Below are positions 1 to 64,000 of a stretch of 64,000 bases of DNA, one piece after another. Positions within the stretch are counted from its first letter, which is position 1; each line of letters starts with the position of its first letter. The DNA is from Arthrobacter sp. ES3-54. Lineage in GTDB: Bacteria > Actinomycetota > Actinomycetes > Actinomycetales > Micrococcaceae. The notes beneath the pieces were generated by a model. The model made no database searches. It worked only from the letters and a program-made list of their open reading frames with translations, and was not told where the DNA came from. A program made the translations under genes and the position numbers. Location: positions 1 to 64,000 of the forward strand of contig NZ_JAQFIF010000005.1 of the NCBI RefSeq assembly GCF_029504395.1, in the 5' to 3' direction.

Positions 1-62
1 CGGGGTGGCGCAACCTGGTCAATTCAACCAATTCAATACAATAAATTGGTATCAACAAACTT

Positions 63-86
63 GGCACACTATTGAGTTCTCAAACA
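63..86 (-). promoter_or_regulatory. boxA-like antitermination element in rrn leader
   Basis: The minus strand reads TGTTTGAGAACTCAATAG followed by TGTGCC. Its TGTTTGAGAACTC core matches the boxA/RAC-type element of mycobacterial and related rrn leaders, where the Nus antitermination complex assembles. Function here is inferred from that resemblance and from its position between the promoter candidate and the expected 16S gene. Confidence 0.5.
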
Positions 87-165
87 ACAGACACATTCGA
101 ATACTTGCCGAAACAATTCATTTCCATGAATTCTTTATTTCGCTTTTCTTCGCTGCGATGTTTAC

Positions 166-194
166 AGCTTATTTCATTCATTTCCACTTTGCAA
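166..194 (-). promoter_or_regulatory. Sigma-A-like promoter candidate for the rrn operon
   Basis: On the minus strand a -35 hexamer TTGCAA (189-194) lies 17 bp from a -10 hexamer TAAGCT (166-171), placing a start site near 159 and an upstream leader of more than 150 nt before 16S. Spacing is ideal and both hexamers are close to consensus. Other weaker promoters may be stacked upstream between 200 and 300. Confidence 0.5.
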
Positions 195-345
195 ATTCGC
201 AATTTTCATCCGAATTTCACTTTGTGGAGCGAATCCGCCCAACAGAATTGAAGCAATTTTCATTGTTTGCGCCTAGCGCATGAAGAATTGCTTCTCATTT
301 GTGGGGGTTTGTCACCACTCAACGGCGGCGACTCAGAAAACAATA

Positions 346-388
346 CACGCTCCTTCCCGGCCGTGCAAATCGGCCGGGAAGGAGCGTG
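346..388 (-). terminator. Rho-independent terminator of tyrS
   Basis: A perfect 18-bp inverted repeat (346-363 and 371-388) with a 7-nt loop sits 24 bp past the tyrS stop. On the minus strand it is followed by a T-rich tract (TATTGTTTTC). It separates tyrS from the rrn promoter region downstream. Confidence 0.85.
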
Positions 389-411
389 CAGGGTGCGTTT
401 TCGAAAGCTGA

Positions 412-1725
412 TCAGGACGCGGCGACTTCCACCGTTGCCAGGTTCTTCTTGCCCCGGCGCAGAAGCAGGTAGCGGCCATGCAGCAACTGGCTGGAGTCAA
501 TAACGGCGTCGGGGTCGGACACCTTCGCATTGTTGACGTAGGCCCCGCCCTCCCCCACAGTGCGACGTGCGGCGGACTTGCTCTCTGACAGGCCGGAGGC
601 GACCAGCAGCTCGATGATGCCCAGTGCGCCGGCGTTGACAGTGGCGGACGGCAGTTCGGAGGTCGCCGCCTTCAAGGTCGCTTCATCCAACACGGAGAGA
701 TCGCCGTTGCCGAACACCGCGGCCGACGCCGCAATGACCTTCTCGGTGGCGTCCACGCCATGGACCAGCGAGGTCACCTCGTATGCCAGTTTCCGCTGGC
801 CCTCGCGGGCGAACGGCCTTTCGGCGACCGCTAGCTCCAGAGCCTCGATCTCGGCCCGGCTCAGGAAGGTGAACACTTTGAGGCGGTCCGCGACGTCGGC
901 GTCGGCCGTGTTCAGCCAGAACTGGTAGAAGGCGTACGGGCTGCACATGGCCGGATCCAGCCAAATCGCGTTGCCTTCGCTCTTGCCAAACTTGGTGCCG
1001 TCAGAGTTGGTGATCAGCGGTGTTCCCAGGGCGTGGACGTGCTTGCCCTCAACCTTGCGGATGAGCTCGGTGCCACTGGTGAGGTTGCCCCACTGGTCCG
1101 AGCCACCGGTCTGCAGCATGCAACCGTAGTCGCGGAACAACTGCAGGTAGTCCATGCCCTGCAGGATCTGGTAGCTGAACTCCGTGTAGCTGATGCCTTC
1201 CTCGGAGCTGAGGCGGGATGCGACGGCGTCCTTCCGGAGCATGGTGCCGACACGGTAGTGCTTGCCGATCTCGCGCAGGAAGTCGATGGCGCTCAGGGGC
1301 GCCGTCCAGTCCAGGTTGTTGACCATCCGGGCGGCGTTGTCGCCCTCGAAGCTGAGGAAGCGACGGACCTGGGCCTGCAGGTAGCCCACCCACTCGGACA
1401 CGGTGTCCTTGGTGTTGAGGGTGCGTTCCGCCGTCGGACGCGGATCACCGATCAAGCCCGTGGAACCGCCCACCAGTCCGAGGGGCTTGTGGCCGGCCAG
1501 CTGGATCCGGCGCATGAGCAGCAGCTGGACCAGGTTGCCCAGGTGCAGGCTCGGCGCGGTCGGATCGAAGCCGCAGTAATACGTCACGGGCTCGCCGGCA
1601 AGCAGCTTTTCGAGCTCCGCCTCATCCGTGGAGACGTGGACAAGGCCGCGCCATTTCAGCTCCTGCCAGATATTGGCAAAGCTGGGGTCGTTCTGCTGGG
1701 CATCGAGAATATTTAGCTGGGACAC
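412..1725 (-). CDS. tyrS: Tyrosyl-tRNA synthetase
   Basis: Cytoplasmic class I aminoacyl-tRNA synthetase that charges tRNA-Tyr. The 437-aa product has the HIGH-type motif HLGN (61-64), the KMSKS-type motif KFGKS (245-249) and a C-terminal S4 RNA-binding domain (about 370-430), as in bacterial TyrRS. The open frame extends upstream to 1797, but the GTG at 1725 gives the family N-terminus. There is no Shine-Dalgarno sequence; a -10-like TAACTT lies 7 nt before the GTG, so the mRNA may be leaderless. It is monocistronic, ends at a strong terminator, and lies directly upstream of an rrn operon. Confidence 0.96.
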   Translation of the reverse strand: MSQLNILDAQQNDPSFANIWQELKWRGLVHVSTDEAELEKLLAGEPVTYYCGFDPTAPSLHLGNLVQLLLMRRIQLAGHKPLGLVGGSTGLIGDPRPTAERTLNTKDTVSEWVGYLQAQVRRFLSFEGDNAARMVNNLDWTAPLSAIDFLREIGKHYRVGTMLRKDAVASRLSSEEGISYTEFSYQILQGMDYLQLFRDYGCMLQTGGSDQWGNLTSGTELIRKVEGKHVHALGTPLITNSDGTKFGKSEGNAIWLDPAMCSPYAFYQFWLNTADADVADRLKVFTFLSRAEIEALELAVAERPFAREGQRKLAYEVTSLVHGVDATEKVIAASAAVFGNGDLSVLDEATLKAATSELPSATVNAGALGIIELLVASGLSESKSAARRTVGEGGAYVNNAKVSDPDAVIDSSQLLHGRYLLLRRGKKNLATVEVAAS

Positions 1726-1840
1726 GGAATCTAAGTTAGCAGGATCAAGAGACCCGCATCGCAGTTGACGCCGTGCGCCCGGCCGCCGGGCAGCCATTGC
1801 GGTCCAGCGGGCGGACAGCCAATATCGCCCGGCCGCAGGC

Positions 1841-4069
1841 CTACTCCTCGATGCCTGCCGGGATTCCGGCGGCGGCGATGAGCCGCAGGCGCTGCGTGGG
1901 CCGGGTCATGGCCACATACAGGTCGCCCACCCGGCCGTGCTCGTGGTTGAGCATGTCCGTCGGTTCCAAAACCACGACGCCGTCAAATTCCAGGCCCTTT
2001 GCCTCGCGGGGACTGATCACCACGATGTCCTGAGCGTAGCTCCCCGCTCCGGTCCCGACACGGTGGCCGTACACGGCCCGCAGCGCCGCGCTGGCCTCGG
2101 GCAGAAGATCGCCGTCAGCGATGACCGCCATCAGGCCGCCTTCGATGGCGTCCAGTTCCTCGGGAAGTACCTCCACGAGCTTGTTGACGATCTGGCCCTT
2201 GCCGACAGTGTCGATGACCGGGGACCAGCGCCCTTCCCTGACGGCCTTGGGTGCAGAAACCACCAGTCCGGCCGCCGTCGCCATGCGGGCCGCGGCCTCG
2301 GCGATCTGGGACGGAGTGCGGTAGTTGACCGTCAGCTCCTCGAGCTGCCAACGGTCGCCGAACATGGGGCCCAGGGCGCTGTGCCAGGAGTTGGCGCCGG
2401 CAACGGAACTTGTCTGGGCGATGTCGCCCACGATCGTAAACGACTTCAGCGGGCAGCGGCGGACCAGCAGCCGCCACTGCATGGGTGACAACTCCTGGGC
2501 CTCGTCCACCACGATGTGCCCGAAGGCCCAGCTGCGATCCGTGGTGGCACGCTCTGCAGCGGTCAGCCGCGTCTCGCGCTCCTGGTTCTGGTCCACAAGG
2601 TCTTCGGCCGTGACGAGGACGTCCACGCCGGCGGTTTCCATGTTGACCAGGGTCTGCTTGGCGTTGGCGAGGTCGCGGGCACGGTCCTGTTCCTGCTGCG
2701 CCAGGCCCCGTCCCGCGGCGGCATCAAGCTCGCCGAGCAATTCGGCGGCCTCGTCGAGCAGCGGAACGTCGGACTCGGTCCAGGGCGAACCGGCAGGGCG
2801 CAACAGCAGCGCGCGTTCCTCCGGGCTGAGGTTCGGGGTGCAGGCCTCGAGGATGGCCGGCTTGCTCAGCAGCTCCCCCACGAGCTTCTCGGGGGTCATC
2901 GGCATCCAGCACAGGTTCAGGGCGATCCGGACATCCCGGGCGGAGCGGACATCCTCCGCCAGGTACGAGCGGTCGGCGTTGTTGCCGATATTGCCGGCCT
3001 CCACAAGTTCCGTCATCTGCTCGGTGAGTTCGCGGAGCAGGATCTTGACGAAGGAGACGCGGGCCTCGTTGTGCGGCTTGCCGGTGGCGCGCGCCCTTTC
3101 CTTGGCGCGGCGGACCTGGCGCGGTGTGAGGACCAGCTTGCGGCCGTCGACCTCAAGGATCCGGTTTCCGGCCGGAATGCGCTGCCGGTTGGCCACGGCG
3201 TTGGCAACCACCTCGGCCATGTCCAGCCGGCCCTTGATGGCAGCGACGGCGGAGTCCGGCTCGGCAACGGCGGTGACGCCCGGCATGAGCCGGCCCAGGC
3301 TCGCCATCACGACGCCGGTCTCGCCGAGCGAGGGCAGCACGCGTTCGATGTACTTCATGAAGGACGACGTCGGCCCCACCAGCAGGACGCCGGCGCTCTT
3401 GAGCCTGTCCCGGTGCGTGTAGAGCAGGTACGCGGCGCGGTGCAGGGCGACAGCGGTCTTGCCCGTGCCCGGACCGCCCTGGACCACAAGGGCGCCGGAG
3501 ATGGAGGAACGGATGATCCGGTCCTGCTCGGACTGGATGGTGCCGACGATGTCTGACATCCGGCCCGTCCGCTTGGAGTTCAGGGCAGCCAGCAGGGCGC
3601 CTTCGCCCTGGAGCGAATCATTGTCGGCGAGCATGTCGGCGTCGAGCACGTCATCCTCGATTGCCTTGACCTCGCGGCCCTGCAGGATCAGGTGACGACG
3701 GCGGCGGACGCCCTGCCGGTCGAACGCCGTGGCCTGGTAGAAGTGGCCGGCCTCGGGCGCACGCCAGTCCACCATGAGCCGCTGCAGGTCCTCGGTGGTC
3801 AGGCCGATGCGGCCGATGTACTGGGCCTCCCCGGAATCCAGGTCCAGGCGGCCGAACACGAGCCGGTCATCGACGGCGTCGAGCTGGGCGAGGCGGTCCT
3901 CGTAGAGGGCCGCGAAGGCATCGCGTTCGGAAACGTTCTGCATGGTGCCCACGGCACCGGCACGGCGCACCTGGGCCAGCTGGGTGCGCTTCTCCGCCCG
4001 CAACTCATCGAGCCGGGCGTAAAGTCCGGCCACATAGTCGCGTTCATGGGCCAAATCAGCGTCGTGCAT
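1841..4069 (-). CDS. helR: HelD/HelR-type RNA polymerase-associated ATPase (UvrD-like superfamily I)
   Basis: The 742-aa protein has an N-terminal charged helical arm (about 1-70), a Walker A motif GGPGTGKT (198-205) and a UvrD-like Walker B region VDEAQELSP near 545 followed by VGDIAQTS. This layout is that of HelD/HelR proteins, which use ATP to release RNA polymerase from DNA; actinobacterial HelR also displaces rifampicin. The ATG at 4069 is chosen for its AGGGGAA ribosome site; the frame extends upstream without family sequence. A -10-like TAGAAT is at 4104-4109. No rifamycin-associated palindrome was seen upstream. HelD versus HelR is a family-level guess from the phylum. Confidence 0.85.
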   Translation of the reverse strand: MHDADLAHERDYVAGLYARLDELRAEKRTQLAQVRRAGAVGTMQNVSERDAFAALYEDRLAQLDAVDDRLVFGRLDLDSGEAQYIGRIGLTTEDLQRLMVDWRAPEAGHFYQATAFDRQGVRRRRHLILQGREVKAIEDDVLDADMLADNDSLQGEGALLAALNSKRTGRMSDIVGTIQSEQDRIIRSSISGALVVQGGPGTGKTAVALHRAAYLLYTHRDRLKSAGVLLVGPTSSFMKYIERVLPSLGETGVVMASLGRLMPGVTAVAEPDSAVAAIKGRLDMAEVVANAVANRQRIPAGNRILEVDGRKLVLTPRQVRRAKERARATGKPHNEARVSFVKILLRELTEQMTELVEAGNIGNNADRSYLAEDVRSARDVRIALNLCWMPMTPEKLVGELLSKPAILEACTPNLSPEERALLLRPAGSPWTESDVPLLDEAAELLGELDAAAGRGLAQQEQDRARDLANAKQTLVNMETAGVDVLVTAEDLVDQNQERETRLTAAERATTDRSWAFGHIVVDEAQELSPMQWRLLVRRCPLKSFTIVGDIAQTSSVAGANSWHSALGPMFGDRWQLEELTVNYRTPSQIAEAAARMATAAGLVVSAPKAVREGRWSPVIDTVGKGQIVNKLVEVLPEELDAIEGGLMAVIADGDLLPEASAALRAVYGHRVGTGAGSYAQDIVVISPREAKGLEFDGVVVLEPTDMLNHEHGRVGDLYVAMTRPTQRLRLIAAAGIPAGIEE

Positions 4070-4218
4070 CGAACGTTCCCCTATCGAAAAAGACGGACCC
4101 ACCATTCTACAGCCATTTCGGCGGGCACGGCTGTTGCATGTCGCCAAACAATGCCAAGGCAGTCTTCGTCAGGGAATTCTACCGACACGTCCCGGATGGT
4201 CCAGCCTCGCCGGCCCAG

Positions 4219-4776
4219 CTAGATCTGCAGCAGGGAGCGGACGTTGTGGCCGGTCAGGGCCGTGCGGCCGGCAAGTTCGTCCAGTTCCATGACCACGCCG
4301 ATGCCGGCCACGAGGATCCCGCACCGCTCGAACAGCCGTGCCGCGGCGCCGAGCGTACCGCCTGTGGCGAGCACGTCGTCGAGGATCAGCACCCGGCTCC
4401 CCGGCGCCAGGTCCGTGGTGTGCAGCTCAAGGGTGGCCGTGCCGTATTCCAACGCGTAGTCCTCGGAGAACACTTCGCGCGGCAGCTTGCCGGCCTTGCG
4501 GACCGTGATGACCCCGGTCCCAGTGGCGTAGGCGGCGGCTGCCGCGAGCAGGAAGCCGCGGGCTTCCACTCCGGCGACGGCGTCGAACTGGCCCTGGAAC
4601 GGTCCCACCAGGGCATCGACGACGGCCCCGAAGGCGGCGCCGTCGGCGAACACCGGGGTCAGGTCCTTGAAGCTGATGCCTGGTTTGGGATAATCCGGGA
4701 TGGTGGCGCACAGGCCCTTGATCAGTTCATCCACCGGCATTGCAGTCTTCGTCAGGTTCGGCTCACTTTGATTCAC
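4219..4776 (-). CDS. apt: Adenine phosphoribosyltransferase
   Basis: Purine salvage enzyme converting adenine and PRPP to AMP in the cytoplasm. The 185-aa protein carries the N-terminal DYPKPGI signature (28-34), the EARGF loop (71-75), the RKAGKLP stretch and the PRPP-binding motif VLILDDVLATGGT (129-141). The ATG at 4776 follows a G-rich stretch (GGATGGGTGA); an ATG 12 codons later is possible but has no better ribosome site. The gene stands alone, with GC-rich tandem repeats just upstream. The relA-apt pairing seen in some actinobacteria is not present here. Confidence 0.95.
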   Translation of the reverse strand: MNQSEPNLTKTAMPVDELIKGLCATIPDYPKPGISFKDLTPVFADGAAFGAVVDALVGPFQGQFDAVAGVEARGFLLAAAAAYATGTGVITVRKAGKLPREVFSEDYALEYGTATLELHTTDLAPGSRVLILDDVLATGGTLGAAARLFERCGILVAGIGVVMELDELAGRTALTGHNVRSLLQI

Positions 4777-4809
4777 CCATCCACCCTACTGGCTGGCCGC
4801 TGGACGTTT

Positions 4810-4866
4810 CCCGGGCCGGCGGCCTCCCGGGCCGGCGGCCTCCCGGGCCGGCGGCCTCCCGGGCCG
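4810..4866. repeat. 16-bp tandem repeat, three and a half copies
   Basis: Three identical copies of CCCGGGCCGGCGGCCT (4810-4825, 4826-4841, 4842-4857) are followed by a partial copy to 4866. The unit is nearly self-complementary, so the RNA could fold into several alternative hairpins. It fills most of the space between the unknown gene at 4904 and apt, both on the minus strand. Confidence 0.9.
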
Positions 4867-4903
4867 CCCCGGACAGGCCGGTTTCGCCGCCTCTTAGAAG
4901 TCC

Positions 4904-5503
4904 CTATGCCTCTGGCGCTGGGGGCTCGGCGTCGCCGCCCGGTTCCGGCGGGCGCAGGAGTTCGTTGGCAAGCCCGTAGGAGACCACGCCCAGCGCTTTT
5001 CTGAGCGCGCGCTCGGCACCGAACCGCCCGGCTGCCACGCTGCTCAGCCGGGCGTAGTCCCCGGCCCACCCGGACCGGCGGAACCTGTCGGCGTCACCAT
5101 GCAGGAGCCGCCCGTAGAGGACGTCCTCGAACAGGTCGTGGTCATCCAGGGCCATTTCGGCCATCAGCGCCTGGCGGTCCCGGATCATCCCGTTCGTGAA
5201 CAAACTGGCCGCTTCTGCCGTGCCCTCGGTTATCCTGGCGTCCGCCGAGTAGTTGCACAGACGCAGGGCCCTGACGATGAGTTTGAGTGAAACGTGTTCT
5301 TCCGGAACGATGAATTTACGCAGCAGTGCGGCCCGGAAGAGCTCAACCCAGTGCCTGCGCTCCGCCTCGACGGAGTCCACCGCAACCTGCCCGCCGTCCG
5401 GCGTGAACAGCTCGACCATGCGGAAGTACTCGGTGGCCAGCTGAACAAAGATCTGAAGCCGTTCCAGCTCACTGCCCGGTTTTCCGCGTTTCCCCTCGCC
5501 CAT
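4904..5503 (-). CDS. Conserved hypothetical protein, function unknown
   Basis: The 199-aa protein is not one I recognise. It is soluble and largely helical, rich in Leu, Ala, Arg and Glu, with no signal peptide or membrane segment, and ends in a Pro/Glu-rich tail (about 185-199). Recognisable motifs are absent. Start ATG at 5503 has GGAG seven bases upstream. Codon use matches its neighbours, so it looks like a genuine resident gene. It lies between apt and the mpg-type glycosylase on the same strand, which gives no clear functional hint. Confidence 0.7.
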   Translation of the reverse strand: MGEGKRGKPGSELERLQIFVQLATEYFRMVELFTPDGGQVAVDSVEAERRHWVELFRAALLRKFIVPEEHVSLKLIVRALRLCNYSADARITEGTAEAASLFTNGMIRDRQALMAEMALDDHDLFEDVLYGRLLHGDADRFRRSGWAGDYARLSSVAAGRFGAERALRKALGVVSYGLANELLRPPEPGGDAEPPAPEA

Positions 5504-5567
5504 AATGCTCCATCATCCCCCACCGCGCGTGCTGGCATCAGGGTGTGCGGGCACAGTGCGTGGCGCG

Positions 5568-6326
5568 CTACCCGCCGCGGGCGTTGCGCGCCTTTACTGT
5601 TCTTGCCGGCTTTGCCGGCTTGTAGCGGGAGACGGTCGGGTCGCCGCTGAGCCAGAACCGCCAGGGGTAGTCGTGGCTGCCGCCGGCGCCGGAGACGCCG
5701 ACACGGGGACCAGAGCTGATGCCAACAGCGGCCCCTTCCGGCGGGTTCGCGGGCAGCTCCAGCCGGAACGGCGGAGCCAGGGCGTCCCGCCCGCTGTCCG
5801 CCGTCGTCAATCCCAGCGCGGTGGCAAGCCGGGCCGGCCCGCTGGCGAGGTCGATGTCCGATTTCGACGTCGGGCGCCTGGCCCCGGCCAGCTCATGTCC
5901 CGCCACCACCTCGCCGGCCCGCAGCAGCAGCGCGGACGCCACGCCCTCGGGCCCGCACACGATATTGGCGCAATGGTGCATCCCGTACGTGAAATACACA
6001 TAGAGGTGGCCGGCCGGGCCGAACATCGGCGCGTTGCGGGCCGTTTGGCCGCGGAACGTATGGGACCCGGGATCCGGGTGGCGCGAATCATGCGGGCCGA
6101 GGTACGCCTCCACTTCGGTAATCCGGACCGAGACGGAGCCGTCGCGCCCGTCGTGCGTCAACACGGCGCCGAGGATCAGCGGCGCCACGTGCCGCGCATC
6201 GGCCGAGAGCAGCTCCCGGAGCGACGCAGCCGTGCCTGCAACCGTGCCGGGCTGGACACCTTTTTCCGTGCCGGGCTGCGCAGCGGTAACCGTGCCGGGC
6301 TGGGCAGGAAGCGGGCTCGAAGTCAT
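5568..6326 (-). CDS. mpg: DNA-3-methyladenine glycosylase, Mpg/AAG family
   Basis: Base-excision repair enzyme that removes 3-methyladenine and related alkylated purines. The 252-aa protein has the family features EVEAYLGP, the Tyr-rich stretch LYVYFTYGMHHC and the LASGPARL segment in the usual order. The first 33 residues are a non-conserved tail with three QPGT repeats, encoded by imperfect DNA repeats around 6236-6305, so translation may start a little later. It runs divergently from the Ada/AlkA fusion gene starting at 6417, so the two repair genes share a 90-bp intergenic region. Confidence 0.9.
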   Translation of the reverse strand: MTSSPLPAQPGTVTAAQPGTEKGVQPGTVAGTAASLRELLSADARHVAPLILGAVLTHDGRDGSVSVRITEVEAYLGPHDSRHPDPGSHTFRGQTARNAPMFGPAGHLYVYFTYGMHHCANIVCGPEGVASALLLRAGEVVAGHELAGARRPTSKSDIDLASGPARLATALGLTTADSGRDALAPPFRLELPANPPEGAAVGISSGPRVGVSGAGGSHDYPWRFWLSGDPTVSRYKPAKPARTVKARNARGG

Positions 6327-6416
6327 GTTCAGACTTTAACAAACGCCGCCGGAGGCCCACACGGTCGTGTCCGAATTCCGCTAGCAGGTGTCCGGCGAAG
6401 CTGGCAGGATGGGGTC

Positions 6417-7940
6417 ATGGACTTCTGGCAGCGCTACCGGGCAATCGACGCCCGGGACACCCGTTTCGACGGGCAGTTCTACACCGCTGTCCGGACCACT
6501 GGCATCTACTGCCGGCCCTCGTGTCCCGCGCGGACGCCAAAGGCGGACAACGTCACGTTCTATGAGACGTCCGCTGCCGCGCACGATGCCGGCTACCGGG
6601 CTTGCAAACGCTGCCTGCCGGAGGCCGTGCCCGGCACGCCGGCCTGGAACGTGCGCTCCGACATCGCCGGCCGTGCCATGCGGCTCATCAACGACGGCGT
6701 GATCAACCGCGACGGCGTCGAGGGGCTGGCGGCCCGGCTGGGCTACTCCTCGCGCCAGCTCAACCGCATCCTCAGCCACGAACTCGGCGCCGGCCCGCTG
6801 TCCCTGGCGCGGGCGAGCCGCGCCCAGACCGCCCGCACCCTGCTGGTCTCCACGGCAATGAAAGTCTCGGACATCGCCTTCGCCGCCGGATTTAGCAGCG
6901 TGCGCCAGTTCAACGAGACCATCGGCGAGGTCTTTGCGATGACGCCCTCCGCACTCCGGGCCACAGCCCGGCATCACCGCTCCCCCGCGGCCACCACAGC
7001 GCTCACTCTCAACCTTCCGTACCGCGAACCGTTCGACCCAGGCGTCTTCGACTTCCTCGCCGTCCGCGCCATCCCCGGGATCGAGGAGGGTACCTCCAGT
7101 TCCTACGCCCGCACCCTGCGACTGACGCACGGCGATGCCCGCTTCCGGGTGGATTACGACGCCGGGGCGCCCGGGCGCCCGCTCGTGCTGACCATCGGCG
7201 CCGTCGATCTCCGGGACCTGGCCGCCCTGCTGAGCAGGGTCCGCCGGCTGCTGGACCTGGACGCCGATCCGGTCGCCATCGATGCCGCCCTCACCGCCGA
7301 TCCCCGCCTGGCCGCCACGGTGGCGCGCACGCCCGGCATGCGGATGCCCGGCGCCGTTGATCCGCAGGAACTGCTGATCCGGGCCATGATCGGCCAGCAG
7401 ATCACGGTGGCCGCCGCGCGGACCGCACTGGGCCAACTGTCCGCGGCCGGGAGCGCAAGCCTGGTGCCCGACGACGGCCTCCACCGGCTGTTCCCGACGG
7501 CCGCCCAGATTGCGGAAACCGGCTTCGAGCTGCTCCGCGGCCCACAGCGGCGGATCGATGCCGTCCGCGGCGCCGCCGCGGCGATGGCCTCGGGCGACCT
7601 GGACTTCGGCTACGGCGATGACATGCACGGGCTGGAGGCCAAGCTCCTGCCGTTGGCCGGCGTCGGGCCGTGGACAGTGGGCTACGTAGCGATGCGCGTC
7701 ATCGGCGCGCCGGACGTGTTCCTGGCCAACGATGCTGCGGTCCGCAACGGCATCCGGTCGCTCGCCCAGACGCCAAACGGGGCCGCCCTGACCCCCGATT
7801 TCCGTGAGGTCAGCCCGTGGCGCTCCTACGCCACCATGCACCTTTGGCGCGCGGCAGCGGCTGCCCAGTCCGCGGCGCGCGCGCTGTCTCTAACTCAAAA
7901 GCAGACTCAAAAACAGGCTCCGAAGAAAGCGAAACCATGA
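6417..7940 (+). CDS. alkA: Ada/AlkA fusion: methyl-phosphotriester-sensing AraC regulator with DNA glycosylase domain
   Basis: The 507-aa protein combines an Ada N-terminal zinc domain with Cys32, Cys36, Cys63 and Cys66, an AraC-type helix-turn-helix region (about 90-175), an AlkA N-terminal domain and a HhH-GPD glycosylase domain (about 300-480). The catalytic Asp of AlkA corresponds to Asp439 in the LANDAAVR segment. It should sense methylated phosphates, regulate transcription and excise alkylated bases. The ATG at 6417 precedes the Ada signature, although the frame is open much further upstream. The O6-methylguanine transferase part of classic Ada is missing and is encoded by the overlapping ogt gene. 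Confidence 0.92.
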   Translation: MDFWQRYRAIDARDTRFDGQFYTAVRTTGIYCRPSCPARTPKADNVTFYETSAAAHDAGYRACKRCLPEAVPGTPAWNVRSDIAGRAMRLINDGVINRDGVEGLAARLGYSSRQLNRILSHELGAGPLSLARASRAQTARTLLVSTAMKVSDIAFAAGFSSVRQFNETIGEVFAMTPSALRATARHHRSPAATTALTLNLPYREPFDPGVFDFLAVRAIPGIEEGTSSSYARTLRLTHGDARFRVDYDAGAPGRPLVLTIGAVDLRDLAALLSRVRRLLDLDADPVAIDAALTADPRLAATVARTPGMRMPGAVDPQELLIRAMIGQQITVAAARTALGQLSAAGSASLVPDDGLHRLFPTAAQIAETGFELLRGPQRRIDAVRGAAAAMASGDLDFGYGDDMHGLEAKLLPLAGVGPWTVGYVAMRVIGAPDVFLANDAAVRNGIRSLAQTPNGAALTPDFREVSPWRSYATMHLWRAAAAAQSAARALSLTQKQTQKQAPKKAKP

Positions 7941-8455
7941 AAGCCCAGCTGTTGACCATGTCCACCCCGGACGGTCCCTTCACCATCATTGCCCGCGACG
8001 GCACAGTCCTGTCATCGGGCTGGACCGCCGTTCCCGGCGAGCTGACCGGGCAGATCCACGTGGACCTGCTGCCGGGCGAATTCGAGACCGTTTCTGGGCT
8101 GGGCCGCATCTCCGCGGCCGTGGAGGCGTTCTACGCCGGCGACCCGGAGCCTGCCATGGCGGTGCCGGTGCTGCAGAAGTCTGGTCCGTTCCGCAGCCAT
8201 GCCTGGGACGTGCTGCGCACGGTCGCTCCGGGGCGCCCGGTGACCTACACGGAGTATGCGGAGCTGTCCGGCAACGCCAAGGCCGTCCGGGCGGCGGCCA
8301 GTGCCTGCGCCTTCAACGCGGCGGCCCTGTTTGTTCCCTGCCACCGCGTCATCCGCACCGACGGGACCCTGGGCGGCTTCCGCTGGGGGCTGGCCGTCAA
8401 GGGCAGCCTGTTGGACCGGGAACGCGAACTCGCCCTCGCAACGGCACGGCCCTAG
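7937..8455 (+). CDS. ogt: Methylated-DNA-protein-cysteine methyltransferase
   Basis: Suicide repair protein that transfers the methyl group from O6-methylguanine to its own cysteine. The 172-aa product carries the active-site motif PCHRVI with acceptor Cys135 and the downstream LGGFRWGL segment. Its ATG overlaps the stop codon of the Ada/AlkA gene as ATGA, so the two are translationally coupled and probably co-induced. Together with that gene it reconstitutes all activities of an Ada protein. Confidence 0.95.
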   Translation: MKAQLLTMSTPDGPFTIIARDGTVLSSGWTAVPGELTGQIHVDLLPGEFETVSGLGRISAAVEAFYAGDPEPAMAVPVLQKSGPFRSHAWDVLRTVAPGRPVTYTEYAELSGNAKAVRAAASACAFNAAALFVPCHRVIRTDGTLGGFRWGLAVKGSLLDRERELALATARP

Positions 8456-8565
8456 GCCCCAGGTCGTAGGGCTGCACGACTGCGCGGTCTCAGGCCAGCG
8501 CCGGGTCCTGCACCGTGCCGAGCCGGGCACCGGACCGGGTGGGCTGGCCCGCGAAGGCCCGGTAC

Positions 8566-9303
8566 TCAGTTGTTGACGGGCACTCCGGCAGGCCAGGGCA
8601 GCAGTTGCGGAAGGTCCACGCCGTCGGCCGCGGCGGTGGCGCGCAGGCTGCCGAGGGTGGGGGTGCGGCCGGCGAGCCACGCGGCGATGTCCGTGAGCAT
8701 GCCGTTGATCACCGTCGATGTTCCGCCGCTCCCGATGGCCACCGCGGGCAGGCCGAGCGGCTGCAGCACGAAGCGCTGGCCCTCGGGCACCCGGGCCGAG
8801 AGGAAATCGAAGACGTGCCCGCAGAAAGGCCGGCTCCAGGTTTCCGGTCCGTGGCCGGTGCCGAGATCGGCCGCGTGGATGACGAGTTCGCGCCACAAGG
8901 CCAGGCCGCCGTCGAACACGACTCCCCCGCGGTAGGTGATGGGCTCGCGCCAGCCCGCAGCGTCGAGCGAGTCGAACGCGCGCAGGGCCCTGCCCAACGC
9001 TGCGTCGAGGTCGGCCCGGTGCTGAGCGAGTCTGTGGCTGGCGGCCATGTCGATGGCGCGGTTTCGCCCCTCGGAGCCGCCGTTGTAGAGTTCCACACTC
9101 TCACCGCGGGCGGCGTATTCGAGCTGTCGGCCCATCGCGTTGGCGATCCCGCAGATGTGGGCCAGCACGTGCCCGCGGCTCCAGCCGGGCAGTTCCGAGG
9201 GCGCTTTGATGTCCTGTTCCGTCAGTTTCCCGGCGATTCCGGCCACGACGTCGGCGGCGCGGTGCAGTTCTGTCCGAAGGTTCTCTGGTGTGATTGAGGT
9301 CAT
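8566..9303 (-). CDS. Maleylpyruvate isomerase-family mycothiol-dependent enzyme
   Basis: The 245-aa protein shows the DinB/MDMPI fold signature: an N-terminal helical domain with ELPGWSRGHVLAHIC, whose histidines would bind a metal, and the ELVIHAADL helix later. Members use mycothiol, the actinobacterial thiol, in transferase or isomerase reactions; the substrate here is unknown. The start is placed at the ATG at 9303 because AGGA lies 8 bases upstream; an ATG three codons earlier overlaps that site. It converges on ogt. Confidence 0.85.
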   Translation of the reverse strand: MTSITPENLRTELHRAADVVAGIAGKLTEQDIKAPSELPGWSRGHVLAHICGIANAMGRQLEYAARGESVELYNGGSEGRNRAIDMAASHRLAQHRADLDAALGRALRAFDSLDAAGWREPITYRGGVVFDGGLALWRELVIHAADLGTGHGPETWSRPFCGHVFDFLSARVPEGQRFVLQPLGLPAVAIGSGGTSTVINGMLTDIAAWLAGRTPTLGSLRATAAADGVDLPQLLPWPAGVPVNN

Positions 9304-9360
9304 GGCGCCCATCCTAAACCGAGCCGCCCAATTAACTCGGATTAACTGAGCGGAACCCGG

Positions 9361-9882
9361 TCAGCGGGGCGGGTAGCGGTGCCGGATGTGCCGGCGGTCA
9401 TGCCGGGCCTGCCAGAATTCGATTTCGCGGGGCCGGATGGCGTAGAGCTGCCAGTCCGGATTCTCGCCACCGTCTGCGCCCGGCCGGGCCTGCCAGTCCG
9501 CGGCCGAGGCCTCGGCTGACAGCTCCACGACGTCCCCGGCCACCCGCACCTGGCGGCCCTGCTGTTGCCAGAAGAAGTTCAGCGCCGCGTGCGGGTTGGC
9601 CGCGAGCTCCTGGCCCTTGCGGGATTCCCGGGAGGTCGCGAAGTGCCAGCCGTCGGCGTCGATGTCCTTCAGGATCAGCATCCGCGACGACGGCCGGCCC
9701 AGCTCATCGGCGGTGGCCAGGCTGCAGGCGTTGGGCTGCGGCACCCCGGCCTCCAGCGCCTCGGCCAGCCACAGCCGGAACAGCTCGGCCGGGTCCGTCG
9801 GCGCTGAGGCCGGATCGAAGTCCGGGAGCACTTCGGGGAAATCGGGCAGTGCACGGAGCATTTGCCGGAACGTTTCGCTCAT
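9361..9882 (-). CDS. Pyridoxamine 5'-phosphate oxidase family protein (PdxH-like)
   Basis: The 173-aa FMN-binding split-barrel protein resembles PdxH, which oxidises pyridoxine or pyridoxamine phosphate to PLP. Visible features are SRMLILKDID, the FATSRESRKGQEL segment that contacts FMN, and a C-terminal EFWQARHDRRHIRHRY tail like the substrate-binding end of PdxH. It is shorter than E. coli PdxH (about 218 aa), mainly at the N-terminus and in loops, so a related oxidoreductase role is possible. It stands alone, downstream of a long palindrome that follows argH. Confidence 0.8.
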   Translation of the reverse strand: MSETFRQMLRALPDFPEVLPDFDPASAPTDPAELFRLWLAEALEAGVPQPNACSLATADELGRPSSRMLILKDIDADGWHFATSRESRKGQELAANPHAALNFFWQQQGRQVRVAGDVVELSAEASAADWQARPGADGGENPDWQLYAIRPREIEFWQARHDRRHIRHRYPPR

Positions 9883-9900
9883 GTGCCTACCTTAAACGCA

Positions 9901-9959
9901 GCGAGATGGCATTTCGCGGCAATGTTTTTCGTAAACACTGCCGCGAAATGCCATCTCGC
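9901..9959 (-). repeat. 27-bp palindrome downstream of argH, possible terminator or dispersed repeat
   Basis: Arms 9901-9927 and 9933-9959 are complementary at 26 of 27 positions, with a 5-nt loop (TTCGT on plus). The single mismatch becomes a G-U pair in minus-strand RNA, the direction of the arg operon. The hairpin begins 16 bp past the argH stop. Only a weak T tract (GTTTAAG) follows, so termination is plausible but not certain. The element is less GC-rich than its flanks and looks like a mobile intergenic palindrome. Confidence 0.75.
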
Positions 9960-9975
9960 GTAGACGAAAGGGGAA

Positions 9976-12596
<2,621 letters not shown>

Positions 12597-12706
12597 GGAA
12601 ATGCTCCTTAGTTGTTTGGTGATGCTGTAAGTCTGGGAAAAATCTCTGTTGCAAGCCTGTCACAAGCCCGGGGCACCCGGCTCCTTGAAAGGCTCATGGT
12701 GTGGCG

Positions 12707-13237
12707 TTATTGGCCGGCTTCCTCGGCGAACTGCAGGAAGCGTGCGGCGATGTCCGCGCCGCCCAGGGGGTCCCGGGTGACAAGCAGGACGGTGTCGTCC
12801 CCGGCGATGGTGCCGAGGATCGAGGGCATCACGGAGTGGTCGATGGCGAGGGCAAGGAAGTTCGCGGCGCCCGGCGGAGTCCGGAGCACCACGAGGTTGG
12901 CCGAGGCCTCGGCAGTGACGAGCAGTTCCCCGCACAACCGGGTCAGCCGGGCGTCGAGGATTTCCTGCGTGACGCCGCTCCTGGCCGCCCGTTCGCCGCC
13001 CTCCCCGGGGACGGCGTAGACCAGCACGCCTTCCTTGCCACGGACCCGGACCGCGCCGAGTTCCACGAGGTCGCGGGAGAGCGTGGCCTGGGTGACCTGG
13101 ACGCCGTCGTCCGCGAGCAGCGCCGCGAGCTCGGCCTGGGAACGGACCGATTCGCCCGTCAGAATCGCCGTGATCCGTGCCTGCCGGGCTGTTTTGGTGG
13201 CCGGGCTGGCCCCCGGAGCGGCTGGCTGGACGGACAT
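12707..13237 (-). CDS. argR: Arginine repressor
   Basis: Hexameric arginine-dependent repressor of arginine genes. The 176-aa protein has an N-terminal winged helix (about 18-90, with SQAELAALL and the recognition segment TQATLSRDL) and a C-terminal arginine-binding oligomerisation domain containing [12 protein letters not shown]. Its ATG overlaps the argF stop as TGATG. Being inside the operon it represses, it should be autoregulated through the ARG-box-like sites upstream of argC. Confidence 0.95.
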
Positions 13238-14262
13238 CAGGCCAAGCCGTCCACCGGTGCCAGCCCATCGACTGGTCCCAGCCCATCAACAACGGCCAGG
13301 CCGGAGCGGTGCATGAGCCAGGCCATGAGCGCCTTCTGGGCATGGAGCCGGTTTTCGGCCTCGTCCCAGACCACCGATTGCGGGCCGTCAATGACGTCCG
13401 CGGCGATCTCGTAGCCCCGGTAGGCCGGCAGGCAGTGGAGCACGACGGCGTCCGGCGCCGCGAGCTTCATCGCCGCGCTGTCCACGGAGTAGTCGCGGAA
13501 CAGCTTCATGCGCGCTTCCTTCTCCGCCTCCTGCCCCATGGACACCCACGTGTCGGTGGCGACGATGTCGGCGCCCAGGAGCGCCTCGGCGGCGTCGACC
13601 GTCACCAGCACCGAGCCGCCGGTCTCTGCGGCGCGGTCCTCGGCGGCGGCGATGATCTCCGCGGACGGCAGGTACCCGGCCGGCCCGGCGATCCGGACGT
13701 GCATGCCCGCCGTGACGCCGGCTAGCAGGTAGGAATTGGCCATGTTGTTGGCCGAGTCGCCCAGGTACGCCATGGTCAGGCCCTGGAGCGAGCCCTTGTG
13801 CTCCTTGACCGTCAAGAGATCGGCGAGGAGCTGGCACGGGTGGTAGTCATCGCACAGGGCGTTGATGACCGGAACGCGGGAGTTCGCGGCCATCGCGACC
13901 AGCCCGGCATGCGCGCCGGTGCGCCACACGATGGTGGACACCATGCGTTCGAGCACCCTGGCGGTGTCCTCGACCGATTCCTTGTGCCCGATCTGCGCCT
14001 CGCCGGGGTTGATGATGAGCGCGTTGCCGCCCATGTCCGCGATTCCGGTGGCGAAGGAGACTCTGGTCCGGGTGGAGGTCTTGTCGAAGATGACGGCCAC
14101 GGTCTGGCGGCCGCTGCCCGCCGCGGCGAAGGGCTGCACGCTGTAGGGCGCGGCCTTCATCCGGACGGCGAGCTCGAGGACCTCGGCCTGTTCGGCCGGG
14201 CTGAGGTCCGTGTCCTTGAGGAAGTGGCGGGTGGGCACTGATGTGGTCACGGCGGCGGTCAC
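13237..14262 (-). CDS. argF: Ornithine carbamoyltransferase
   Basis: Forms citrulline from ornithine and carbamoyl phosphate. The 341-aa protein has the carbamoyl-phosphate motif STRTR (about 62-66), DDYHPCQ, and the HCLP ornithine loop near 285. It ends in an unusual repetitive tail, with the VDGL motif three times (last 18 residues), encoded by imperfect direct repeats at 13237-13290; this lies beyond the conserved domain. The start is GTG at 14262, overlapping the argD stop as GTGA. Confidence 0.96.
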
Positions 14263-15680
14263 TTGGCGTCCTTTGCGGCGTTGTTACTGGAAGTGGCGGG
14301 CTGTTCGGCCTGCTGGTCGGCGGTCTTTTCGGCAGCGACCTTTGCGGTTTCGAGCAACGCGGGCAGCGCGGCCAGGAAACGGTCGGCCTGTTCGGTGGTC
14401 AGGATCAGCGGCGGCGCGAGACGGATGGTGCGCGGGCCCGGGCTGTTGACGATGAACCCGGCGTCGAGCCCGGCGGTGACGACGCCGGGGGCGACGTCAC
14501 CGTCGAGGTCGAAGCCGATCAGCAGCCCCTCGCCGCGGACCTCGGTGACGCCGGCGATTCCGGCGAGGCCGGTGCGCAGGTGCTCCCCCATGCTCCGGAC
14601 GTGCGCCAGGATGTCCTGGCTTTCAAGGACGTGCAGGGTGGCGAGGGCGGCCGCGGTGGCCACTGGGTTGCCGCCAAAGGTGGTCCCGTGCTGGCCGGCG
14701 GTCAGCAGGGCGGACGTTTCCGGTCCGAACGTCACGAGCGCGCCGACCGGGAAGCCGCCGCCGAGGCCCTTCGCGAGGGTCACGGCGTCGGGCACGATTC
14801 CGGCGTCCTCACTGGCCAGCCATTTGCCGGTACGGCCGATGCCGGTCTGGACCTCGTCGAGGATCAGCAGGGCGCCGGCCGCGCTGGTGGCCTCCCGGGC
14901 GGCCTTGAGGTAGCCGGCGGGCAGCGGCCGGACGCCGGCCTCGCCCTGGATCGGTTCGAGGAAGACGGCGGCGGTGGTCTCATCCACGGCGGCGAGCAGG
15001 GCCTCGATGTCACCGAACGGGACATGCACGACGCCGCCGGGCAGCGGTGCGAACGGCGCCCGGTATGCCTCCTTCGCCGTCAGCGCGAGGGCACCCATGG
15101 TGCGCCCGTGGAAGGCGCCTTCGAGCGCGATGATCTTGGTGCGCGGCTGTTCGGCACTGTCCGCGCCTGCGCCCGTTGTGCTGGCGCCCGTGTTCCGGCG
15201 CGCCAGCTTGAAGGCCGCCTCAACGGCCTCGGTGCCGGAGTTGGCGAAGAACACCTTGGAGCCGGCCGGCGCCTTGGAAAGTTCCAGCAGCTTCTCGGCC
15301 AGGGCGATCTGGGTGGGGCTGGTGAAGAAGTTCGAGACGTGGCCCAGGGTGGCGAGCTGGCTGGAGATCACCGACGTGACGAACGGGTGGGCGTGGCCGA
15401 GGGCGTTCACGGCGATGCCGCCGAGCAGGTCCAGGTACTCCTTGCCGTCGGCGTCCCACACGAGGCAGCCGGCGCCGCGGACCAGGACCCGCTGCGGGGT
15501 GCCGAAGACACCCAGCAGGGAGGACGAGTAGCGGGAGAGCCACTCGGCTCCGCTACTCTTTCCAGTCATAACGGAAGCTGTGGGGGCCGAGCCTGCGATG
15601 GGGGCCCGGGTGTGGTCGGGCACCGCGAAGCGGGCGGGGGCCCCATCGCCGGTCGGACTCACGCCTACAGTTTCGTTCAT
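14259..15680 (-). CDS. argD: Acetylornithine aminotransferase
   Basis: PLP enzyme of fold type I that converts N-acetylglutamate semialdehyde to N-acetylornithine. The 473-aa protein is longer than usual (about 400), because of an unconserved first 40 residues and a C-terminal tail of about 25 residues rich in Ala, Gln and Lys. Core motifs are [26 protein letters not shown] and the PLP-lysine region [11 protein letters not shown]. The start at 15680 overlaps the argB stop; an internal ATG ([10 protein letters not shown], residue 38) could also be used. Confidence 0.95.
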
Positions 15681-16609
15681 GCGTTCACTTCCTCGTCAGG
15701 AACGACCTGAGTGCCGATGCCGGCGGTCGTGAAGGTTTCCAGGAGCATCGAGTGCGGCAGGCGGCCGTCCACGATGTGGGCGCGCTCGACGCCGTCGTCA
15801 ATCGCCTTCAGGCAGGCCGCCATTTTCGGGATCATGCCGGACTCAAGGCGCGGCAGCATCTCGCGCAGCTCCGAAGCCGTCAGCGACGAGATGAGCGATG
15901 ACCTGTCCGGCCAGTTGGCGTAGAGGCCTTCGACATCGGTCAGGATGACCAGCTTGGATGCACCCAGGGCCGACGCGACCGCCGCCGCCGCCGTGTCCGC
16001 GTTGACATTTAGTACCTGCCCGGTGGTGGATCCGTCTGCGGAGATCTCCGGGGCAACGGTGGAGACAACCGGGATCCGGCCGGCCGCGAGGATGTCGACG
16101 ATCCCTTCGGGGTTCACCCCGACCACCTCGCCGACCAGGCCCAGGTCCACCTCCTCGCCGTCCACCACGGTGCCCGTGCGGACGGCGCGGAGCAGTCCGC
16201 CGTCCTCGCCGGACATGCCGACGGCGTAAGGGCCGTGGGAGTTGATCAGGCCCACGAGCTCACGCCCCACCTGCCCGGTGAGGACCATCCGGACCACGTC
16301 CATGGCCTCGGGCGTGGTGACGCGCAGCCCGCCCTTGAACTCGGACTCGATGCCCAGCCGGCTGAGCATGGCGTTGATCTGCGGGCCGCCGCCGTGCACC
16401 ACCACGGGGTGGATGCCGACGTGGTGCAGGAACACGACGTCTTCGGCGAAGGCGCGGCGGAGCTCGTCGTTGACCATGGCGTTGCCGCCGTACTTGATCA
16501 CCATGGTGCTGCCGGCAAAGCGCTGGATCCAGGGCAACGCCTCGATCAACGTGGCGGCTTTGTCCCGGGCGTCCGACTGGGACGTGGTCTCGCGGGTCTG
16601 GGTGTTCAT
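15677..16609 (-). CDS. argB: Acetylglutamate kinase
   Basis: Phosphorylates N-acetylglutamate, usually the arginine-inhibited step. The 310-aa protein has [20 protein letters not shown] and a C-terminal SGMIPKM segment of amino acid kinases. The N-terminal helix before the kinase fold (LPWIQRFAG) is the element that makes hexameric, arginine-sensitive ArgB enzymes, so feedback inhibition is likely. ATG at 16609 has AAGGA upstream. A 43-bp gap separates it from argJ, the largest gap within argCJBDFR. Confidence 0.97.
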
Positions 16610-16652
16610 GATCGTCCTTCTGTTCGTCCTTCCTGTGCCTTCCCCGGGGGGG

Positions 16653-19048
<2,396 letters not shown>

Positions 19049-19050
19049 CT

Positions 19051-20142
19051 ATGACCACTACGCTCACCACCCCAGAGCGCCCTAAATCGCGAGTCAGGCA
19101 ACCCAACGCCGTCGTTCTCAGCTATTCGGAGCTGCTCAAGACCGTGAAGGCCGCCGGTCTCCTGGAACGCCGTGTCGGCTTCTACATCACCGTGTTTTCG
19201 GTGCTCGCCCTCCTGATGGCCGCCACCTGGTTCGGGTTCGCGCTGATCGGTGACAGCTGGTTCCAGCTCCTGATCGCCGCCGCCCTGGGCATAATTTGCA
19301 CGCAGCTGAGCTTCCTGGCCCACGAGGCCGGGCACCGGCAGATCTTCGCGTCCCGCCGCGCCAACGACTGGGCCGCACGGCTGCTCGCCACATCCGTGGC
19401 CGGCATCAGCTACTCCTGGTGGGAGCAGAAGCACGGCGCGCACCACAATCACCCGAACGTCATTTCCAAGGACCCGGACATCGCGCCCGGCCCCATCGCC
19501 TTCCACGCCGAAGCCGTAGCCGACCGCCAGGGGCGCCTCGCGTTTCTGACCCGCAAGCAGGGCTGGTTCTTCTTCCCGCTCCTGTTCCTGGTGGGCCTGG
19601 GCCTCCAGATCGATTCCGTGAAATTCATCGTGCGCCGCGCCAAGGTCACGCACCGCTGGGTTGAAATCCCGATCCTCGCCGTCCGGCTGAGCCTCCTGCC
19701 GGTTCTCGCCTTCTCCTTCCTGCCGCTGGGCATGGCATTCGCCTTCATCGGCGTCCAGCTGGCCGTGTTCGGCTTCTACATGGGCGCGTCCTTCGCACCG
19801 AACCACAAGGGCATGCCGGTACTGCCGGCGGACAGCCGTGTCGACTTCTTCAGCCGCCAGGTCCTGACGTCCCGGAACATCTCGGGCGGCCGCTTCATGG
19901 ACATCCTGCTCGGCGGCCTCAACCGCCAGGCAGAACACCACCTCTTCCCGGACATGGCCCGCCCCCAGCTGGACAAGGCCGCCAAGATCGTCCGCGAATA
20001 CTGCGCCAAGCACCAGGTCCCGTACACGGAAACCACGCTGATGCAGTCGTACGCCATCATCGTCCGCTACCTCAACGACGTCGGACTCGCCGCGGGCCGT
20101 CACTTCGAATGCCCGATGGCAACGGTCACGCGCCGCTACTAA
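19051..20142 (+). CDS. Membrane fatty acid desaturase
   Basis: Di-iron acyl lipid or acyl-CoA desaturase in the cytoplasmic membrane. The 363-aa protein has the three histidine boxes HEAGH (91-95), HGAHHNH (128-134) and QAEHH (293-297). The last, with Gln first, is typical of front-end or delta-5/6-like enzymes. Hydrophobic stretches near 43-85 and 170-260 fit four membrane spans. It is transcribed divergently from argC across about 200 bp. Its role is probably adjustment of membrane fluidity; the position of the double bond cannot be told from sequence alone. Confidence 0.9.
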   Translation: MTTTLTTPERPKSRVRQPNAVVLSYSELLKTVKAAGLLERRVGFYITVFSVLALLMAATWFGFALIGDSWFQLLIAAALGIICTQLSFLAHEAGHRQIFASRRANDWAARLLATSVAGISYSWWEQKHGAHHNHPNVISKDPDIAPGPIAFHAEAVADRQGRLAFLTRKQGWFFFPLLFLVGLGLQIDSVKFIVRRAKVTHRWVEIPILAVRLSLLPVLAFSFLPLGMAFAFIGVQLAVFGFYMGASFAPNHKGMPVLPADSRVDFFSRQVLTSRNISGGRFMDILLGGLNRQAEHHLFPDMARPQLDKAAKIVREYCAKHQVPYTETTLMQSYAIIVRYLNDVGLAAGRHFECPMATVTRRY

Positions 20143-20246
20143 AGGACGCATCACCCCGGGGGCCACGCAGGATCCGCCGCGTTTGGACGGCGTCCCGTGA
20201 AGGCGTCCGGCGAAGCATCTCGTGACGGTCGGTTACGGACCGCCCC

Positions 20247-20275
20247 TTCATGGTTACCGCCAGTGTCCCTAGGAT
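20247..20275 (+). promoter_or_regulatory. Sigma-A-like promoter of the quinone reductase gene
   Basis: TTCATG (20247-20252) and TAGGAT (20270-20275) are separated by 17 bp, giving a start near 20282 and a leader of about 40 nt that contains the AAAGGAG ribosome site. It lies in the 180-bp gap after the desaturase gene, where nothing else was recognised. Confidence 0.5.
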
Positions 20276-20324
20276 GGACCCAGGGACCGGGACAGACTTT
20301 CCCGCCCGGAAAAGGAGCCACATG

Positions 20325-21287
20325 ATGCACGCAATCGTCGCCCGCCAGGCCGGGGGTCCCGAGGTCCTGGAGCTCGACAAAACAGCCCGCCCCGTTCCCG
20401 GGCCGGGCCAGCTGCTCGTCAAGGTCGCCGCCGCGGGCGTGAACTTCATCGACACCTACAAGCGCAGCGGCATCTACAAGGTCAGCTACCCCTTCACGCC
20501 CGGCTCCGAGGCCGCCGGCACCGTGGAGGAGGTCGGCGACGCCGTCACCGGGTTCGCTCCCGGCGACCGGGTGGCCACGGCCGAGGGCGCTGACTGCTAC
20601 GCCGGCTATGCACTCGTCGACGAGGACAAGGCCCTGCCGGTTCCCGACGGCCTGGACGACTTCACCGCCGCGGCCCTGCCGCTGCAGGGCGTGACGGCTC
20701 ACTACCTCATCAACTCCACCTTCAAGGTGGAGCCCGGCCACACGGTCCTGGTCCACGCCGGCGCCGGCGGCGTCGGGCTCCTGATGATCCAGCTGCTCAA
20801 GGCCAAGGGCGCCCATGTCATCACCACCGTGTCGACGGACGAGAAAGAGCAGCTGGCCCGCGACGCCGGGGCCGCCCACGTACTGCGCTACGACGGTTTC
20901 GCCGCGCGGGTCCGGGATTTGACCAACGGCACCGGCGCTGACGTGGTGTACGACGGCGTCGGAAAAGACACCTTCGACGCCTCCCTGGCGTCGCTGCGCA
21001 TCCGGGGCATGCTGGTGCTCTTCGGCGGAGCGTCCGGCCCGGTCCCGCCGTTCGACCCGCAGCGGCTCAACGCCGGTGGCTCGCTGTACCTCACGCGGCC
21101 GACCATGGGCCACTACCTGCGCGACGCCCGGGAACGCCGCTGGCGCTCCGACGAAGTCTTTGCCGCCGCCGCCGAGGGCAGCCTCAAGGTCCGGATCGGC
21201 GCCCGCTACTCCCTCGCCGAGGCAGCCCGTGCCCACGATGACCTTGAACAGCGCCGCACCACCGGCAAGGTCATTCTGGTCCCCTAG
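20325..21287 (+). CDS. NADPH:quinone oxidoreductase, zinc-independent MDR family
   Basis: The 320-aa medium-chain dehydrogenase/reductase has the GroES-like N-terminal half and an NADPH-binding half with HAGAGGVGLLMIQL. It lacks the catalytic zinc cysteine pattern, so it belongs with quinone reductases (QorA type), which reduce quinones or other electrophilic carbonyls. Two adjacent ATGs (20322 and 20325) follow AAAGGAG; the second has the better spacing. It is followed after 65 bp by the NRPS gene on the same strand, but no functional link is evident. Confidence 0.9.
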   Translation: MHAIVARQAGGPEVLELDKTARPVPGPGQLLVKVAAAGVNFIDTYKRSGIYKVSYPFTPGSEAAGTVEEVGDAVTGFAPGDRVATAEGADCYAGYALVDEDKALPVPDGLDDFTAAALPLQGVTAHYLINSTFKVEPGHTVLVHAGAGGVGLLMIQLLKAKGAHVITTVSTDEKEQLARDAGAAHVLRYDGFAARVRDLTNGTGADVVYDGVGKDTFDASLASLRIRGMLVLFGGASGPVPPFDPQRLNAGGSLYLTRPTMGHYLRDARERRWRSDEVFAAAAEGSLKVRIGARYSLAEAARAHDDLEQRRTTGKVILVP

Positions 21288-21352
21288 GCCGCACGGTCCC
21301 CTAAGCCGCACGGCAACACCATCCGTTCATCTCCTGCAGGGACAATGCGCCA

Positions 21353-24300
21353 GTGACCGAGCAACGACTGACCCCGAGTGAAGCCCCCGACGCCGGTACG
21401 GTGCAGAGTCTTCCCGCAACCCGCGCCACCGTCTACGAGCCGCAGTTGCCGGGCGCACTCTCCGCCCCGGCGGAGCGGACGCTCATCGACATCCTCCGCG
21501 ATACCGCCTCCCGGTTCCCGGATGCTTCCGCCCTCGACGACGGCCACCGCTCGCTCAGTTACGCCCAGCTCATGGGCGACGTCCGGGCAACCGCGAGGAA
21601 TCTGCACCTCGCCGGGCTGGGTGCCGGAGACAAGATCGGCGTCCGGATCCCGTCCGGCACCAACGAACTCTACGTCTCGATCCTGGCGGTAATGCTGGTC
21701 GGTGCGGCCTACGTCCCGGTGGACGCCGACGATCCGGATGAGCGGGCCAAACTGGTCTTCGGCGAGGCCAGGGTGGCCGGCATCCTCCGCGCCGGCGGGA
21801 AGATCGTCACGGACAGCAACCACCCCCGGCCGTTCCCCGGCGCCAGGCCGCCCGGCCCCGACGACGACGCGTGGGTCATCTTCACGTCCGGCTCCACCGG
21901 CACACCCAAGGGCGTCGCGGTCCAGCACCGCTCGGCCGCCGCGTTCGTGGACGCCGAGGCCCGCATCTTCCTGCAGGGCGATCCGGTGGGCCCGCAGGAC
22001 CGGGTGCTGGCCGGCTTGTCCGTTGCCTTCGATGCCTCCTGCGAGGAAATGTGGCTCGCGTGGCGCCACGGTGCCTGCCTTGTTCCGGCACCCCGGGCGC
22101 TGGTCCGGACCGGGATGGACCTGGGCCCCTGGCTCATCAGCCACGGCATCACCGTGGTCTCCACCGTCCCCACGCTCGCCGCGCTCTGGCCCGTGGAATC
22201 GCTGGAAAGCGTCCGGCTGCTCATCTTCGGCGGGGAGGCGTGTCCGCCGGACCTGGCCGAGCGGCTCGCCGTCGAAGGACGCGAAGTATGGAATACCTAC
22301 GGGCCCACCGAGGCCACCGTGGTTGCGTGTGCCGCGCGGCTCGGCGCGCCCGGCCCCGTCCGGATCGGCCTGCCGCTGGATGGCTGGGACCTCGCCGTCG
22401 TCGACGCCGATTCGCTGCCCGTCGCCGAAGGCGAGGTGGGCGAACTGATCATCGGCGGTGTGGGGCTGGCCCGGTACCTTGACCCGGTCAAGGACGCGGA
22501 AAAATACGCCCCCATGCCGTCCCTGGCATGGCCGCGCGCCTACCGCTCCGGCGACCTCGTCAGGTACGAAGCAGCAGGCCTCATCTTCCAGGGCCGCGCC
22601 GATGAACAGGTCAAGCTCGGCGGCCGCCGGATCGAACTCGGAGAAATCGACGCCGCCCTGCAGTCGCTGCCGGACGTCGCCGGCGCCGCCGCCGCGGTGC
22701 AGACCACCGCGGCCGGCAACCAGATCCTGGTCGGCTACCTGGCCGCAGTATCGGGCCGGGACATCGACCTCGCGGCCGCGCGCGAACTGCTGGGCGAGAG
22801 CCTGCCCGCGCCCCTCATCCCGCTGCTGACGCTCGTTGATTCGCTGCCGACCAAGACCAGCGGCAAAGTGGACCGCCATGCCCTGCCCTGGCCGCTCAGC
22901 GGAACAGGAGCTGCCGAGGCCGCAGGTGCCCCGCTGAACCTGCCCGATGACGCGCAGTGGATCGTGGAACAGTGGAGCGCCGTGCTGGGAAGCCCGGTCA
23001 CCAGCCTCGACGCCGATTTCTTCGCCTACGGCGGCGGCTCGCTGGCCGCTGCACAGCTCGTATCCGCCCTGCGCGTCCGCTACCCCACCATCACGGTCGC
23101 CGATATCTACGCGACACCCCGGGTGGGCGCCCTGGTGGACGAGGCGCGGCAGTCACTCCCGGAGGGCGGAATGATCGCTGCCCAGGAGCGCACCGTCCGG
23201 CCCACCGCGCGGAAGTCCCAGGCCTTCCAGACGCTCCTTGGCGTTCCCCTGCACATCCTGGTCGGCATGCGCTGGCTGACCTACCTGATGGCCGCCAACA
23301 ATCTCCTGGCCGCCTTCGCCGGATTCAGCGCCGCGCCGACCATCTCGTGGTGGTGGGTGGGCGCGTCCTGGCTGGTCTTTGTCAGCCCGGCCGGGCGGAT
23401 GCTGATCTCCGTTGCCGCCGCCCGCCTCCTGCTCCGCAACGTCGTGCCCGGCACGTATCCACGCTCCGGGCGGGTGCACCTCAGGCTCTGGCTCGCGGAA
23501 CAGATCCAGGACCTCGCCGGCGCCATCAGCCTGGCCAGCGCGCCCTGGGTGCCCTACTACGCCAAGGCGCTCGGCGCGAAGATCGGCGAGAACGTCCAGC
23601 TGCACTCGCTCCCGCCCGTCACCGGGCTGCTGTCCCTGGGCGCCGGATCCAACATCGAGCCTGAAGTCGATCTGTCCGGCTGGTGGATCGACGGCGACCG
23701 CGTCCACATCGGCGCCATCCGGATTGGCGCCGGCGCCAGCGTCGGAGCCCGCAGCACGCTCATGCCGGGTGCCACCGTGGGTGCCGGGGCGCAGGTGGAG
23801 CCGGGCTCCGCGGTGATCGGGAAGGTCAAGGCAGGGCAGCTGGTGGCCGGGTCACCGGCCGAGCGCCGCGGCAAGGCGCGGCATTCGTGGCCGGACTCCC
23901 CGCCCGAGCACCGGCTGATCGGCCGGCTGTGGTTCGCGGGCTTCGCCGCGGCATCCGCCGTGCTGGCGCTCATCCCCTATGTCTCCGCCGCCGTCGCGGC
24001 CTTCGTGATTTTCGCGTTCATCCAAGGCAGCTCCTCCCTGCCCGCGGCCCTGCCCGGCATCGTGCTCTCGATCCCCCTGGCGGCGCTGGCATGGTTCCTG
24101 ACCAACCTGCTGCTGATCCTGGCCACGACGAGGCTCCTCAGCGTCGGCCTCGCAGAAGGCTACTACCGGGTCCGGAGCCGGATCGGATGGCAAGTTTGGG
24201 CGACCGAGCGCGTTCTGGACCTGGCCCGGGATCTGCTGTTCCCGGTCTACGCCAGCCTCTTTACGCCGGTCTGGCTGCGGCTCCTCGGCGCGAAGGTCGG

Positions 24301-25333
24301 CCGCAACGTGGAAGCCTCGACAGTGCTGCTGATTCCGCGCATGACCACCGTGGGCGAAGGCGCGTTCCTGGCCGACGACACCATGGTGGCGTCCTACGAA
24401 CTCGACGGTGGCTGGATGCACATAGCCCCGGCCAAGATCGGCAAACGGTCCTTCCTGGGCAACTCGGGCATGACGGCGGCCGGGCGCAACGTGCCCAAGA
24501 ATTCCCTCGTCGCGGTCTTGTCCGCGACGCCGGCCAAGGCAAAGTCCGGCACATCGTGGCTCGGCAGCCCGCCCGTGCGGCTGCGGCGCACCGCCATCGC
24601 CTCGGACGACACGCGGACCTACCAGCCGCCCCGGAAGCTGAAGGTCGCGCGCGCCCTGTGGGAGCTGTGCCGCTTCGTCCCGGTCATGCTGACGGTCGCA
24701 ATCGCCGTCGGCGTCATGCTCGCGTTCGACGCGATGGCGACCCTCTTCAACTACGGAATCGCCGCTCTCCTGAGCGGGGTGGTGGTCCTGCTTGCCGGGG
24801 CCACGGCGGCGGGCAGTGCCGTAGTGGCCAAGTGGCTGCTGGTGGGCCGCATCCACCCCGGCGAGCACCCGCTGTGGAGCTCCTTCATTTGGCGGAACGA
24901 AGTGGTGGACACCTTCATTGAGATGGTCAGCGCCCCGTGGTTCGCGCGCGCTGCCACCGGGACACCGGCGCTCGTGTGGTGGCTGCGGGCACTCGGCGCG
25001 AAAATCGGTGCGGGAACCTGGTGCGAAAGCTACTGGCTGCCCGAGGCGGACCTTGTCACCCTCGGCAGGAACTCGACCGTCAACCGCGGGTGTGTCGTCC
25101 AGACCCATCTGTTCCATGACCGTGTCATGAGCATCGACACTGTTACTCTCGATGACGGAGCCACCATGGGGCCGCACGGCGTCATCCTGCCGCAGGCCAG
25201 GATCGGCAGCGGCGGCACGGTGGGGCCGGCGTCCCTCGTCATGCGGGGCGAAACCGTCCCTGCCGGGACGTACTGGATGGGCAATCCGGTCAGCCCGTGG
25301 GACGGGCCCGCACCGCCCGCCAGGCCCCTGTAG
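21353..25333 (+). CDS. Membrane-bound single-module NRPS of the Pls/PosA type
   Basis: The 1326-aa protein has an adenylation domain (about 30-510; motifs TSGSTGTPKGV, NTYGPTEAT, KLGGRRIELGEID, KTSGKVD), a carrier domain with phosphopantetheine Ser563 in GGGSLAA, and a C-terminal half with three pairs of hydrophobic segments (about 635-690, 855-930, 1105-1165) alternating with left-handed beta-helix-like soluble domains. This is the architecture of epsilon-poly-L-lysine synthetase, in which A-T is followed by a six-span membrane part with three tandem catalytic domains. An Asp in FDAS fits alpha-amino acid activation; a Glu shortly after could favour a basic residue. There is no thioesterase. 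Start GTG at 21353. The product is unknown. Confidence 0.85.
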   Translation: MTEQRLTPSEAPDAGTVQSLPATRATVYEPQLPGALSAPAERTLIDILRDTASRFPDASALDDGHRSLSYAQLMGDVRATARNLHLAGLGAGDKIGVRIPSGTNELYVSILAVMLVGAAYVPVDADDPDERAKLVFGEARVAGILRAGGKIVTDSNHPRPFPGARPPGPDDDAWVIFTSGSTGTPKGVAVQHRSAAAFVDAEARIFLQGDPVGPQDRVLAGLSVAFDASCEEMWLAWRHGACLVPAPRALVRTGMDLGPWLISHGITVVSTVPTLAALWPVESLESVRLLIFGGEACPPDLAERLAVEGREVWNTYGPTEATVVACAARLGAPGPVRIGLPLDGWDLAVVDADSLPVAEGEVGELIIGGVGLARYLDPVKDAEKYAPMPSLAWPRAYRSGDLVRYEAAGLIFQGRADEQVKLGGRRIELGEIDAALQSLPDVAGAAAAVQTTAAGNQILVGYLAAVSGRDIDLAAARELLGESLPAPLIPLLTLVDSLPTKTSGKVDRHALPWPLSGTGAAEAAGAPLNLPDDAQWIVEQWSAVLGSPVTSLDADFFAYGGGSLAAAQLVSALRVRYPTITVADIYATPRVGALVDEARQSLPEGGMIAAQERTVRPTARKSQAFQTLLGVPLHILVGMRWLTYLMAANNLLAAFAGFSAAPTISWWWVGASWLVFVSPAGRMLISVAAARLLLRNVVPGTYPRSGRVHLRLWLAEQIQDLAGAISLASAPWVPYYAKALGAKIGENVQLHSLPPVTGLLSLGAGSNIEPEVDLSGWWIDGDRVHIGAIRIGAGASVGARSTLMPGATVGAGAQVEPGSAVIGKVKAGQLVAGSPAERRGKARHSWPDSPPEHRLIGRLWFAGFAAASAVLALIPYVSAAVAAFVIFAFIQGSSSLPAALPGIVLSIPLAALAWFLTNLLLILATTRLLSVGLAEGYYRVRSRIGWQVWATERVLDLARDLLFPVYASLFTPVWLRLLGAKVGRNVEASTVLLIPRMTTVGEGAFLADDTMVASYELDGGWMHIAPAKIGKRSFLGNSGMTAAGRNVPKNSLVAVLSATPAKAKSGTSWLGSPPVRLRRTAIASDDTRTYQPPRKLKVARALWELCRFVPVMLTVAIAVGVMLAFDAMATLFNYGIAALLSGVVVLLAGATAAGSAVVAKWLLVGRIHPGEHPLWSSFIWRNEVVDTFIEMVSAPWFARAATGTPALVWWLRALGAKIGAGTWCESYWLPEADLVTLGRNSTVNRGCVVQTHLFHDRVMSIDTVTLDDGATMGPHGVILPQARIGSGGTVGPASLVMRGETVPAGTYWMGNPVSPWDGPAPPARPL

Positions 25334-25381
25334 GCCCGGCCTGCGCACGTCCACCAGCACCACAACCCGAAGGTCCGTTCA

Positions 25382-26803
25382 TTGAGCACCAGCGCACCAA
25401 GCAGCGGCGCCGCCACAGGCGGGGAAATCAGCCGGGAAATCAGCCGCGAGATCAGCCGGGCAACCGGCCCGGAAGCCGGCGCCCCGGACCCCTATATGCC
25501 GGGCCACGGGACCAATGCCTACCGCGTCACCCGGTATGAACTGAATCTGGACTACCGGGTCAGCAGCAACCGCCTTGCCGGGCACGCCGTCCTGCACGCC
25601 GTCACGCAGTTCCCGACGTCGGCGATCGTCCTGGACTTGGCCGGATTGCGGGCCACAAAGATCCAGCTCGACGGACGCCGGGTGCGCAGGTTCACCCAGC
25701 GGGCCGAGCAGCTCGTCATCTACCCCGATGGTCCGCTGCTCGCCAACGAGGCCTTCACGCTGGACATCCGCTACGAGGGCTACCCCGCGCCGCGCCGCGG
25801 CCTGTGGGGCGAAGTCGGCTGGGAAGAGCTCTCCGATGGTGTGCTGGTGGCCGGCCAGCCCAACGGCGCCGCCTCCTGGTTCCCCTGCAATGACCACCCG
25901 CGGGACAAGGCGAGCTACCTCATCACGGTGACCACCGACGCGAACTACCGGGCCGTGTGCAACGGCGTGCTGCTCTCCCGCACCAGCCGGGCCAGCCGCG
26001 AGACCTGGGTGTACGAGCAGGCCGAACCCATGGCCACCTACCTGGCAACGGTCCAGATCGGCCGTTACCAGCTCCTGACGCTCAATGCCGAGCGGCCGTC
26101 AGGGCACGTTCCGCAATATGTGGCAGTTCCCGCAGCGCTGGCGGCGGGCGCCCGGGCCGCCCTGGCCCGGCAGCCCGACATGATGCGGACCTTCACCAAC
26201 TGCTTTGGCCCGTATCCGTTCCCGGAGTACACCGTGGTGGTCACCGGCGACGTGCTGGAAATCCCGCTGGAAGCGCAGACACTGTCCATCCTGGGCCCAA
26301 ATCATTTGCGGCAGGACTGGGATTCGCAACGAATGATCGCCCACGAACTCGCCCACCAATGGTTCGGGAACTCGCTCACCACGGCGACGTGGAAGGACAT
26401 CTGGCTGCACGAGGGCTTCGCCTGCTACGCGGAATGGCTCTGGTCTGAAGAGGCCGGCATCATGTCGGTGGCGGGCCGCGCCCGCGCCGCCTGGCGCAAG
26501 CTCTCCGCTGCCCCGCAGGACCTGATGGTAGGCGACCCCGGCCCGGAGCTGATGTTTGACGACCGGGTCTACAAACGCGGAGCCCTGGCCCTGCACGCAC
26601 TGCGGGTTCGCTGCGGCGACCTCGCGTTCTTCGCCCTGCTGCACGACTGGACGGACCGCTTCCGCCACGGCACGGTGACCACTGCCGACTTCATCGTCGC
26701 GGCCGCTCACACGACCGGCCTCGACGCAGAGGCCCTGCTGCACCCCTGGCTGTTCGAACACGCCCTCCCGCCGCTCCCGCAGCCAGCACCGCCCCGACCC
26801 TGA
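25382..26803 (+). CDS. M1-family zinc metallopeptidase (short form)
   Basis: The 473-aa protein has the zinc site HELAH (321-325) with Glu344 in the HEGFA segment, the HExxH-x18-E pattern of M1 aminopeptidases. The exopeptidase motif GAMEN is replaced by PLEAQ, as in a divergent M1 branch, and the large C-terminal helical domain of PepN is absent. No signal peptide is seen. The first 30 residues repeat EISR three times and are probably disordered. The TTG start at 25382 follows GAAGG. It lies 48 bp after the NRPS gene on the same strand and may be cotranscribed. It could trim or degrade the NRPS product. Confidence 0.88.
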   Translation: MSTSAPSSGAATGGEISREISREISRATGPEAGAPDPYMPGHGTNAYRVTRYELNLDYRVSSNRLAGHAVLHAVTQFPTSAIVLDLAGLRATKIQLDGRRVRRFTQRAEQLVIYPDGPLLANEAFTLDIRYEGYPAPRRGLWGEVGWEELSDGVLVAGQPNGAASWFPCNDHPRDKASYLITVTTDANYRAVCNGVLLSRTSRASRETWVYEQAEPMATYLATVQIGRYQLLTLNAERPSGHVPQYVAVPAALAAGARAALARQPDMMRTFTNCFGPYPFPEYTVVVTGDVLEIPLEAQTLSILGPNHLRQDWDSQRMIAHELAHQWFGNSLTTATWKDIWLHEGFACYAEWLWSEEAGIMSVAGRARAAWRKLSAAPQDLMVGDPGPELMFDDRVYKRGALALHALRVRCGDLAFFALLHDWTDRFRHGTVTTADFIVAAAHTTGLDAEALLHPWLFEHALPPLPQPAPPRP

Positions 26804-26828
26804 GGGAAGGACTGCTCTGACGAACGCG

Positions 26829-27599
26829 CTAGGGCAGGACCGCGACGGCGACGGCGGCCACGAGATCCGCGGGCAGTCCTGTCTCTGCCGGCGCCAGGTC
26901 CCGGAGCCCGGCACGGCCGTCCACGTTCGTGCCCAGCACGTCGAGGGTGTCCGGGGCCGTCTGCAGCCCCGTGCCCAGCATCTTGAGCCATGCCTCTTTG
27001 CGCGCCCACAGCCGTGCCCGGCCCCGCAGCAGGGAGATGCCGTCCAGCCCGGCGAGGTGGAGTTGCTCCGCCGCGGTCAACACGACGTCGTCGAACCCAT
27101 CGAAGTCCGCCCGGGCCGGATCCTCGACGTCGATGCCCAGGCGCTGGCCCGGTTCCGGGTCCACGAGCCCGGCCAGAAGTGTCCAGCCGGCAGCGCGGGA
27201 CAGGCTCAGCAACAGCGGCACGGCCTCGCCCCGGAGCCGGTAGCCGGGCTTGCCGTGGGAGATGTCCGCGCCGGTGCCGCAGCGTGGACAGCTGTACCAG
27301 GCGGTGAGGTCCGACGCCGGGACGCCGAGAAGGCCGGCGGCGAACCGCCGCTGCGCGAGCCGTCCGGCGAGGAACTCCTGCCGGGTCCGCGGGGTCATGG
27401 CCCGGGCCCGCTCGAGCTCGGCCCCGTCCAGCAGGGAACGCGAGTCGCGTTCCAGCTCGGACGCAGAGGCGGTTTCCGCCCCGGGCCCCGGCACACTGGG
27501 ATCTCCGGGCACACCGGGGACCCCAGGAGCCCCGGGAACGCCGGGAGCCCCGGGAACGCCAAAGGGCGGGCAGGCACGCACAACCAGGTGTGATGCCAT
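26829..27599 (-). CDS. 4'-phosphopantetheinyl transferase, Sfp-like
   Basis: Transfers phosphopantetheine from CoA to carrier domains. The 256-aa protein shows the Sfp signatures GIDVED (magnesium-binding acids) and WARKEAWLK, plus a CPRCG...HGKP segment. Residues 14-40 form a collagen-like Gly-Pro-Val/Ala repeat, encoded by GC-rich repeats at 27480-27565 and unlike other transferases. ATG at 27599 has AAAGGGG upstream. It lies 44 bp after pheT on the same strand and converges with the M1 gene. The nearby NRPS carrier domain is the obvious substrate candidate. Confidence 0.88.
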   Translation of the reverse strand: MASHLVVRACPPFGVPGAPGVPGAPGVPGVPGDPSVPGPGAETASASELERDSRSLLDGAELERARAMTPRTRQEFLAGRLAQRRFAAGLLGVPASDLTAWYSCPRCGTGADISHGKPGYRLRGEAVPLLLSLSRAAGWTLLAGLVDPEPGQRLGIDVEDPARADFDGFDDVVLTAAEQLHLAGLDGISLLRGRARLWARKEAWLKMLGTGLQTAPDTLDVLGTNVDGRAGLRDLAPAETGLPADLVAAVAVAVLP

Positions 27600-27643
27600 G
27601 ACCCGCCCCTTTCAGCTCATCAGCGCTGTCGCCAGCGCAGTTC

Positions 27644-30187
27644 TCAGCGCTGTACCGCTCCGAAGCGTTCGTGGGCAGCGGCAACGGCACCTTCACGCGC
27701 TGCTGAGGCCTCGTCAGCCGTCAGGGTGCGGTCGTTGGCGCGGAAGCGCAGGCTGAACGCCAGCGACTTCTTGCCCTCCTCGATGCCCTTGCCCGCGTAG
27801 ACGTCGAACAGGGCGACGTCTTCGAGCAGCTCGCCTGCGCCTTCACGCAGGGCGGTGAGCACCTCTTCCGCCGGGACGTCCTGCGGCACCACGAGGGCCA
27901 CGTCCTGGGTGGCCACGGGGTACGTCGAGATGTGCCGCGCCACGATCACGTCGGCAGCAGCCTCGAAGAGGGCGTCGGCGTTCAGTTCCAGCGCCACGGA
28001 ACGGGCCGGCATGTCATGTGCCGCCAGCAGCTTCGGGTGCAGCTCGCCGGCGTAGCCCACTACTTCGCCGGTGCGCAGCTCAAGCTGTGCTGCCCGGCCC
28101 GGGTGGAAGGCCTGGTGCCGGCCCTGCGCGACCAGGAGTTCGACGCCGAGCACGTCGCCGGCGATCCGGGCGATGTCCACCGCATCCGCCCAGTCCCAGG
28201 CCCGCGGGGTGTGGCCCGGGGCGACGGGCGAGTCGTGCCCCGTGAGCACGGCGGCGAGGTGCAGCGGCTGGTCCGGGACGCCGTCGTACAGGCCGTCCAG
28301 TACCTCGTCGCTGGGCTTGACGCCGAGCGACGGGATCGTGGCGGTGCCAAGCTGGTCGCCAGGCAGGAACACGAGCCCGGCCTCGAAGAGGGCGAGGTCG
28401 CGGAAGCCGCGGGAGTGGTTGCGCTTGGCAACCTCGATCAGGCCCGGCAGGATGGAAGTCCGCAGGAAACCGTGCTCCTCGCTGATCGGGTTGGCCAGCT
28501 TGAGGGCCTTGCGCTCCGTGCCCTCGGTGGGGACGCCAAAGGTGTCATTGGCGGCCTTGGAGACGAACGGGTAGGCCAGCACCTCGGTGAGTCCGGCGTC
28601 GGCGAGGGCCTGGATCAGGCGGCGGCGCTGCTGCTGGATGCGGGTCAGGCCACGGCCGGGGGGCGCCACCGGCAGGGTCGCCGGGATCTGGTCGTAGCCG
28701 ACCAGACGGGCGATTTCCTCGGTGAGGTCGTCCTTGGTCTCGAGGTCGTGGCGCCAGCTCGGGGCGGTCACCGTGTAGCCGTTGCCTCCCATGGCAACGA
28801 CGGCGCCGAGGTCTTCGAGCGAGGTCAGGATCTGCTCTTCGGTGAAGTCGATCCCGATCCGGGCCGCCGCGTACTCTGCGGGCAGTTCGATGGTGACGGC
28901 GTCCGGCGCGGTCCCGACGTCGGTCCCGGCCTCGTCGGCCGTTCCGCCGGCGAGTTCGACCAGCAGGTCCACCACGCGCTGGGCGGCGACATCGGCCACC
29001 TGCCAGTCCACGCCGCGTTCGAAGCGTTTTGACGCCTCGGACGGCAGCTTGTGGCGGCGGCGGGCGCGTGCGATCGAGACCTCGTCGAAGTGCGCGGCCT
29101 CAACCAGGACGTTCGTGGTGGCGTCCGACACCTCGGTGTGGGCGCCGCCCATGACGCCGGCGATTCCGATGGGCCCGGATTCGTCCGTGATCAGCAGATC
29201 CTCGACGTCGAGGGTGCGCTCCTTGTCGTCCAGGGTGGTGATCTTCTCCCCTGCGGTGGCGCGCCGGACGACGATGTCGCCGGCCAGCTTGTCCAGGTCA
29301 TAACAGTGGTTCGGCTGCCCGAGCTCGAGCATGACGTAGTTGGAGATGTCCACCGGCAGGGAGATGGACCGGATGCCGGCGAGCCGGAGCCGGGAGGCCA
29401 TCCACGGCGGGGTGGGCCGGGTGGCATCTACTCCGCGCACGGTGCGGGCCACAAAACGGTCGCAGCCGGGCGTGCCGTAGATGGGGGCGTCATCGTTGAG
29501 CTTGACGCCGTAGCCGCCGGACAGCGCCTCGGGGACCTGGACCTTGGACGCCGGGTCGGTGAACACGGTGCCGGTGGCGTGCGCGTATTCACGGGCCACA
29601 CCGCGGATGGAGAAGCAGTAGCTGCGGTCAGGGGTGACGTTGATTTCCGCGGCCTGGTCGTAGAGGCCCAGCAGTTCCATGGCGTCGGTGCCCAGTTCCG
29701 GGTCGAGGCCGATCCGGGACAGCACCAGGATGCCGTCGTGGTCCTCACCGATGCCGAGTTCCCGGACGGAGGCGATCATGCCCGCCGAGAGGTGCCCGTA
29801 GGTCTTGCGCGCGGAGATGTGGAAGTCGCCCGGCAGCACGGCGCCCGGGAGGGTCACCACCACCTTGTCGCCCTCCACGAAGTTGTGGGCGCCGCAGATG
29901 ATGCCCTGGACGCCTGAGGGATCGATGCCGTCCCCGGTCAGGGTCTGCTGCTGGCCCTCGGGGACAACCCGGACCTGGCACCAGTTGATGGTCTTGCCGT
30001 TGGTCTGGGGTTCCTTGACGATGCTGAGCACCTGGCCCACCACGATCGGACCCTGGACGGAATCCGTGGGGCGGTGGACTGCTTCTTCTTCGAGCCCGAC
30101 CTTGACGAGCTCGGCCATGACGTCTTCGGCCGTTGCTTCGGCCGGTACCTGCGCGAATTCGCGCAGCCAGGAAAGTGGGATACGCAC
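27644..30187 (-). CDS. pheT: Phenylalanyl-tRNA synthetase beta subunit
   Basis: Large subunit of the alpha2-beta2 enzyme. The 847-aa protein has the N-terminal EMAP-like tRNA-binding fold (about 40-150), B3/B4 editing region, B5 domain, and a C-terminal ferredoxin-fold anticodon-binding domain (YPVATQDVALVV onward). The start is GTG at 30187, 2 bp after the pheS stop, so the subunits are coupled. No terminator was seen before the phosphopantetheinyl transferase gene. Confidence 0.97.
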   Translation of the reverse strand: MRIPLSWLREFAQVPAEATAEDVMAELVKVGLEEEAVHRPTDSVQGPIVVGQVLSIVKEPQTNGKTINWCQVRVVPEGQQQTLTGDGIDPSGVQGIICGAHNFVEGDKVVVTLPGAVLPGDFHISARKTYGHLSAGMIASVRELGIGEDHDGILVLSRIGLDPELGTDAMELLGLYDQAAEINVTPDRSYCFSIRGVAREYAHATGTVFTDPASKVQVPEALSGGYGVKLNDDAPIYGTPGCDRFVARTVRGVDATRPTPPWMASRLRLAGIRSISLPVDISNYVMLELGQPNHCYDLDKLAGDIVVRRATAGEKITTLDDKERTLDVEDLLITDESGPIGIAGVMGGAHTEVSDATTNVLVEAAHFDEVSIARARRRHKLPSEASKRFERGVDWQVADVAAQRVVDLLVELAGGTADEAGTDVGTAPDAVTIELPAEYAAARIGIDFTEEQILTSLEDLGAVVAMGGNGYTVTAPSWRHDLETKDDLTEEIARLVGYDQIPATLPVAPPGRGLTRIQQQRRRLIQALADAGLTEVLAYPFVSKAANDTFGVPTEGTERKALKLANPISEEHGFLRTSILPGLIEVAKRNHSRGFRDLALFEAGLVFLPGDQLGTATIPSLGVKPSDEVLDGLYDGVPDQPLHLAAVLTGHDSPVAPGHTPRAWDWADAVDIARIAGDVLGVELLVAQGRHQAFHPGRAAQLELRTGEVVGYAGELHPKLLAAHDMPARSVALELNADALFEAAADVIVARHISTYPVATQDVALVVPQDVPAEEVLTALREGAGELLEDVALFDVYAGKGIEEGKKSLAFSLRFRANDRTLTADEASAAREGAVAAAHERFGAVQR

Positions 30188-30189
30188 TG

Positions 30190-31251
30190 TTAGATCTCCA
30201 TCCCGAAGTGCTCGCTGAAACGTACGTCGCCTTCAATCATGTCGCGCATGTCGCCAACCTCGTTGCGGAACATGAGGGTGCGTTCGATGCCCATGCCGAA
30301 GGCAAAGCCTGAATAGACTTCCGGGTCGATGCCTGCGGCGCGCAGGACGTTGGCGTTGACCATGCCGCAGCCGCCCCACTCGATCCAGCTGGGGCCGCCC
30401 TTGGCGCCCGGGTGCCAGATGTCGAGCTCCGCGGACGGCTCGGTGAACGGGAAATAGTTGGGGCGCAGCCGGATCTGGGCTTCCGCGCCGAACATCTGGC
30501 GTGCGAAGTGCTCCAGGGTGCCGCGGAGATCTGCCATGCTCAGCTTCTTGTCAATGGCCAGACCCTCGAACTGGTGGAACACCGGCGTGTGCGTCGCGTC
30601 GAGCTCGTCCGTGCGGAACACCTTGCCAGGGCACAGCACGTAGATGGGCAGCTCCCGTTCCAGCATGGAGCGGACCTGCACCGGCGAGGTGTGCGTGCGC
30701 ATGAGCAGGTGGGCCTCGGGCGGCTCAACGAAGAACGTATCCTGCATGTCGCGGGCGGGGTGGTCCGGCTTGAAGTTCAGGGCATCGAAGTTGAACCACT
30801 CGGACTCGACCTCGGGCCCCTCGGCGATTTCCCAACCCATGCCGACAAAGATGTCCGCCACGCGGTCCTGCAGCGTGGACAGCGGGTGGCGTGCACCGGC
30901 CCGGCGCCGGCGCGGGGCCGCGGTGACATCCACGGTCTCTTCGACGAGGATCCGCGCGTCGTTCTCGGCCTCGAGCGCCACCGTGCGGTCCGCGAGCGCC
31001 TTGTTGACGCGTCCCCGGGAGGCGCCCATGAGCTTGCCGGCGGCGGCCTTCTGGTCCTTGGGGAGCGCGCCGATCTCACGGTTGGCAAGGCTCAACGCGG
31101 ACTTTTCGCCCGTGTGCGCGAGGCGCACTGCCTTGAGTTCATCGAGGGTCGCGGCAGCGGCGATGGCGGCAACGGCCAGGTCTACGGCGGCGGTAATGGC
31201 GGCTTCATCCAGAGGGTTCGGGACGGCGGCGCCCGGCAAAGTTTCAGTCAT
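30190..31251 (-). CDS. pheS: Phenylalanyl-tRNA synthetase alpha subunit
   Basis: Catalytic class II subunit for charging tRNA-Phe. The 353-aa protein has an N-terminal coiled-coil (about 15-110) and the class II motifs, including the motif-3 region GIERTLMFR and the active-site stretch [13 protein letters not shown] at 31251 has only a weak ribosome site. A 10-codon upstream ORF (31280-31248) ends in a TGA overlapping this ATG. Confidence 0.97.
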
Positions 31252-31349
31252 CTACTGTTCTTAGCTACGAGTCGGATCATGCCGACAGCACACGGCACGG
31301 GCACAGGGCACGGCGCGGGTTCTCGGCAAGGCTTATGGTCACTGTCCCC

Positions 31350-31381
31350 AGTCTAGTAGACGGCCGTCGGCCGCCAGTCAA
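31350..31381 (-). promoter_or_regulatory. pheST promoter candidate
   Basis: The minus strand has TTGACT (31376-31381) as a near-consensus -35. The -10 could be TACTAG (31353-31358, 17-bp spacing) or TAGACT (31350-31355, 20-bp spacing). The leader would be about 95 nt. No T-box or phenylalanine-rich leader peptide was found. Confidence 0.5.
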
Positions 31382-31540
31382 TCGCCAGTCGAACGTCAGG
31401 CGTTCGTGACGCTTCGCCCCCGCGCCCCCAGGACGTTGAACCTGGACGTTGAACACGAGCGCTGAACCCCAAGGCATCCCCGGGCGCACCCGGACGCCGG
31501 ACCCCTGACCGCCGGGCACACGCCCGGCTAGCATGGCCTC

Positions 31541-32035
31541 ATGACGTCCGGACAACGGCTGCGCCAGATCGCCAACTTGCTGAACGGGTCCACCCTCCTG
31601 GGCCTGCTGCTGGCAGCCTGCGCCCGGACGAACGTCAGCTCCGGTCCGCGGGGACTGCTGATTGCGAGCCGCTACCGCTGGCGGCTTCCGTTTGCCGCGG
31701 CCTTCACGGTGGGCAACGTGATCCTGTTCCGCGCCGGCCCCGAATCCGCCGGCGCCAACCCGGCACTGCTCGGCCATGAGGAGCGGCACAGCACCCAGTA
31801 CGCCTGGTGCCTTGGCTGGCCCTTCCTCCCGCTGTACTTCATCGCCGCGGGCTGGTCCCTCTGGCGGACGGGCAACCCGGGCAGCGCCAACTTCTTCGAG
31901 CGCCACGCCGGACTCGAAGCAGGCGGCTACCCCCGGCCGGGTATGCCGGCCATGCCCGGGGCCGCTCCGCCCGGGACCGCCCCGTGGACGCACCGAAGAA
32001 TCGGCGCGGCTCCCCCCAACCGATATGAGGCCTGA
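31541..32035 (+). CDS. Conserved small protein with HEERH motif, function unknown
   Basis: The 164-aa protein is not assigned to a known family. It starts with a basic stretch and a hydrophobic segment (12-26) ending in LAAC, which looks like a lipobox but may be chance. Positions 79-83 read HEERH, a HExxH pattern, inside a GHEERHSTQY helix followed by a hydrophobic span (about 88-107). The last 35 residues are Pro/Gly/Ala-rich. It precedes the SIMPL gene by 1 bp, so the two form an operon. A cell-envelope role is a guess. Confidence 0.7.
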   Translation: MTSGQRLRQIANLLNGSTLLGLLLAACARTNVSSGPRGLLIASRYRWRLPFAAAFTVGNVILFRAGPESAGANPALLGHEERHSTQYAWCLGWPFLPLYFIAAGWSLWRTGNPGSANFFERHAGLEAGGYPRPGMPAMPGAAPPGTAPWTHRRIGAAPPNRYEA

Positions 32036-32036
32036 C

Positions 32037-32675
32037 ATGACAGAGACCCCCAGAAGCATCTCGGTCACAGGAACCGGCAGCGCCGAGGCGGTACCGGACC
32101 TGCTGACCTTGTCGATCGGCGTTGAATGCCGCCGGGACACCGTGGCCGAGGCCTACAGCGAGGCAGGAACACGGTCGGCGGCCATCACGGCGGAGCTCCG
32201 GCAACATGGAGTGGACAACACTGACATGTCCACGTCCGGGCTGAACGTCCGGGCCGAGCTGAACTGGCAGGATGGCCGCGGCCAGACCGTGACCGGCTAC
32301 CTGGCCTCCAACACGCTCACCGTCAGGATCCGCGCGGTGTCCGCGTCCTCACAGATCCTTGCCGGCGCCGTTGCGGCCGGCGGCGACTCCGTTCGGCTGA
32401 ACGGACTGAGCCTCGGCTTCGCGGACCCCGCCGCCGTCGAGGCCCGGGCCCGGGAGGCCGCCTGGCAGGACGCCCGCACCACCGCCGCGCACTACGCCGC
32501 GCTCTCCGGGGCCAGCCTGGGCAGGGTCCTTTCCCTCACCCAGCACACCGGTTTCCAGGCGCCGATCCCGGTGGCGAAGATGCAGCGCGCGGTGGCGGCT
32601 GACGCGCTCACCGTTGAGGCCGGCGAGTCGAGCGTCACCGCCACGATCGGCGTCGTCTGGGAACTGCTCAACTAA
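32037..32675 (+). CDS. SIMPL-domain (DUF541) protein
   Basis: The 212-aa protein consists of one SIMPL domain: the N-terminal SISVTGTGSAEAVPD strand, the LTLSIGVECR segment and the characteristic central region. Related proteins are periplasmic or surface proteins of unclear role; this one lacks a signal peptide and is probably cytoplasmic. ATG at 32037 is preceded by GAGG and lies 1 bp after the upstream gene. It is followed by a 12-bp tandem repeat array. Confidence 0.88.
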   Translation: MTETPRSISVTGTGSAEAVPDLLTLSIGVECRRDTVAEAYSEAGTRSAAITAELRQHGVDNTDMSTSGLNVRAELNWQDGRGQTVTGYLASNTLTVRIRAVSASSQILAGAVAAGGDSVRLNGLSLGFADPAAVEARAREAAWQDARTTAAHYAALSGASLGRVLSLTQHTGFQAPIPVAKMQRAVAADALTVEAGESSVTATIGVVWELLN

Positions 32676-32676
32676 T

Positions 32677-32784
32677 TTCGAGTAATTGCTCGAGTAAGTG
32701 CTCGGGTATTGGCTCGAGTAATTGCTCGGGTAATTGCTCGGGTGTTTGCTCGAGTAATTGCCCGGGTAATTGTTCGAGTCACCG
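32677..32784. repeat. 12-bp tandem repeat array, eight clear copies plus one degenerate
   Basis: The unit CTCGAGTAATTG repeats head to tail from 32677, with variants such as CTCGGGTAATTG; the last unit (32773-32784) is degenerate. The array fills the space between the convergent SIMPL and pcp genes. Read on the minus strand one frame stays open and would encode a Tyr-Ser-Asn-Pro-rich tetrapeptide repeat, but no gene is evident. The near-uniform 12-bp period suggests slippage and length variation between strains. Confidence 0.93.
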
Positions 32785-32829
32785 ACGGCGGCCGCGACCG
32801 GCAAGAGCCGTCGAATGGCCCGCCGGCCG

Positions 32830-33471
32830 CTAGTGCGTTGCGCCGGCAGCGAGCCTGAGATCCGCCGTCGTCGCCAGCGCGGTGCGGACGACGACGGCGA
32901 GCGCCGCCGCCATCTGATGCGCCGGCAGCGACGGCGTGCTGCTCCCGGCCGGAAGCTGGGTGTCCGCGTAGGGAATGTGGACAAACCCTCCCCTTGTGCC
33001 GGGACTGCGCCGCAGGGCGTGCATGAGCGCATAGAAGACGTGGTTGCAGACATAGGTCCCGGCACTCTGGGACACTTCAGCCGGGATCTGCTCCGCCGTC
33101 AGCGCCGCGAGCGCCGCTTTGACAGGCAGCGACGTGAAATAGGCCGCCGGTCCGCCCTGGACCACAGGTTCGTCCACGGGCTGGTTGCCGGCGTTGTCCG
33201 GGATCCGGGCGTCGTCACAATTGATGGCCACCCGTTCCAGGGAAATGCGCGCCCTCCCGCCGGCCTGGCCGGCGCACAGCACAAGCTCGGGCCGGAACCG
33301 CTCGAGGGCCTCGGCCAATACCTTGGCCGAGTCCCCAAAGACGCAGGGCAATTCCACCGCCTGGACATCCAGCCCTTCGGCTTGGAGCAACCGTGCCGCC
33401 GAACGGGCCGCGGCCCAGGACGGATTGGCGGTATCGCCGCCGAACGGCTCGAACCCGGTCAGGAGAATCAT
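32830..33471 (-). CDS. pcp: Pyroglutamyl-peptidase I
   Basis: Cytosolic cysteine peptidase (C15) that removes N-terminal pyroglutamate. The 213-aa protein has the catalytic triad Glu79 (ISLERVAIN), Cys142 (GTYVCNHVFY) and His165 (GFVHIPY). The N-terminus LLTGFEPFGG is typical. It converges with the SIMPL gene across the 12-bp repeat array. Confidence 0.95.
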   Translation of the reverse strand: MILLTGFEPFGGDTANPSWAAARSAARLLQAEGLDVQAVELPCVFGDSAKVLAEALERFRPELVLCAGQAGGRARISLERVAINCDDARIPDNAGNQPVDEPVVQGGPAAYFTSLPVKAALAALTAEQIPAEVSQSAGTYVCNHVFYALMHALRRSPGTRGGFVHIPYADTQLPAGSSTPSLPAHQMAAALAVVVRTALATTADLRLAAGATH

Positions 33472-33573
33472 CGCCCCAGCCTAGCAACGCCCTCACGCCA
33501 CGACCTGGCCGCCCGGCGCTGCGAACGGCACTCCCACCCGAAGACCTGGCGCCCCGCCGGCCTGGCCGCATCC

Positions 33574-33600
33574 TTGACATTTAGTCGAACATATATTCGA
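33574..33600 (+). promoter_or_regulatory. Promoter element with LexA (SOS) box
   Basis: A consensus -35 TTGACA (33574-33579) is followed by TCGAACATATATTCGA (33585-33600), which matches the actinobacterial SOS box TCGAAC-N4-GTTCGA except for one base. The same A variant occurs in the boxes near lexA and recA in this window. The box ends 8 bp before the ATG of the radical SAM gene; with no ribosome site present the transcript is probably leaderless. Confidence 0.75.
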
Positions 33601-33608
33601 ATATAGAC

Positions 33609-34787
33609 ATGAGATGGGACGCACAAGCACTTGAGCGCGGCGATTCCACGGCCGCCCTTTCCGCCGATTCGCCAGCCGCACCGGCGCTGCTGCCGCTGGC
33701 CGGGCTGGTGCGGTCCGTGTCCACCCCGGACTTTGCCGGGATCACCTTCCATGAGGTCACCGCCAAATCGGTGCTCAACAAGGTGGTCGCCGGTTCGCGG
33801 ATGCCCTTCGAGTGGACCATCAACCCCTACCGCGGCTGCAGCCATGCCTGCGTCTACTGCTTTGCGCGCAAGAGCCACACCTATCTGGACTTCGACGCCG
33901 GCCTGGACTTTGACAGCCAGGTGGTGGTCAAAATCAACGCCGCCGAGATCCTGCGCAAGGAGCTGGCCAAGCCCTCCTGGCAGCACGAGCACGTGGCCCT
34001 TGGCACCAACACGGACCCGTACCAGCGCGCCGAGGGCCGCTATCAGCTCATGCCCGGCATTATCGGCGCCCTGGCCGACTCCGGCACTCCCCTGTCCATC
34101 CTCACCAAGGGCACGCTCCTTGCCCGGGACATCCCGCTCCTGAAGCATGCGGCGGCCCAGGTGCCGGTGGGGGTAGGGATTTCGCTGGCCATGACCAATG
34201 AAGAACTGTCCGAGGCCGTGGAACCGGGCACGCCGGGGCCGCGCGCACGGCTGAAGCTCATTTCGCGGCTGCGGGAGGCAGGCCTGCCCTGTGGTGTCAT
34301 GGCCATGCCCATCCTGCCGTGGCTCTCGGACAGCGACGAGGCCCTCGACTCGCTCTTCGGAGCCCTGGCGGCGGCCGGCGCCACAGGGGTCACGGCCGGC
34401 GCGCTGTATCTGAAACCGGGCACCCGTGAATGGTTCATGCAGTGGATCGCCCGCGAACATCCGCAGCTGGCCGGCAAGTACCGTCGGCTGTACGGCAGCG
34501 GGTCCTATGCGTCCAAGGAATACCGGGCGTGGCTGGCCGGCCGCATCCGCTACTTCAAAGACCTGCACGGCTTCTCCGGCTCGCACGGATTCAGCCACAG
34601 GGATCTTGACGGCGGCACCGACCACCACGATGCCCGCGAGGAAGAAGCCCAATATCCGGCCGGAAGCATCCCGGACACTGCCCGGCACGCGAGCGCCCGG
34701 CGCGCAGGCGGCCAGCTCGCCGGCCACGCGGGCATAGCCCACTCCGGTGCAGCCTCTTCCAGCTCAGCGCAGCCCACACTGTTTTGA
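33609..34787 (+). CDS. Rv2578c-family radical SAM protein
   Basis: The 392-aa protein has a radical SAM cluster motif CxxxCxxC at Cys77, Cys81 and Cys84 (GCSHACVYC), preceded by INPYRG as in the SplB/Rv2578c group. Related enzymes include spore photoproduct lyase, but the substrate of this group is unknown. The C-terminal 60 residues are low-complexity (His, Ala, Ser, Gly). A SOS box lies directly upstream, so induction by DNA damage is expected, as I recall is reported for the M. tuberculosis homologue. ATG at 33609 has no ribosome site. Confidence 0.85.
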   Translation: MRWDAQALERGDSTAALSADSPAAPALLPLAGLVRSVSTPDFAGITFHEVTAKSVLNKVVAGSRMPFEWTINPYRGCSHACVYCFARKSHTYLDFDAGLDFDSQVVVKINAAEILRKELAKPSWQHEHVALGTNTDPYQRAEGRYQLMPGIIGALADSGTPLSILTKGTLLARDIPLLKHAAAQVPVGVGISLAMTNEELSEAVEPGTPGPRARLKLISRLREAGLPCGVMAMPILPWLSDSDEALDSLFGALAAAGATGVTAGALYLKPGTREWFMQWIAREHPQLAGKYRRLYGSGSYASKEYRAWLAGRIRYFKDLHGFSGSHGFSHRDLDGGTDHHDAREEEAQYPAGSIPDTARHASARRAGGQLAGHAGIAHSGAASSSSAQPTLF

Positions 34788-34871
34788 AGCCCGCTCCACC
34801 ACGAAGCGCCCTGAGCCTTGGGCGCCGCGCGGCGTGAACGGATTAAGCCGTGAACTTAGAGTGTCTTGACC

Positions 34872-36245
34872 CTAGAGTGCCTTGACCGCGCCGAGCACCC
34901 TGGACAGCGAATCCTTGGCATCCCCGAACAGGAGCGAGGTCTTGGGATCGTGCAGAAGCTCGTTCTCGATGCCGGCAAACCCCGGGCGCATCGACCGCTT
35001 CAGGAACACGACCTGCTGGGCCTGCACCACTTCCAGGATCGGCATCCCGTAAATCGGCGAACCGGGGGAAGTCTTGGCCGCCGGGTTGACAACGTCGTTG
35101 GCGCCGACCACCAGCGCGATATCCGTGTTCGCGAACTCGGGATTGATTTCGGCCAGCTCCCGCAGTGACTCGTACGGCACGTCGGCCTCGGCCAACAGCA
35201 CGTTCATGTGCCCCGGCATGCGTCCCGCCACGGGGTGAATGGCGAAGACCACCTCCACGCCGCGGGCCTCTAGGGCCGTGGCGAGTTCCGCCACGGTGTG
35301 TTGGCCCTGCGCCACCGCGAGTCCGTAGCCGGGAACGATGACCACCCGCTGGGCATAGCCAAGCTGAACGGCAACGTCCTCCGGCGACGAGCAACGCACA
35401 GGCCGGTCGCTCACGGCGGTGGAACCCGCCGTCGAGCCGCCCTTGAACGCCCCGAACAGGATGCCGGCGACTCCGCGTCCCATGGCCGAGGCCATCGCCT
35501 TGGTCAGGATTGTGCCGCTCGCGCCGACCAGCGTCCCGGCGACGAGCAGCAGGACATTGCCCAGGACCACGCCGGACGCTGCCACCGCCAGGCCAGTGAA
35601 GGCGTTCAGCAGGGAGATCACGATCGGCACGTCCGCCCCGCCGACGGGCAGCACCAGGAGCAGCCCGGCGGCGAGCCCAAAGCCCAGCAGCGCGAGCGAC
35701 CAGCCGAACGACCCGGTCAGGACCACCAGCGCTCCAGAGATGACTGCCCCCAGCAGGACGGCGCCCATGACCGAGGGCATGCCGGGAAACAGCAGCGGGC
35801 GGGTGCTGATGAGTTCCTGCAGCTTGCCCACAGTCACCGCGGAGCCGGCGAAGGACACCGCGCCCACCAGCATGGTGAAAACCACGGCCAGGCGGACCCA
35901 TGGATCTTCGTTGTGGCCAAGTTCCAGTACGGCGACGAGGGCGGCGGCCCCGCCTCCCACGCCGTTGAACAGCGCCACCAATTGGGGCATCTGCGTCATT
36001 TGCACCCGCCGGGCCACGGGGACGGCAATCGCGGAGCCCACGGCAACGGCTGCCAGGATGAGCGGAATATTATCCAGCCGCGCGGAGAAGAACACGGTGA
36101 CGACGGCGAGGAGCGCCCCGGCCGCACCGATGGCGTTGCCGCGGCGTGCGGTCCGTGGCGAGCTGAGACCCTTGAGCGCAAGGATGAAGCAGACGGCGGC
36201 CGCAAGGTAGAGCAGGGCTGTCCATTCGGGGCCCAGGAGACTCAT
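34872..36245 (-). CDS. pntB: NAD(P) transhydrogenase beta subunit
   Basis: Membrane subunit that carries the NADP(H)-binding domain and proton path of transhydrogenase. The 457-aa protein has about nine hydrophobic segments (5-270) and a C-terminal NADP domain with VIVPGYGLAVAQGQ and VVGANDVVNPAA. Its ATG overlaps the pntAb stop. With pntAa and pntAb it makes NADPH from NADH using the proton gradient. Confidence 0.97.
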   Translation of the reverse strand: MSLLGPEWTALLYLAAAVCFILALKGLSSPRTARRGNAIGAAGALLAVVTVFFSARLDNIPLILAAVAVGSAIAVPVARRVQMTQMPQLVALFNGVGGGAAALVAVLELGHNEDPWVRLAVVFTMLVGAVSFAGSAVTVGKLQELISTRPLLFPGMPSVMGAVLLGAVISGALVVLTGSFGWSLALLGFGLAAGLLLVLPVGGADVPIVISLLNAFTGLAVAASGVVLGNVLLLVAGTLVGASGTILTKAMASAMGRGVAGILFGAFKGGSTAGSTAVSDRPVRCSSPEDVAVQLGYAQRVVIVPGYGLAVAQGQHTVAELATALEARGVEVVFAIHPVAGRMPGHMNVLLAEADVPYESLRELAEINPEFANTDIALVVGANDVVNPAAKTSPGSPIYGMPILEVVQAQQVVFLKRSMRPGFAGIENELLHDPKTSLLFGDAKDSLSRVLGAVKAL

Positions 36246-36625
36246 CGGCCCTCCCCCGCCCCGCCGCCGGAGCTCCCGTTACCTGAGCGTCCGTCCCCCG
36301 CGATTCCGCCGGCTGTGCCGGCCCCGGTTCGTGCCGGTGTTCCCGCCCGCTTGTGGGCGCTGAACATCTCAAGCATGCGGTCCGTGACCACGAAGCCGCC
36401 CACCAGGTTGACGGTTGCCAGGACCACGGCCAGCAGCGCGATGCCGAGCACCCAGGGGTCGCTGGCCCGTCCGGCCACAATGATGGCGCCGACCAGGATG
36501 ATGCCGTGGATGGCGTTGGCGCCGGACATTAGTGGTGTGTGCAGCTTGCTGGTGACCTTGGAGACGACTTCGAATCCGACGAACACTGCCAGTACCACCA
36601 CTGTCAGCAATGCGACCGGGCCCAT
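36242..36625 (-). CDS. pntAb: NAD(P) transhydrogenase alpha subunit, membrane part
   Basis: The 127-aa protein is the separate membrane segment of the alpha subunit found when pntA is split. It has four hydrophobic helices (about 3-24, 38-55, 58-75, 78-95), containing HTPLMSGANAIHGI, and then a Gly/Ser/Ala-rich cytosolic tail. Its ATG overlaps the pntAa stop (TGATG) and its stop overlaps the pntB start (ATGA). Confidence 0.95.
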   Translation of the reverse strand: MGPVALLTVVVLAVFVGFEVVSKVTSKLHTPLMSGANAIHGIILVGAIIVAGRASDPWVLGIALLAVVLATVNLVGGFVVTDRMLEMFSAHKRAGTPARTGAGTAGGIAGDGRSGNGSSGGGAGEGR

Positions 36626-37767
36626 CACGCCTCCGTTTCCAGTGCTGCCGCGGTGGGGGCATGCCGCACGGCGCCCCCATGGGTCAGGCACGTTCCGGCA
36701 ACCACGTCGTCGTCGAAGTCCGGGGCCACCGAGCCGCAGTCGGTCATGAGGGCGAGGAAGTTGCTGACGTTCCGGGCGAAAAGCCGGGACGCATCCGACG
36801 GCATGGCGGACGCCGCGTCCTGCAGGCCCACGAGGGTCACCGACCCGCCGTCCGCCGGGACCTGGACGTCCTGGCCGGCGATCACGCCTTCGACGTTGCC
36901 TCCGGACTCCGCGGCGAGGTCGACCACGACCGACCCGGCCCGCATGCTGGCCACCATTGCGGTGGTCACCAGCAAGGGAGCGGCCCGGCCCGGGATGGCC
37001 GCGGTGGTGATCAGGATGTCCGCTGCAGCGACGTGCGGGGCAAGGAGGCTACGCTGGCGTTGTGCCCGGTCCTCGCCGAGGGCACGGGCGTAGCCTCCGG
37101 CTCCTTCGGCGGCGGCGTCCACGTCCAGATTGATGAAAGTGCCACCCATCGAGGCGACCTCGTCGGCGGAGGCGGCCCGGATGTCGTTGGCCGACACCCG
37201 GGCGCCGAGCCGTTTCGCCGTGCCGATCGCCTGCAGCCCGGCGACGCCGGCGCCGAGGACCAGCACCCTCGCCGGCGGGATGGTCCCCGCGGCGGTCATG
37301 TAGAGCGGGAAGAACCGCGGGTACCGCATGGCCGCTTCCAGTACTGCACGGTAGCCGGTGACCAGGGACTGCGAGCTGAGCGCATCCATGGACTGTGCCC
37401 GGGAAATCCGCGGAAGCAGCTCGAGGGCGAACGAGGTGATCCCGGCGGCTGCCAGCGCGCGGACAGTCGGCAGTTCCGCGGCCGGCGACGCCAGACCGAT
37501 GGTGACCGTGCCGGGCCGGAGCCGGGCTGCGGTTTCCGGGGTGAGTGGGCGGACATGCAGCAGGACGTCGAGGACCTCGAACGGGAGTTCGGAGATCACA
37601 GTGGCGCCAGCCTCCTTGAAGGCGGCGTCCACGAACCCTGCTTCGGTTCCGGCGCCGCTCTCCACCAGGAGATGGAGCCCGAGGGCTGTCAGTTGCCGGA
37701 CCGTCTCCGGGGTGGCCGCAACGCGGCGTTCTCCGGCTCGCTGCTCTCGTCCGACACCGACCTGCAC
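36625..37767 (-). CDS. pntAa: NAD(P) transhydrogenase alpha subunit, NAD-binding part
   Basis: The 380-aa soluble subunit binds NAD(H). It resembles alanine dehydrogenase in fold, with EQRAGERRVAATP at the N-terminus, RISRAQSMDALSSQ, and the Rossmann motif VLGAGVAGLQA. GTG at 37767 is chosen because GAGAGGA lies about 7 bp upstream; a GTG two codons earlier abuts that site. It is first of the pntAa-pntAb-pntB operon. Confidence 0.95.
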   Translation of the reverse strand: MQVGVGREQRAGERRVAATPETVRQLTALGLHLLVESGAGTEAGFVDAAFKEAGATVISELPFEVLDVLLHVRPLTPETAARLRPGTVTIGLASPAAELPTVRALAAAGITSFALELLPRISRAQSMDALSSQSLVTGYRAVLEAAMRYPRFFPLYMTAAGTIPPARVLVLGAGVAGLQAIGTAKRLGARVSANDIRAASADEVASMGGTFINLDVDAAAEGAGGYARALGEDRAQRQRSLLAPHVAAADILITTAAIPGRAAPLLVTTAMVASMRAGSVVVDLAAESGGNVEGVIAGQDVQVPADGGSVTLVGLQDAASAMPSDASRLFARNVSNFLALMTDCGSVAPDFDDDVVAGTCLTHGGAVRHAPTAAALETEA

Positions 37768-37856
37768 GGCCACTCCTCTCGATTGCGTTCAGAGTAGGCA
37801 CATGCCTGACTGTTTGGCGAGAGGCGGGCATTCGAAAGCCCGTCGGCCCGTCCGGG

Positions 37857-38321
37857 TCAGCGGCTAAGCCCGGCGCCCACTCCGCGCGGCCCGGTAGCCC
37901 GGACTGCGGCCAGCAGGGCTTCTACGATGGGGAAGTCCGCCGGGATCCATGGCAGGCCCAGGACCTCCGCCAGGTTGCGGAGGTCGAGCCAGCGCAGTTC
38001 GTCGTGATCCTCCAGCGGCTCGGGCTCTCCCCCAGCCAGTTCGGCGAACCAGACCCTCATCGCCGCCTTCTCGTTGAGCGGCCAGCCCGTGGCGGATTCT
38101 GCAGGCAGCTCGGCCCCGAGCCGCACCAGTACGCCCAGTTCTTCGCGGAGCTCGCGGTGCAGGGCGTCTTCGGCTGCTTCGCCTGGCTCCACTTTTCCGC
38201 CCGGGAACTCCCACATGCCGGCAAACTGCGGCGGCGCCGTGCGCCGCGCCACAAGGAGCAGGCCCGGTTCGGCCAGGGAGTCCACTACTGCGCCGCCAAC
38301 GACGCCAATGAGTCCAGTCAC
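37857..38321 (-). CDS. Nudix hydrolase, MutT-like
   Basis: The 154-aa protein has a full Nudix box at 41-63 (GGKVEPGE...RELREELG), preceded by MWEFP as in MutT, which sanitises 8-oxo-dGTP. A role in cleaning oxidised nucleotides is likely but the substrate is not proved. The GTG start at 38321 gives the family N-terminus; the frame is open upstream through GC-rich intergenic sequence that looks non-coding. Confidence 0.88.
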   Translation of the reverse strand: MTGLIGVVGGAVVDSLAEPGLLLVARRTAPPQFAGMWEFPGGKVEPGEAAEDALHRELREELGVLVRLGAELPAESATGWPLNEKAAMRVWFAELAGGEPEPLEDHDELRWLDLRNLAEVLGLPWIPADFPIVEALLAAVRATGPRGVGAGLSR

Positions 38322-38607
38322 GCCCACCAGTCTATTGCGGCCGCCGGGTCCCGGGCCGGAGCGGGGACCCGGGGCGGACGGCTGCGGGCGGGACCGGGGA
38401 CCCGGGATCGCCTCGGGAGCGTGTCCTGCGCTCAGGCCGGGGCGGACGGGGACCCGGGAGCGGCCGGGTAAGGGACAATGGTGGAGGCGGCCGCGCAGAC
38501 TGGTTGCGGCCGGTTGCGGAATATTCGGCGCCGCCTCCCAGTTCTTAAAAGCATATTTATCTGTCCGATCCCTCCGGACCTTCCGGAAAATCTCCCTGAA
38601 AAGACGA
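38322..38607. other. Intergenic region with GGGGACCCGGG repeats and AT-rich promoter-like part
   Basis: The left half has four near-identical GC palindromic units at 38346-38355 (GGGTCCCGGG), 38363-38374, 38396-38407 and 38448-38458 (GGGGACCCGGG). The right half (38535-38560) has an AT-rich stretch, TTCTTAAAAGCATATTTATC, which may hold the promoter of the MFS gene. No gene is seen. Confidence 0.6.
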
Positions 38608-39816
38608 ATGACAACCACCACACGCGCCCCGGCGCCGTCCAAGACCGGCACCCGTCACGTTGCCCTGGCCATCATTGCCCTGGCGATGGGCGGATTTGGC
38701 ATCGGCACCACAGAATTCACCATGATGGGCCTGCTCAAGGAGATCGAACAGGGCCTGAACATCAGTACGCCCGAGGCCGGCCACCTTATTTCGGCCTACG
38801 CCCTCGGCGTCGTGATCGGCGCGCCGGTGCTGGCCGCCGTCGGGGCCAAACTCCCGCGGAAGTATCTGGCCCTGGGGCTCATGCTCTTCTTCAGCATCGC
38901 CAACCTCAGTTCCTTCCTCGCCCCGGACTACGGCTCCATGCTGGTGTCCCGGTTCGCCGCGGGACTGCCCCACGGCGCCTTTTTCGGGGTCGCGGCCGTG
39001 ATTGCTGCCTCCCTGGTGGCGCCGACCAAGCGGGGTTGGGCCATTTCGATGGTCATGGCCGGGCTGACGGTGTCCAACGTCGTCGGTGTCCCCTTCGCTA
39101 CTTGGCTGGGCCAGAGCTACGGGTGGCGGCTCCTGTTCCTGCTGGTGGGCCTGATCGGCATCATCACGCTCGCTATGCTGTGGAAGTTCGTCCCGTTCCA
39201 GAAGCCGCACGCAGATGCCAGCTTCCGCCGTGAGCTCGGCGCGCTCAAGCGGCTCCAGGTGTGGCTCGCCATCCTCGTCGGCATCGTCGGCTTCGGCGGT
39301 TTCTTCGCGACCTACACGTACATTTCGCACACCATGACCTCCGTGGCCGGTGTCCCGGCGCCCTGGCTGCCGCTGGTCGTGGCGCTGTACGGCGTGGGCA
39401 TGGTGGCGGGCAACATCGTGGGCGGCCGGATCGCCGATAAGTCCGTCATGGGCACGATTTACTGGGTGCTGCCCGGCACTGCGGTGGCGCTCGTGGTCTA
39501 CGCCATTGGCGTCCATTGGGCCTGGTCCGCGCTGGTCATGGTGTTCGTGGTTGGCGCCGCCGGGTCCATGCTGGTTCCGGCCCTGCAGACCAGGCTTCTG
39601 GATGCGTCTCCCGACGCACCGTCGCTGGCCTCCTCGCTCAACCACGCGGCGCTCAACGTCGCCAACGCCCTCGGGGCCTTCCTGGGCGGCCTTGTGATCG
39701 CCTGGGGCTGGGGCTACGTCGCGCCGGCTCTCGTAGGCGCGGTCCTTGCCGTGCTGGGGCTCGGGGTCGCTGCCATCAGCGGTGCCGTGGAACGCAGGCG
39801 GCCGCTGGCCTCCTAG
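38608..39816 (+). CDS. MFS transporter, AraJ/DHA1 drug-efflux type
   Basis: The 402-aa protein has twelve predicted membrane helices and the DHA1 hallmarks: FGIGTTEFTMMGLL in helix 1 and the motif-A-like GAKLPRKYL loop between helices 2 and 3. It is similar to AraJ- or chloramphenicol-type exporters. The substrate cannot be told. The ATG at 38608 has a weak purine-rich site (GAAAAGA) upstream. A strong terminator follows. Confidence 0.9.
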   Translation: MTTTTRAPAPSKTGTRHVALAIIALAMGGFGIGTTEFTMMGLLKEIEQGLNISTPEAGHLISAYALGVVIGAPVLAAVGAKLPRKYLALGLMLFFSIANLSSFLAPDYGSMLVSRFAAGLPHGAFFGVAAVIAASLVAPTKRGWAISMVMAGLTVSNVVGVPFATWLGQSYGWRLLFLLVGLIGIITLAMLWKFVPFQKPHADASFRRELGALKRLQVWLAILVGIVGFGGFFATYTYISHTMTSVAGVPAPWLPLVVALYGVGMVAGNIVGGRIADKSVMGTIYWVLPGTAVALVVYAIGVHWAWSALVMVFVVGAAGSMLVPALQTRLLDASPDAPSLASSLNHAALNVANALGAFLGGLVIAWGWGYVAPALVGAVLAVLGLGVAAISGAVERRRPLAS

Positions 39817-39881
39817 CCGCCCTTAGCCATCCCCTGAGCCGCAGCGAAGCGGCCGGGCAAAAGGCGGACATGCTCAAAAAG

Positions 39882-39930
39882 AACGGCAGTCCTGTCCAGT
39901 GGAGTACTGGACCGGACTGCCGTTTTCTTT
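39882..39930. terminator. Bidirectional terminator
   Basis: Arms 39882-39900 and 39906-39924 form a 19-bp stem with one wobble and a GGAGT loop. TTTTCTTT follows on plus and a similar T tract (TTCTTTTTG) on minus. It separates the convergent MFS and cation-efflux genes. Confidence 0.93.
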
Positions 39931-39990
39931 AGGTACTGCCGTTGTCTTTAGGGCCGTTGTCCTATTTGGGGCAATGGGCTGCCGGGCGGC

Positions 39991-40911
39991 TCAGGGGGCG
40001 TTGACGCGCTGCACGTCCGGTTCCAGGTAGATGACCCGGGCAATCGGGACGGCCTCGCGGATCCGGACCTCCGCGTCATCAATCGCCTTCGCAATGTCTT
40101 GGCCCGAGTCCGAGCGGCCGATGCTGATCTTGGCCGCCACCAGCAGTTCCTCAGGACCAAGGTGCATGGTCTTGAGGTGAATGATGGTGGTGCCGCCGGC
40201 TTCGATTGCGCCGCGGATCTTGGCGACGTCATCGCGGGTGGCCGACTCGCCCAGCAGCAGGGACTTGGTTTCCATGGCCAGCACCACAGCGATCGCCACA
40301 AGCAGCAGGCCGATCATGGCGGTGCCGAGGGCGTCCCAGATGCCGTTCCCGGTCAGGAGCGTCATGCCCACGCCGAAGAGCGCGAACACCAGGCCCACGA
40401 GGGCGCCGAAATCCTCGAGCAGGATCACGGGGAGTTCCGGCTGCTTGGCATTGCGGATGAACTTGACCCAGCTTTGCTTTCCCCTGAGGTGGTTGGATTC
40501 GATGATCGCTGTCCGGAAGGAGAAGGACTCGGCAATGATTGCGCCGATCAGGACGGCAAGCGGCACCCACCAGAAGTCCCCTTCGATGGCGTGCGGGTGC
40601 TGGATCTTTCCCCAGGCCTCATACAGGGCGAACAGGCCGCCGACGCTGAAAAGGACAATCGAGACGATAAAGGCGTAGATGTACCGCTCGCGGCCATAGC
40701 CGAAGGGGTGCTCGGGGCTGGCTTTCCGCTGCGCGCGCTTGCCGCCGACCAGGAGCAACAGCTGGTTGCCGGAGTCTGCGAGCGAGTGAATCGCCTCGGC
40801 CAGCATGGACGAGGAAAACGTCAGAAAGTAGGCGACGAACTTCAAAACGGCGATGGTCAGGTTTGCGGCCAGCGCCGCGAGAATCGCCTTGGTACCGCCA
40901 TTTGCAGCCAC
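39991..40911 (-). CDS. Cation diffusion facilitator family transporter
   Basis: The 306-aa inner-membrane protein is a CDF exporter of divalent metals such as zinc. It has about six membrane helices, the metal-binding helix HSLADSGNQ near 42-50, and a short C-terminal cytosolic domain. Among CDFs it resembles the group with HPFGYGRERYIY. No metal regulator is adjacent. Confidence 0.9.
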   Translation of the reverse strand: MAANGGTKAILAALAANLTIAVLKFVAYFLTFSSSMLAEAIHSLADSGNQLLLLVGGKRAQRKASPEHPFGYGRERYIYAFIVSIVLFSVGGLFALYEAWGKIQHPHAIEGDFWWVPLAVLIGAIIAESFSFRTAIIESNHLRGKQSWVKFIRNAKQPELPVILLEDFGALVGLVFALFGVGMTLLTGNGIWDALGTAMIGLLLVAIAVVLAMETKSLLLGESATRDDVAKIRGAIEAGGTTIIHLKTMHLGPEELLVAAKISIGRSDSGQDIAKAIDDAEVRIREAVPIARVIYLEPDVQRVNAP

Positions 40912-41057
40912 GTGAGCTTCTCCTTATGGGGTTCTTCAGGGTGTACGCGAACACCGGAAGAACCCAGCGCCCACAAGGAATACCGTACCCGTTTCCGGGC
41001 CGCAGCCGAACCGGGGCAGGGGCCAACGGGGCCACGTAACGATTGGGTAGTCCCCTG

Positions 41058-41086
41058 CTGACAACGAATCCGCCCTATGTTAGCTT
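41058..41086 (+). promoter_or_regulatory. Promoter candidate for the GlsB/YeaQ-type gene
   Basis: CTGACA (41058-41063) and TAGCTT (41081-41086) are separated by exactly 17 bp, with a predicted start near 41093. It lies in the 229-bp divergent region between the cation transporter and the small membrane protein gene. Confidence 0.45.
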
Positions 41087-41140
41087 GAAGCCATATTCGG
41101 GATCCACAATTTGGGTGCCGACGAATATGTAGGAGGAGAC

Positions 41141-41407
41141 ATGGGCTTTCTTGGCTGGATCATTCTCGGACTCATAGTAGGTGCAATCGTCAAGGCAGTC
41201 ATGCCCGGCAGGGTCGGCGGCGGCTGGGTTACCAGCCTCGTGCTCGGCGTCGTCGGCGCAATTGTCGGCGGCTGGATCGGGGACCTTCTGTTCGGCGGCG
41301 GCAAGATGGAATTCTGGAATCTCGGTTCCTGGCTCCTTGCCATTGTCGGCGGCCTCGCCGTAGCGGGCATTTACGGCGCCATCACAGGGCGCAACAAGAC
41401 CACATAA
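41141..41407 (+). CDS. GlsB/YeaQ/YmgE family stress-response membrane protein
   Basis: The 88-aa protein is nearly all hydrophobic, with three predicted helices (about 2-22, 28-50, 60-80) and the glycine-rich VGAIVKAVMPG segment of the family. Such proteins (transglycosylase-associated or GlsB) are associated with stress response, but their biochemical role is unclear. The start ATG at 41141 has a near-perfect AGGAGGAG upstream; an in-frame ATG ten codons earlier lacks one. A strong terminator follows. Confidence 0.93.
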   Translation: MGFLGWIILGLIVGAIVKAVMPGRVGGGWVTSLVLGVVGAIVGGWIGDLLFGGGKMEFWNLGSWLLAIVGGLAVAGIYGAITGRNKTT

Positions 41408-41458
41408 TTCTGCAAAGCACTGACCGCACACTGTGTGTGGGGCGGCAGTGACAGTACG

Positions 41459-41501
41459 ACGGCGGGGCCCACCATTCGGTGGGCCCCGCCGTTCGTTTTT
41501 T
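41459..41501 (+). terminator. Rho-independent terminator
   Basis: A perfect 15-bp GC-rich stem (41459-41473 with 41478-41492) and tetraloop ATTC are followed by TTCGTTTTTT. It ends the small membrane protein gene and stands before the 3' end of the convergent rRNA methyltransferase gene. Confidence 0.95.
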
Positions 41502-41554
41502 GGAGGGCTTCCGGCCGGATTGCCGGCCGGAAGTGCCAGGTCCGTGCAGAGCCC

Positions 41555-42451
41555 CTAGGACGCCTGCTGGGAGCGGGCGCTGGCGTAGAGGCAGACGGTG
41601 GCTGCGGTGCCGAGGTTCAGGCTTTCCGCTCCCCCATAAACCGGCACGGCCACGCGGTGGTCGGCCAGCGCGATCTCGTCCTCGGACAGTCCCTGTGCCT
41701 CGTTGCCGAAGAGCCAGGCCGTGGGGTTCTCCAGCGCGAAGACCGACTCGGCCGCGGAGGTCCCCAGGCGCCGGGCCGCATTCTCGTCCTGGAGACGGTC
41801 CAGGTTCAGCTGGCCTTGGCCGTCCGCCGCGAGGACTCCGATGCCGCGTTCCTTGCAGCGGGCCACCAACTCCTCGACATCAGCGCCCAGCACCACGGGC
41901 AGGTGGAAGAGGGATCCCGCCGTCGAGCGCACGGCCTTGGGGTTGTAGATGTCAACGCTGGATGCGGTCAGGATAACGGCGTCCGCGCCGGCCGCGTCGG
42001 CTGCCCGGAGCACGGTTCCGGCATTGCCGGGGTCGCGGACCTGGCACAGCACCGCGATCAGCTGCGGGCCGGCGTCGAGTACCTGCTCAAGGCTCACGTC
42101 CAGGAAACCGCAGACCGCGAGAATGCCCTGCGGGGTGACCGTATCCGCCATCGCGGCCAGCACTTCGTCGGTGGCGAGGAATGCGGTGGTGCCCTCTGCG
42201 AGTGTCTCCAGGTCCGGGTGCCGGTCCAGGCAGGCCTCGCTCGCGTACACCTCATAGACGATGCCGGGCTCCCCCGCGGCAATCCTTTTCTGGTGCAGGA
42301 TCAGGGCCTCCCGGACAGCCTGCGGGCCCTCCGCCAGGAACTCGCTGCGCTTTAAACGGGCCGGGCGCCCGGCAAGTTGTGCCACCTTCCTCACCCGATC
42401 AGCTCGAGGATTGGAAAGTGGAAAATCTTGCGGGCGCCCGGTTTCGTTCAT
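41555..42451 (-). CDS. TrmH/SpoU-family RNA methyltransferase
   Basis: The 298-aa SPOUT methyltransferase has the three family motifs: QVRDPGNAGTVLRAADAAG, LFGNEAQGLS and GGAESLNLGTA. Relatives 2'-O-methylate 23S rRNA or tRNA; this neighbourhood (infC-rpmI-rplT-methyltransferase-pheST) is the usual place of an rRNA methyltransferase of the TsnR type. ATG at 42451 has AAGG upstream. A 7-bp inverted repeat (42454-42460 and 42479-42485) lies in its leader. Confidence 0.92.
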   Translation of the reverse strand: MNETGRPQDFPLSNPRADRVRKVAQLAGRPARLKRSEFLAEGPQAVREALILHQKRIAAGEPGIVYEVYASEACLDRHPDLETLAEGTTAFLATDEVLAAMADTVTPQGILAVCGFLDVSLEQVLDAGPQLIAVLCQVRDPGNAGTVLRAADAAGADAVILTASSVDIYNPKAVRSTAGSLFHLPVVLGADVEELVARCKERGIGVLAADGQGQLNLDRLQDENAARRLGTSAAESVFALENPTAWLFGNEAQGLSEDEIALADHRVAVPVYGGAESLNLGTAATVCLYASARSQQAS

Positions 42452-42516
42452 ATAAGAACCTTAGTTGCTTTCACAGCCGGTTCTTGAACGAAGCAGTCTT
42501 TCGACTACGGCAGGAA

Positions 42517-42987
42517 CTACTTTGCGGCCTCGGCGTCAGCCTTCTTGGCAGCAGGCTTCTTCGCAGGAGCCTTCTTGGCAGCCTTCGGAGCCGGAGCGGC
42601 CTCAGCCTGGACGGCCGGAGCGGACGTGTCGGCGGGCAGCGAGTCCTTGGCGACCTTGACCAGCGCGGCGAAGGCGTTGGCGTCGGAAACGGCCAGCTCG
42701 GCCAGCATACGGCGATCAACCTCAACCTCAGCGGCCTTCAGGCCCTGGATCAGTCGGTTGTAGGTCAGGCCGTTGGCGCGGGATGCAGCGTTGATGCGCT
42801 GGATCCAAAGACGGCGGAAGTCGCCCTTCTTCTTCTTGCGGTCACCGTAGCTGTACACAAACGAGTGCAGCAGCTGCTCTTTTGCCTTGCGGTACAGGCG
42901 TGAACGCTGTCCGCGGTAGCCCTTTGCGCGTTCGAGGATAACCCGGCGCTTCTTGTGGGCGTTAACCGCCCTCTTCACACGTGCCAC
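42517..42987 (-). CDS. rplT: 50S ribosomal protein L20, with C-terminal extension
   Basis: Primary 23S rRNA-binding assembly protein. The first 120 residues are canonical L20 ([28 protein letters not shown]). Residues about 121-156 form an Ala/Lys/Pro-rich tail with no L20 homology. GTG at 42987 has AAGGAG upstream. The gene is third in the infC-rpmI-rplT operon; in other bacteria L20 regulates this operon at the mRNA level. Confidence 0.97.
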
Positions 42988-43108
42988 GTGCGTACTCCTT
43001 AGAAAATTCTGATCCCAAGCGTCTACTGCCGGATCGGTCCGGCTGGCCTGAGAAGCCTTTTTGGTAGTTGACTGCTGCCAGGTGGCGAACAGTCAGAAAA
43101 CTTGGAAC

Positions 43109-43303
43109 TTAGATGCCGAGCATCTTCCGGATGACCTTGGCGTCGCCCTTGAAGACGATCTTGTCGCCGGCAAGGCGACGGGTCAGCCGGGAGGACTTGT
43201 GCTCCAGGTAGTGGCGGCGGTTGGCCTGCTGGCGGCGCAGCTTGCCGCTACCGGTCAGCTTGAAGCGCTTCTTAGCACCGCTGTGGGTCTTCATCTTCGG
43301 CAT
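43109..43303 (-). CDS. rpmI: 50S ribosomal protein L35
   Basis: The 64-aa protein is canonical L35, beginning [15 protein letters not shown] and ending in the RKMLG stretch. The ATG at 43303 is preceded by AAGGAG with good spacing; an open frame extends upstream but is not conserved. It is second in the infC operon. Confidence 0.97.
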
Positions 43304-43418
43304 GGGAACCGATCTCCTTACGTATCCGCAGAAAAGTCTGCAGCTCTTTCGTGCAGCCGCCCCTGCGGGCGGCATGCTGGTTGCCTACTGCCGGACATTG
43401 CTGTCCGGCAGCCGTGAA

Positions 43419-44561
43419 CTAGTTGGTCTTCTTGCTGCCAGGCTTGGCGGCAGCCCGGGGGGCGGCTGGCCGTGCAGCGGGCTTCGGCGCTGAAGGCCTC
43501 GGCACCGGCTTCGGAGCAGCAACCGGCTTCGGTGCCGCCGCCGGAGCGGCCGGAGCGGCTGCCTTTTCCTCGGGAGCCTTGGCCGGAGCGGCCTTCGGAG
43601 CCGCGGGAGCCTTGGCTGCTGCCGGCTTCTCGGCTGCCTTCGGAGCCGCGGGAGCCTTGGCTACTGCCGGCTTCTCGGCCGCCTTGGGAGCAGCCGCCTT
43701 CGGTGCTTCCTGGGCGGGAGCCTCGTCGGCCTTGGTCTCTTCAACCGGGGCCTCTGCGACCTTGGTCTCTGTGACCGGGGCCGCTTCAACCTTGGCTTCT
43801 TCGACCGGGGCCGCTTCAACCTGGGCTTCTTCGACCGGGGCCGCTTCAACCTGGGGTTCCTCGACGGGCGCCTCCGTTGCGGGAGCCTCCGGCGATACGA
43901 CGTAGCCTTCCGGCAGGAGGTCTGCCAGCGTCTGGGTCAGCGGGGCGTTGCTGTCACCGGAGACATCGACACGTCCCGAAGCCTTGGCTTCGTTCTCAGC
44001 CTTGGCTTCTGCGCGCTGCGTTGCGCGGCGGGCCTCTGCCTTGGCTTCAGCCTTGTTCTTCAGCGGGCCAACCACCATGACCATGTTTCGGCCATCGATC
44101 CGGGGGCTGGACTCCACCACGCCAACCTCGGCGACGTCGTCGGCGAAGCGCTGGAGCAGGCGGATGCCCATCTCGGGGCGCTGCTGCTCACGGCCGCGGA
44201 ACTGGATCATGGCCTTGACCTTGTCGCCGGCACCGAGGAAGCGGAGCGCGTGGCCGCGCTTCGTCTCGTAGTCGTGAGTGTCGATCTTCAGGCGGAAGCG
44301 GATTTCCTTCAGGACCGTGTTGGTCTGGTTCTTCCGGGCCTCGCGTGCCTTGACGGCGGCTTCGTACTTGTACTTGCCGAAGTCCATCAGCTTGCACACC
44401 GGAGGCTTCGCCTGCGGTGCAACTTCAACGAGATCAAGATCGGACTCGGCAGCCAAACGCAGGGCATCCTCAATACGGACAATTCCTACTTGTTCGCCTG
44501 CAGGGCCGACCAGCCGCACCTCGGGGACGCGGATACGCTCATTGATTCTTGGCTCGCTAAT
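43419..44561 (-). CDS. infC: Translation initiation factor IF-3 with long repetitive C-terminal tail
   Basis: IF-3 blocks premature subunit joining and checks the start codon. The first 175 residues are standard ([18 protein letters not shown]-domain with [11 protein letters not shown]). The remaining 200 are a low-complexity tail: [10 protein letters not shown] repeats (about 245-300) then Lys/Pro/Ala repeats to the end. The start is the rare codon ATT at 44561, with GGAG 7 bp upstream. Such AUU starts let IF-3 repress its own synthesis. The tail is encoded by 30-bp and 45-bp imperfect DNA repeats (43560-43870). Confidence 0.95.
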
Positions 44562-44905
44562 GTTAAAGCTCCTGTGTTCGTGAGGGGTATTCCACCGGCA
44601 AAAAGAGAAGGCCCCCAATTGCCGGAGCAATCGAAGGCCTCGAGATCGGAGCTGCCGCCCTCAATGAGGCGGCATGCACTTCCTGCGGACCGGAGTCCGA
44701 GGTAGTGCCCGACCAGGTACCCGGCAACCTTGACTCCCGGAGGGAGGGGCTTCCCGAAGGAAGTTTCGCGGCTGACGCGGGTGGGAGAGAACTCCGCTTG
44801 CAAACTAAAGTCAACTCTACAGAAAGATACCCGTTCAACGCACATGTGCGTCGCCGGGCGTCAACTCCGGGCTCCAAAGTTCAGCCAGAAGCACTGCATT
44901 CTATA
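44562..44905 (-). other. infC 5' leader
   Basis: A leader of about 330 nt runs from a -10-like TATAGAAT (44898-44905) to the ATT start. It has no gene and is folded: a terminator-type hairpin at its 3' part (separate entry) and several GC-rich inverted segments upstream. Its length and position match the autoregulated leaders of infC operons. I cannot assign it to a named L20-binding class. Confidence 0.65.
44600..44639 (-). terminator. Attenuator-type terminator in the infC leader
   Basis: The minus-strand RNA folds into a 13-bp stem (44627-44639 with 44610-44622, three wobbles) capped by a UCCG tetraloop and followed at once by UUCUCUUUUU. It ends 38 bp before the infC start codon, so it would terminate transcription before infC unless an alternative fold prevents it. 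Confidence 0.75.
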
Positions 44906-44954
44906 AAAGCCTGAGAATAACGACATTCAGTCGGTCTGTGACAAGCTTACCAGC

Positions 44955-45341
44955 ATGAGCACATCAGACCGTAATTCCCACGTCTTCGAGCCCGCAGCCG
45001 CCCAGGCCGACGTCTCGCAGCAGATCCGCGACATCTCGGAAGTCCCCGCGATCGAGGTCATCACCACGGCCGCCGTGCACCTGATGAGCGCCGCCGCGGT
45101 AAAGCTCGGCCTCGCCGCCGAGGAAAATGCCCAGGAACTCAAGGACCTGGACGAGGCCCGCAAACTGATCACCGCCCTTGCCGGCCTGGTGACCGCGGCG
45201 GCGCCGGAAATCGGCTCCCAGCACGCGGGACCGCTGCGCGATGGACTCCGCTCGCTCCAGCTGGCCTTCCGCGAGGAATCGATCATTCCGGATGCTCCGG
45301 GCAAGGGCCCGGGCGAGAAGTACACCGGCCCGGTCAACTAA
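44955..45341 (+). CDS. DUF1844-family protein
   Basis: The 128-aa protein is the conserved DUF1844 gene found divergent from infC in actinobacteria. It is all-helical, with the core EVITTAAVHLMSAAAVKLGL (about 34-53) and a C-terminal ...GPGEKYTGPVN tail. No catalytic motif is seen. There is no ribosome site before the ATG at 44955, so it may be leaderless. Function is unknown. Confidence 0.9.
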   Translation: MSTSDRNSHVFEPAAAQADVSQQIRDISEVPAIEVITTAAVHLMSAAAVKLGLAAEENAQELKDLDEARKLITALAGLVTAAAPEIGSQHAGPLRDGLRSLQLAFREESIIPDAPGKGPGEKYTGPVN

Positions 45342-45376
45342 GCACAGTCAACTAAGCACAAGCGTCAGCCATAAAG

Positions 45377-45413
45377 CGGCGGCGGGCGGACCACTTCGGT
45401 CCGACCGCCGCCG
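45377..45413. terminator. Hairpin between convergent genes, probable terminator
   Basis: A 16-bp GC-rich stem (45377-45392 with 45398-45413) has one mismatch and a 5-nt loop. A short T tract (CTTTAT) follows on the minus strand and a weaker one on plus. It lies between the DUF1844 gene and the MFS gene. Confidence 0.65.
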
Positions 45414-45471
45414 CCGTCGTTAACGCCCCTGCGCTCCGGGGTCGGGTGCCGCAAGCGGCGGCAGCGGAAGG

Positions 45472-46785
45472 TCAGACGTGGGCCAGGCGGCGGCGGCGCA
45501 GGTGCTGCAGGACGAGTCCCACCAGGCAGAGGCCCACGCCGGCCAGCCCCACGGACACGAAGCCCGCCGAGGGGCCGATGAGGTCGATGAACAGCCCGGC
45601 AAGCGGCGCACCCAGGGCCACTCCGCACGTGAGCGATGAACCGTACCAGCCCATCGCCTCACCGCGGCGGCTTTCGTCAACCAGTTCGGCCACCTTTTCC
45701 GAGGCCGCGGACAACACCGGTGCGCACAGCAGACCCGGCAGCAACGCGAGCAGGCTGAGCGTCCAGACGTCGGTCGCGAAGGCCATCGGGACGGTCAGCG
45801 CTGACATCCCGAGCAACAGGAGGATCGGGGAGATGGGCCGGTGCATGGCGCCGTAGAGGATGCCGCCCACCACCGAGGCCGCGCACCAGAAGAGGAACAC
45901 AATGCCGACTTCGGCCTCGTGGCCCCCGGTCTGGAGGGCCGCGACGATGCCGACGTCGGTGCCGCTGAGGACCATGCCCGCACCGGCCGCGACAGCGAAT
46001 ACGGAGGCCACGGCGGCGGTGAACCAGCTGAAGTTGTGGATGACTCTGTGTCGCAGGCCGGAGCCCCGCCGGCGCCGTTCCTCGGCCGCGGCGGCCAGGG
46101 GTGCCAGTTCGGCAGCGGCCTCCTGCAGGTGGGCCGGCGCGGCGGCAACGACGGCGGCTTCCGCGCATTCGAGCTCTTGCGCCTCGAGCCCGGCGTCCGG
46201 AGAAGCACTCCGGGTGGGCGGGTTGAACCACATGAGGAAGAGTCCCGAGACGGATGTCGCCACTCCCACAATTGTCAGGCCCAGGACGGACTGGCCGCTG
46301 GTGGCGACGACGGCTCCGACAGCGGGGCCGATCATGAAGACCAGTTCGGTGGCGATGGCGTCCAGGGTGAAGGCCGTGCGGCGCTGTTCCCCGGGGGCCA
46401 GCACGCCGAGGGACTGCCGCACCACGCTGAAGATGGGCAGGGTCAGCAGGCCTCCGATGAACACCAGGGGTAGCAGCACCTCGTAGGAGACGTGCGGGAC
46501 GATCGACCAGATCACCGTCTCGGAGACGACAGACGGGATGAGCGCCTTACGCAGCCCCACGGTGTCGACCCGGCGCCCGCGCCAGGGGGCGCCGACGGCG
46601 ATTCCGATCGTCATCACGGCGGCGGCTGCGCCGGCGGCCGCGTAGCCCTGGCCGAGGGTCAGGACGATGTGCAGGGTCAGCAAGACTCCGGCCGCCGAGT
46701 GCGGTATGCGGGCGATCATGCCGACCAGCAGGAGCCGCCGGATGGGCCGGACGGCCAGCAGCTGACGGTAAAGCGCGAAATTCAC
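45472..46785 (-). CDS. MFS transporter
   Basis: The 437-aa protein has 12 predicted membrane helices split by a long charged central loop (about 195-255, rich in Glu, Ala and Arg). It is similar to DHA-type exporters; no substrate is evident. The GTG at 46785 is preferred because AAGGAAG lies upstream; an ATG 12 codons earlier is not preceded by a ribosome site. The gene is convergent with DUF1844. Confidence 0.88.
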   Translation of the reverse strand: MNFALYRQLLAVRPIRRLLLVGMIARIPHSAAGVLLTLHIVLTLGQGYAAAGAAAAVMTIGIAVGAPWRGRRVDTVGLRKALIPSVVSETVIWSIVPHVSYEVLLPLVFIGGLLTLPIFSVVRQSLGVLAPGEQRRTAFTLDAIATELVFMIGPAVGAVVATSGQSVLGLTIVGVATSVSGLFLMWFNPPTRSASPDAGLEAQELECAEAAVVAAAPAHLQEAAAELAPLAAAAEERRRRGSGLRHRVIHNFSWFTAAVASVFAVAAGAGMVLSGTDVGIVAALQTGGHEAEVGIVFLFWCAASVVGGILYGAMHRPISPILLLLGMSALTVPMAFATDVWTLSLLALLPGLLCAPVLSAASEKVAELVDESRRGEAMGWYGSSLTCGVALGAPLAGLFIDLIGPSAGFVSVGLAGVGLCLVGLVLQHLRRRRLAHV

Positions 46786-46848
46786 GAGACTACTTCCTTC
46801 TGGTACTGCCCACGGCAGCACCGGGAAGTCCCCCCGTTGGGCCGTCAG

Positions 46849-47790
46849 CTATGGTGCTGCGCGCTGCAGCTTGACCTCGATCGAATCAACCCGCTCGGCA
46901 AAGATTTCATTCCGGGCCCAGGCGTTGTTGAGGCCAGCGACAATGGACTGCACGCCGGCGGCGTCGAGCCCGTCTTCAAGGTAGAGGACCACCCGGAGTT
47001 CCGGGCCGGCTCCCCCACCGGGGAGCCGCGTGCCATCGGCCGTGGCCGTGGCAACTCCTCCCCCCGGATGAATTTCAACACGGCGGACCGCAGGAAAGCT
47101 AACCGCGCCCTCCCCGAGGGCTGCTGCGAGATCGGGATCGGCGTACGACGGCGTCCAGGTCTGCTGCTGGGCGAGGGCCCAAACCGCCGGCCGGCGCACC
47201 ACGAACGTCAGGCTGGAGCCGGGATCGAGCACCAGCAGCTCGGCGCCTTCCGCGACCGCGGATAGGGCGGCCCGCGCCGCGTACACGGCGACCGGCCTGG
47301 CCTCCGGATGCCACGCAGTCAGTGACGCCGCCGAGGTGAACACCGGCATAGCCGTTCGCCCGTCCGGCGCCTTGAGCGTCACGAGGGCCATGTCGGCCTG
47401 TTTGTCCGAGTGCAGCTGGTCCCCGTGCGCCCCAGCAGCGGCTTCGCCCTCTTCGGCGAGCTGGGCGAGGATTGGCACGAACACCCTTGCGGTGGCAAGC
47501 GCGGCCACCACGGCCGCCTCGTCGCCAGTGCCCGCGGCGAGGTCGGCCAAAGCCGCAAGGTATCCGGCGTCGGCGGTGCCGGCGTCGTCCTCGAAATTGT
47601 GGATCTTTGCGTCATCGCCGGACAGGCTGCGGCCTGCCCAGGGTTGGCCGGCGGAGTCAGTGGCCCCGCCGGAGCCGGCCAGGGCGGCCGCGATGTGTCC
47701 GGGCAGATGCCGGACGGGGCCCGCCCCGGCGCCCGGCTGGACTGTGTCCCGGGGGTCGTGGGGGCCGTGCGGATTGTCGGTGTGCGTCAT
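46849..47790 (-). CDS. SseB-domain protein
   Basis: The 313-aa protein has one SseB N-terminal-like domain, with the region DMALVTLKAPDGRTAMPVFTS (about 160-180). The preceding 100 residues are Gly/Pro/His-rich and disordered. SseB-like proteins are of uncertain function. The ATG at 47790 is 13 bp after the priA stop, so it is probably cotranscribed with the his genes, an arrangement common in related genomes. Confidence 0.82.
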   Translation of the reverse strand: MTHTDNPHGPHDPRDTVQPGAGAGPVRHLPGHIAAALAGSGGATDSAGQPWAGRSLSGDDAKIHNFEDDAGTADAGYLAALADLAAGTGDEAAVVAALATARVFVPILAQLAEEGEAAAGAHGDQLHSDKQADMALVTLKAPDGRTAMPVFTSAASLTAWHPEARPVAVYAARAALSAVAEGAELLVLDPGSSLTFVVRRPAVWALAQQQTWTPSYADPDLAAALGEGAVSFPAVRRVEIHPGGGVATATADGTRLPGGGAGPELRVVLYLEDGLDAAGVQSIVAGLNNAWARNEIFAERVDSIEVKLQRAAP

Positions 47791-47803
47791 GGGCACTGAG
47801 CGC

Positions 47804-48550
47804 CTAGCGGCGGCCGGCGGCGTCGAGGGCCTCGGGCAGTGTGAAGTTGCCGTTGTAGAGGGCTTTGCCGATGATGGCGCCTTCGACCCCGAGCGGCACC
47901 AGGGAACGCAGGACCAAGAGGTCCTCAAGGCTGGAAATGCCGCCGGAAGCGATCACAGGCTTGCCTGTCTTCTCGACCATCTGGCGCAGGAGTTCGACGT
48001 TGGGGCCCTGGAGCGTGCCGTCCTTGGTCACATCGGTCACGACGTACCGGGCGCAGCCGGCGTCCTCGAGGCGGCCGAGCACCTCCCAGAGGTCCCCGCC
48101 TTCCTTGGTCCAGCCCCGGCCGGCGAGGGTGGTGCCGCGGACATCCAGGCCGACGGCGATCTTGTCGCCGAAGCGTTCGATCACCCGGGCCGTCCAGTCC
48201 GGGTTCTCCAGTGCCGCGGTGCCCAGGTTCACGCGAGCGACGCCGAGGTCGAGGGCTTTCTCGAGGGATTCGTCGTCGCGCAGGCCGCCGGAGAGCTCCA
48301 CCTTGATGTCGAGCCGCCCAACCACCTCGCGCAGGAGCTCGGCGTTGGAGCCGCGCCCGAACGCGGCGTCCAAGTCGACCAGATGCACCCATTCGGCCCC
48401 CTGCTGCTGCCAGTTGAGGGCGGCCTCCAGCGGGGTGCCATAGCTCGTCTCGCTGCCTGCTTCGCCCTGGACGAGGCGGACGGCCTGGCCGTTGACGACG
48501 TCGACGGCGGGCAGGAGCTCAAGTACGGGCAACGGGGTTTCGGTGGTCAT
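47804..48550 (-). CDS. priA: Phosphoribosyl isomerase, HisA/TrpF bifunctional (PriA)
   Basis: The 248-aa TIM barrel isomerises ProFAR in histidine synthesis; in actinobacteria lacking trpF it also isomerises PRA in tryptophan synthesis. Catalytic aspartates are Asp17 (LLPAVDVV) and Asp173 ([11 protein letters not shown]). The barrel region [13 protein letters not shown] fits PriA rather than the proteobacterial HisA. Dual function is inferred from the phylum. Confidence 0.92.
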
Positions 48551-48590
48551 CGTGGAGTCCTCAGCTTGGGATGGTAGTTGGGAGCGGCCG

Positions 48591-48749
48591 TCAGGACGCC
48601 GGCAGGGTCAGGAGGTAGGCGGCCAGCAGCGACATGCCGGCGAGGACATAGAAAACGATCTGCACCCACAGCGGACTTTTCTGCTGCCGGAAGGAGATCG
48701 CGCCGCCAACCAGCAGGCCCGCGACGCCCATGAGCACCAGGGACCACAT
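48591..48749 (-). CDS. Small membrane protein between hisH and priA
   Basis: A 52-aa ORF reads [18 protein letters not shown], continues through a short polar loop (FRQQKSP) and a second hydrophobic helix, and ends in LTLPAS. Two membrane helices (about 3-18 and 28-48) are predicted. Its ATG immediately follows the hisH stop (TAGATG, no gap), strongly suggesting coupled translation. No known function. It is too short for standard gene finding. Confidence 0.8.
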
Positions 48750-49499
48750 CTAGGCGGTCCGTTCCGGGGCTGCGGTTCGTTCCGGGGATGCGGGCCGCAG
48801 GCCTTGGACCCAGTTGCGCAACAGCCGGGCGCCGGCGTCGCCGGACTTCTCCGGGTGGAACTGCGTGGCGCACAGCGGGCCGTTTTCCACAGCCGCGATG
48901 AACGGGGCACCGTGGTCGGACCAGGTCACCAGCGGCGCGGCCATCCGCGGCTGGATGACGTCGAAGTCCCAGTGCTGGACGCCGTAGGAGTGCACGAAGT
49001 AGAAGCGCTCGCCCTCGACCCCGGCGAACAGCTTGGATCCCTCAGGGACGGAGACGGTGTTCCAGCCCATGTGCGGTACGACGTCGGCAGGCAACAGCTC
49101 CACCTTGCCGGGCCACTCCCCCATGCCCTCGGCTTCCGTGCCGTGCTCGACGCCGGCCTCGAACAGCACCTGGAGTCCGACGCAGATGGCCAGCACGGGG
49201 CGGCCTCCGGCGACACGGCGGCCGATCATGCGGATGGCGTCAACGGCTTTGAGTTCGCGCATGACGGTTTCGAAGGCGCCGACACCGGGGACGACGAGGC
49301 CGTCGGCGTTGAGGACGTCTTCAGGCTTGGAACTGAGGATGACTTCGGCGCCGGCCCGCTCCAGCGCGCGGACGGCGGACCGGACATTCCCGGAGCCGTA
49401 GTCCAGCACCGTAACAGTGGGCTTTCCCTCCGGGGACACCGGCTTGGTCGCGGCGGCGGGGTCGATGATGGCCCCGTCGCGGAGCAGCGGGCCGCTCAC
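48750..49499 (-). CDS. hisH: Imidazole glycerol phosphate synthase, glutaminase subunit
   Basis: Class I glutamine amidotransferase that feeds ammonia to HisF. The 249-aa protein has the nucleophile Cys106 in [10 protein letters not shown] and the His/Glu pair in QFHPEKSG. The first 25 residues precede the domain ([10 protein letters not shown]) and are not conserved. GTG at 49499 overlaps the hisB stop. hisF is not in the window. Confidence 0.95.
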
Positions 49500-50122
49500 A
49501 AGGCACCCTTTGTGGACGGGATGCCCTCGACGCGGGGATCCGGTTCGACGGCTGCCCGCAGTGCCCGGGCAAAGGCCTTGAACTGGGCCTCGACGATGTG
49601 GTGGGGGTCGCGCCCGGCGGTGACGTTCATGTGCAGGCAGATCCCGGCGTGCAGCGTGATCGCCTCGAAGACGTGGCGGGTCAGGGAGCCCGTGAAGTGG
49701 CCGCCGATCAGGTGGTATTCCTGGCCTGCCGGCTCACCGGCGTGGACCAGGTAGGGACGGCCGGAGACGTCCACGACGGCTTGCGCGAGGGCCTCATCCA
49801 GGGGCACGGTCGCCTCGCCGAACCGGCGGATTCCGGCCTTGTTGCCCAGGGCGGTCCGCAGCACCTCGCCGAAGGTGATGGCCACGTCCTCGACAGTGTG
49901 GTGCACATCGATGTGGGTGTCACCGGTGGCCTTGACGGTCATGTCAATCAAGGAGTGCTTGCTGAGGGCTGTCAGCATGTGGTCGTAGAACGGAACCGAC
50001 GTGCTGATGTCTGAAACGCCGGTGCCGTCCAGGTTGATCTCGACCAGGACCGAGGACTCACTGGTGGTCCGTTCCATGCGTGCGGTCCGGCCCTCGGCGG
50101 CGGTGGATCCCGTGTTGCTCAT
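49496..50122 (-). CDS. hisB: Imidazoleglycerol-phosphate dehydratase
   Basis: The 208-aa enzyme dehydrates IGP; it is the single-function form without a phosphatase domain. Manganese-binding repeats HHTVED and DPHHIVEA are visible. The first 25 residues are variable. Start ATG at 50122 lies 70 bp from the hisC stop. Confidence 0.96.
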
Positions 50123-50192
50123 GTAGATGTGTCCTTTGGAAGAAGGCAGGGTGTTGGGCAGTCTGGCGGGGCGCTCGGGCTCCCCATCAAGT

Positions 50193-51311
50193 CTAGGCCT
50201 GCGGCTTTGCGGAGCCGTTCAGGATGCGTTCAAGGGCCTCAAGGAAGGCTGTGGTTTCTGTCTCAGTGCCGGCGGTCACGCGAAGGTGCCCCGGAATGCC
50301 GACGTCGCGGATGAGGACACCGGCGTCCAGCATGCCCTGCCAGACCTCGTGGGGGTTCTCCAGGCCGCCGAAGAACACGTAGTTGGAGTCGGAGGCGGCC
50401 GGCCTCAGGCCCAGCCGCGTCAGTTCGGACACGATCCTGTCGCGTTGGCGCTTGATGTCCTCGACGTCCGCCATGAGGGCCTCCCGGTGGCGCAGGGCGG
50501 CCAGGGCCGCGGCTTGGGTGATGGCGGAGAGGTGGTACGGGAGACGGACCAGGCGCAGGGCGTCCGCGACCTCCGGGGCCGCGGCCATGTAGCCGAGCCG
50601 CGCGCCGGCGAGGGCGAAGGCCTTGCTCATGGTGCGCGAGACGATGAGCCGCTCCCGGCCTGGCAGCAGGGTGAGCGCGCTGGGCGTGCCGTCGTGGGCG
50701 AACTCGTGGTACGCCTCGTCAACGATCACGATGGTTTGACTGGCCTCGCCGGCGTCGTAGACGGCCTCGACGACATCAAGCCCCAGCCCCGTGCCGGTGG
50801 GATTGTTCGGGGAGCAGAGGAAAACGATGTTGGGCTGCAGCTCGCGGACCTGGCGCGCCGCCGATTCCGCGCTGAGCCCATAATCTGCCGCGCGGGCACC
50901 GACGATGTACTCCGTGTCCGTGCCGGAGGCCAGCAGCGGGTACATCGAATACGTGGGAGGGAACCCGAGGGCCGTCCGGCCGGGGCCGCCGAATGCCTGG
51001 AGGATCTGCTGAAGGACTTCGTTGGAGCCGTTCGCGGCCCAGATATTCTCCGCGTCCAGGCCGTGGCCAAGGTATTCGGCGAGGGCTTCGCGCAATTCGG
51101 TGAACTCGCGGTCCGGATACCGGTTCAGCCCGACGGCGGCGGCGCTGACGGCCTCGGTGATCGCCGCGCGGACATCGGCCGGAACGCCATGGGTGTTCTC
51201 GTTGACGTTGAGCAGGATGGGGACGTCCAGCTGCGGCGCGCCATACGGACGCAGGCCACGCAGATTGGTTCGGAGGGGCAGTCGGTTGAGGCGCTCAAGC
51301 TGGTCAGTCAC
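50193..51311 (-). CDS. hisC: Histidinol-phosphate aminotransferase
   Basis: PLP-dependent enzyme of histidine synthesis. The 372-aa protein has LNVNENTHG at the N-terminus, the SPNNPTGTG motif and the PLP-lysine [17 protein letters not shown]. The start GTG at 51311 is preceded by TAAACT (51318-51323), a -10-like hexamer 7 nt upstream, and by no ribosome site, so a leaderless transcript is likely. A 7-bp inverted repeat (CTGGTCA/TGACCAG) encloses the start codon. hisD is not in the window. Confidence 0.95.
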
Positions 51312-51412
51312 GTGACCAGTTTAAGTGGTAGCGGCACGGGCGCTGAAACTGTGACGCCTGCGACGGCACTTGGGTGATGGTAGTTGGGTGACGGTACCTG
51401 GCTTGCCGGACG

Positions 51413-51988
51413 CTACTTGGACGGGACGAACAGCTGCTGGCCCGGCATCACACGCGCGGCATCCAAGTTGTTCAGCTGCACGATATCGGCCACGACGTCG
51501 CGGGGATCTCGCTCCGGGGCCACGGACCTCGCAATGGCCCAGAGGGACTCCCCCGGCTGCACAGTGACGGTAACGGTCGGCGTCAGCGAGAGCTGGTCCG
51601 CGGAATCCGCCGCCTTCGCGGGCGCGTTGAGGAATCCGCTGAACGACAGGATGAGCGCCGCCAGCAGGATCAGCGGGACACCGAAGAAGACGAAGCGTCC
51701 GCGCCGGGTGAGCCGCAGCGGCGCTTGCTTGGGCCGGCCGGCGGAAACAGCGGCCGTCGCCCCTAGCGGTGCAGGCGACGTCGGGGAAGTGCGGCGGCCG
51801 GCGTTGATCGGGTACACATTGCCGTGACGGGCGCTGGCCTGGTCGGCGCTGCTCTGGCCAACGCTACCCTGGCCAACACTGCCCTGGCCGGCGCTGCCGA
51901 AACCGGCGACGCCACTGGCACCTGCCCGGCGGTGGTGATTCGTGACGCCCTGAACGAACGTGCCTTGAAACGCGCTTGAAGCTGACAT
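51413..51988 (-). CDS. LysM-domain membrane protein divergent from lexA, probable SOS cell-division regulator
   Basis: The 191-aa protein has a disordered Gly/Ser/Gln-rich N-terminus with GQGSV repeats, a basic stretch, one membrane helix (about 100-120, FVFFGVPLILLAALILS) and a C-terminal extracytoplasmic LysM domain (PGESLWAIARSV onward). Position and layout match the SOS-induced, division-blocking Rv2719c protein of mycobacteria. ATG at 51988 has AGGAGGG upstream. A SOS box lies about 120 bp upstream, at 52106. Function is inferred from synteny. Confidence 0.82.
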   Translation of the reverse strand: MSASSAFQGTFVQGVTNHHRRAGASGVAGFGSAGQGSVGQGSVGQSSADQASARHGNVYPINAGRRTSPTSPAPLGATAAVSAGRPKQAPLRLTRRGRFVFFGVPLILLAALILSFSGFLNAPAKAADSADQLSLTPTVTVTVQPGESLWAIARSVAPERDPRDVVADIVQLNNLDAARVMPGQQLFVPSK

Positions 51989-52105
51989 GAACTGAGCCCT
52001 CCTGGACCATACGGTGCCGCCCGGCGTACTCCACGTACTCGCCGCCAACCGGCCGAACCTTCGAACATAGAACCGAACATCGGATCCGGACTCGAAACTC
52101 CGAAC

Positions 52106-52121
52106 TCGAACACATATTCGA
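52106..52121. promoter_or_regulatory. LexA (SOS) box, LysM side
   Basis: TCGAACACATATTCGA matches the SOS consensus TCGAAC-N4-GTTCGA with one change. It sits in the centre of the lexA/LysM region, about 120 bp before the LysM gene and 198 bp before lexA, and could regulate the LysM promoter. Confidence 0.85.
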
Positions 52122-52172
52122 ACTCTGCTTGTTCTGTTTTAGCACTTACTAACGAACGATGTCGAGACTCGC

Positions 52173-52188
52173 TAGAACAAATGTTTGA
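52173..52188. promoter_or_regulatory. LexA (SOS) box, lexA side
   Basis: TAGAACAAATGTTTGA contains the GAAC-N4-GTTT core of the actinobacterial SOS box. It lies downstream of the candidate lexA promoter hexamers and 116 bp before the annotated lexA start, a site suited to autorepression. Confidence 0.8.
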
Positions 52189-52303
52189 AAAAGCCCTGCG
52201 GCTGGCCTATTTTTGAGGGACAGGACAACCACAAATGAATTCACTGGGTGAAGTCATTGGTAGTTGATCAGCAGGGTCTGACATTTCAGACCGGAAGTTC
52301 CCG

Positions 52304-53101
52304 GTGACAGCAGCCACGGCAGCCGGGCGGAACGGAAAGGCGTTGGCGAACATGGCAGCACAAGCCACCGGCGGCAGGGCCACCTCACGGAGCCCGCAGC
52401 CCGCCCGGGCCCCCAAAAGCCTCACCGTCCGGCAAAAGAAAATTCTGGAGACCATCCAGCGGTCCGTCACGGACAAGGGCTACCCGCCGTCCATGCGCGA
52501 GATCGGCGACACTGTCGGTCTAGCCAGCCTGTCGAGCGTGACCCATCAGCTCTCCCAGCTCGAAAAGCTCGGCTACCTGCGGCGCGATCCGAAGCGCCCG
52601 AGGGCCATGGAAGTGCTCATGCCGCTGACCCTGGACGAGGGGACCACCCCGATTTCGGGAGTCGAGAAGTCCAGCGGCCTGCGGGCCGTCGGCGGCCTGT
52701 CAGTGAATGAACTCGCCAGCGCCACCGACACGGCAATGGTGCCGTTCGTCGGACGCATCGCCGCTGGCGGGCCGATCCTCGCGGACCAGGTGGTGGAGGA
52801 TGTCATGCCGCTGCCCCGCCAGCTGGTGGGCCATGGCGAACTCTTCATGCTCAAGGTGGCGGGCGACTCGATGATCGATGCCGCCATCTGCGACGGCGAC
52901 TGGGTGGTTGTCCGCCGCCAGGGCGATGCCGTAAACGGCGACATCGTTGCCGCACTGCTGGACGACGAAGCCACGGTCAAGACATTCCGCCAGCGGGACG
53001 GCCACACCTGGCTGCTGCCGCAAAACACCCAGTACGAGCCCATCCTCGGCGACCACGCCGTCATCATGGGCAAGGTCGTCTCGGTACTCCGCTCCCTTTA
53101 G
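52304..53101 (+). CDS. lexA: LexA repressor
   Basis: SOS repressor that self-cleaves when RecA is active. The 265-aa protein has a winged-helix domain (about 40-105), the cleavage site Ala154-Gly155 and the catalytic pair Ser189 (AGDSM) and Lys226 (ATVKTF). GTG at 52304 has GGAAG upstream; an in-frame ATG at 52352 would remove an unconserved 16-residue extension. Four SOS boxes in this window are its likely targets. Confidence 0.96.
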
Positions 53102-53174
53102 CCATCGCCGTCGGGGCCGCCACTCAGAGTGGCCGCCTCCTCGAGGATGTCCGGCTCCTGCTTCAGCTTGGGAC

Positions 53175-55349
53175 TTAGCCCTTCGCGGAGTCCTTCGCCA
53201 GGCGCTCCAAGGCCGCCATGGCTATCGACGAATCGGTGGTGGGCCAGAACGGCGGCAGCGCGGCGCGGAGGAATCCGCCGTAGCGCTCCGTGGACAGCCG
53301 CGAATCCAGCACCGCCACCACGCCCTTGTCCGACGTCGAGCGGATCAGCCGTCCGGCGCCCTGCGCGAGCCGAATGGCGGCGTGCGTGGCCGAGACGGAC
53401 ATGAAGCCATTGCCGCCGGCCTGGGCGACGGCCCGCGAGCGTGCCGTCATCAGCGGATCGTCCGGCCGCGGGAACGGAATCCGGTCAATGACCACCAGCC
53501 GGCAGGACACCCCCGGAACGTCGACGCCCTGCCACAGGGACATCGTGCCGAACAAACAGGTGTCCGGCTCGTCGGCAAACTGCCGCACGAGCGCCGTCAT
53601 GGTCGACTCCCCCTGGCACAGGATGCTGAGGCCCAGCCGGGGCCGCATGGCCTCGGCCGCTTCCTCGGCCGCGCGCCGCGAGGAAAACAGGCACAAGGCA
53701 CCGCCGCCTGAAGCGCGGATCAGCTTCTCGAGTTCGTCCAAGGCCTCGGGGGACGTTCCGCGGCCGGGTTTGGGCAAGTGCCGGGCGACGTAGAGGATGC
53801 CCTGCTTCGGATAGTCGAAGGGGGATCCGACGTCGACGCCGGTCCAGCTCGGGGCGCCGTTGCCAACGAGGCCGAGGCCGCCGGCAGCAGGCTCGAAGGC
53901 AGCGCCGATGGCCAGCGTGGCCGAGGTCAGGATGACGGTGTGGTCCGCGAACAAACCCTCGCGCAGACGCCCCGCGACGCTCAACGGGGCAACATTGATC
54001 AAGGCAGGCGAGCTCTCGTCCGGCTGGGAGTAGCCCTGCGCCGGGTCGAAGCTGCTGTTGCGGGAGAACCACACCACTTCGCGGTTTTCGCGCGCGGCCA
54101 GGAGGCGCTCACAGAGTTCCAGGATGACCATCAGGCGTGACCGGGCCAGCTGGCGTCCGCCGTCGGCCGACACGGAGCTGTCCCCCTTCGAATCAGACAG
54201 GGCGGCGCGGCACGCATCGCGCAGCTGGTCGATGCAGTCCAGCTGCTCGCTGTTCAGCCCGTTGGGCATCAACCCGCTGGGGACGCCGTCGATGGCCAGC
54301 TCCAGATGGGCCGCGGCATTGTTCAGCGCGTCCACCGTGATGCCCGTGTGCTTCCGGGCCCCGGACGCGGCAGCGTGAACCATCGCCACGGAGAGCTGAC
54401 CGGAGACCGCGCCCGTGACGCGGTCCTGCAGTTCGTGCGCCTCGTCCACCACCACGACGTCGTACTCGGGCAGCACCGCCAGGCCTTCGAAGGCACTGAC
54501 GGCCAGCATGGCGTGGTTGGTGACCACGACGTCGGCGTCGGCGGCGTTCTGCCGTGCAAGCTCGCTGAAACATTCGGCCGCAAGCGGGCACTTCTGCGCG
54601 CCGAGGCACTCCATGGAGGTGACCGAGACCTGGCGCCAGGCCCGGTCCGTGACGCCAGGCATGAGCTCGTCGCGGTCCCCCGTCGCGGTCCCCTCCGCCC
54701 ATTCGCGCAGGCGGACGACTTCCTTGCCCATTTGCGAGGACGGCCCGCCCAGTGCGGCGGCGAAATGCGGCACGCTGGTGTCCTCCCCGAGGGAAAACAG
54801 CTGTCCCTCGGAAGGTTCTTCGGACGGGAAACCGCCCTCGAGCTTGTGCCGGCACACGTAGTTGGACCGGCCCTTCACCAGGGCGACCTTGACGGGCCGT
54901 GCCAGGGCAGGCGTGAGGGTCTTGAGCAGCCGGGGCAGGTCCCGGCCCACGATCTGCGTCTGCAGCGCCAGGGTTGCGGTGGAGACCAGGGTGGGCTTGT
55001 TGCTGGTCAGCGAATGGGCGATCAGCGGAATCAGGTATGCCAAGGATTTGCCGGTGCCGGTGCCGGCCTGGACCAGCAGGTGGTCGCCGCTGTCTATCGC
55101 GCGCGCCACCTGCCGGGCCATTTCGTGCTGGCCATCGCGGCTCTGGCCGCCCATGCCGGACACGGCACGGTCGAGCAGTTTAACCACGAACTCCTCGCCG
55201 GCCGCCCCGGCAACCGAATCGGCGTCGCCTTCGGCGGCTGAGCCGGCGTCGGCCGATGCGTCCGGAGGTCCGGCGGCGTCCAATTCAACGTCAGCTGCGT
55301 CGGCGTCCGCAGATCCGGCGTCTGCCCTGGTCACCGCAGCGTCAGTCAT
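53175..55349 (-). CDS. DinG/XPD-like ATP-dependent DNA helicase
   Basis: The 724-aa superfamily 2 helicase has Walker A AGTGTGKS (95-102), the DEAH box VVDEAHEL (about 310), four cysteines for an iron-sulfur cluster (one near 163 and a group in MECLGAQKCPLAAEC) and C-terminal motif VI GRLIRS. It probably unwinds 5'-3' at stalled or damaged DNA. The ATG at 55349 overlaps hflX by 8 bp. The first 50 residues are Ala/Asp-rich. No SOS box was seen ahead of it. Confidence 0.92.
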   Translation of the reverse strand: MTDAAVTRADAGSADADAADVELDAAGPPDASADAGSAAEGDADSVAGAAGEEFVVKLLDRAVSGMGGQSRDGQHEMARQVARAIDSGDHLLVQAGTGTGKSLAYLIPLIAHSLTSNKPTLVSTATLALQTQIVGRDLPRLLKTLTPALARPVKVALVKGRSNYVCRHKLEGGFPSEEPSEGQLFSLGEDTSVPHFAAALGGPSSQMGKEVVRLREWAEGTATGDRDELMPGVTDRAWRQVSVTSMECLGAQKCPLAAECFSELARQNAADADVVVTNHAMLAVSAFEGLAVLPEYDVVVVDEAHELQDRVTGAVSGQLSVAMVHAAASGARKHTGITVDALNNAAAHLELAIDGVPSGLMPNGLNSEQLDCIDQLRDACRAALSDSKGDSSVSADGGRQLARSRLMVILELCERLLAARENREVVWFSRNSSFDPAQGYSQPDESSPALINVAPLSVAGRLREGLFADHTVILTSATLAIGAAFEPAAGGLGLVGNGAPSWTGVDVGSPFDYPKQGILYVARHLPKPGRGTSPEALDELEKLIRASGGGALCLFSSRRAAEEAAEAMRPRLGLSILCQGESTMTALVRQFADEPDTCLFGTMSLWQGVDVPGVSCRLVVIDRIPFPRPDDPLMTARSRAVAQAGGNGFMSVSATHAAIRLAQGAGRLIRSTSDKGVVAVLDSRLSTERYGGFLRAALPPFWPTTDSSIAMAALERLAKDSAKG

Positions 55350-56949
55350 TGCTGATGAAGGGATCCAGTTCGGCGGCGAGTCCTTCACGCACCATCACCA
55401 CGGCACGGGTCCCGGTTTCCTCGTGGTCCAGGCTGAGGATCTCGGCGTCGGTCTCGTGGAGCTTGCTGAGCAGGTCCCCGCGGTTGTACGGGATCAACAG
55501 TTCAAGCTTCACGCTGGGCCGCGGAATGCCGTCGCTGATGGCCCTGAGCAGCTCCGGAATGCCTTCCCCGGTGCGGGCCGAGACCACCACGTGGCGCGGT
55601 TCGCGCTGCTTGAGCCGCTCGACCACGAACGGGTCCGCGGCGTCGGCCTTGTTCAGGACAATGATTTCCGGAACCTTGCGCGCGTCGACTTCACTGAATA
55701 CGGTCCGGACAGCGGCGATCTGACCTTCCGGATCCGGGTGCGAGACGTCCACGACGTGCAGGATCAGGTCCGAGTCGGCCACCTCTTCGAGCGTGGAGCG
55801 GAATGCCTCCACGAGCTGGGTGGGCAGGGACCGGACAAATCCCACGGTGTCCGCCAGGGTGTACCCCAGCCCGTCAGCGGTTTCGGCCTTGCGGACGGTG
55901 GGGTCCAGGGTGGCGAACAGGGCGTTCTCCACCAGCACCCCGGCGTCTGTCAGCCGGTTCAGCAGCGAGGACTTCCCGGCGTTGGTGTACCCGGCGATCG
56001 CCACCGAGGGCACCGCATTGCGACGGCGGTTGGCCCGCTTCGTTTCCCGGGCCGGCTTCATGGCTGCGATTTCGCGCCGCAGCTTGGCCATCCGGGTGCG
56101 GATCCGACGGCGGTCCAGTTCGATCTTGGTTTCACCTGGGCCACGCGAACCCATGCCGGCGCCGGCGCCGCCCACCTGGCCACCGGCCTGGCGGGACATC
56201 GACTCGCCCCAGCCACGCAGGCGCGGCAGCAGGTATTCCAGCTGGGCCAGCTCCACCTGCGCCTTGCCTTCGCGGCTCTTCGCGTGCTGCGCGAAGATGT
56301 CCAGAATCAGCGCCGTGCGGTCAATGACCTTGACCTTGACGATGTCCTCCAGGCCACGCCGCTGGGACGGGGCCAATTCGGCGTCGACCACTACGGTGTC
56401 GGCGCCGGTGGACATCACGATGGCCTTCAGTTCCTGCGCCTTGCCCGAGCCGAGGAAGGTTCCGGGATCGGGCTTTGCCCGCCGCTGGACCAGCCCGTCG
56501 AGGACCTCCGAGCCGGCGGTCTCGGCGAGGGCAGCGAGTTCGCGCAGCGAGTTCTCGGCATCCGCTAAGGTGCCTTCGGTCCAGAGGCCGGCCAGGACGA
56601 CGCGCTCAAGGCGCAGCTGCCGGTATTCGACCTCGGTGACGTCTTCGAGTTCGGTGGACAGGCCTGCCTTGCGGCGCAGCGCGTGGCGTTCCTCGAGATC
56701 CTGCTGGTCGCCGTCGAAGTTGGTGTACACCTCGTCCAGGCGGGAGATGGCCTGTGCCTTGCCGAGTACCGACGTCGGGCCGCCGGTCGCGCCAGCGCCT
56801 CCGTTGGCGCCGGCTCCGGAGCCGCCGCCACGGCCTGCGCCTGGGGCCGGGGTGTCCTTGGACAGGATCCGGTCGATTACAGCTTGGATCTCCTCAGGAC
56901 TCATGTCCTGGGCTGCTGAATCGGGTCCGGTGTTGGGGTGGCTGGTCAT
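55342..56949 (-). CDS. hflX: GTPase HflX
   Basis: Ribosome-binding GTPase that splits or rescues stalled 70S ribosomes. The 535-aa protein has an N-terminal HflX domain, a glycine-rich linker (GGAGAGMGSRGPGE), the G1 motif GYTNAGKSS, the G4 NKAD and the VGFVRSLPTQLVEAF signature. ATG at 56949 has AAAGGAG at good spacing; a second in-frame ATG at 57039 also has GGAGG and would add 30 residues. Confidence 0.96.
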   Translation of the reverse strand: MTSHPNTGPDSAAQDMSPEEIQAVIDRILSKDTPAPGAGRGGGSGAGANGGAGATGGPTSVLGKAQAISRLDEVYTNFDGDQQDLEERHALRRKAGLSTELEDVTEVEYRQLRLERVVLAGLWTEGTLADAENSLRELAALAETAGSEVLDGLVQRRAKPDPGTFLGSGKAQELKAIVMSTGADTVVVDAELAPSQRRGLEDIVKVKVIDRTALILDIFAQHAKSREGKAQVELAQLEYLLPRLRGWGESMSRQAGGQVGGAGAGMGSRGPGETKIELDRRRIRTRMAKLRREIAAMKPARETKRANRRRNAVPSVAIAGYTNAGKSSLLNRLTDAGVLVENALFATLDPTVRKAETADGLGYTLADTVGFVRSLPTQLVEAFRSTLEEVADSDLILHVVDVSHPDPEGQIAAVRTVFSEVDARKVPEIIVLNKADAADPFVVERLKQREPRHVVVSARTGEGIPELLRAISDGIPRPSVKLELLIPYNRGDLLSKLHETDAEILSLDHEETGTRAVVMVREGLAAELDPFISND

Positions 56950-57481
56950 GGTCTCCTTTAAGGGTTCGGCACTTTCAGAATAGTGCCGATTGGTGCTCTG
57001 TGGGGCGGTATTCGCGCTGGGCTGACGGCGGGGGGTCATGCAGGCCTCCTGGATTGCCCGCGGCAGGGGTGCCTGGGCAGTGCTGGCTCCGTCCGGAGCG
57101 GTGGCTGGGTGAAGGGTAGTGGCGGCAAATGCGCCAGGCTGTGGGGACCACAGACTGTGGAGATCACAGTGAGGTAGGTGCCGTCCGCCGAACCGGGCCC
57201 GGGAGCGGGCCAGAGAGCACGGTGCCCGCAAAACACGGTGGCGGCAAAACAAGGTGCTCAGGAAATTTGCTGGATTCCAAGTGGTGCAGGCGCCCGCGGG
57301 TGAGAAGACTCACCCTTGCGATGGCGCACTCAGCGGAAGGCGTTTACCTGCATCGCTCCGGGGACGGGACAAGGCCCGTGCCGGCTACTTGGAGATCAAG
57401 ATCATGTTTTTTAGCCTAGCAGACGTCAAGGCTCCCGCCCGGTTTCCCAATGGGGTGGGCCGCCAACTAATCTGGCCCATT
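56950..57481. other. hflX/methyltransferase divergent region
   Basis: About 530 bp lie between the preferred hflX start and the methyltransferase start. The left part may encode a 30-residue hflX extension (57039-56950). The middle contains two 15-bp palindromes (57139-57169, separate entry). The right part (57250-57480) has no gene but an in-frame ATG at 57404 with GGAG 9 bp upstream and a -10-like TAATCT at 57468-57473. Confidence 0.6.
57139..57169. promoter_or_regulatory. Two tandem 15-bp palindromes, operator-like
   Basis: CTGTGGGGACCACAG (57139-57153) and CTGTGGAGATCACAG (57155-57169) are each inverted repeats, one base apart, so centres are 16 bp apart. They lie 100-200 bp upstream of hflX and could bind a dimeric regulator. 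No matching regulator is recognised. Confidence 0.65.
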
Positions 57482-58096
57482 ATGGAGTCTGCACATTATT
57501 TCAGCGCCCAGCCGGCCGGGCCCTTCACCCGCAAGCCGCTCACCGTGGATCTCGCCGGTGAAACGCGCCGGCTGCAGACGTCCTCAGGCATCTTCAGCCC
57601 GGACGGGATCGACAAGGGAACGGCCGTGCTGCTCGCCGACGTTCCGGCTCCGGCGCCGCAGGGCAACCTGCTGGATATTGGTTGCGGCTGGGGACCGATC
57701 GCCTTGACCATGGCCCTGCGGGCACCGCACGCCCACGTCTACGCGGTGGACGTGAATGAACGCTGCGTGACCCTCACCAACGAAAACGCCGGGCTGTTGG
57801 GGCTGAGCAACGTCACCGCCAGCACGCCGGACGCTGTGGACCCCGAACTGCGCTTTGACACCATCTGGTCCAACCCGCCGATCCGGATCGGCAAGGATGA
57901 GCTTCATGCCCTCTTGCGCCTGTGGATTCCCAGGCTGGCGCCGGGTGGATCGGCCTGGCTCGTGGTGCAGAAGAACCTCGGCTCGGACTCGCTGCAGCGC
58001 TGGCTGGCGGCGGAGCTCGACTCCAGCTTCAGCGTCACCCGGGAGAGCACGTCGAAGTCGTTCCGGATCCTTCGGGTCAGGAAAGCGTCCCGCTAG
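57482..58096 (+). CDS. RsmC-like class I SAM-dependent methyltransferase
   Basis: The 204-aa protein begins MESAHYFSAQP as in the family, has the SAM motif LDIGCGWGP (64-72) and the catalytic NPP motif (131-133) of N-methyltransferases acting on rRNA guanines (RsmC/RlmG type). ATG at 57482 has no ribosome site; TAATCT ends 8 bp before it, so it may be leaderless. An ATG at 57404 has a ribosome site but adds non-conserved sequence. Its last 20 bp overlap the convergent dapF gene. Confidence 0.88.
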   Translation: MESAHYFSAQPAGPFTRKPLTVDLAGETRRLQTSSGIFSPDGIDKGTAVLLADVPAPAPQGNLLDIGCGWGPIALTMALRAPHAHVYAVDVNERCVTLTNENAGLLGLSNVTASTPDAVDPELRFDTIWSNPPIRIGKDELHALLRLWIPRLAPGGSAWLVVQKNLGSDSLQRWLAAELDSSFSVTRESTSKSFRILRVRKASR

Positions 58097-59030
58097 CGAC
58101 GATCACGGCCGGGCCGCTGAGTTCGACGTGTTCGTGCCCCTCCGGGCCCAGGAAGAATTTCACGCCGACGACGCCGCCGGGAACGTGGACGTTCCACGCG
58201 TCGGGTGCGCCCTGGCCGGCCCAGTGGCGAATGGCGACGGCGGCGGCGCAGGCGCCGGTGCCGCATGACTGGGTCTCCCCCACCCCGCGCTCGTGGACCC
58301 GCATGGTGATGGTGCCGGTGCCGTCGTGGACCAGCGGTTCGGACGGCACGACGAATTCGACGTTGGTGCCGTGGGGCGGCGTCGGGTCCACCCGTGGGGC
58401 CGTGAACAGCTGTGTGGCCTCGAGTTCGGCGGTCTCGGCCAGGGCTACCACTGTGTGCGGATTGCCCATGCTGACGGAAAGGGCGGGCCGGGCGACTTCG
58501 AGCCCCTCGGCGCTGACGAGCGAATCCATAGCCCGTGCGGTGGCCTCACCCGGGAAGATGAACTCCCAGGGGCCCATGTCCACGGCGTAGCCCGCAGCTG
58601 TCCGGACGATCGTCTTGGCACCGCCCCGGGTTCCAATGACGAGGGACTCGCCGGCTGGAAGATCCACGAGTCCTTCGGCGATGAGGAAGTGCACAAAGAC
58701 GCGGACTCCGTTTCCGCACATCTCGGAAAGCGAGCCGTCGCCGTTGCGGTAGTCCATGAACCACTCGGCGTCGGGGTGCGCGGCCAGCAATTCCTGCCCC
58801 TCGGGCAGGAGCCGGGAAGGTACGGCACGGATCAGGCCGTCGCCGCCGATGCCGCGGTGCCGGTCGCAGAGCGCCGCGACGTGCTCGGGGCTGAGCGAGA
58901 GTGTGCCGTTGGGATCTGCGATCAGGACAAAGTCGTTGCCCGTTCCGTGGCCTTTGGAAAACTTCAGACCGCTGAGCGGTGCGGTATCGCCGGCAGTGCG
59001 GTCAGCGGCTACGGCTTGGGATTCGTCCAT
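58077..59030 (-). CDS. dapF: Diaminopimelate epimerase
   Basis: Converts LL- to meso-diaminopimelate for lysine and cell wall synthesis. The 317-aa protein has the two catalytic cysteine motifs SEMCGNGVR and QSCGTGACAAA, one in each lobe. The first 20 residues are variable. Its 3' end overlaps the methyltransferase gene tail to tail by 20 bp. It follows miaA across a hexanucleotide repeat. Confidence 0.96.
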   Translation of the reverse strand: MDESQAVAADRTAGDTAPLSGLKFSKGHGTGNDFVLIADPNGTLSLSPEHVAALCDRHRGIGGDGLIRAVPSRLLPEGQELLAAHPDAEWFMDYRNGDGSLSEMCGNGVRVFVHFLIAEGLVDLPAGESLVIGTRGGAKTIVRTAAGYAVDMGPWEFIFPGEATARAMDSLVSAEGLEVARPALSVSMGNPHTVVALAETAELEATQLFTAPRVDPTPPHGTNVEFVVPSEPLVHDGTGTITMRVHERGVGETQSCGTGACAAAVAIRHWAGQGAPDAWNVHVPGGVVGVKFFLGPEGHEHVELSGPAVIVASGTLS

Positions 59031-59068
59031 GCTCCAAGGTTACCGTTCCGCCCTGACCGCTCCGGCAC

Positions 59069-59116
59069 CGTGACGGTGACCGTGACCGTGACCGTGACAG
59101 AGACCGTGACCGTGAC
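59069..59116. repeat. Hexanucleotide tandem repeat (CGTGAC)n, eight units
   Basis: Eight units of 6 bp run from 59069 to 59116, mostly exact CGTGAC, with the variants GGTGAC and AGAGAC. The array lies between miaA (stop 59130) and dapF (start 59030) and so would be transcribed in the miaA-dapF spacer, 38 bp before the dapF start. Copy number is likely to vary. Confidence 0.92.
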
Positions 59117-59129
59117 TGTGGCCCGAACG

Positions 59130-60149
59130 CTATGCCGGCGGCAGAACGGGCGCTGTGCGGCCCAGTGCGGCGGCCTCGGCCACCAGGTCAGGATCGCGCC
59201 AGCCCAGCCAGGTGACCCGGGGATCGGCCCGGAACCAGGTCAGCTGGCGGCGCGCGAACTGCCGGGTGGCGATGATGGTTTCGTCCGCGGCCTGCTCCAG
59301 GCTGGCTTCACCGTCGAGGACCCGGAGGAACTGGGCATAGCCGAGGGCGCGTGGCGCGGTCCTGCCGGTGCGGAGCCCTGCGGCGTCCAGCCGTCGCACT
59401 TCGTCCAGCAGCCCCTGGTCCACCATGGCGTGGACGCGCTGGGCAAGGCGCTCCCGGAGCAGTTCCCGGTCCACGTCGAGGCCGATCTGGACGGCAGGCT
59501 GGAAGTACTCGCGGGCAGGCATGAAGGAGCTGAACGGGCGCCCGGTGAGTTCGAAGACCTCCAGGGCGCGGATGATCCTGCGATCATCGCCCAGCCTGCC
59601 CGCCGACACGGGGTCCGCTGCTTCCAGCCGTTCCCGCAGCGGCGCAGGTCCCGCCGTGGCCAGTTCCGTCTCGAGCCGGCGGCGGATGTCCGGATCCGTG
59701 CCGGGGAACTCCAGGACATCGAGCGCGGCGCGGACGTAGAGTCCCGAGCCGCCGGCCAGGATGGCCCGTTTCCCGCGGCCGTGGATGTCGGCGATCAGGG
59801 CACGGGCCTGCTGCTGGAAGTCCGAGACGGACGCTTCCTCGGTCACGTCCAGAATGTCCAGGAGGTGATGCGGCACGCCCCGGCGTTCGGCGTCGGTGAT
59901 CTTGGCGGTGCCGATGTCCATGCCGCGGTAGAACTGCATCGAGTCGGCGTTGATGACTTCGCCGTCGAGCTCAAGGGCGAGGGCCACGGCCAGGTCTGAT
60001 TTGCCGGACCCTGTGGGGCCGACGACGGCGATCACTGGCGGCGCAGCCGGCCGTGCACCCGGCTTTGCACTTGGCAGTGCATCCGGCCGTGCAGCTGCTT
60101 TTGCCGTGGCCGCGGCGGCGGCCTGGGCGGTGCCCTGCTGGCCAGGCAC
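59130..60149 (-). CDS. miaA: tRNA dimethylallyltransferase
   Basis: Adds a dimethylallyl group to A37 of tRNAs reading U-initial codons, the substrate for MiaB. The 339-aa protein has the P-loop GPTGSGKS (44-51) and the [15 protein letters not shown] region. The GTG at 60149, 4 bp after the miaB stop, is the likely start; the first 38 residues are Ala/Pro-rich and not conserved. It is coupled with miaB. Confidence 0.95.
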
Positions 60150-60153
60150 GGCG

Positions 60154-61800
60154 CTAACGGCCGCGGACCGGGAGGCTGGGCATGCCCAGCGACACGCCGG
60201 AGGTGCCCGACGCGCTGGCCGGGGCGGGGGCGCCGCAGGAATCTGCCTGGGAACGGTCCCAGGCGTCACCGGCGCGGGAGCGGCGCAGGCTGTAGTCATC
60301 CGCCGATGCAGGGTCGGAGACGAGGTGGAATGCGGCCGCGTCTGTGATGGTGACGGTCACCAGGTCGCCGGGCCGGGGCACCTCGGCGCCGGCGGGCACG
60401 GAGAAGTGCACCAGCCGCTGGTCCTGGGACCGGCCAGAAAGGCGGTGGGTTTCCTGGGCTTTACGGCCCGACTGGGCTGTCACCATGACCTCGACGCGGC
60501 GGCCGAGCTGCCGGGCGTTTTCCTCTGCGGCAATCCGGTCCTGCAGGGCCGTGAGGCGCTCAAAGCGTTCCTGGACCACTGCCTTGGGCAGCTGGTCCGG
60601 CAGGTCCGCGGCGGGAGTGCCCGGTCGCTTGGAGTACTGGAAGGTGAAGGCAGTGGCGAACCGGGACTTCTCCACGACGTCGAGCGTGGCCTGGAAGTCC
60701 TCCTCGGTCTCGCCGGGGAACCCGACGATGATGTCCGTGGAGATAGCGGCGTGCGGGATTTTCTCGCGGACCTTGTCCAGGATGCCGAGGAACTTGGTGG
60801 AGCGGTAGGACCGCTTCATATCCTTGAGGACTTTGTCCGAGCCGGACTGCAAGGGCATGTGCAGCTGCGGCATGACGTTGGGAGTCTCGGCCATGGCGTC
60901 GATGACGTCGTCGGTGAAGGCGGCCGGGTGCGGGCTAGTGAACCGGACACGTTCGAGGCCCGGGATGTCGCCGCAGGCGCGCAGGAGCTTGGAGAAGGCC
61001 TGCCGGTCGCCGAATTCGACGCCGTAGGAGTTCACGTTTTGGCCCAGCAGTGTTACTTCGATGGCGCCGTCGTCCACGAGCGCCTGGATTTCGGCCAGGA
61101 TCTCGCCGGGGCGACGGTCCTTTTCCTTGCCCCGCAGGGCCGGGACGATGCAGAAGGTGCAGGTGTTGTTGCAGCCCACGGAGATCGATACCCAGCCTGA
61201 ATAGACTGAGTCCCGCTTGGTGGGAAGAGTGGAGGGAAAAACATCCAGGGATTCGAGGATCTCCAGCTGGGCCTCGTTGTTGTGGCGGGCCCGGTCCAGC
61301 AGCGCCGGCAGGGCACCGACGTTATGGGTGCCGAACACGGCGTCCACCCACGGCGCCTTCTTGAGGATGGTCTCCCGGTCCTTCTGTGCGAGGCACCCGC
61401 CAACGGCGATCTGCATTCCCGGATTGGCTGCCTTGACCGGGGCGAGGATGCCGAGGTTGCCGTACAACTTGTTGTCGGCATTCTCCCGGACCGCGCAGGT
61501 GTTGAAGACCACGACGTCGGCCAGCTCACCGGCGGACGGAACGTAGCCTGCGGCTTCCAGCATGCCGGCCATCCGCTCGGAATCGTGCACGTTCATCTGG
61601 CAGCCGAAGGTGCGCACCTGGTAGGTGCGGGGCTGGGCCGGCCGGGAACTTTCCGTTGCGGCAGCCGGGTCTGTACTGAATGTCACAGGCGCTGCTGGCT
61701 GCATTGCCGGAGTCGCTGCCGGTGGCACTGCCGGAGGCACTGCCGGAGGCGTTGCTGGAGAAGTCGTGCCGGCTGCTGGGGAGGGAATGGTAAAACTCAC
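60154..61800 (-). CDS. miaB: tRNA-2-methylthio-N6-dimethylallyladenosine synthase
   Basis: Radical SAM methylthiotransferase acting after MiaA. The 548-aa protein has the N-terminal cluster cysteines Cys67, Cys102 and Cys136, the radical SAM cysteines Cys210, Cys214 and Cys217 and a C-terminal TRAM domain (about 415-475). Residues 1-58 are Pro/Ala/Thr repeats and the last 65 are unconserved. The GTG start at 61800 has no ribosome site, so a start nearer residue 33 (ATG at 61704) is possible. Confidence 0.94.
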
Positions 61801-61867
61801 TTGTTAAGGGTAACGGGTATGGGTCACGGGCAGTGGCCGGGCCTGCAAAGACCCCGGATCGGTGGTC

Positions 61868-62536
61868 TTAGTCCCCGGCTTCGGCACGGCCGGTGACTGC
61901 GTCGAGTACCTCGCCCACGATCCGGAAGGCGAGCGAAGGCTGGTATCCCTTGCGGGCCAGCATTGACGCGAGGCGGCGGGTGACCTTGTCGCGCTCCGCA
62001 CGGTCTTCACCCCCGGTGAATCCCCGCAGCTTGCGCTCCACGAGCTCACGGGCGGCCGATTCTTCGTCGGCGTCGGTTAGCTGTTCCAGCGCACCGGCGG
62101 CGGTCTCCGGGTCGATGCCCTTGTCCGCGAGTTCGCGCCGCAGGGCCCCCTTGGCGAGTTTGCGCGTTTGGGACCTGCTGCGGACCCACAAGTCCGCAAA
62201 CTCGGCGTCGTCCACCAGGCGCACTTCCTCGAAGCGGTCCAGTACGGCCTCGGCGACGTCCTCGGGCACGTTGCGCTCGGCCAGCTTGCGCGCGAGCTGC
62301 AGCCGGCTCTTGGGCGAAGTCGTCAGCTGCCGCAACACGATGGCGCGAGCGACCGCTGCGGGGTCCGCGTCTGGATCCAGTTCCGGAGACGGCGCCGCCC
62401 TTGAGCGGCGGGAGCCGCCAGAACCGCCAGAACTGTACGCGGCGGAACCGGCACGCTGGTCGCCAGCGCCGTCCGGGTCAGGGTTCCTGTGACGAAACCC
62501 TGACGCACGGCTCGCTCCTGCGTTAGAAGCCGTCAA
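61868..62536 (-). CDS. recX: Regulatory protein RecX
   Basis: Inhibitor of RecA filaments and coprotease activity. The 222-aa protein is helical, with three repeats of RecX fold (about 60-215), including [16 protein letters not shown]. Residues 1-55 are Ser/Gly/Arg-rich. The TTG start at 62536 overlaps the 3' end of recA by 14 bp; no later in-frame start fits. Overlap with recA indicates cotranscription. Confidence 0.9.
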
Positions 62537-63575
62537 CGGCCTTCAGCTTCGGTGACTCCTCGGTTTCGGCCGGGGCCTTCACGCCGACGCCGAGCTTTTC
62601 CTTGATCAGGCGCTCGAGTTCGGATGCCAACTCCGGGTTGTCGCGCAGGAAGCGGCGGGAGTTCTCCATGCCCTGACCCAGCTGGTCGCCATCGTAGGTG
62701 AACCAGGAGCCCGACTTCTTGATCAGGCCGTGCTCCACACCCATGTCGATAATGCCGCCCTCACGGGAAATGCCCTGGCCGTAAATGATGTCGAACTCGG
62801 CGATCTTGAAGGGCGGGGCCATCTTGTTCTTGACGATTTTGGCCTTAGTGCGGTTGCCGACGGAATCCGCGCCCTCTTTCAGGGTCTGGATCCGGCGGAC
62901 GTCGATGCGGATGGAGGCGTAGAACTTCAGCGCCTTACCACCAGTGGTGGTCTCCGGGGAGCCGAAGAAGACACCGATCTTTTCACGCAGCTGGTTGATG
63001 AAGATAGCCGTGGTTTTCGTCTGGCTCAGGCGGCCGGTGATCTTACGGAGCGCCTGGCTCATCAGGCGGGCCTGCAGGCCAACGTGGCTGTCGCCCATGT
63101 CGCCTTCGATTTCCGCGCGGGGAACGAGGGCGGCCACCGAGTCAATGACAATGACGTCAAGGGAACCGGAACCAATGAGCATGTCCATGATTTCCAGTGC
63201 CTGCTCACCGGTGTCCGGCTGGGAGACCAGGAGCGCGTCGGTGTCGACGCCCAGCTTCGCGGCGTATTCGGGATCGAGTGCGTGCTCGGCGTCGATGAAG
63301 GCGGCGATGCCGCCCAGGCGCTGGGCGTTGGCAACCGCGTGAAGCGCGACCGTGGTCTTACCGGATGATTCCGGACCGTAGATTTCCACGACGCGGCCGC
63401 GGGGCAGGCCGCCAATTCCCAGGGCGACGTCCAATGCGATGGAGCCGGTCGGGATGACCTCGATGGGCGCACGGACTTCATCGCCGAGGCGCATGACCGA
63501 GCCTTTGCCGAACTGCTTGTCAATCTGGGCAAGCGCTGCGTCGAGCGCCTTCTGGCGATCCGGGGCTGCGGCCAT
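62523..63575 (-). CDS. recA: Recombinase RecA
   Basis: Strand-exchange protein and LexA coprotease. The 350-aa protein is typical: Walker A GPESSGKT (67-74), the Walker B segment [10 protein letters not shown], loop L2 with [13 protein letters not shown], and a C-terminal Glu/Lys-rich tail. ATG at 63575 has AGAGGTG upstream. A SOS box lies about 160 bp upstream, and a long leader contains a hairpin. The gene starts the recA-recX unit. Confidence 0.98.
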
Positions 63576-63652
63576 GATTCACACCTCTAATACTTTCTCG
63601 CTGTGGAGTGGCCCTGTAGGCCCTTCGTCTGTCATCACTGACGCTACTTGCA

Positions 63653-63676
63653 CCCCCCGACAAAGTTGTCGAGGAG
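63653..63676 (-). other. Inverted repeat in the recA leader
   Basis: The minus strand contains CGACAA and TTGTCG around a 2-nt centre; with wobbles the stem extends to about 11 bp (63653-63663 with 63666-63676). It is 78 bp upstream of recA in its leader. Loop closure needs opening of the inner pairs. Its purpose is not known. Confidence 0.6.
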
Positions 63677-63732
63677 GCCACGTATGTGGATAACGCTGTA
63701 TGTCGAACGCTCTGAAAAAAGCATATCGCTAT

Positions 63733-63748
63733 CCGAACAGGTATTCGA
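63733..63748. promoter_or_regulatory. LexA (SOS) box upstream of recA
   Basis: CCGAACAGGTATTCGA has the GAAC-N4-ATTC core seen at the other boxes here. On the minus strand TTCGAA and TATGCT (18-bp spacing) flank this box like -35 and -10 elements, so LexA would block the promoter. Confidence 0.82.
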
Positions 63749-63755
63749 ACAAGCG

Positions 63756-63829
63756 GGCGGCGTGTCAGGCGTCAGCCCAAGCCAGCGGCGTCTCAGCGTT
63801 AGCCCATCCAGGCGGCATGTCAGCGTCAG
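63756..63829. repeat. Three imperfect 26-29-bp direct repeats
   Basis: Units at 63756-63784, 63785-63810 and 63811-63829 (truncated) share GCGGCGTCTCAGCGT-type sequence followed by TAGCCCA. The last unit overlaps the DUF3046 stop codon. They are in the recA upstream region, to the right of the SOS box. Confidence 0.65.
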
Positions 63830-64000
63830 TGGGGTCCGGTGGTGTCGCGGGGTTTGACGTCCCGGCCCAGTCGGCGCTCCGGCGGGACGTCCTGGACGTC
63901 GCACAGGGCAAGCCACACCTGGCGGGGAGGAACGCCGGCGCTGAGGGCCTGGTCCGCGGTGCGTCCCCCGACTCCTGCCAGGACCAGCGAGCTGCTCAGG
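63826..64000 (-). CDS. DUF3046 protein, 3' part (runs off the right edge)
   Basis: The last 57 codons of a DUF3046 gene are visible on the minus strand: ...LVLAGVGGRTADQALSAGV, then RQVWLALCDVQDVPPERRLG and RDVKPRDTTGPH. The family is a short (about 65 aa) actinobacterial protein usually found next to recA. Start and first residues lie beyond 64000. Function is unknown. Confidence 0.88.
   Translation of the reverse strand, partial: LSSSLVLAGVGGRTADQALSAGVPPRQVWLALCDVQDVPPERRLGRDVKPRDTTGPH

Follow-up and report, generated by a model that had tools for sequence, protein, structure and literature searches.

We find that a 64,000-nucleotide stretch of Arthrobacter sp. ES3-54 DNA (the window) carries a three-gene module, consisting of pls, a pldII-like M1 metallopeptidase gene and a gene for an Sfp-type 4'-phosphopantetheinyl transferase (PPTase), that, judging by its sequence, very probably makes ε-poly-L-lysine by the steps proposed below. 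ε-Polylysine is a natural food preservative manufactured industrially, typically with Streptomyces albulus. The pls system is of a known kind and is widespread among relatives of this strain.

Results

Layout of the locus

The trio claimed in a first-pass annotation (a synthetase, an M1 peptidase 48 bp on and a convergent Sfp-type transferase) was present, with correct coordinates, in both the open reading frames and the Pfam matches; the Pfam models matched were AMP-binding, PP-binding and Hexapep in the first protein, Peptidase_M1 and M1_N in the second and ACPS in the third (Table 1). By ORF coordinates, 48 bp separate pls from the M1 gene and 25 bp the M1 gene from the PPTase gene. The immediate neighbours of the module are a quinone-reductase-like gene (QOR; NCBIfam quinone reductase models scored below cut-off) and pheT, neither a transporter nor a regulator. 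No promoter or terminator was found by scanning 21150-27800, and neither Rfam (at gathering thresholds) nor a tRNA scan gave a hit in the 64-kb window.

Table 1. Features of the pls locus and its flanks (positions in the window).
Feature	Coordinates	Strand	Details
QOR, quinone-reductase-like MDR oxidoreductase	20250..21287	+	PF00107 and PF08240 above cut-off; left flank, outside module
pls, predicted ε-poly-L-lysine synthetase	21353..25333	+	GTG start, 1326 aa; A-T-membrane polymerase C1-C2-C3
Pls domain bounds			A, residues 36-516; T, 535-596; membrane polymerase C1-C2-C3, 625-1313
Substrate-pocket stretch	22031..22867	+	Residues 227, 228, 231, 270, 291, 293, 315, 323, 324, 505
Ser563 codon, predicted phosphopantetheine attachment site	23039..23041	+	GGGS motif, 555-563
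C3 motif Q1250-T-H1252-LFH-D1256	25100..25120	+	Candidate single active site of polymerase
pldII-like M1 metallopeptidase	25382..26803	+	TTG start, 473 aa; PF01433/PF17900, HExxH-18-E, place behind pls
Sfp-type 4'-phosphopantetheinyl transferase (PPTase)	26829..27599	-	ATG start, 256 aa; PF01648
pheT	27644..30187	-	TIGR00472, 613.3 bits vs. cut-off 402.65; right flank, outside module

Pls family and predicted substrate

Pls matched TIGR02353 (NCBIfam) at residues 625-1313 (707.4 bits vs. a cut-off of 423.1, E 1.9e-212), a score so far above cut-off that a chance match is excluded, and its membership in the Pls/PosA-type homopoly(amino acid) synthetase family is well supported by sequence. The NRPS terminal domain sought by profile is thus present, and the first-pass comparison to the A-T-membrane architecture of ε-poly-lysine synthetase is borne out by this match and by the best structure hit, 7wew. 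Pfam placed AMP-binding at 49-374 (E 1.4e-59), PP-binding at 535-596 and Hexapep at 789-821, giving one A and one T domain and no C or TE domain at E≤0.001; Ser563 was unchanged across 38 aligned rows.

The closest PDB chain was the ε-PL synthase A domain 7wew (E 2.2e-191, 641.7 bits; next chain 377.8), and the ten pocket residues, DAESIGTVVK, were identical to those of 7wew in aligned columns. The same reading applied to PosA as a control returned its published ornithine code, DMEHNGTVSK. DAESIGTVVK was common to 36 of 38 aligned sequences, the exceptions being PosA and a diaminobutyrate-type paralogue in the strain's own genome; the lysine code in 80/80 named loci is a biased count because one of the search patterns, CEEMWLAW, includes a pocket residue. 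The pocket has the Ala (position 2) and Glu (position 3) of ε-poly-L-lysine synthetase and corresponds to a lysine-activating domain, not to a non-amino-acid type (tested as a possible refutation). The earlier view that the monomer was unknown was dropped once the PosA control had returned its published code, and L-lysine is instead predictable as the monomer.

The membrane half of Pls

Three hydrophobic pairs in the C-terminal half, noted in the first pass, were confirmed by hydropathy and by AlphaFold2 helices. The first pair is the weakest, with best 19-residue Kyte-Doolittle means of 1.39 and 1.46 against 2.13-2.43 for the remaining pairs; a cut-off of 1.6 misses it, and lower values and the AlphaFold2 model reveal it. 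The long helix pairs of the model (~635-693, 854-929 and 1094-1164) make up six membrane helices that alternate, two by two, with three soluble domains. Parts of C1, C2 and C3 matched left-handed β-helix proteins by sequence, and in a fold search the model resembled hexapeptide acyltransferases, with Z values ≤8.0 that are middling by that tool's scale, so we relied on the profile match too. Sequence and model support three left-handed β-helix domains in the membrane half, previously described as ‘β-helix-like’, with the end of C1 poorly modelled (residues 823-843, pLDDT <50).

The Q, H and D of the C3 motif were invariant in 13 divergent members and in the 38 rows. By profile alignment, the C3 His falls on the His of YTH in the hexapeptide N-acetyltransferase 8vr6, a position occupied by His only in C3 and by Trp777 in C1 and Tyr1015 in C2. 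His1252 is a likely candidate for the base of chain growth. This idea may have been anticipated by Kito et al. (2013, cited in PMC4668381), whose paper reportedly deals with mutating the three tandem domains found in Pls.

The M1 peptidase and its association with pls

The M1 protein carries the zinc motif HELAH-18-E at residues 321-344, and HExxH-18-E was found in 38/38 M1 proteins, including the window's own. Its arrangement beside pls is that of the published pls-pldII operon, in keeping with the first-pass proposal of a polymer-degrading partner, and by analogy it is probably an ε-polylysine-degrading PldII-like enzyme; that PldII is itself an M1 protein is taken here from how plasmid records annotate the neighbours of pls, and not from the sequence of PldII. 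Protection by the S. albulus homologue was demonstrated with CRISPRi, according to excerpts of PMC9223678, and PldII is reported to lie outside the cell membrane. The M1 protein has no hydrophobic segment (maximum 1.38 over the whole protein and 0.33 in the first 80 residues, with the translation start uncertain), and so seems to have neither a signal nor a membrane segment of the sort that an extramembrane enzyme should carry.

M1 lay directly behind pls in 65/70 pls-bearing genomes of the order, and downstream of it in 37/40 stretches picked from the family, in 20/20 best-scoring stretches from other families of the order and in 73/80 named actinobacterial loci. At E≤1e-90, M1 was found in 67/248 genomes of the order, all 67 belonging to the 70 with Pls; this search missed two real M1 genes (G326 = L113 and G420 = L123), so a genome without a hit may still carry the gene, and G281 remains without M1. 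Since some pls loci stand without M1 (5/80 named loci having at least 2.4 kb of downstream DNA: L130, L131, L132, L135 and L137; and Rhodococcus opacus pROB01, with no M1 within 6 kb of pls), M1 is not an absolute requirement of the locus. No relative of M1 turned up when viral contigs were scanned.

Inheritance at a fixed chromosomal site

Pls was matched in 51/61 genomes of the genus. The other 10/61 had no pls, and in all ten there was no M1 (E≤1e-20) and no match for this PPTase, and the flanking genes QOR and pheT stood face to face. On the pheT tree, pls presence or absence requires at least three changes; pheT itself was found in 16/16 genomes searched. A single deletion of the whole stretch would also explain the joint absence of PPTase, pls and M1. 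A transposase at locus L204 was confirmed by scan.

Across 23 loci carrying all five genes, distances correlated with those of pheT (r = 0.923 for Pls, 0.864 for M1 and 0.835 for PPTase; 0/999 permutations as high), and GC3 (0.881, 0.863 and 0.856 for pls, M1 and PPTase) was like that of the flanks (0.893 and 0.888). On both grounds we rejected a recently acquired cluster.

The same enzymes could instead make a short oligolysine, bound to the cell or attached to its envelope, that acts in stress or at the surface and is not a secreted antimicrobial, with M1 serving as a cytosolic recycling or length-setting enzyme. This reading is unlikely, though it has points in its favour: the divergence of Pls is nearly as slow as that of pheT (median distances 0.234 and 0.204), and its position on the chromosome is shared by many genera of the family, features that most antibiotic clusters lack; M1 has no visible export signal; and no transporter or regulator adjoins the module. 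However, the Pls of C. variabile, which shares 51% identity with that of Streptomyces, yields 26-35-mers in S. coelicolor (excerpts of PMC8117764).

The Sfp-type transferase

PPTase matched PF01648 with 42.7 bits against a cut-off of 25, is about twice AcpS length and carries GIDVE at 155 and WARKEAWLK at 198, which we take to be the Sfp-type motifs named GxDxE and WxxKEAxxK. Only two PF01648 matches occur in the genome, PPTase and an AcpS-sized 118-aa frame, and PPTase is the only Sfp-type transferase found there. It seems more than a neighbour, because it is missing along with pls and M1 in ten congeners.

The transferase could nonetheless be a bystander that is part of the pheT transcription unit, or that serves other carrier proteins, and its loss with pls would then be mechanical, through one recombination between conserved flanks. 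It follows pheT on the same strand at a distance of 44 bp and faces pls-M1; the strain's own genome encodes a second carrier-bearing synthetase also in need of a PPTase; outside Micrococcales pls-M1 stands without PPTase (which is linked at 3/80 named loci, all Micrococcales); and at E≤1e-5 no PPTase match was found in 28/70 pls genomes of the order, while one was found in 20/178 genomes without Pls. Against this, a search of 16 congeners gave a single PF01648 gene in each of the ten without pls, which thus live without any Sfp-type transferase found, and two in each of the six with pls; and PPTase lies within 4 kb of the pls-M1 pair in 27/70 pls genomes of the order, from nine families, convergent behind M1 26 times and upstream of pls once. 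We regard the bystander reading as improbable, if worth keeping in mind. A printed pls-PPTase link was not found in the open-licence literature: in excerpts of PMC4361855 transferases appear only as a gene-ontology class, and the main text of PMC8117764 lacks the word phosphopantetheinyl.

Discussion

The first-pass reading of a poly-amino-acid synthetase trio was largely right; the prediction of L-lysine as monomer and the apparently closer tie of the transferase to the pair go beyond it. That another diamino acid (ornithine or diaminobutyrate) is polymerised is very improbable: pocket codes are fallible, NRPSpredictor2 having mispredicted PDAPs as β-lysine (excerpts of PMC4668381), but at position 2 this pocket has the Ala of lysine enzymes, vs. 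Met in PosA and Phe in PDAP/PDAB, and PosA mutagenesis links this position to chain length (excerpts of PMC10522769). We give equally little credence to M1 being a general housekeeping aminopeptidase downstream by chance, for although its nearest solved relative is 6a8z, a zinc metalloprotease without known polylysine link, M1 was never seen without Pls among the 248 genomes of the order (E≤1e-90), nor at E≤1e-20 in any of the ten pls-lacking congeners.

The S. albulus Pls and PldII share with the present pair their domain order, family model, lysine pocket and same-strand peptidase directly downstream; the S. albulus genes overlap by 4 bp (excerpts of PMC4361855), whereas here a gap separates them, a convergent PPTase is added and the chromosomal home lies between a quinone-reductase-like gene and pheT. 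The pls-pldII operon is known from Streptomyces and Corynebacterium (PMC8117764, PMC9223678, PMC4361855), C. variabile has a Pls-peptidase operon as here, and PMC8117764 reports Pls homologues in coryneforms, Arthrobacter among them; excerpts of that paper do not mention a fixed site that may hold or lack the genes, as seen here. A comparable system in Pseudarthrobacter sp. So.54 is an annotation label, without experiment or anatomy, in excerpts of PMC12025171. The Acinetobacter baumannii δ-poly-L-ornithine synthetase PosA, 32% identical over its full length and differing in pocket code, has the same A-T-membrane layout and QxHxxxD in C3, and its AlphaFold model, like that of Pls, has three left-handed β-helices (excerpts of PMC10522769). 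Hexapeptide N-/O-acyltransferases (8vr6 and the maltose and galactoside acetyltransferases) are alike in C-domain fold and in the position of the C3 His; by comparison Pls would be a fused pseudo-trimer in the membrane, proposed to use a carrier-bound aminoacyl thioester in place of acetyl-CoA.

We propose that Pls receives its phosphopantetheine arm at Ser563 from the Sfp-type transferase, after which the A domain, as predicted from its pocket, would adenylate L-lysine and load the carrier arm. Three fused β-helix domains may then act like one trimeric hexapeptide N-acyltransferase, the membrane half repeatedly coupling the ε-amine of one lysine to lysyl thioester with no thioesterase, and His1252 in C3 being the likely base in this coupling; M1 would trim or degrade the cationic product, in the manner of PldII in S. 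albulus. Because C. variabile itself made no detectable polymer and its Pls produced only in a foreign host (excerpts of PMC8117764), pls-type genes can indeed be silent.

Tentatively, and with slightly less than even confidence in the whole, we envisage the Micrococcales ε-polylysine system as a portable unit of three genes with the activator included, in which the one Sfp-type transferase of the cell would serve such polymers. Strains would gain or lose the entire unit at one fixed site, probably via flank recombination, and the three β-helix domains would form a fused trimeric N-acyltransferase with the catalytic His kept only in the third, such that the chain grows at one carrier-fed active site.

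The lone C3 histidine offers one residue with which to address how Pls enzymes form the isopeptide bond, and PPTase is a suggested co-expression partner for trials of Micrococcales Pls proteins in foreign hosts. In this soil genus pls is near-core (51/61 genomes, mostly at one site in the loci retrieved) and not an exotic cluster, so its natural role is testable with natural presence/absence pairs of close relatives.

A predicted epsilon-polylysine synthetase with its M1 peptidase

The three open reading frames lie where the first-pass annotation had placed them, with the same gaps. Family scans identify an A-T NRPS that carries the terminal domain TIGR02353 (Pls), followed by an M1 peptidase and a transferase of the ACPS superfamily (PPTase). 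Among solved structures the synthetase comes closest to 7wew, the epsilon-poly-L-lysine synthase A domain (E 2.2e-191), after which the next PDB chains are other NRPSs (~1e-111 and weaker). We read the ten positions of the substrate pocket from 38 aligned synthetases, among which the control row, the delta-poly-L-ornithine synthetase PosA of Acinetobacter, gives DMEHNGTVSK, an exact match to the code printed in an excerpt of PMC10522769. The window Pls carries DAESIGTVVK, identical to 7wew (read off the pairwise alignment) and shared by 36 of the 38 rows, its own included; the same excerpt assigns Ala at position 2 to lysine enzymes, Met to PosA and Phe to PDAP/PDAB enzymes. The pocket check that the first-pass annotation had proposed therefore points to L-lysine as the predicted monomer, since the code is that of 7wew, the PosA control is correct and position 2 is Ala. 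All 80 named actinobacterial loci share this code, a count that is biased because the loci were searched with six patterns, one of which overlaps the pocket.

Operons of pls with pldII, the gene for an epsilon-polylysine-degrading enzyme, are described in excerpts on S. albulus (4 bp overlap; PMC4361855) and C. variabile (PMC8117764), and repression of pldII is stated to lower polymer tolerance (PMC9223678, in part). Of 40 stretches hand-picked from genus and wider-family match lists, 37 have an M1 gene behind pls (the three without it are the paralogues L069, L071 and L089); so do 20/20 stretches drawn from the order's other families and 73 of the 80 named loci, two of the seven exceptions (L127 and L133) ending with the contig. 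The HExxH-18-E motif is kept in all 38 M1 proteins. Among 248 genomes of the order, Pls was matched in 70 (E<=1e-200) and M1 in 67 (E<=1e-90), all within those 70; 65 of the 67 M1 matches lie directly downstream of pls, two of the three Pls genomes missed at this threshold do carry M1 according to the locus survey, and M1 never turned up at it in a genome lacking Pls. The gene behind pls is also annotated as M1 metallopeptidase in two plasmid records, one from Kitasatospora and one from Streptomyces; Rhodococcus opacus pROB01 has pls with no M1 within 6 kb. The reported place of PldII, however, fits badly with the window M1, in which we looked for an export signal and saw none.

The transferase and the site of the unit

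A PPTase gene is present in 28 of the 40 stretches (27 convergent behind M1, one upstream of pls) and lies within 4 kb of the pls-M1 pair in 27 of the 70 pls genomes of the order (nine families; 26 convergent). The link to pls is strong, though not exclusive, because a PPTase match at E<=1e-5 is missing from 28 of these 70 genomes and present in 20 of the 178 Pls-less ones. Only three of the 80 named loci, which were selected for their resemblance to a Streptomyces Pls, hold a PPTase (L164, L186 and L202); all are Micrococcales, and its presence at pls thus looks like a feature of that order.

Within the genus, Pls was matched at E<=1e-60 in 51 of 61 genomes. In the ten congeners without it, searches for M1 (E<=1e-20) and for the PPTase (E<=1e-5) found neither; six hand-picked pls-bearing controls have both, and pheT is present in all 16. 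Each of the ten has pheT and the quinone-reductase-like gene face to face with none of the trio between them, their match ends separated by ~83-124 bp enclosing a common GC-rich inverted repeat (seven congeners) or by ~1.5-1.6 kb (three). In one of these three (L204, 260-1599) an IS3-family transposase pair makes up the additional sequence.

Absence requires four changes on the pheT tree, which has 28 rows (16 with pls, 10 without it and two outgroups); well-supported branches force three of them. Losses rather than gains are the simpler reading, because the trio with both flanking genes recurs at the same place in the wider family, complete in seven of 20 stretches and without a PPTase match in further ones. 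Joint loss of all three genes fits one functional unit; a single recombination between the flanks would also delete all three, whatever the role of the transferase. The PF01648 count (two genes in each control, one in each pls-lacking congener, there an open frame of 118-178 aa) adds that the pls-lacking strains live without any Sfp-type transferase found, the PF01648 search of the ten genomes returning nothing besides this single gene.

In another congener (L052, G047:C1:3438685-3450937) ~12 kb separate M1 from the PPTase, so an insertion can break up the unit. The 1.35 Mb "plasmid" record NZ_AP024648.1 of Arthrobacter sp. StoSoilB13 (L093) carries pheT and the whole pls block; it is a chromid unless the record is a mislabelled chromosome.

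The polymerase half

An AlphaFold2 model of Pls residues 601-1326 (34 sequences in the alignment; mean pLDDT 83.1, pTM 0.87) has three repeats, each of two membrane helices and a left-handed beta-helix. Foldseek matches it to hexapeptide acyltransferases (best E 6.9e-6; 94 matches at E<=0.001), and the top structure-alignment Z, 8.0 from C3, the third soluble domain, is middling on the tool's own scale. The fold is already known, since PosA was modelled earlier with a three-beta-helix arrangement (PMC10522769, in part).

Thirteen divergent members, which span the lysine, ornithine and diaminobutyrate types as well as an A-less one, all keep Q1250, H1252 and D1256 of C3. When the profiles of the three domains (38 rows) are aligned with one another, His1252 stands opposite Trp777 in C1 and Tyr1015 in C2, and Q1250/D1256 opposite Ser775/Gly781 and Ala1013/Gly1019; the one conserved histidine of C1, H751 (36/38 rows), lies elsewhere in the domain. 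The C3 profile finds the acetyltransferase 8vr6 (E 4.2e-10), with its YTH aligned to QTH of Pls. The equivalent histidine is catalytic in hexapeptide acyltransferases, and we infer that the polymerase would have a single active site in which His1252 acts as the base.

Other synthetases of this type

Coordinates of further Pls-type systems
Feature	Location	Content
Second synthetase cluster	L008:3522-10757 (G000:C1, about 474521-481756)	
Split system	L227:2041-10059	SbnA-type diaminopropionate enzyme, polymerase protein, A-T protein, TauD-like dioxygenase, in that order
Extra Pls paralogue	L069:2267-9586 (G044, same genus)	49% identical, code DAESIGTVIK, no M1

A second TIGR02353 synthetase (704.6 bits; code DFECLSVVTK) is encoded on contig 1 of the window's own genome (G000), where class-III aminotransferase and aspartate kinase genes precede it. 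Neighbours of the polydiaminobutyrate synthetases include dat (diaminobutyrate transaminase) and ask (aspartate kinase) in an excerpt of PMC8117764, and from its genes the locus looks like a poly-diaminobutyrate cluster. A full-length paralogue (~30% identity) occurs in five genomes of the genus (G000, G014, G043, G050 and G051), all of which also have Pls.

In the split system, a protein of 1036-1106 aa joins two to four tandem carrier motifs to the Pls membrane polymerase; it lacks an A domain in all seven loci (L089 and L225-L230), which were selected from the wider-family match list for short frames. The L089 protein scores 666.9 bits to TIGR02353, the pocket of the system's A domain is unlike the homopolymer codes, and one congener (G145) has two copies. 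Directly behind the L069 paralogue come a gene of the lysine pathway, for dihydrodipicolinate synthase, and one for an HGSNAT-like protein; this is perhaps a pls operon that supplies lysine. Pls-type synthetases also occur on Mycobacterium avium / intracellulare plasmids (NZ_CP023152.1 and four others among the matches listed), 58% identical over the matched part, query residues 29-836 only.

Membership of the window system in the Pls-PldII kind is well supported, and its predicted monomer is lysine. What is modestly new is that the PPTase looks like a third gene of the unit among Micrococcales, that the unit is present or absent as a whole at one site and that one histidine is a candidate for catalysis. 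With a poly-diaminobutyrate-like cluster in addition to Pls, the organism may therefore make two cationic polymers.
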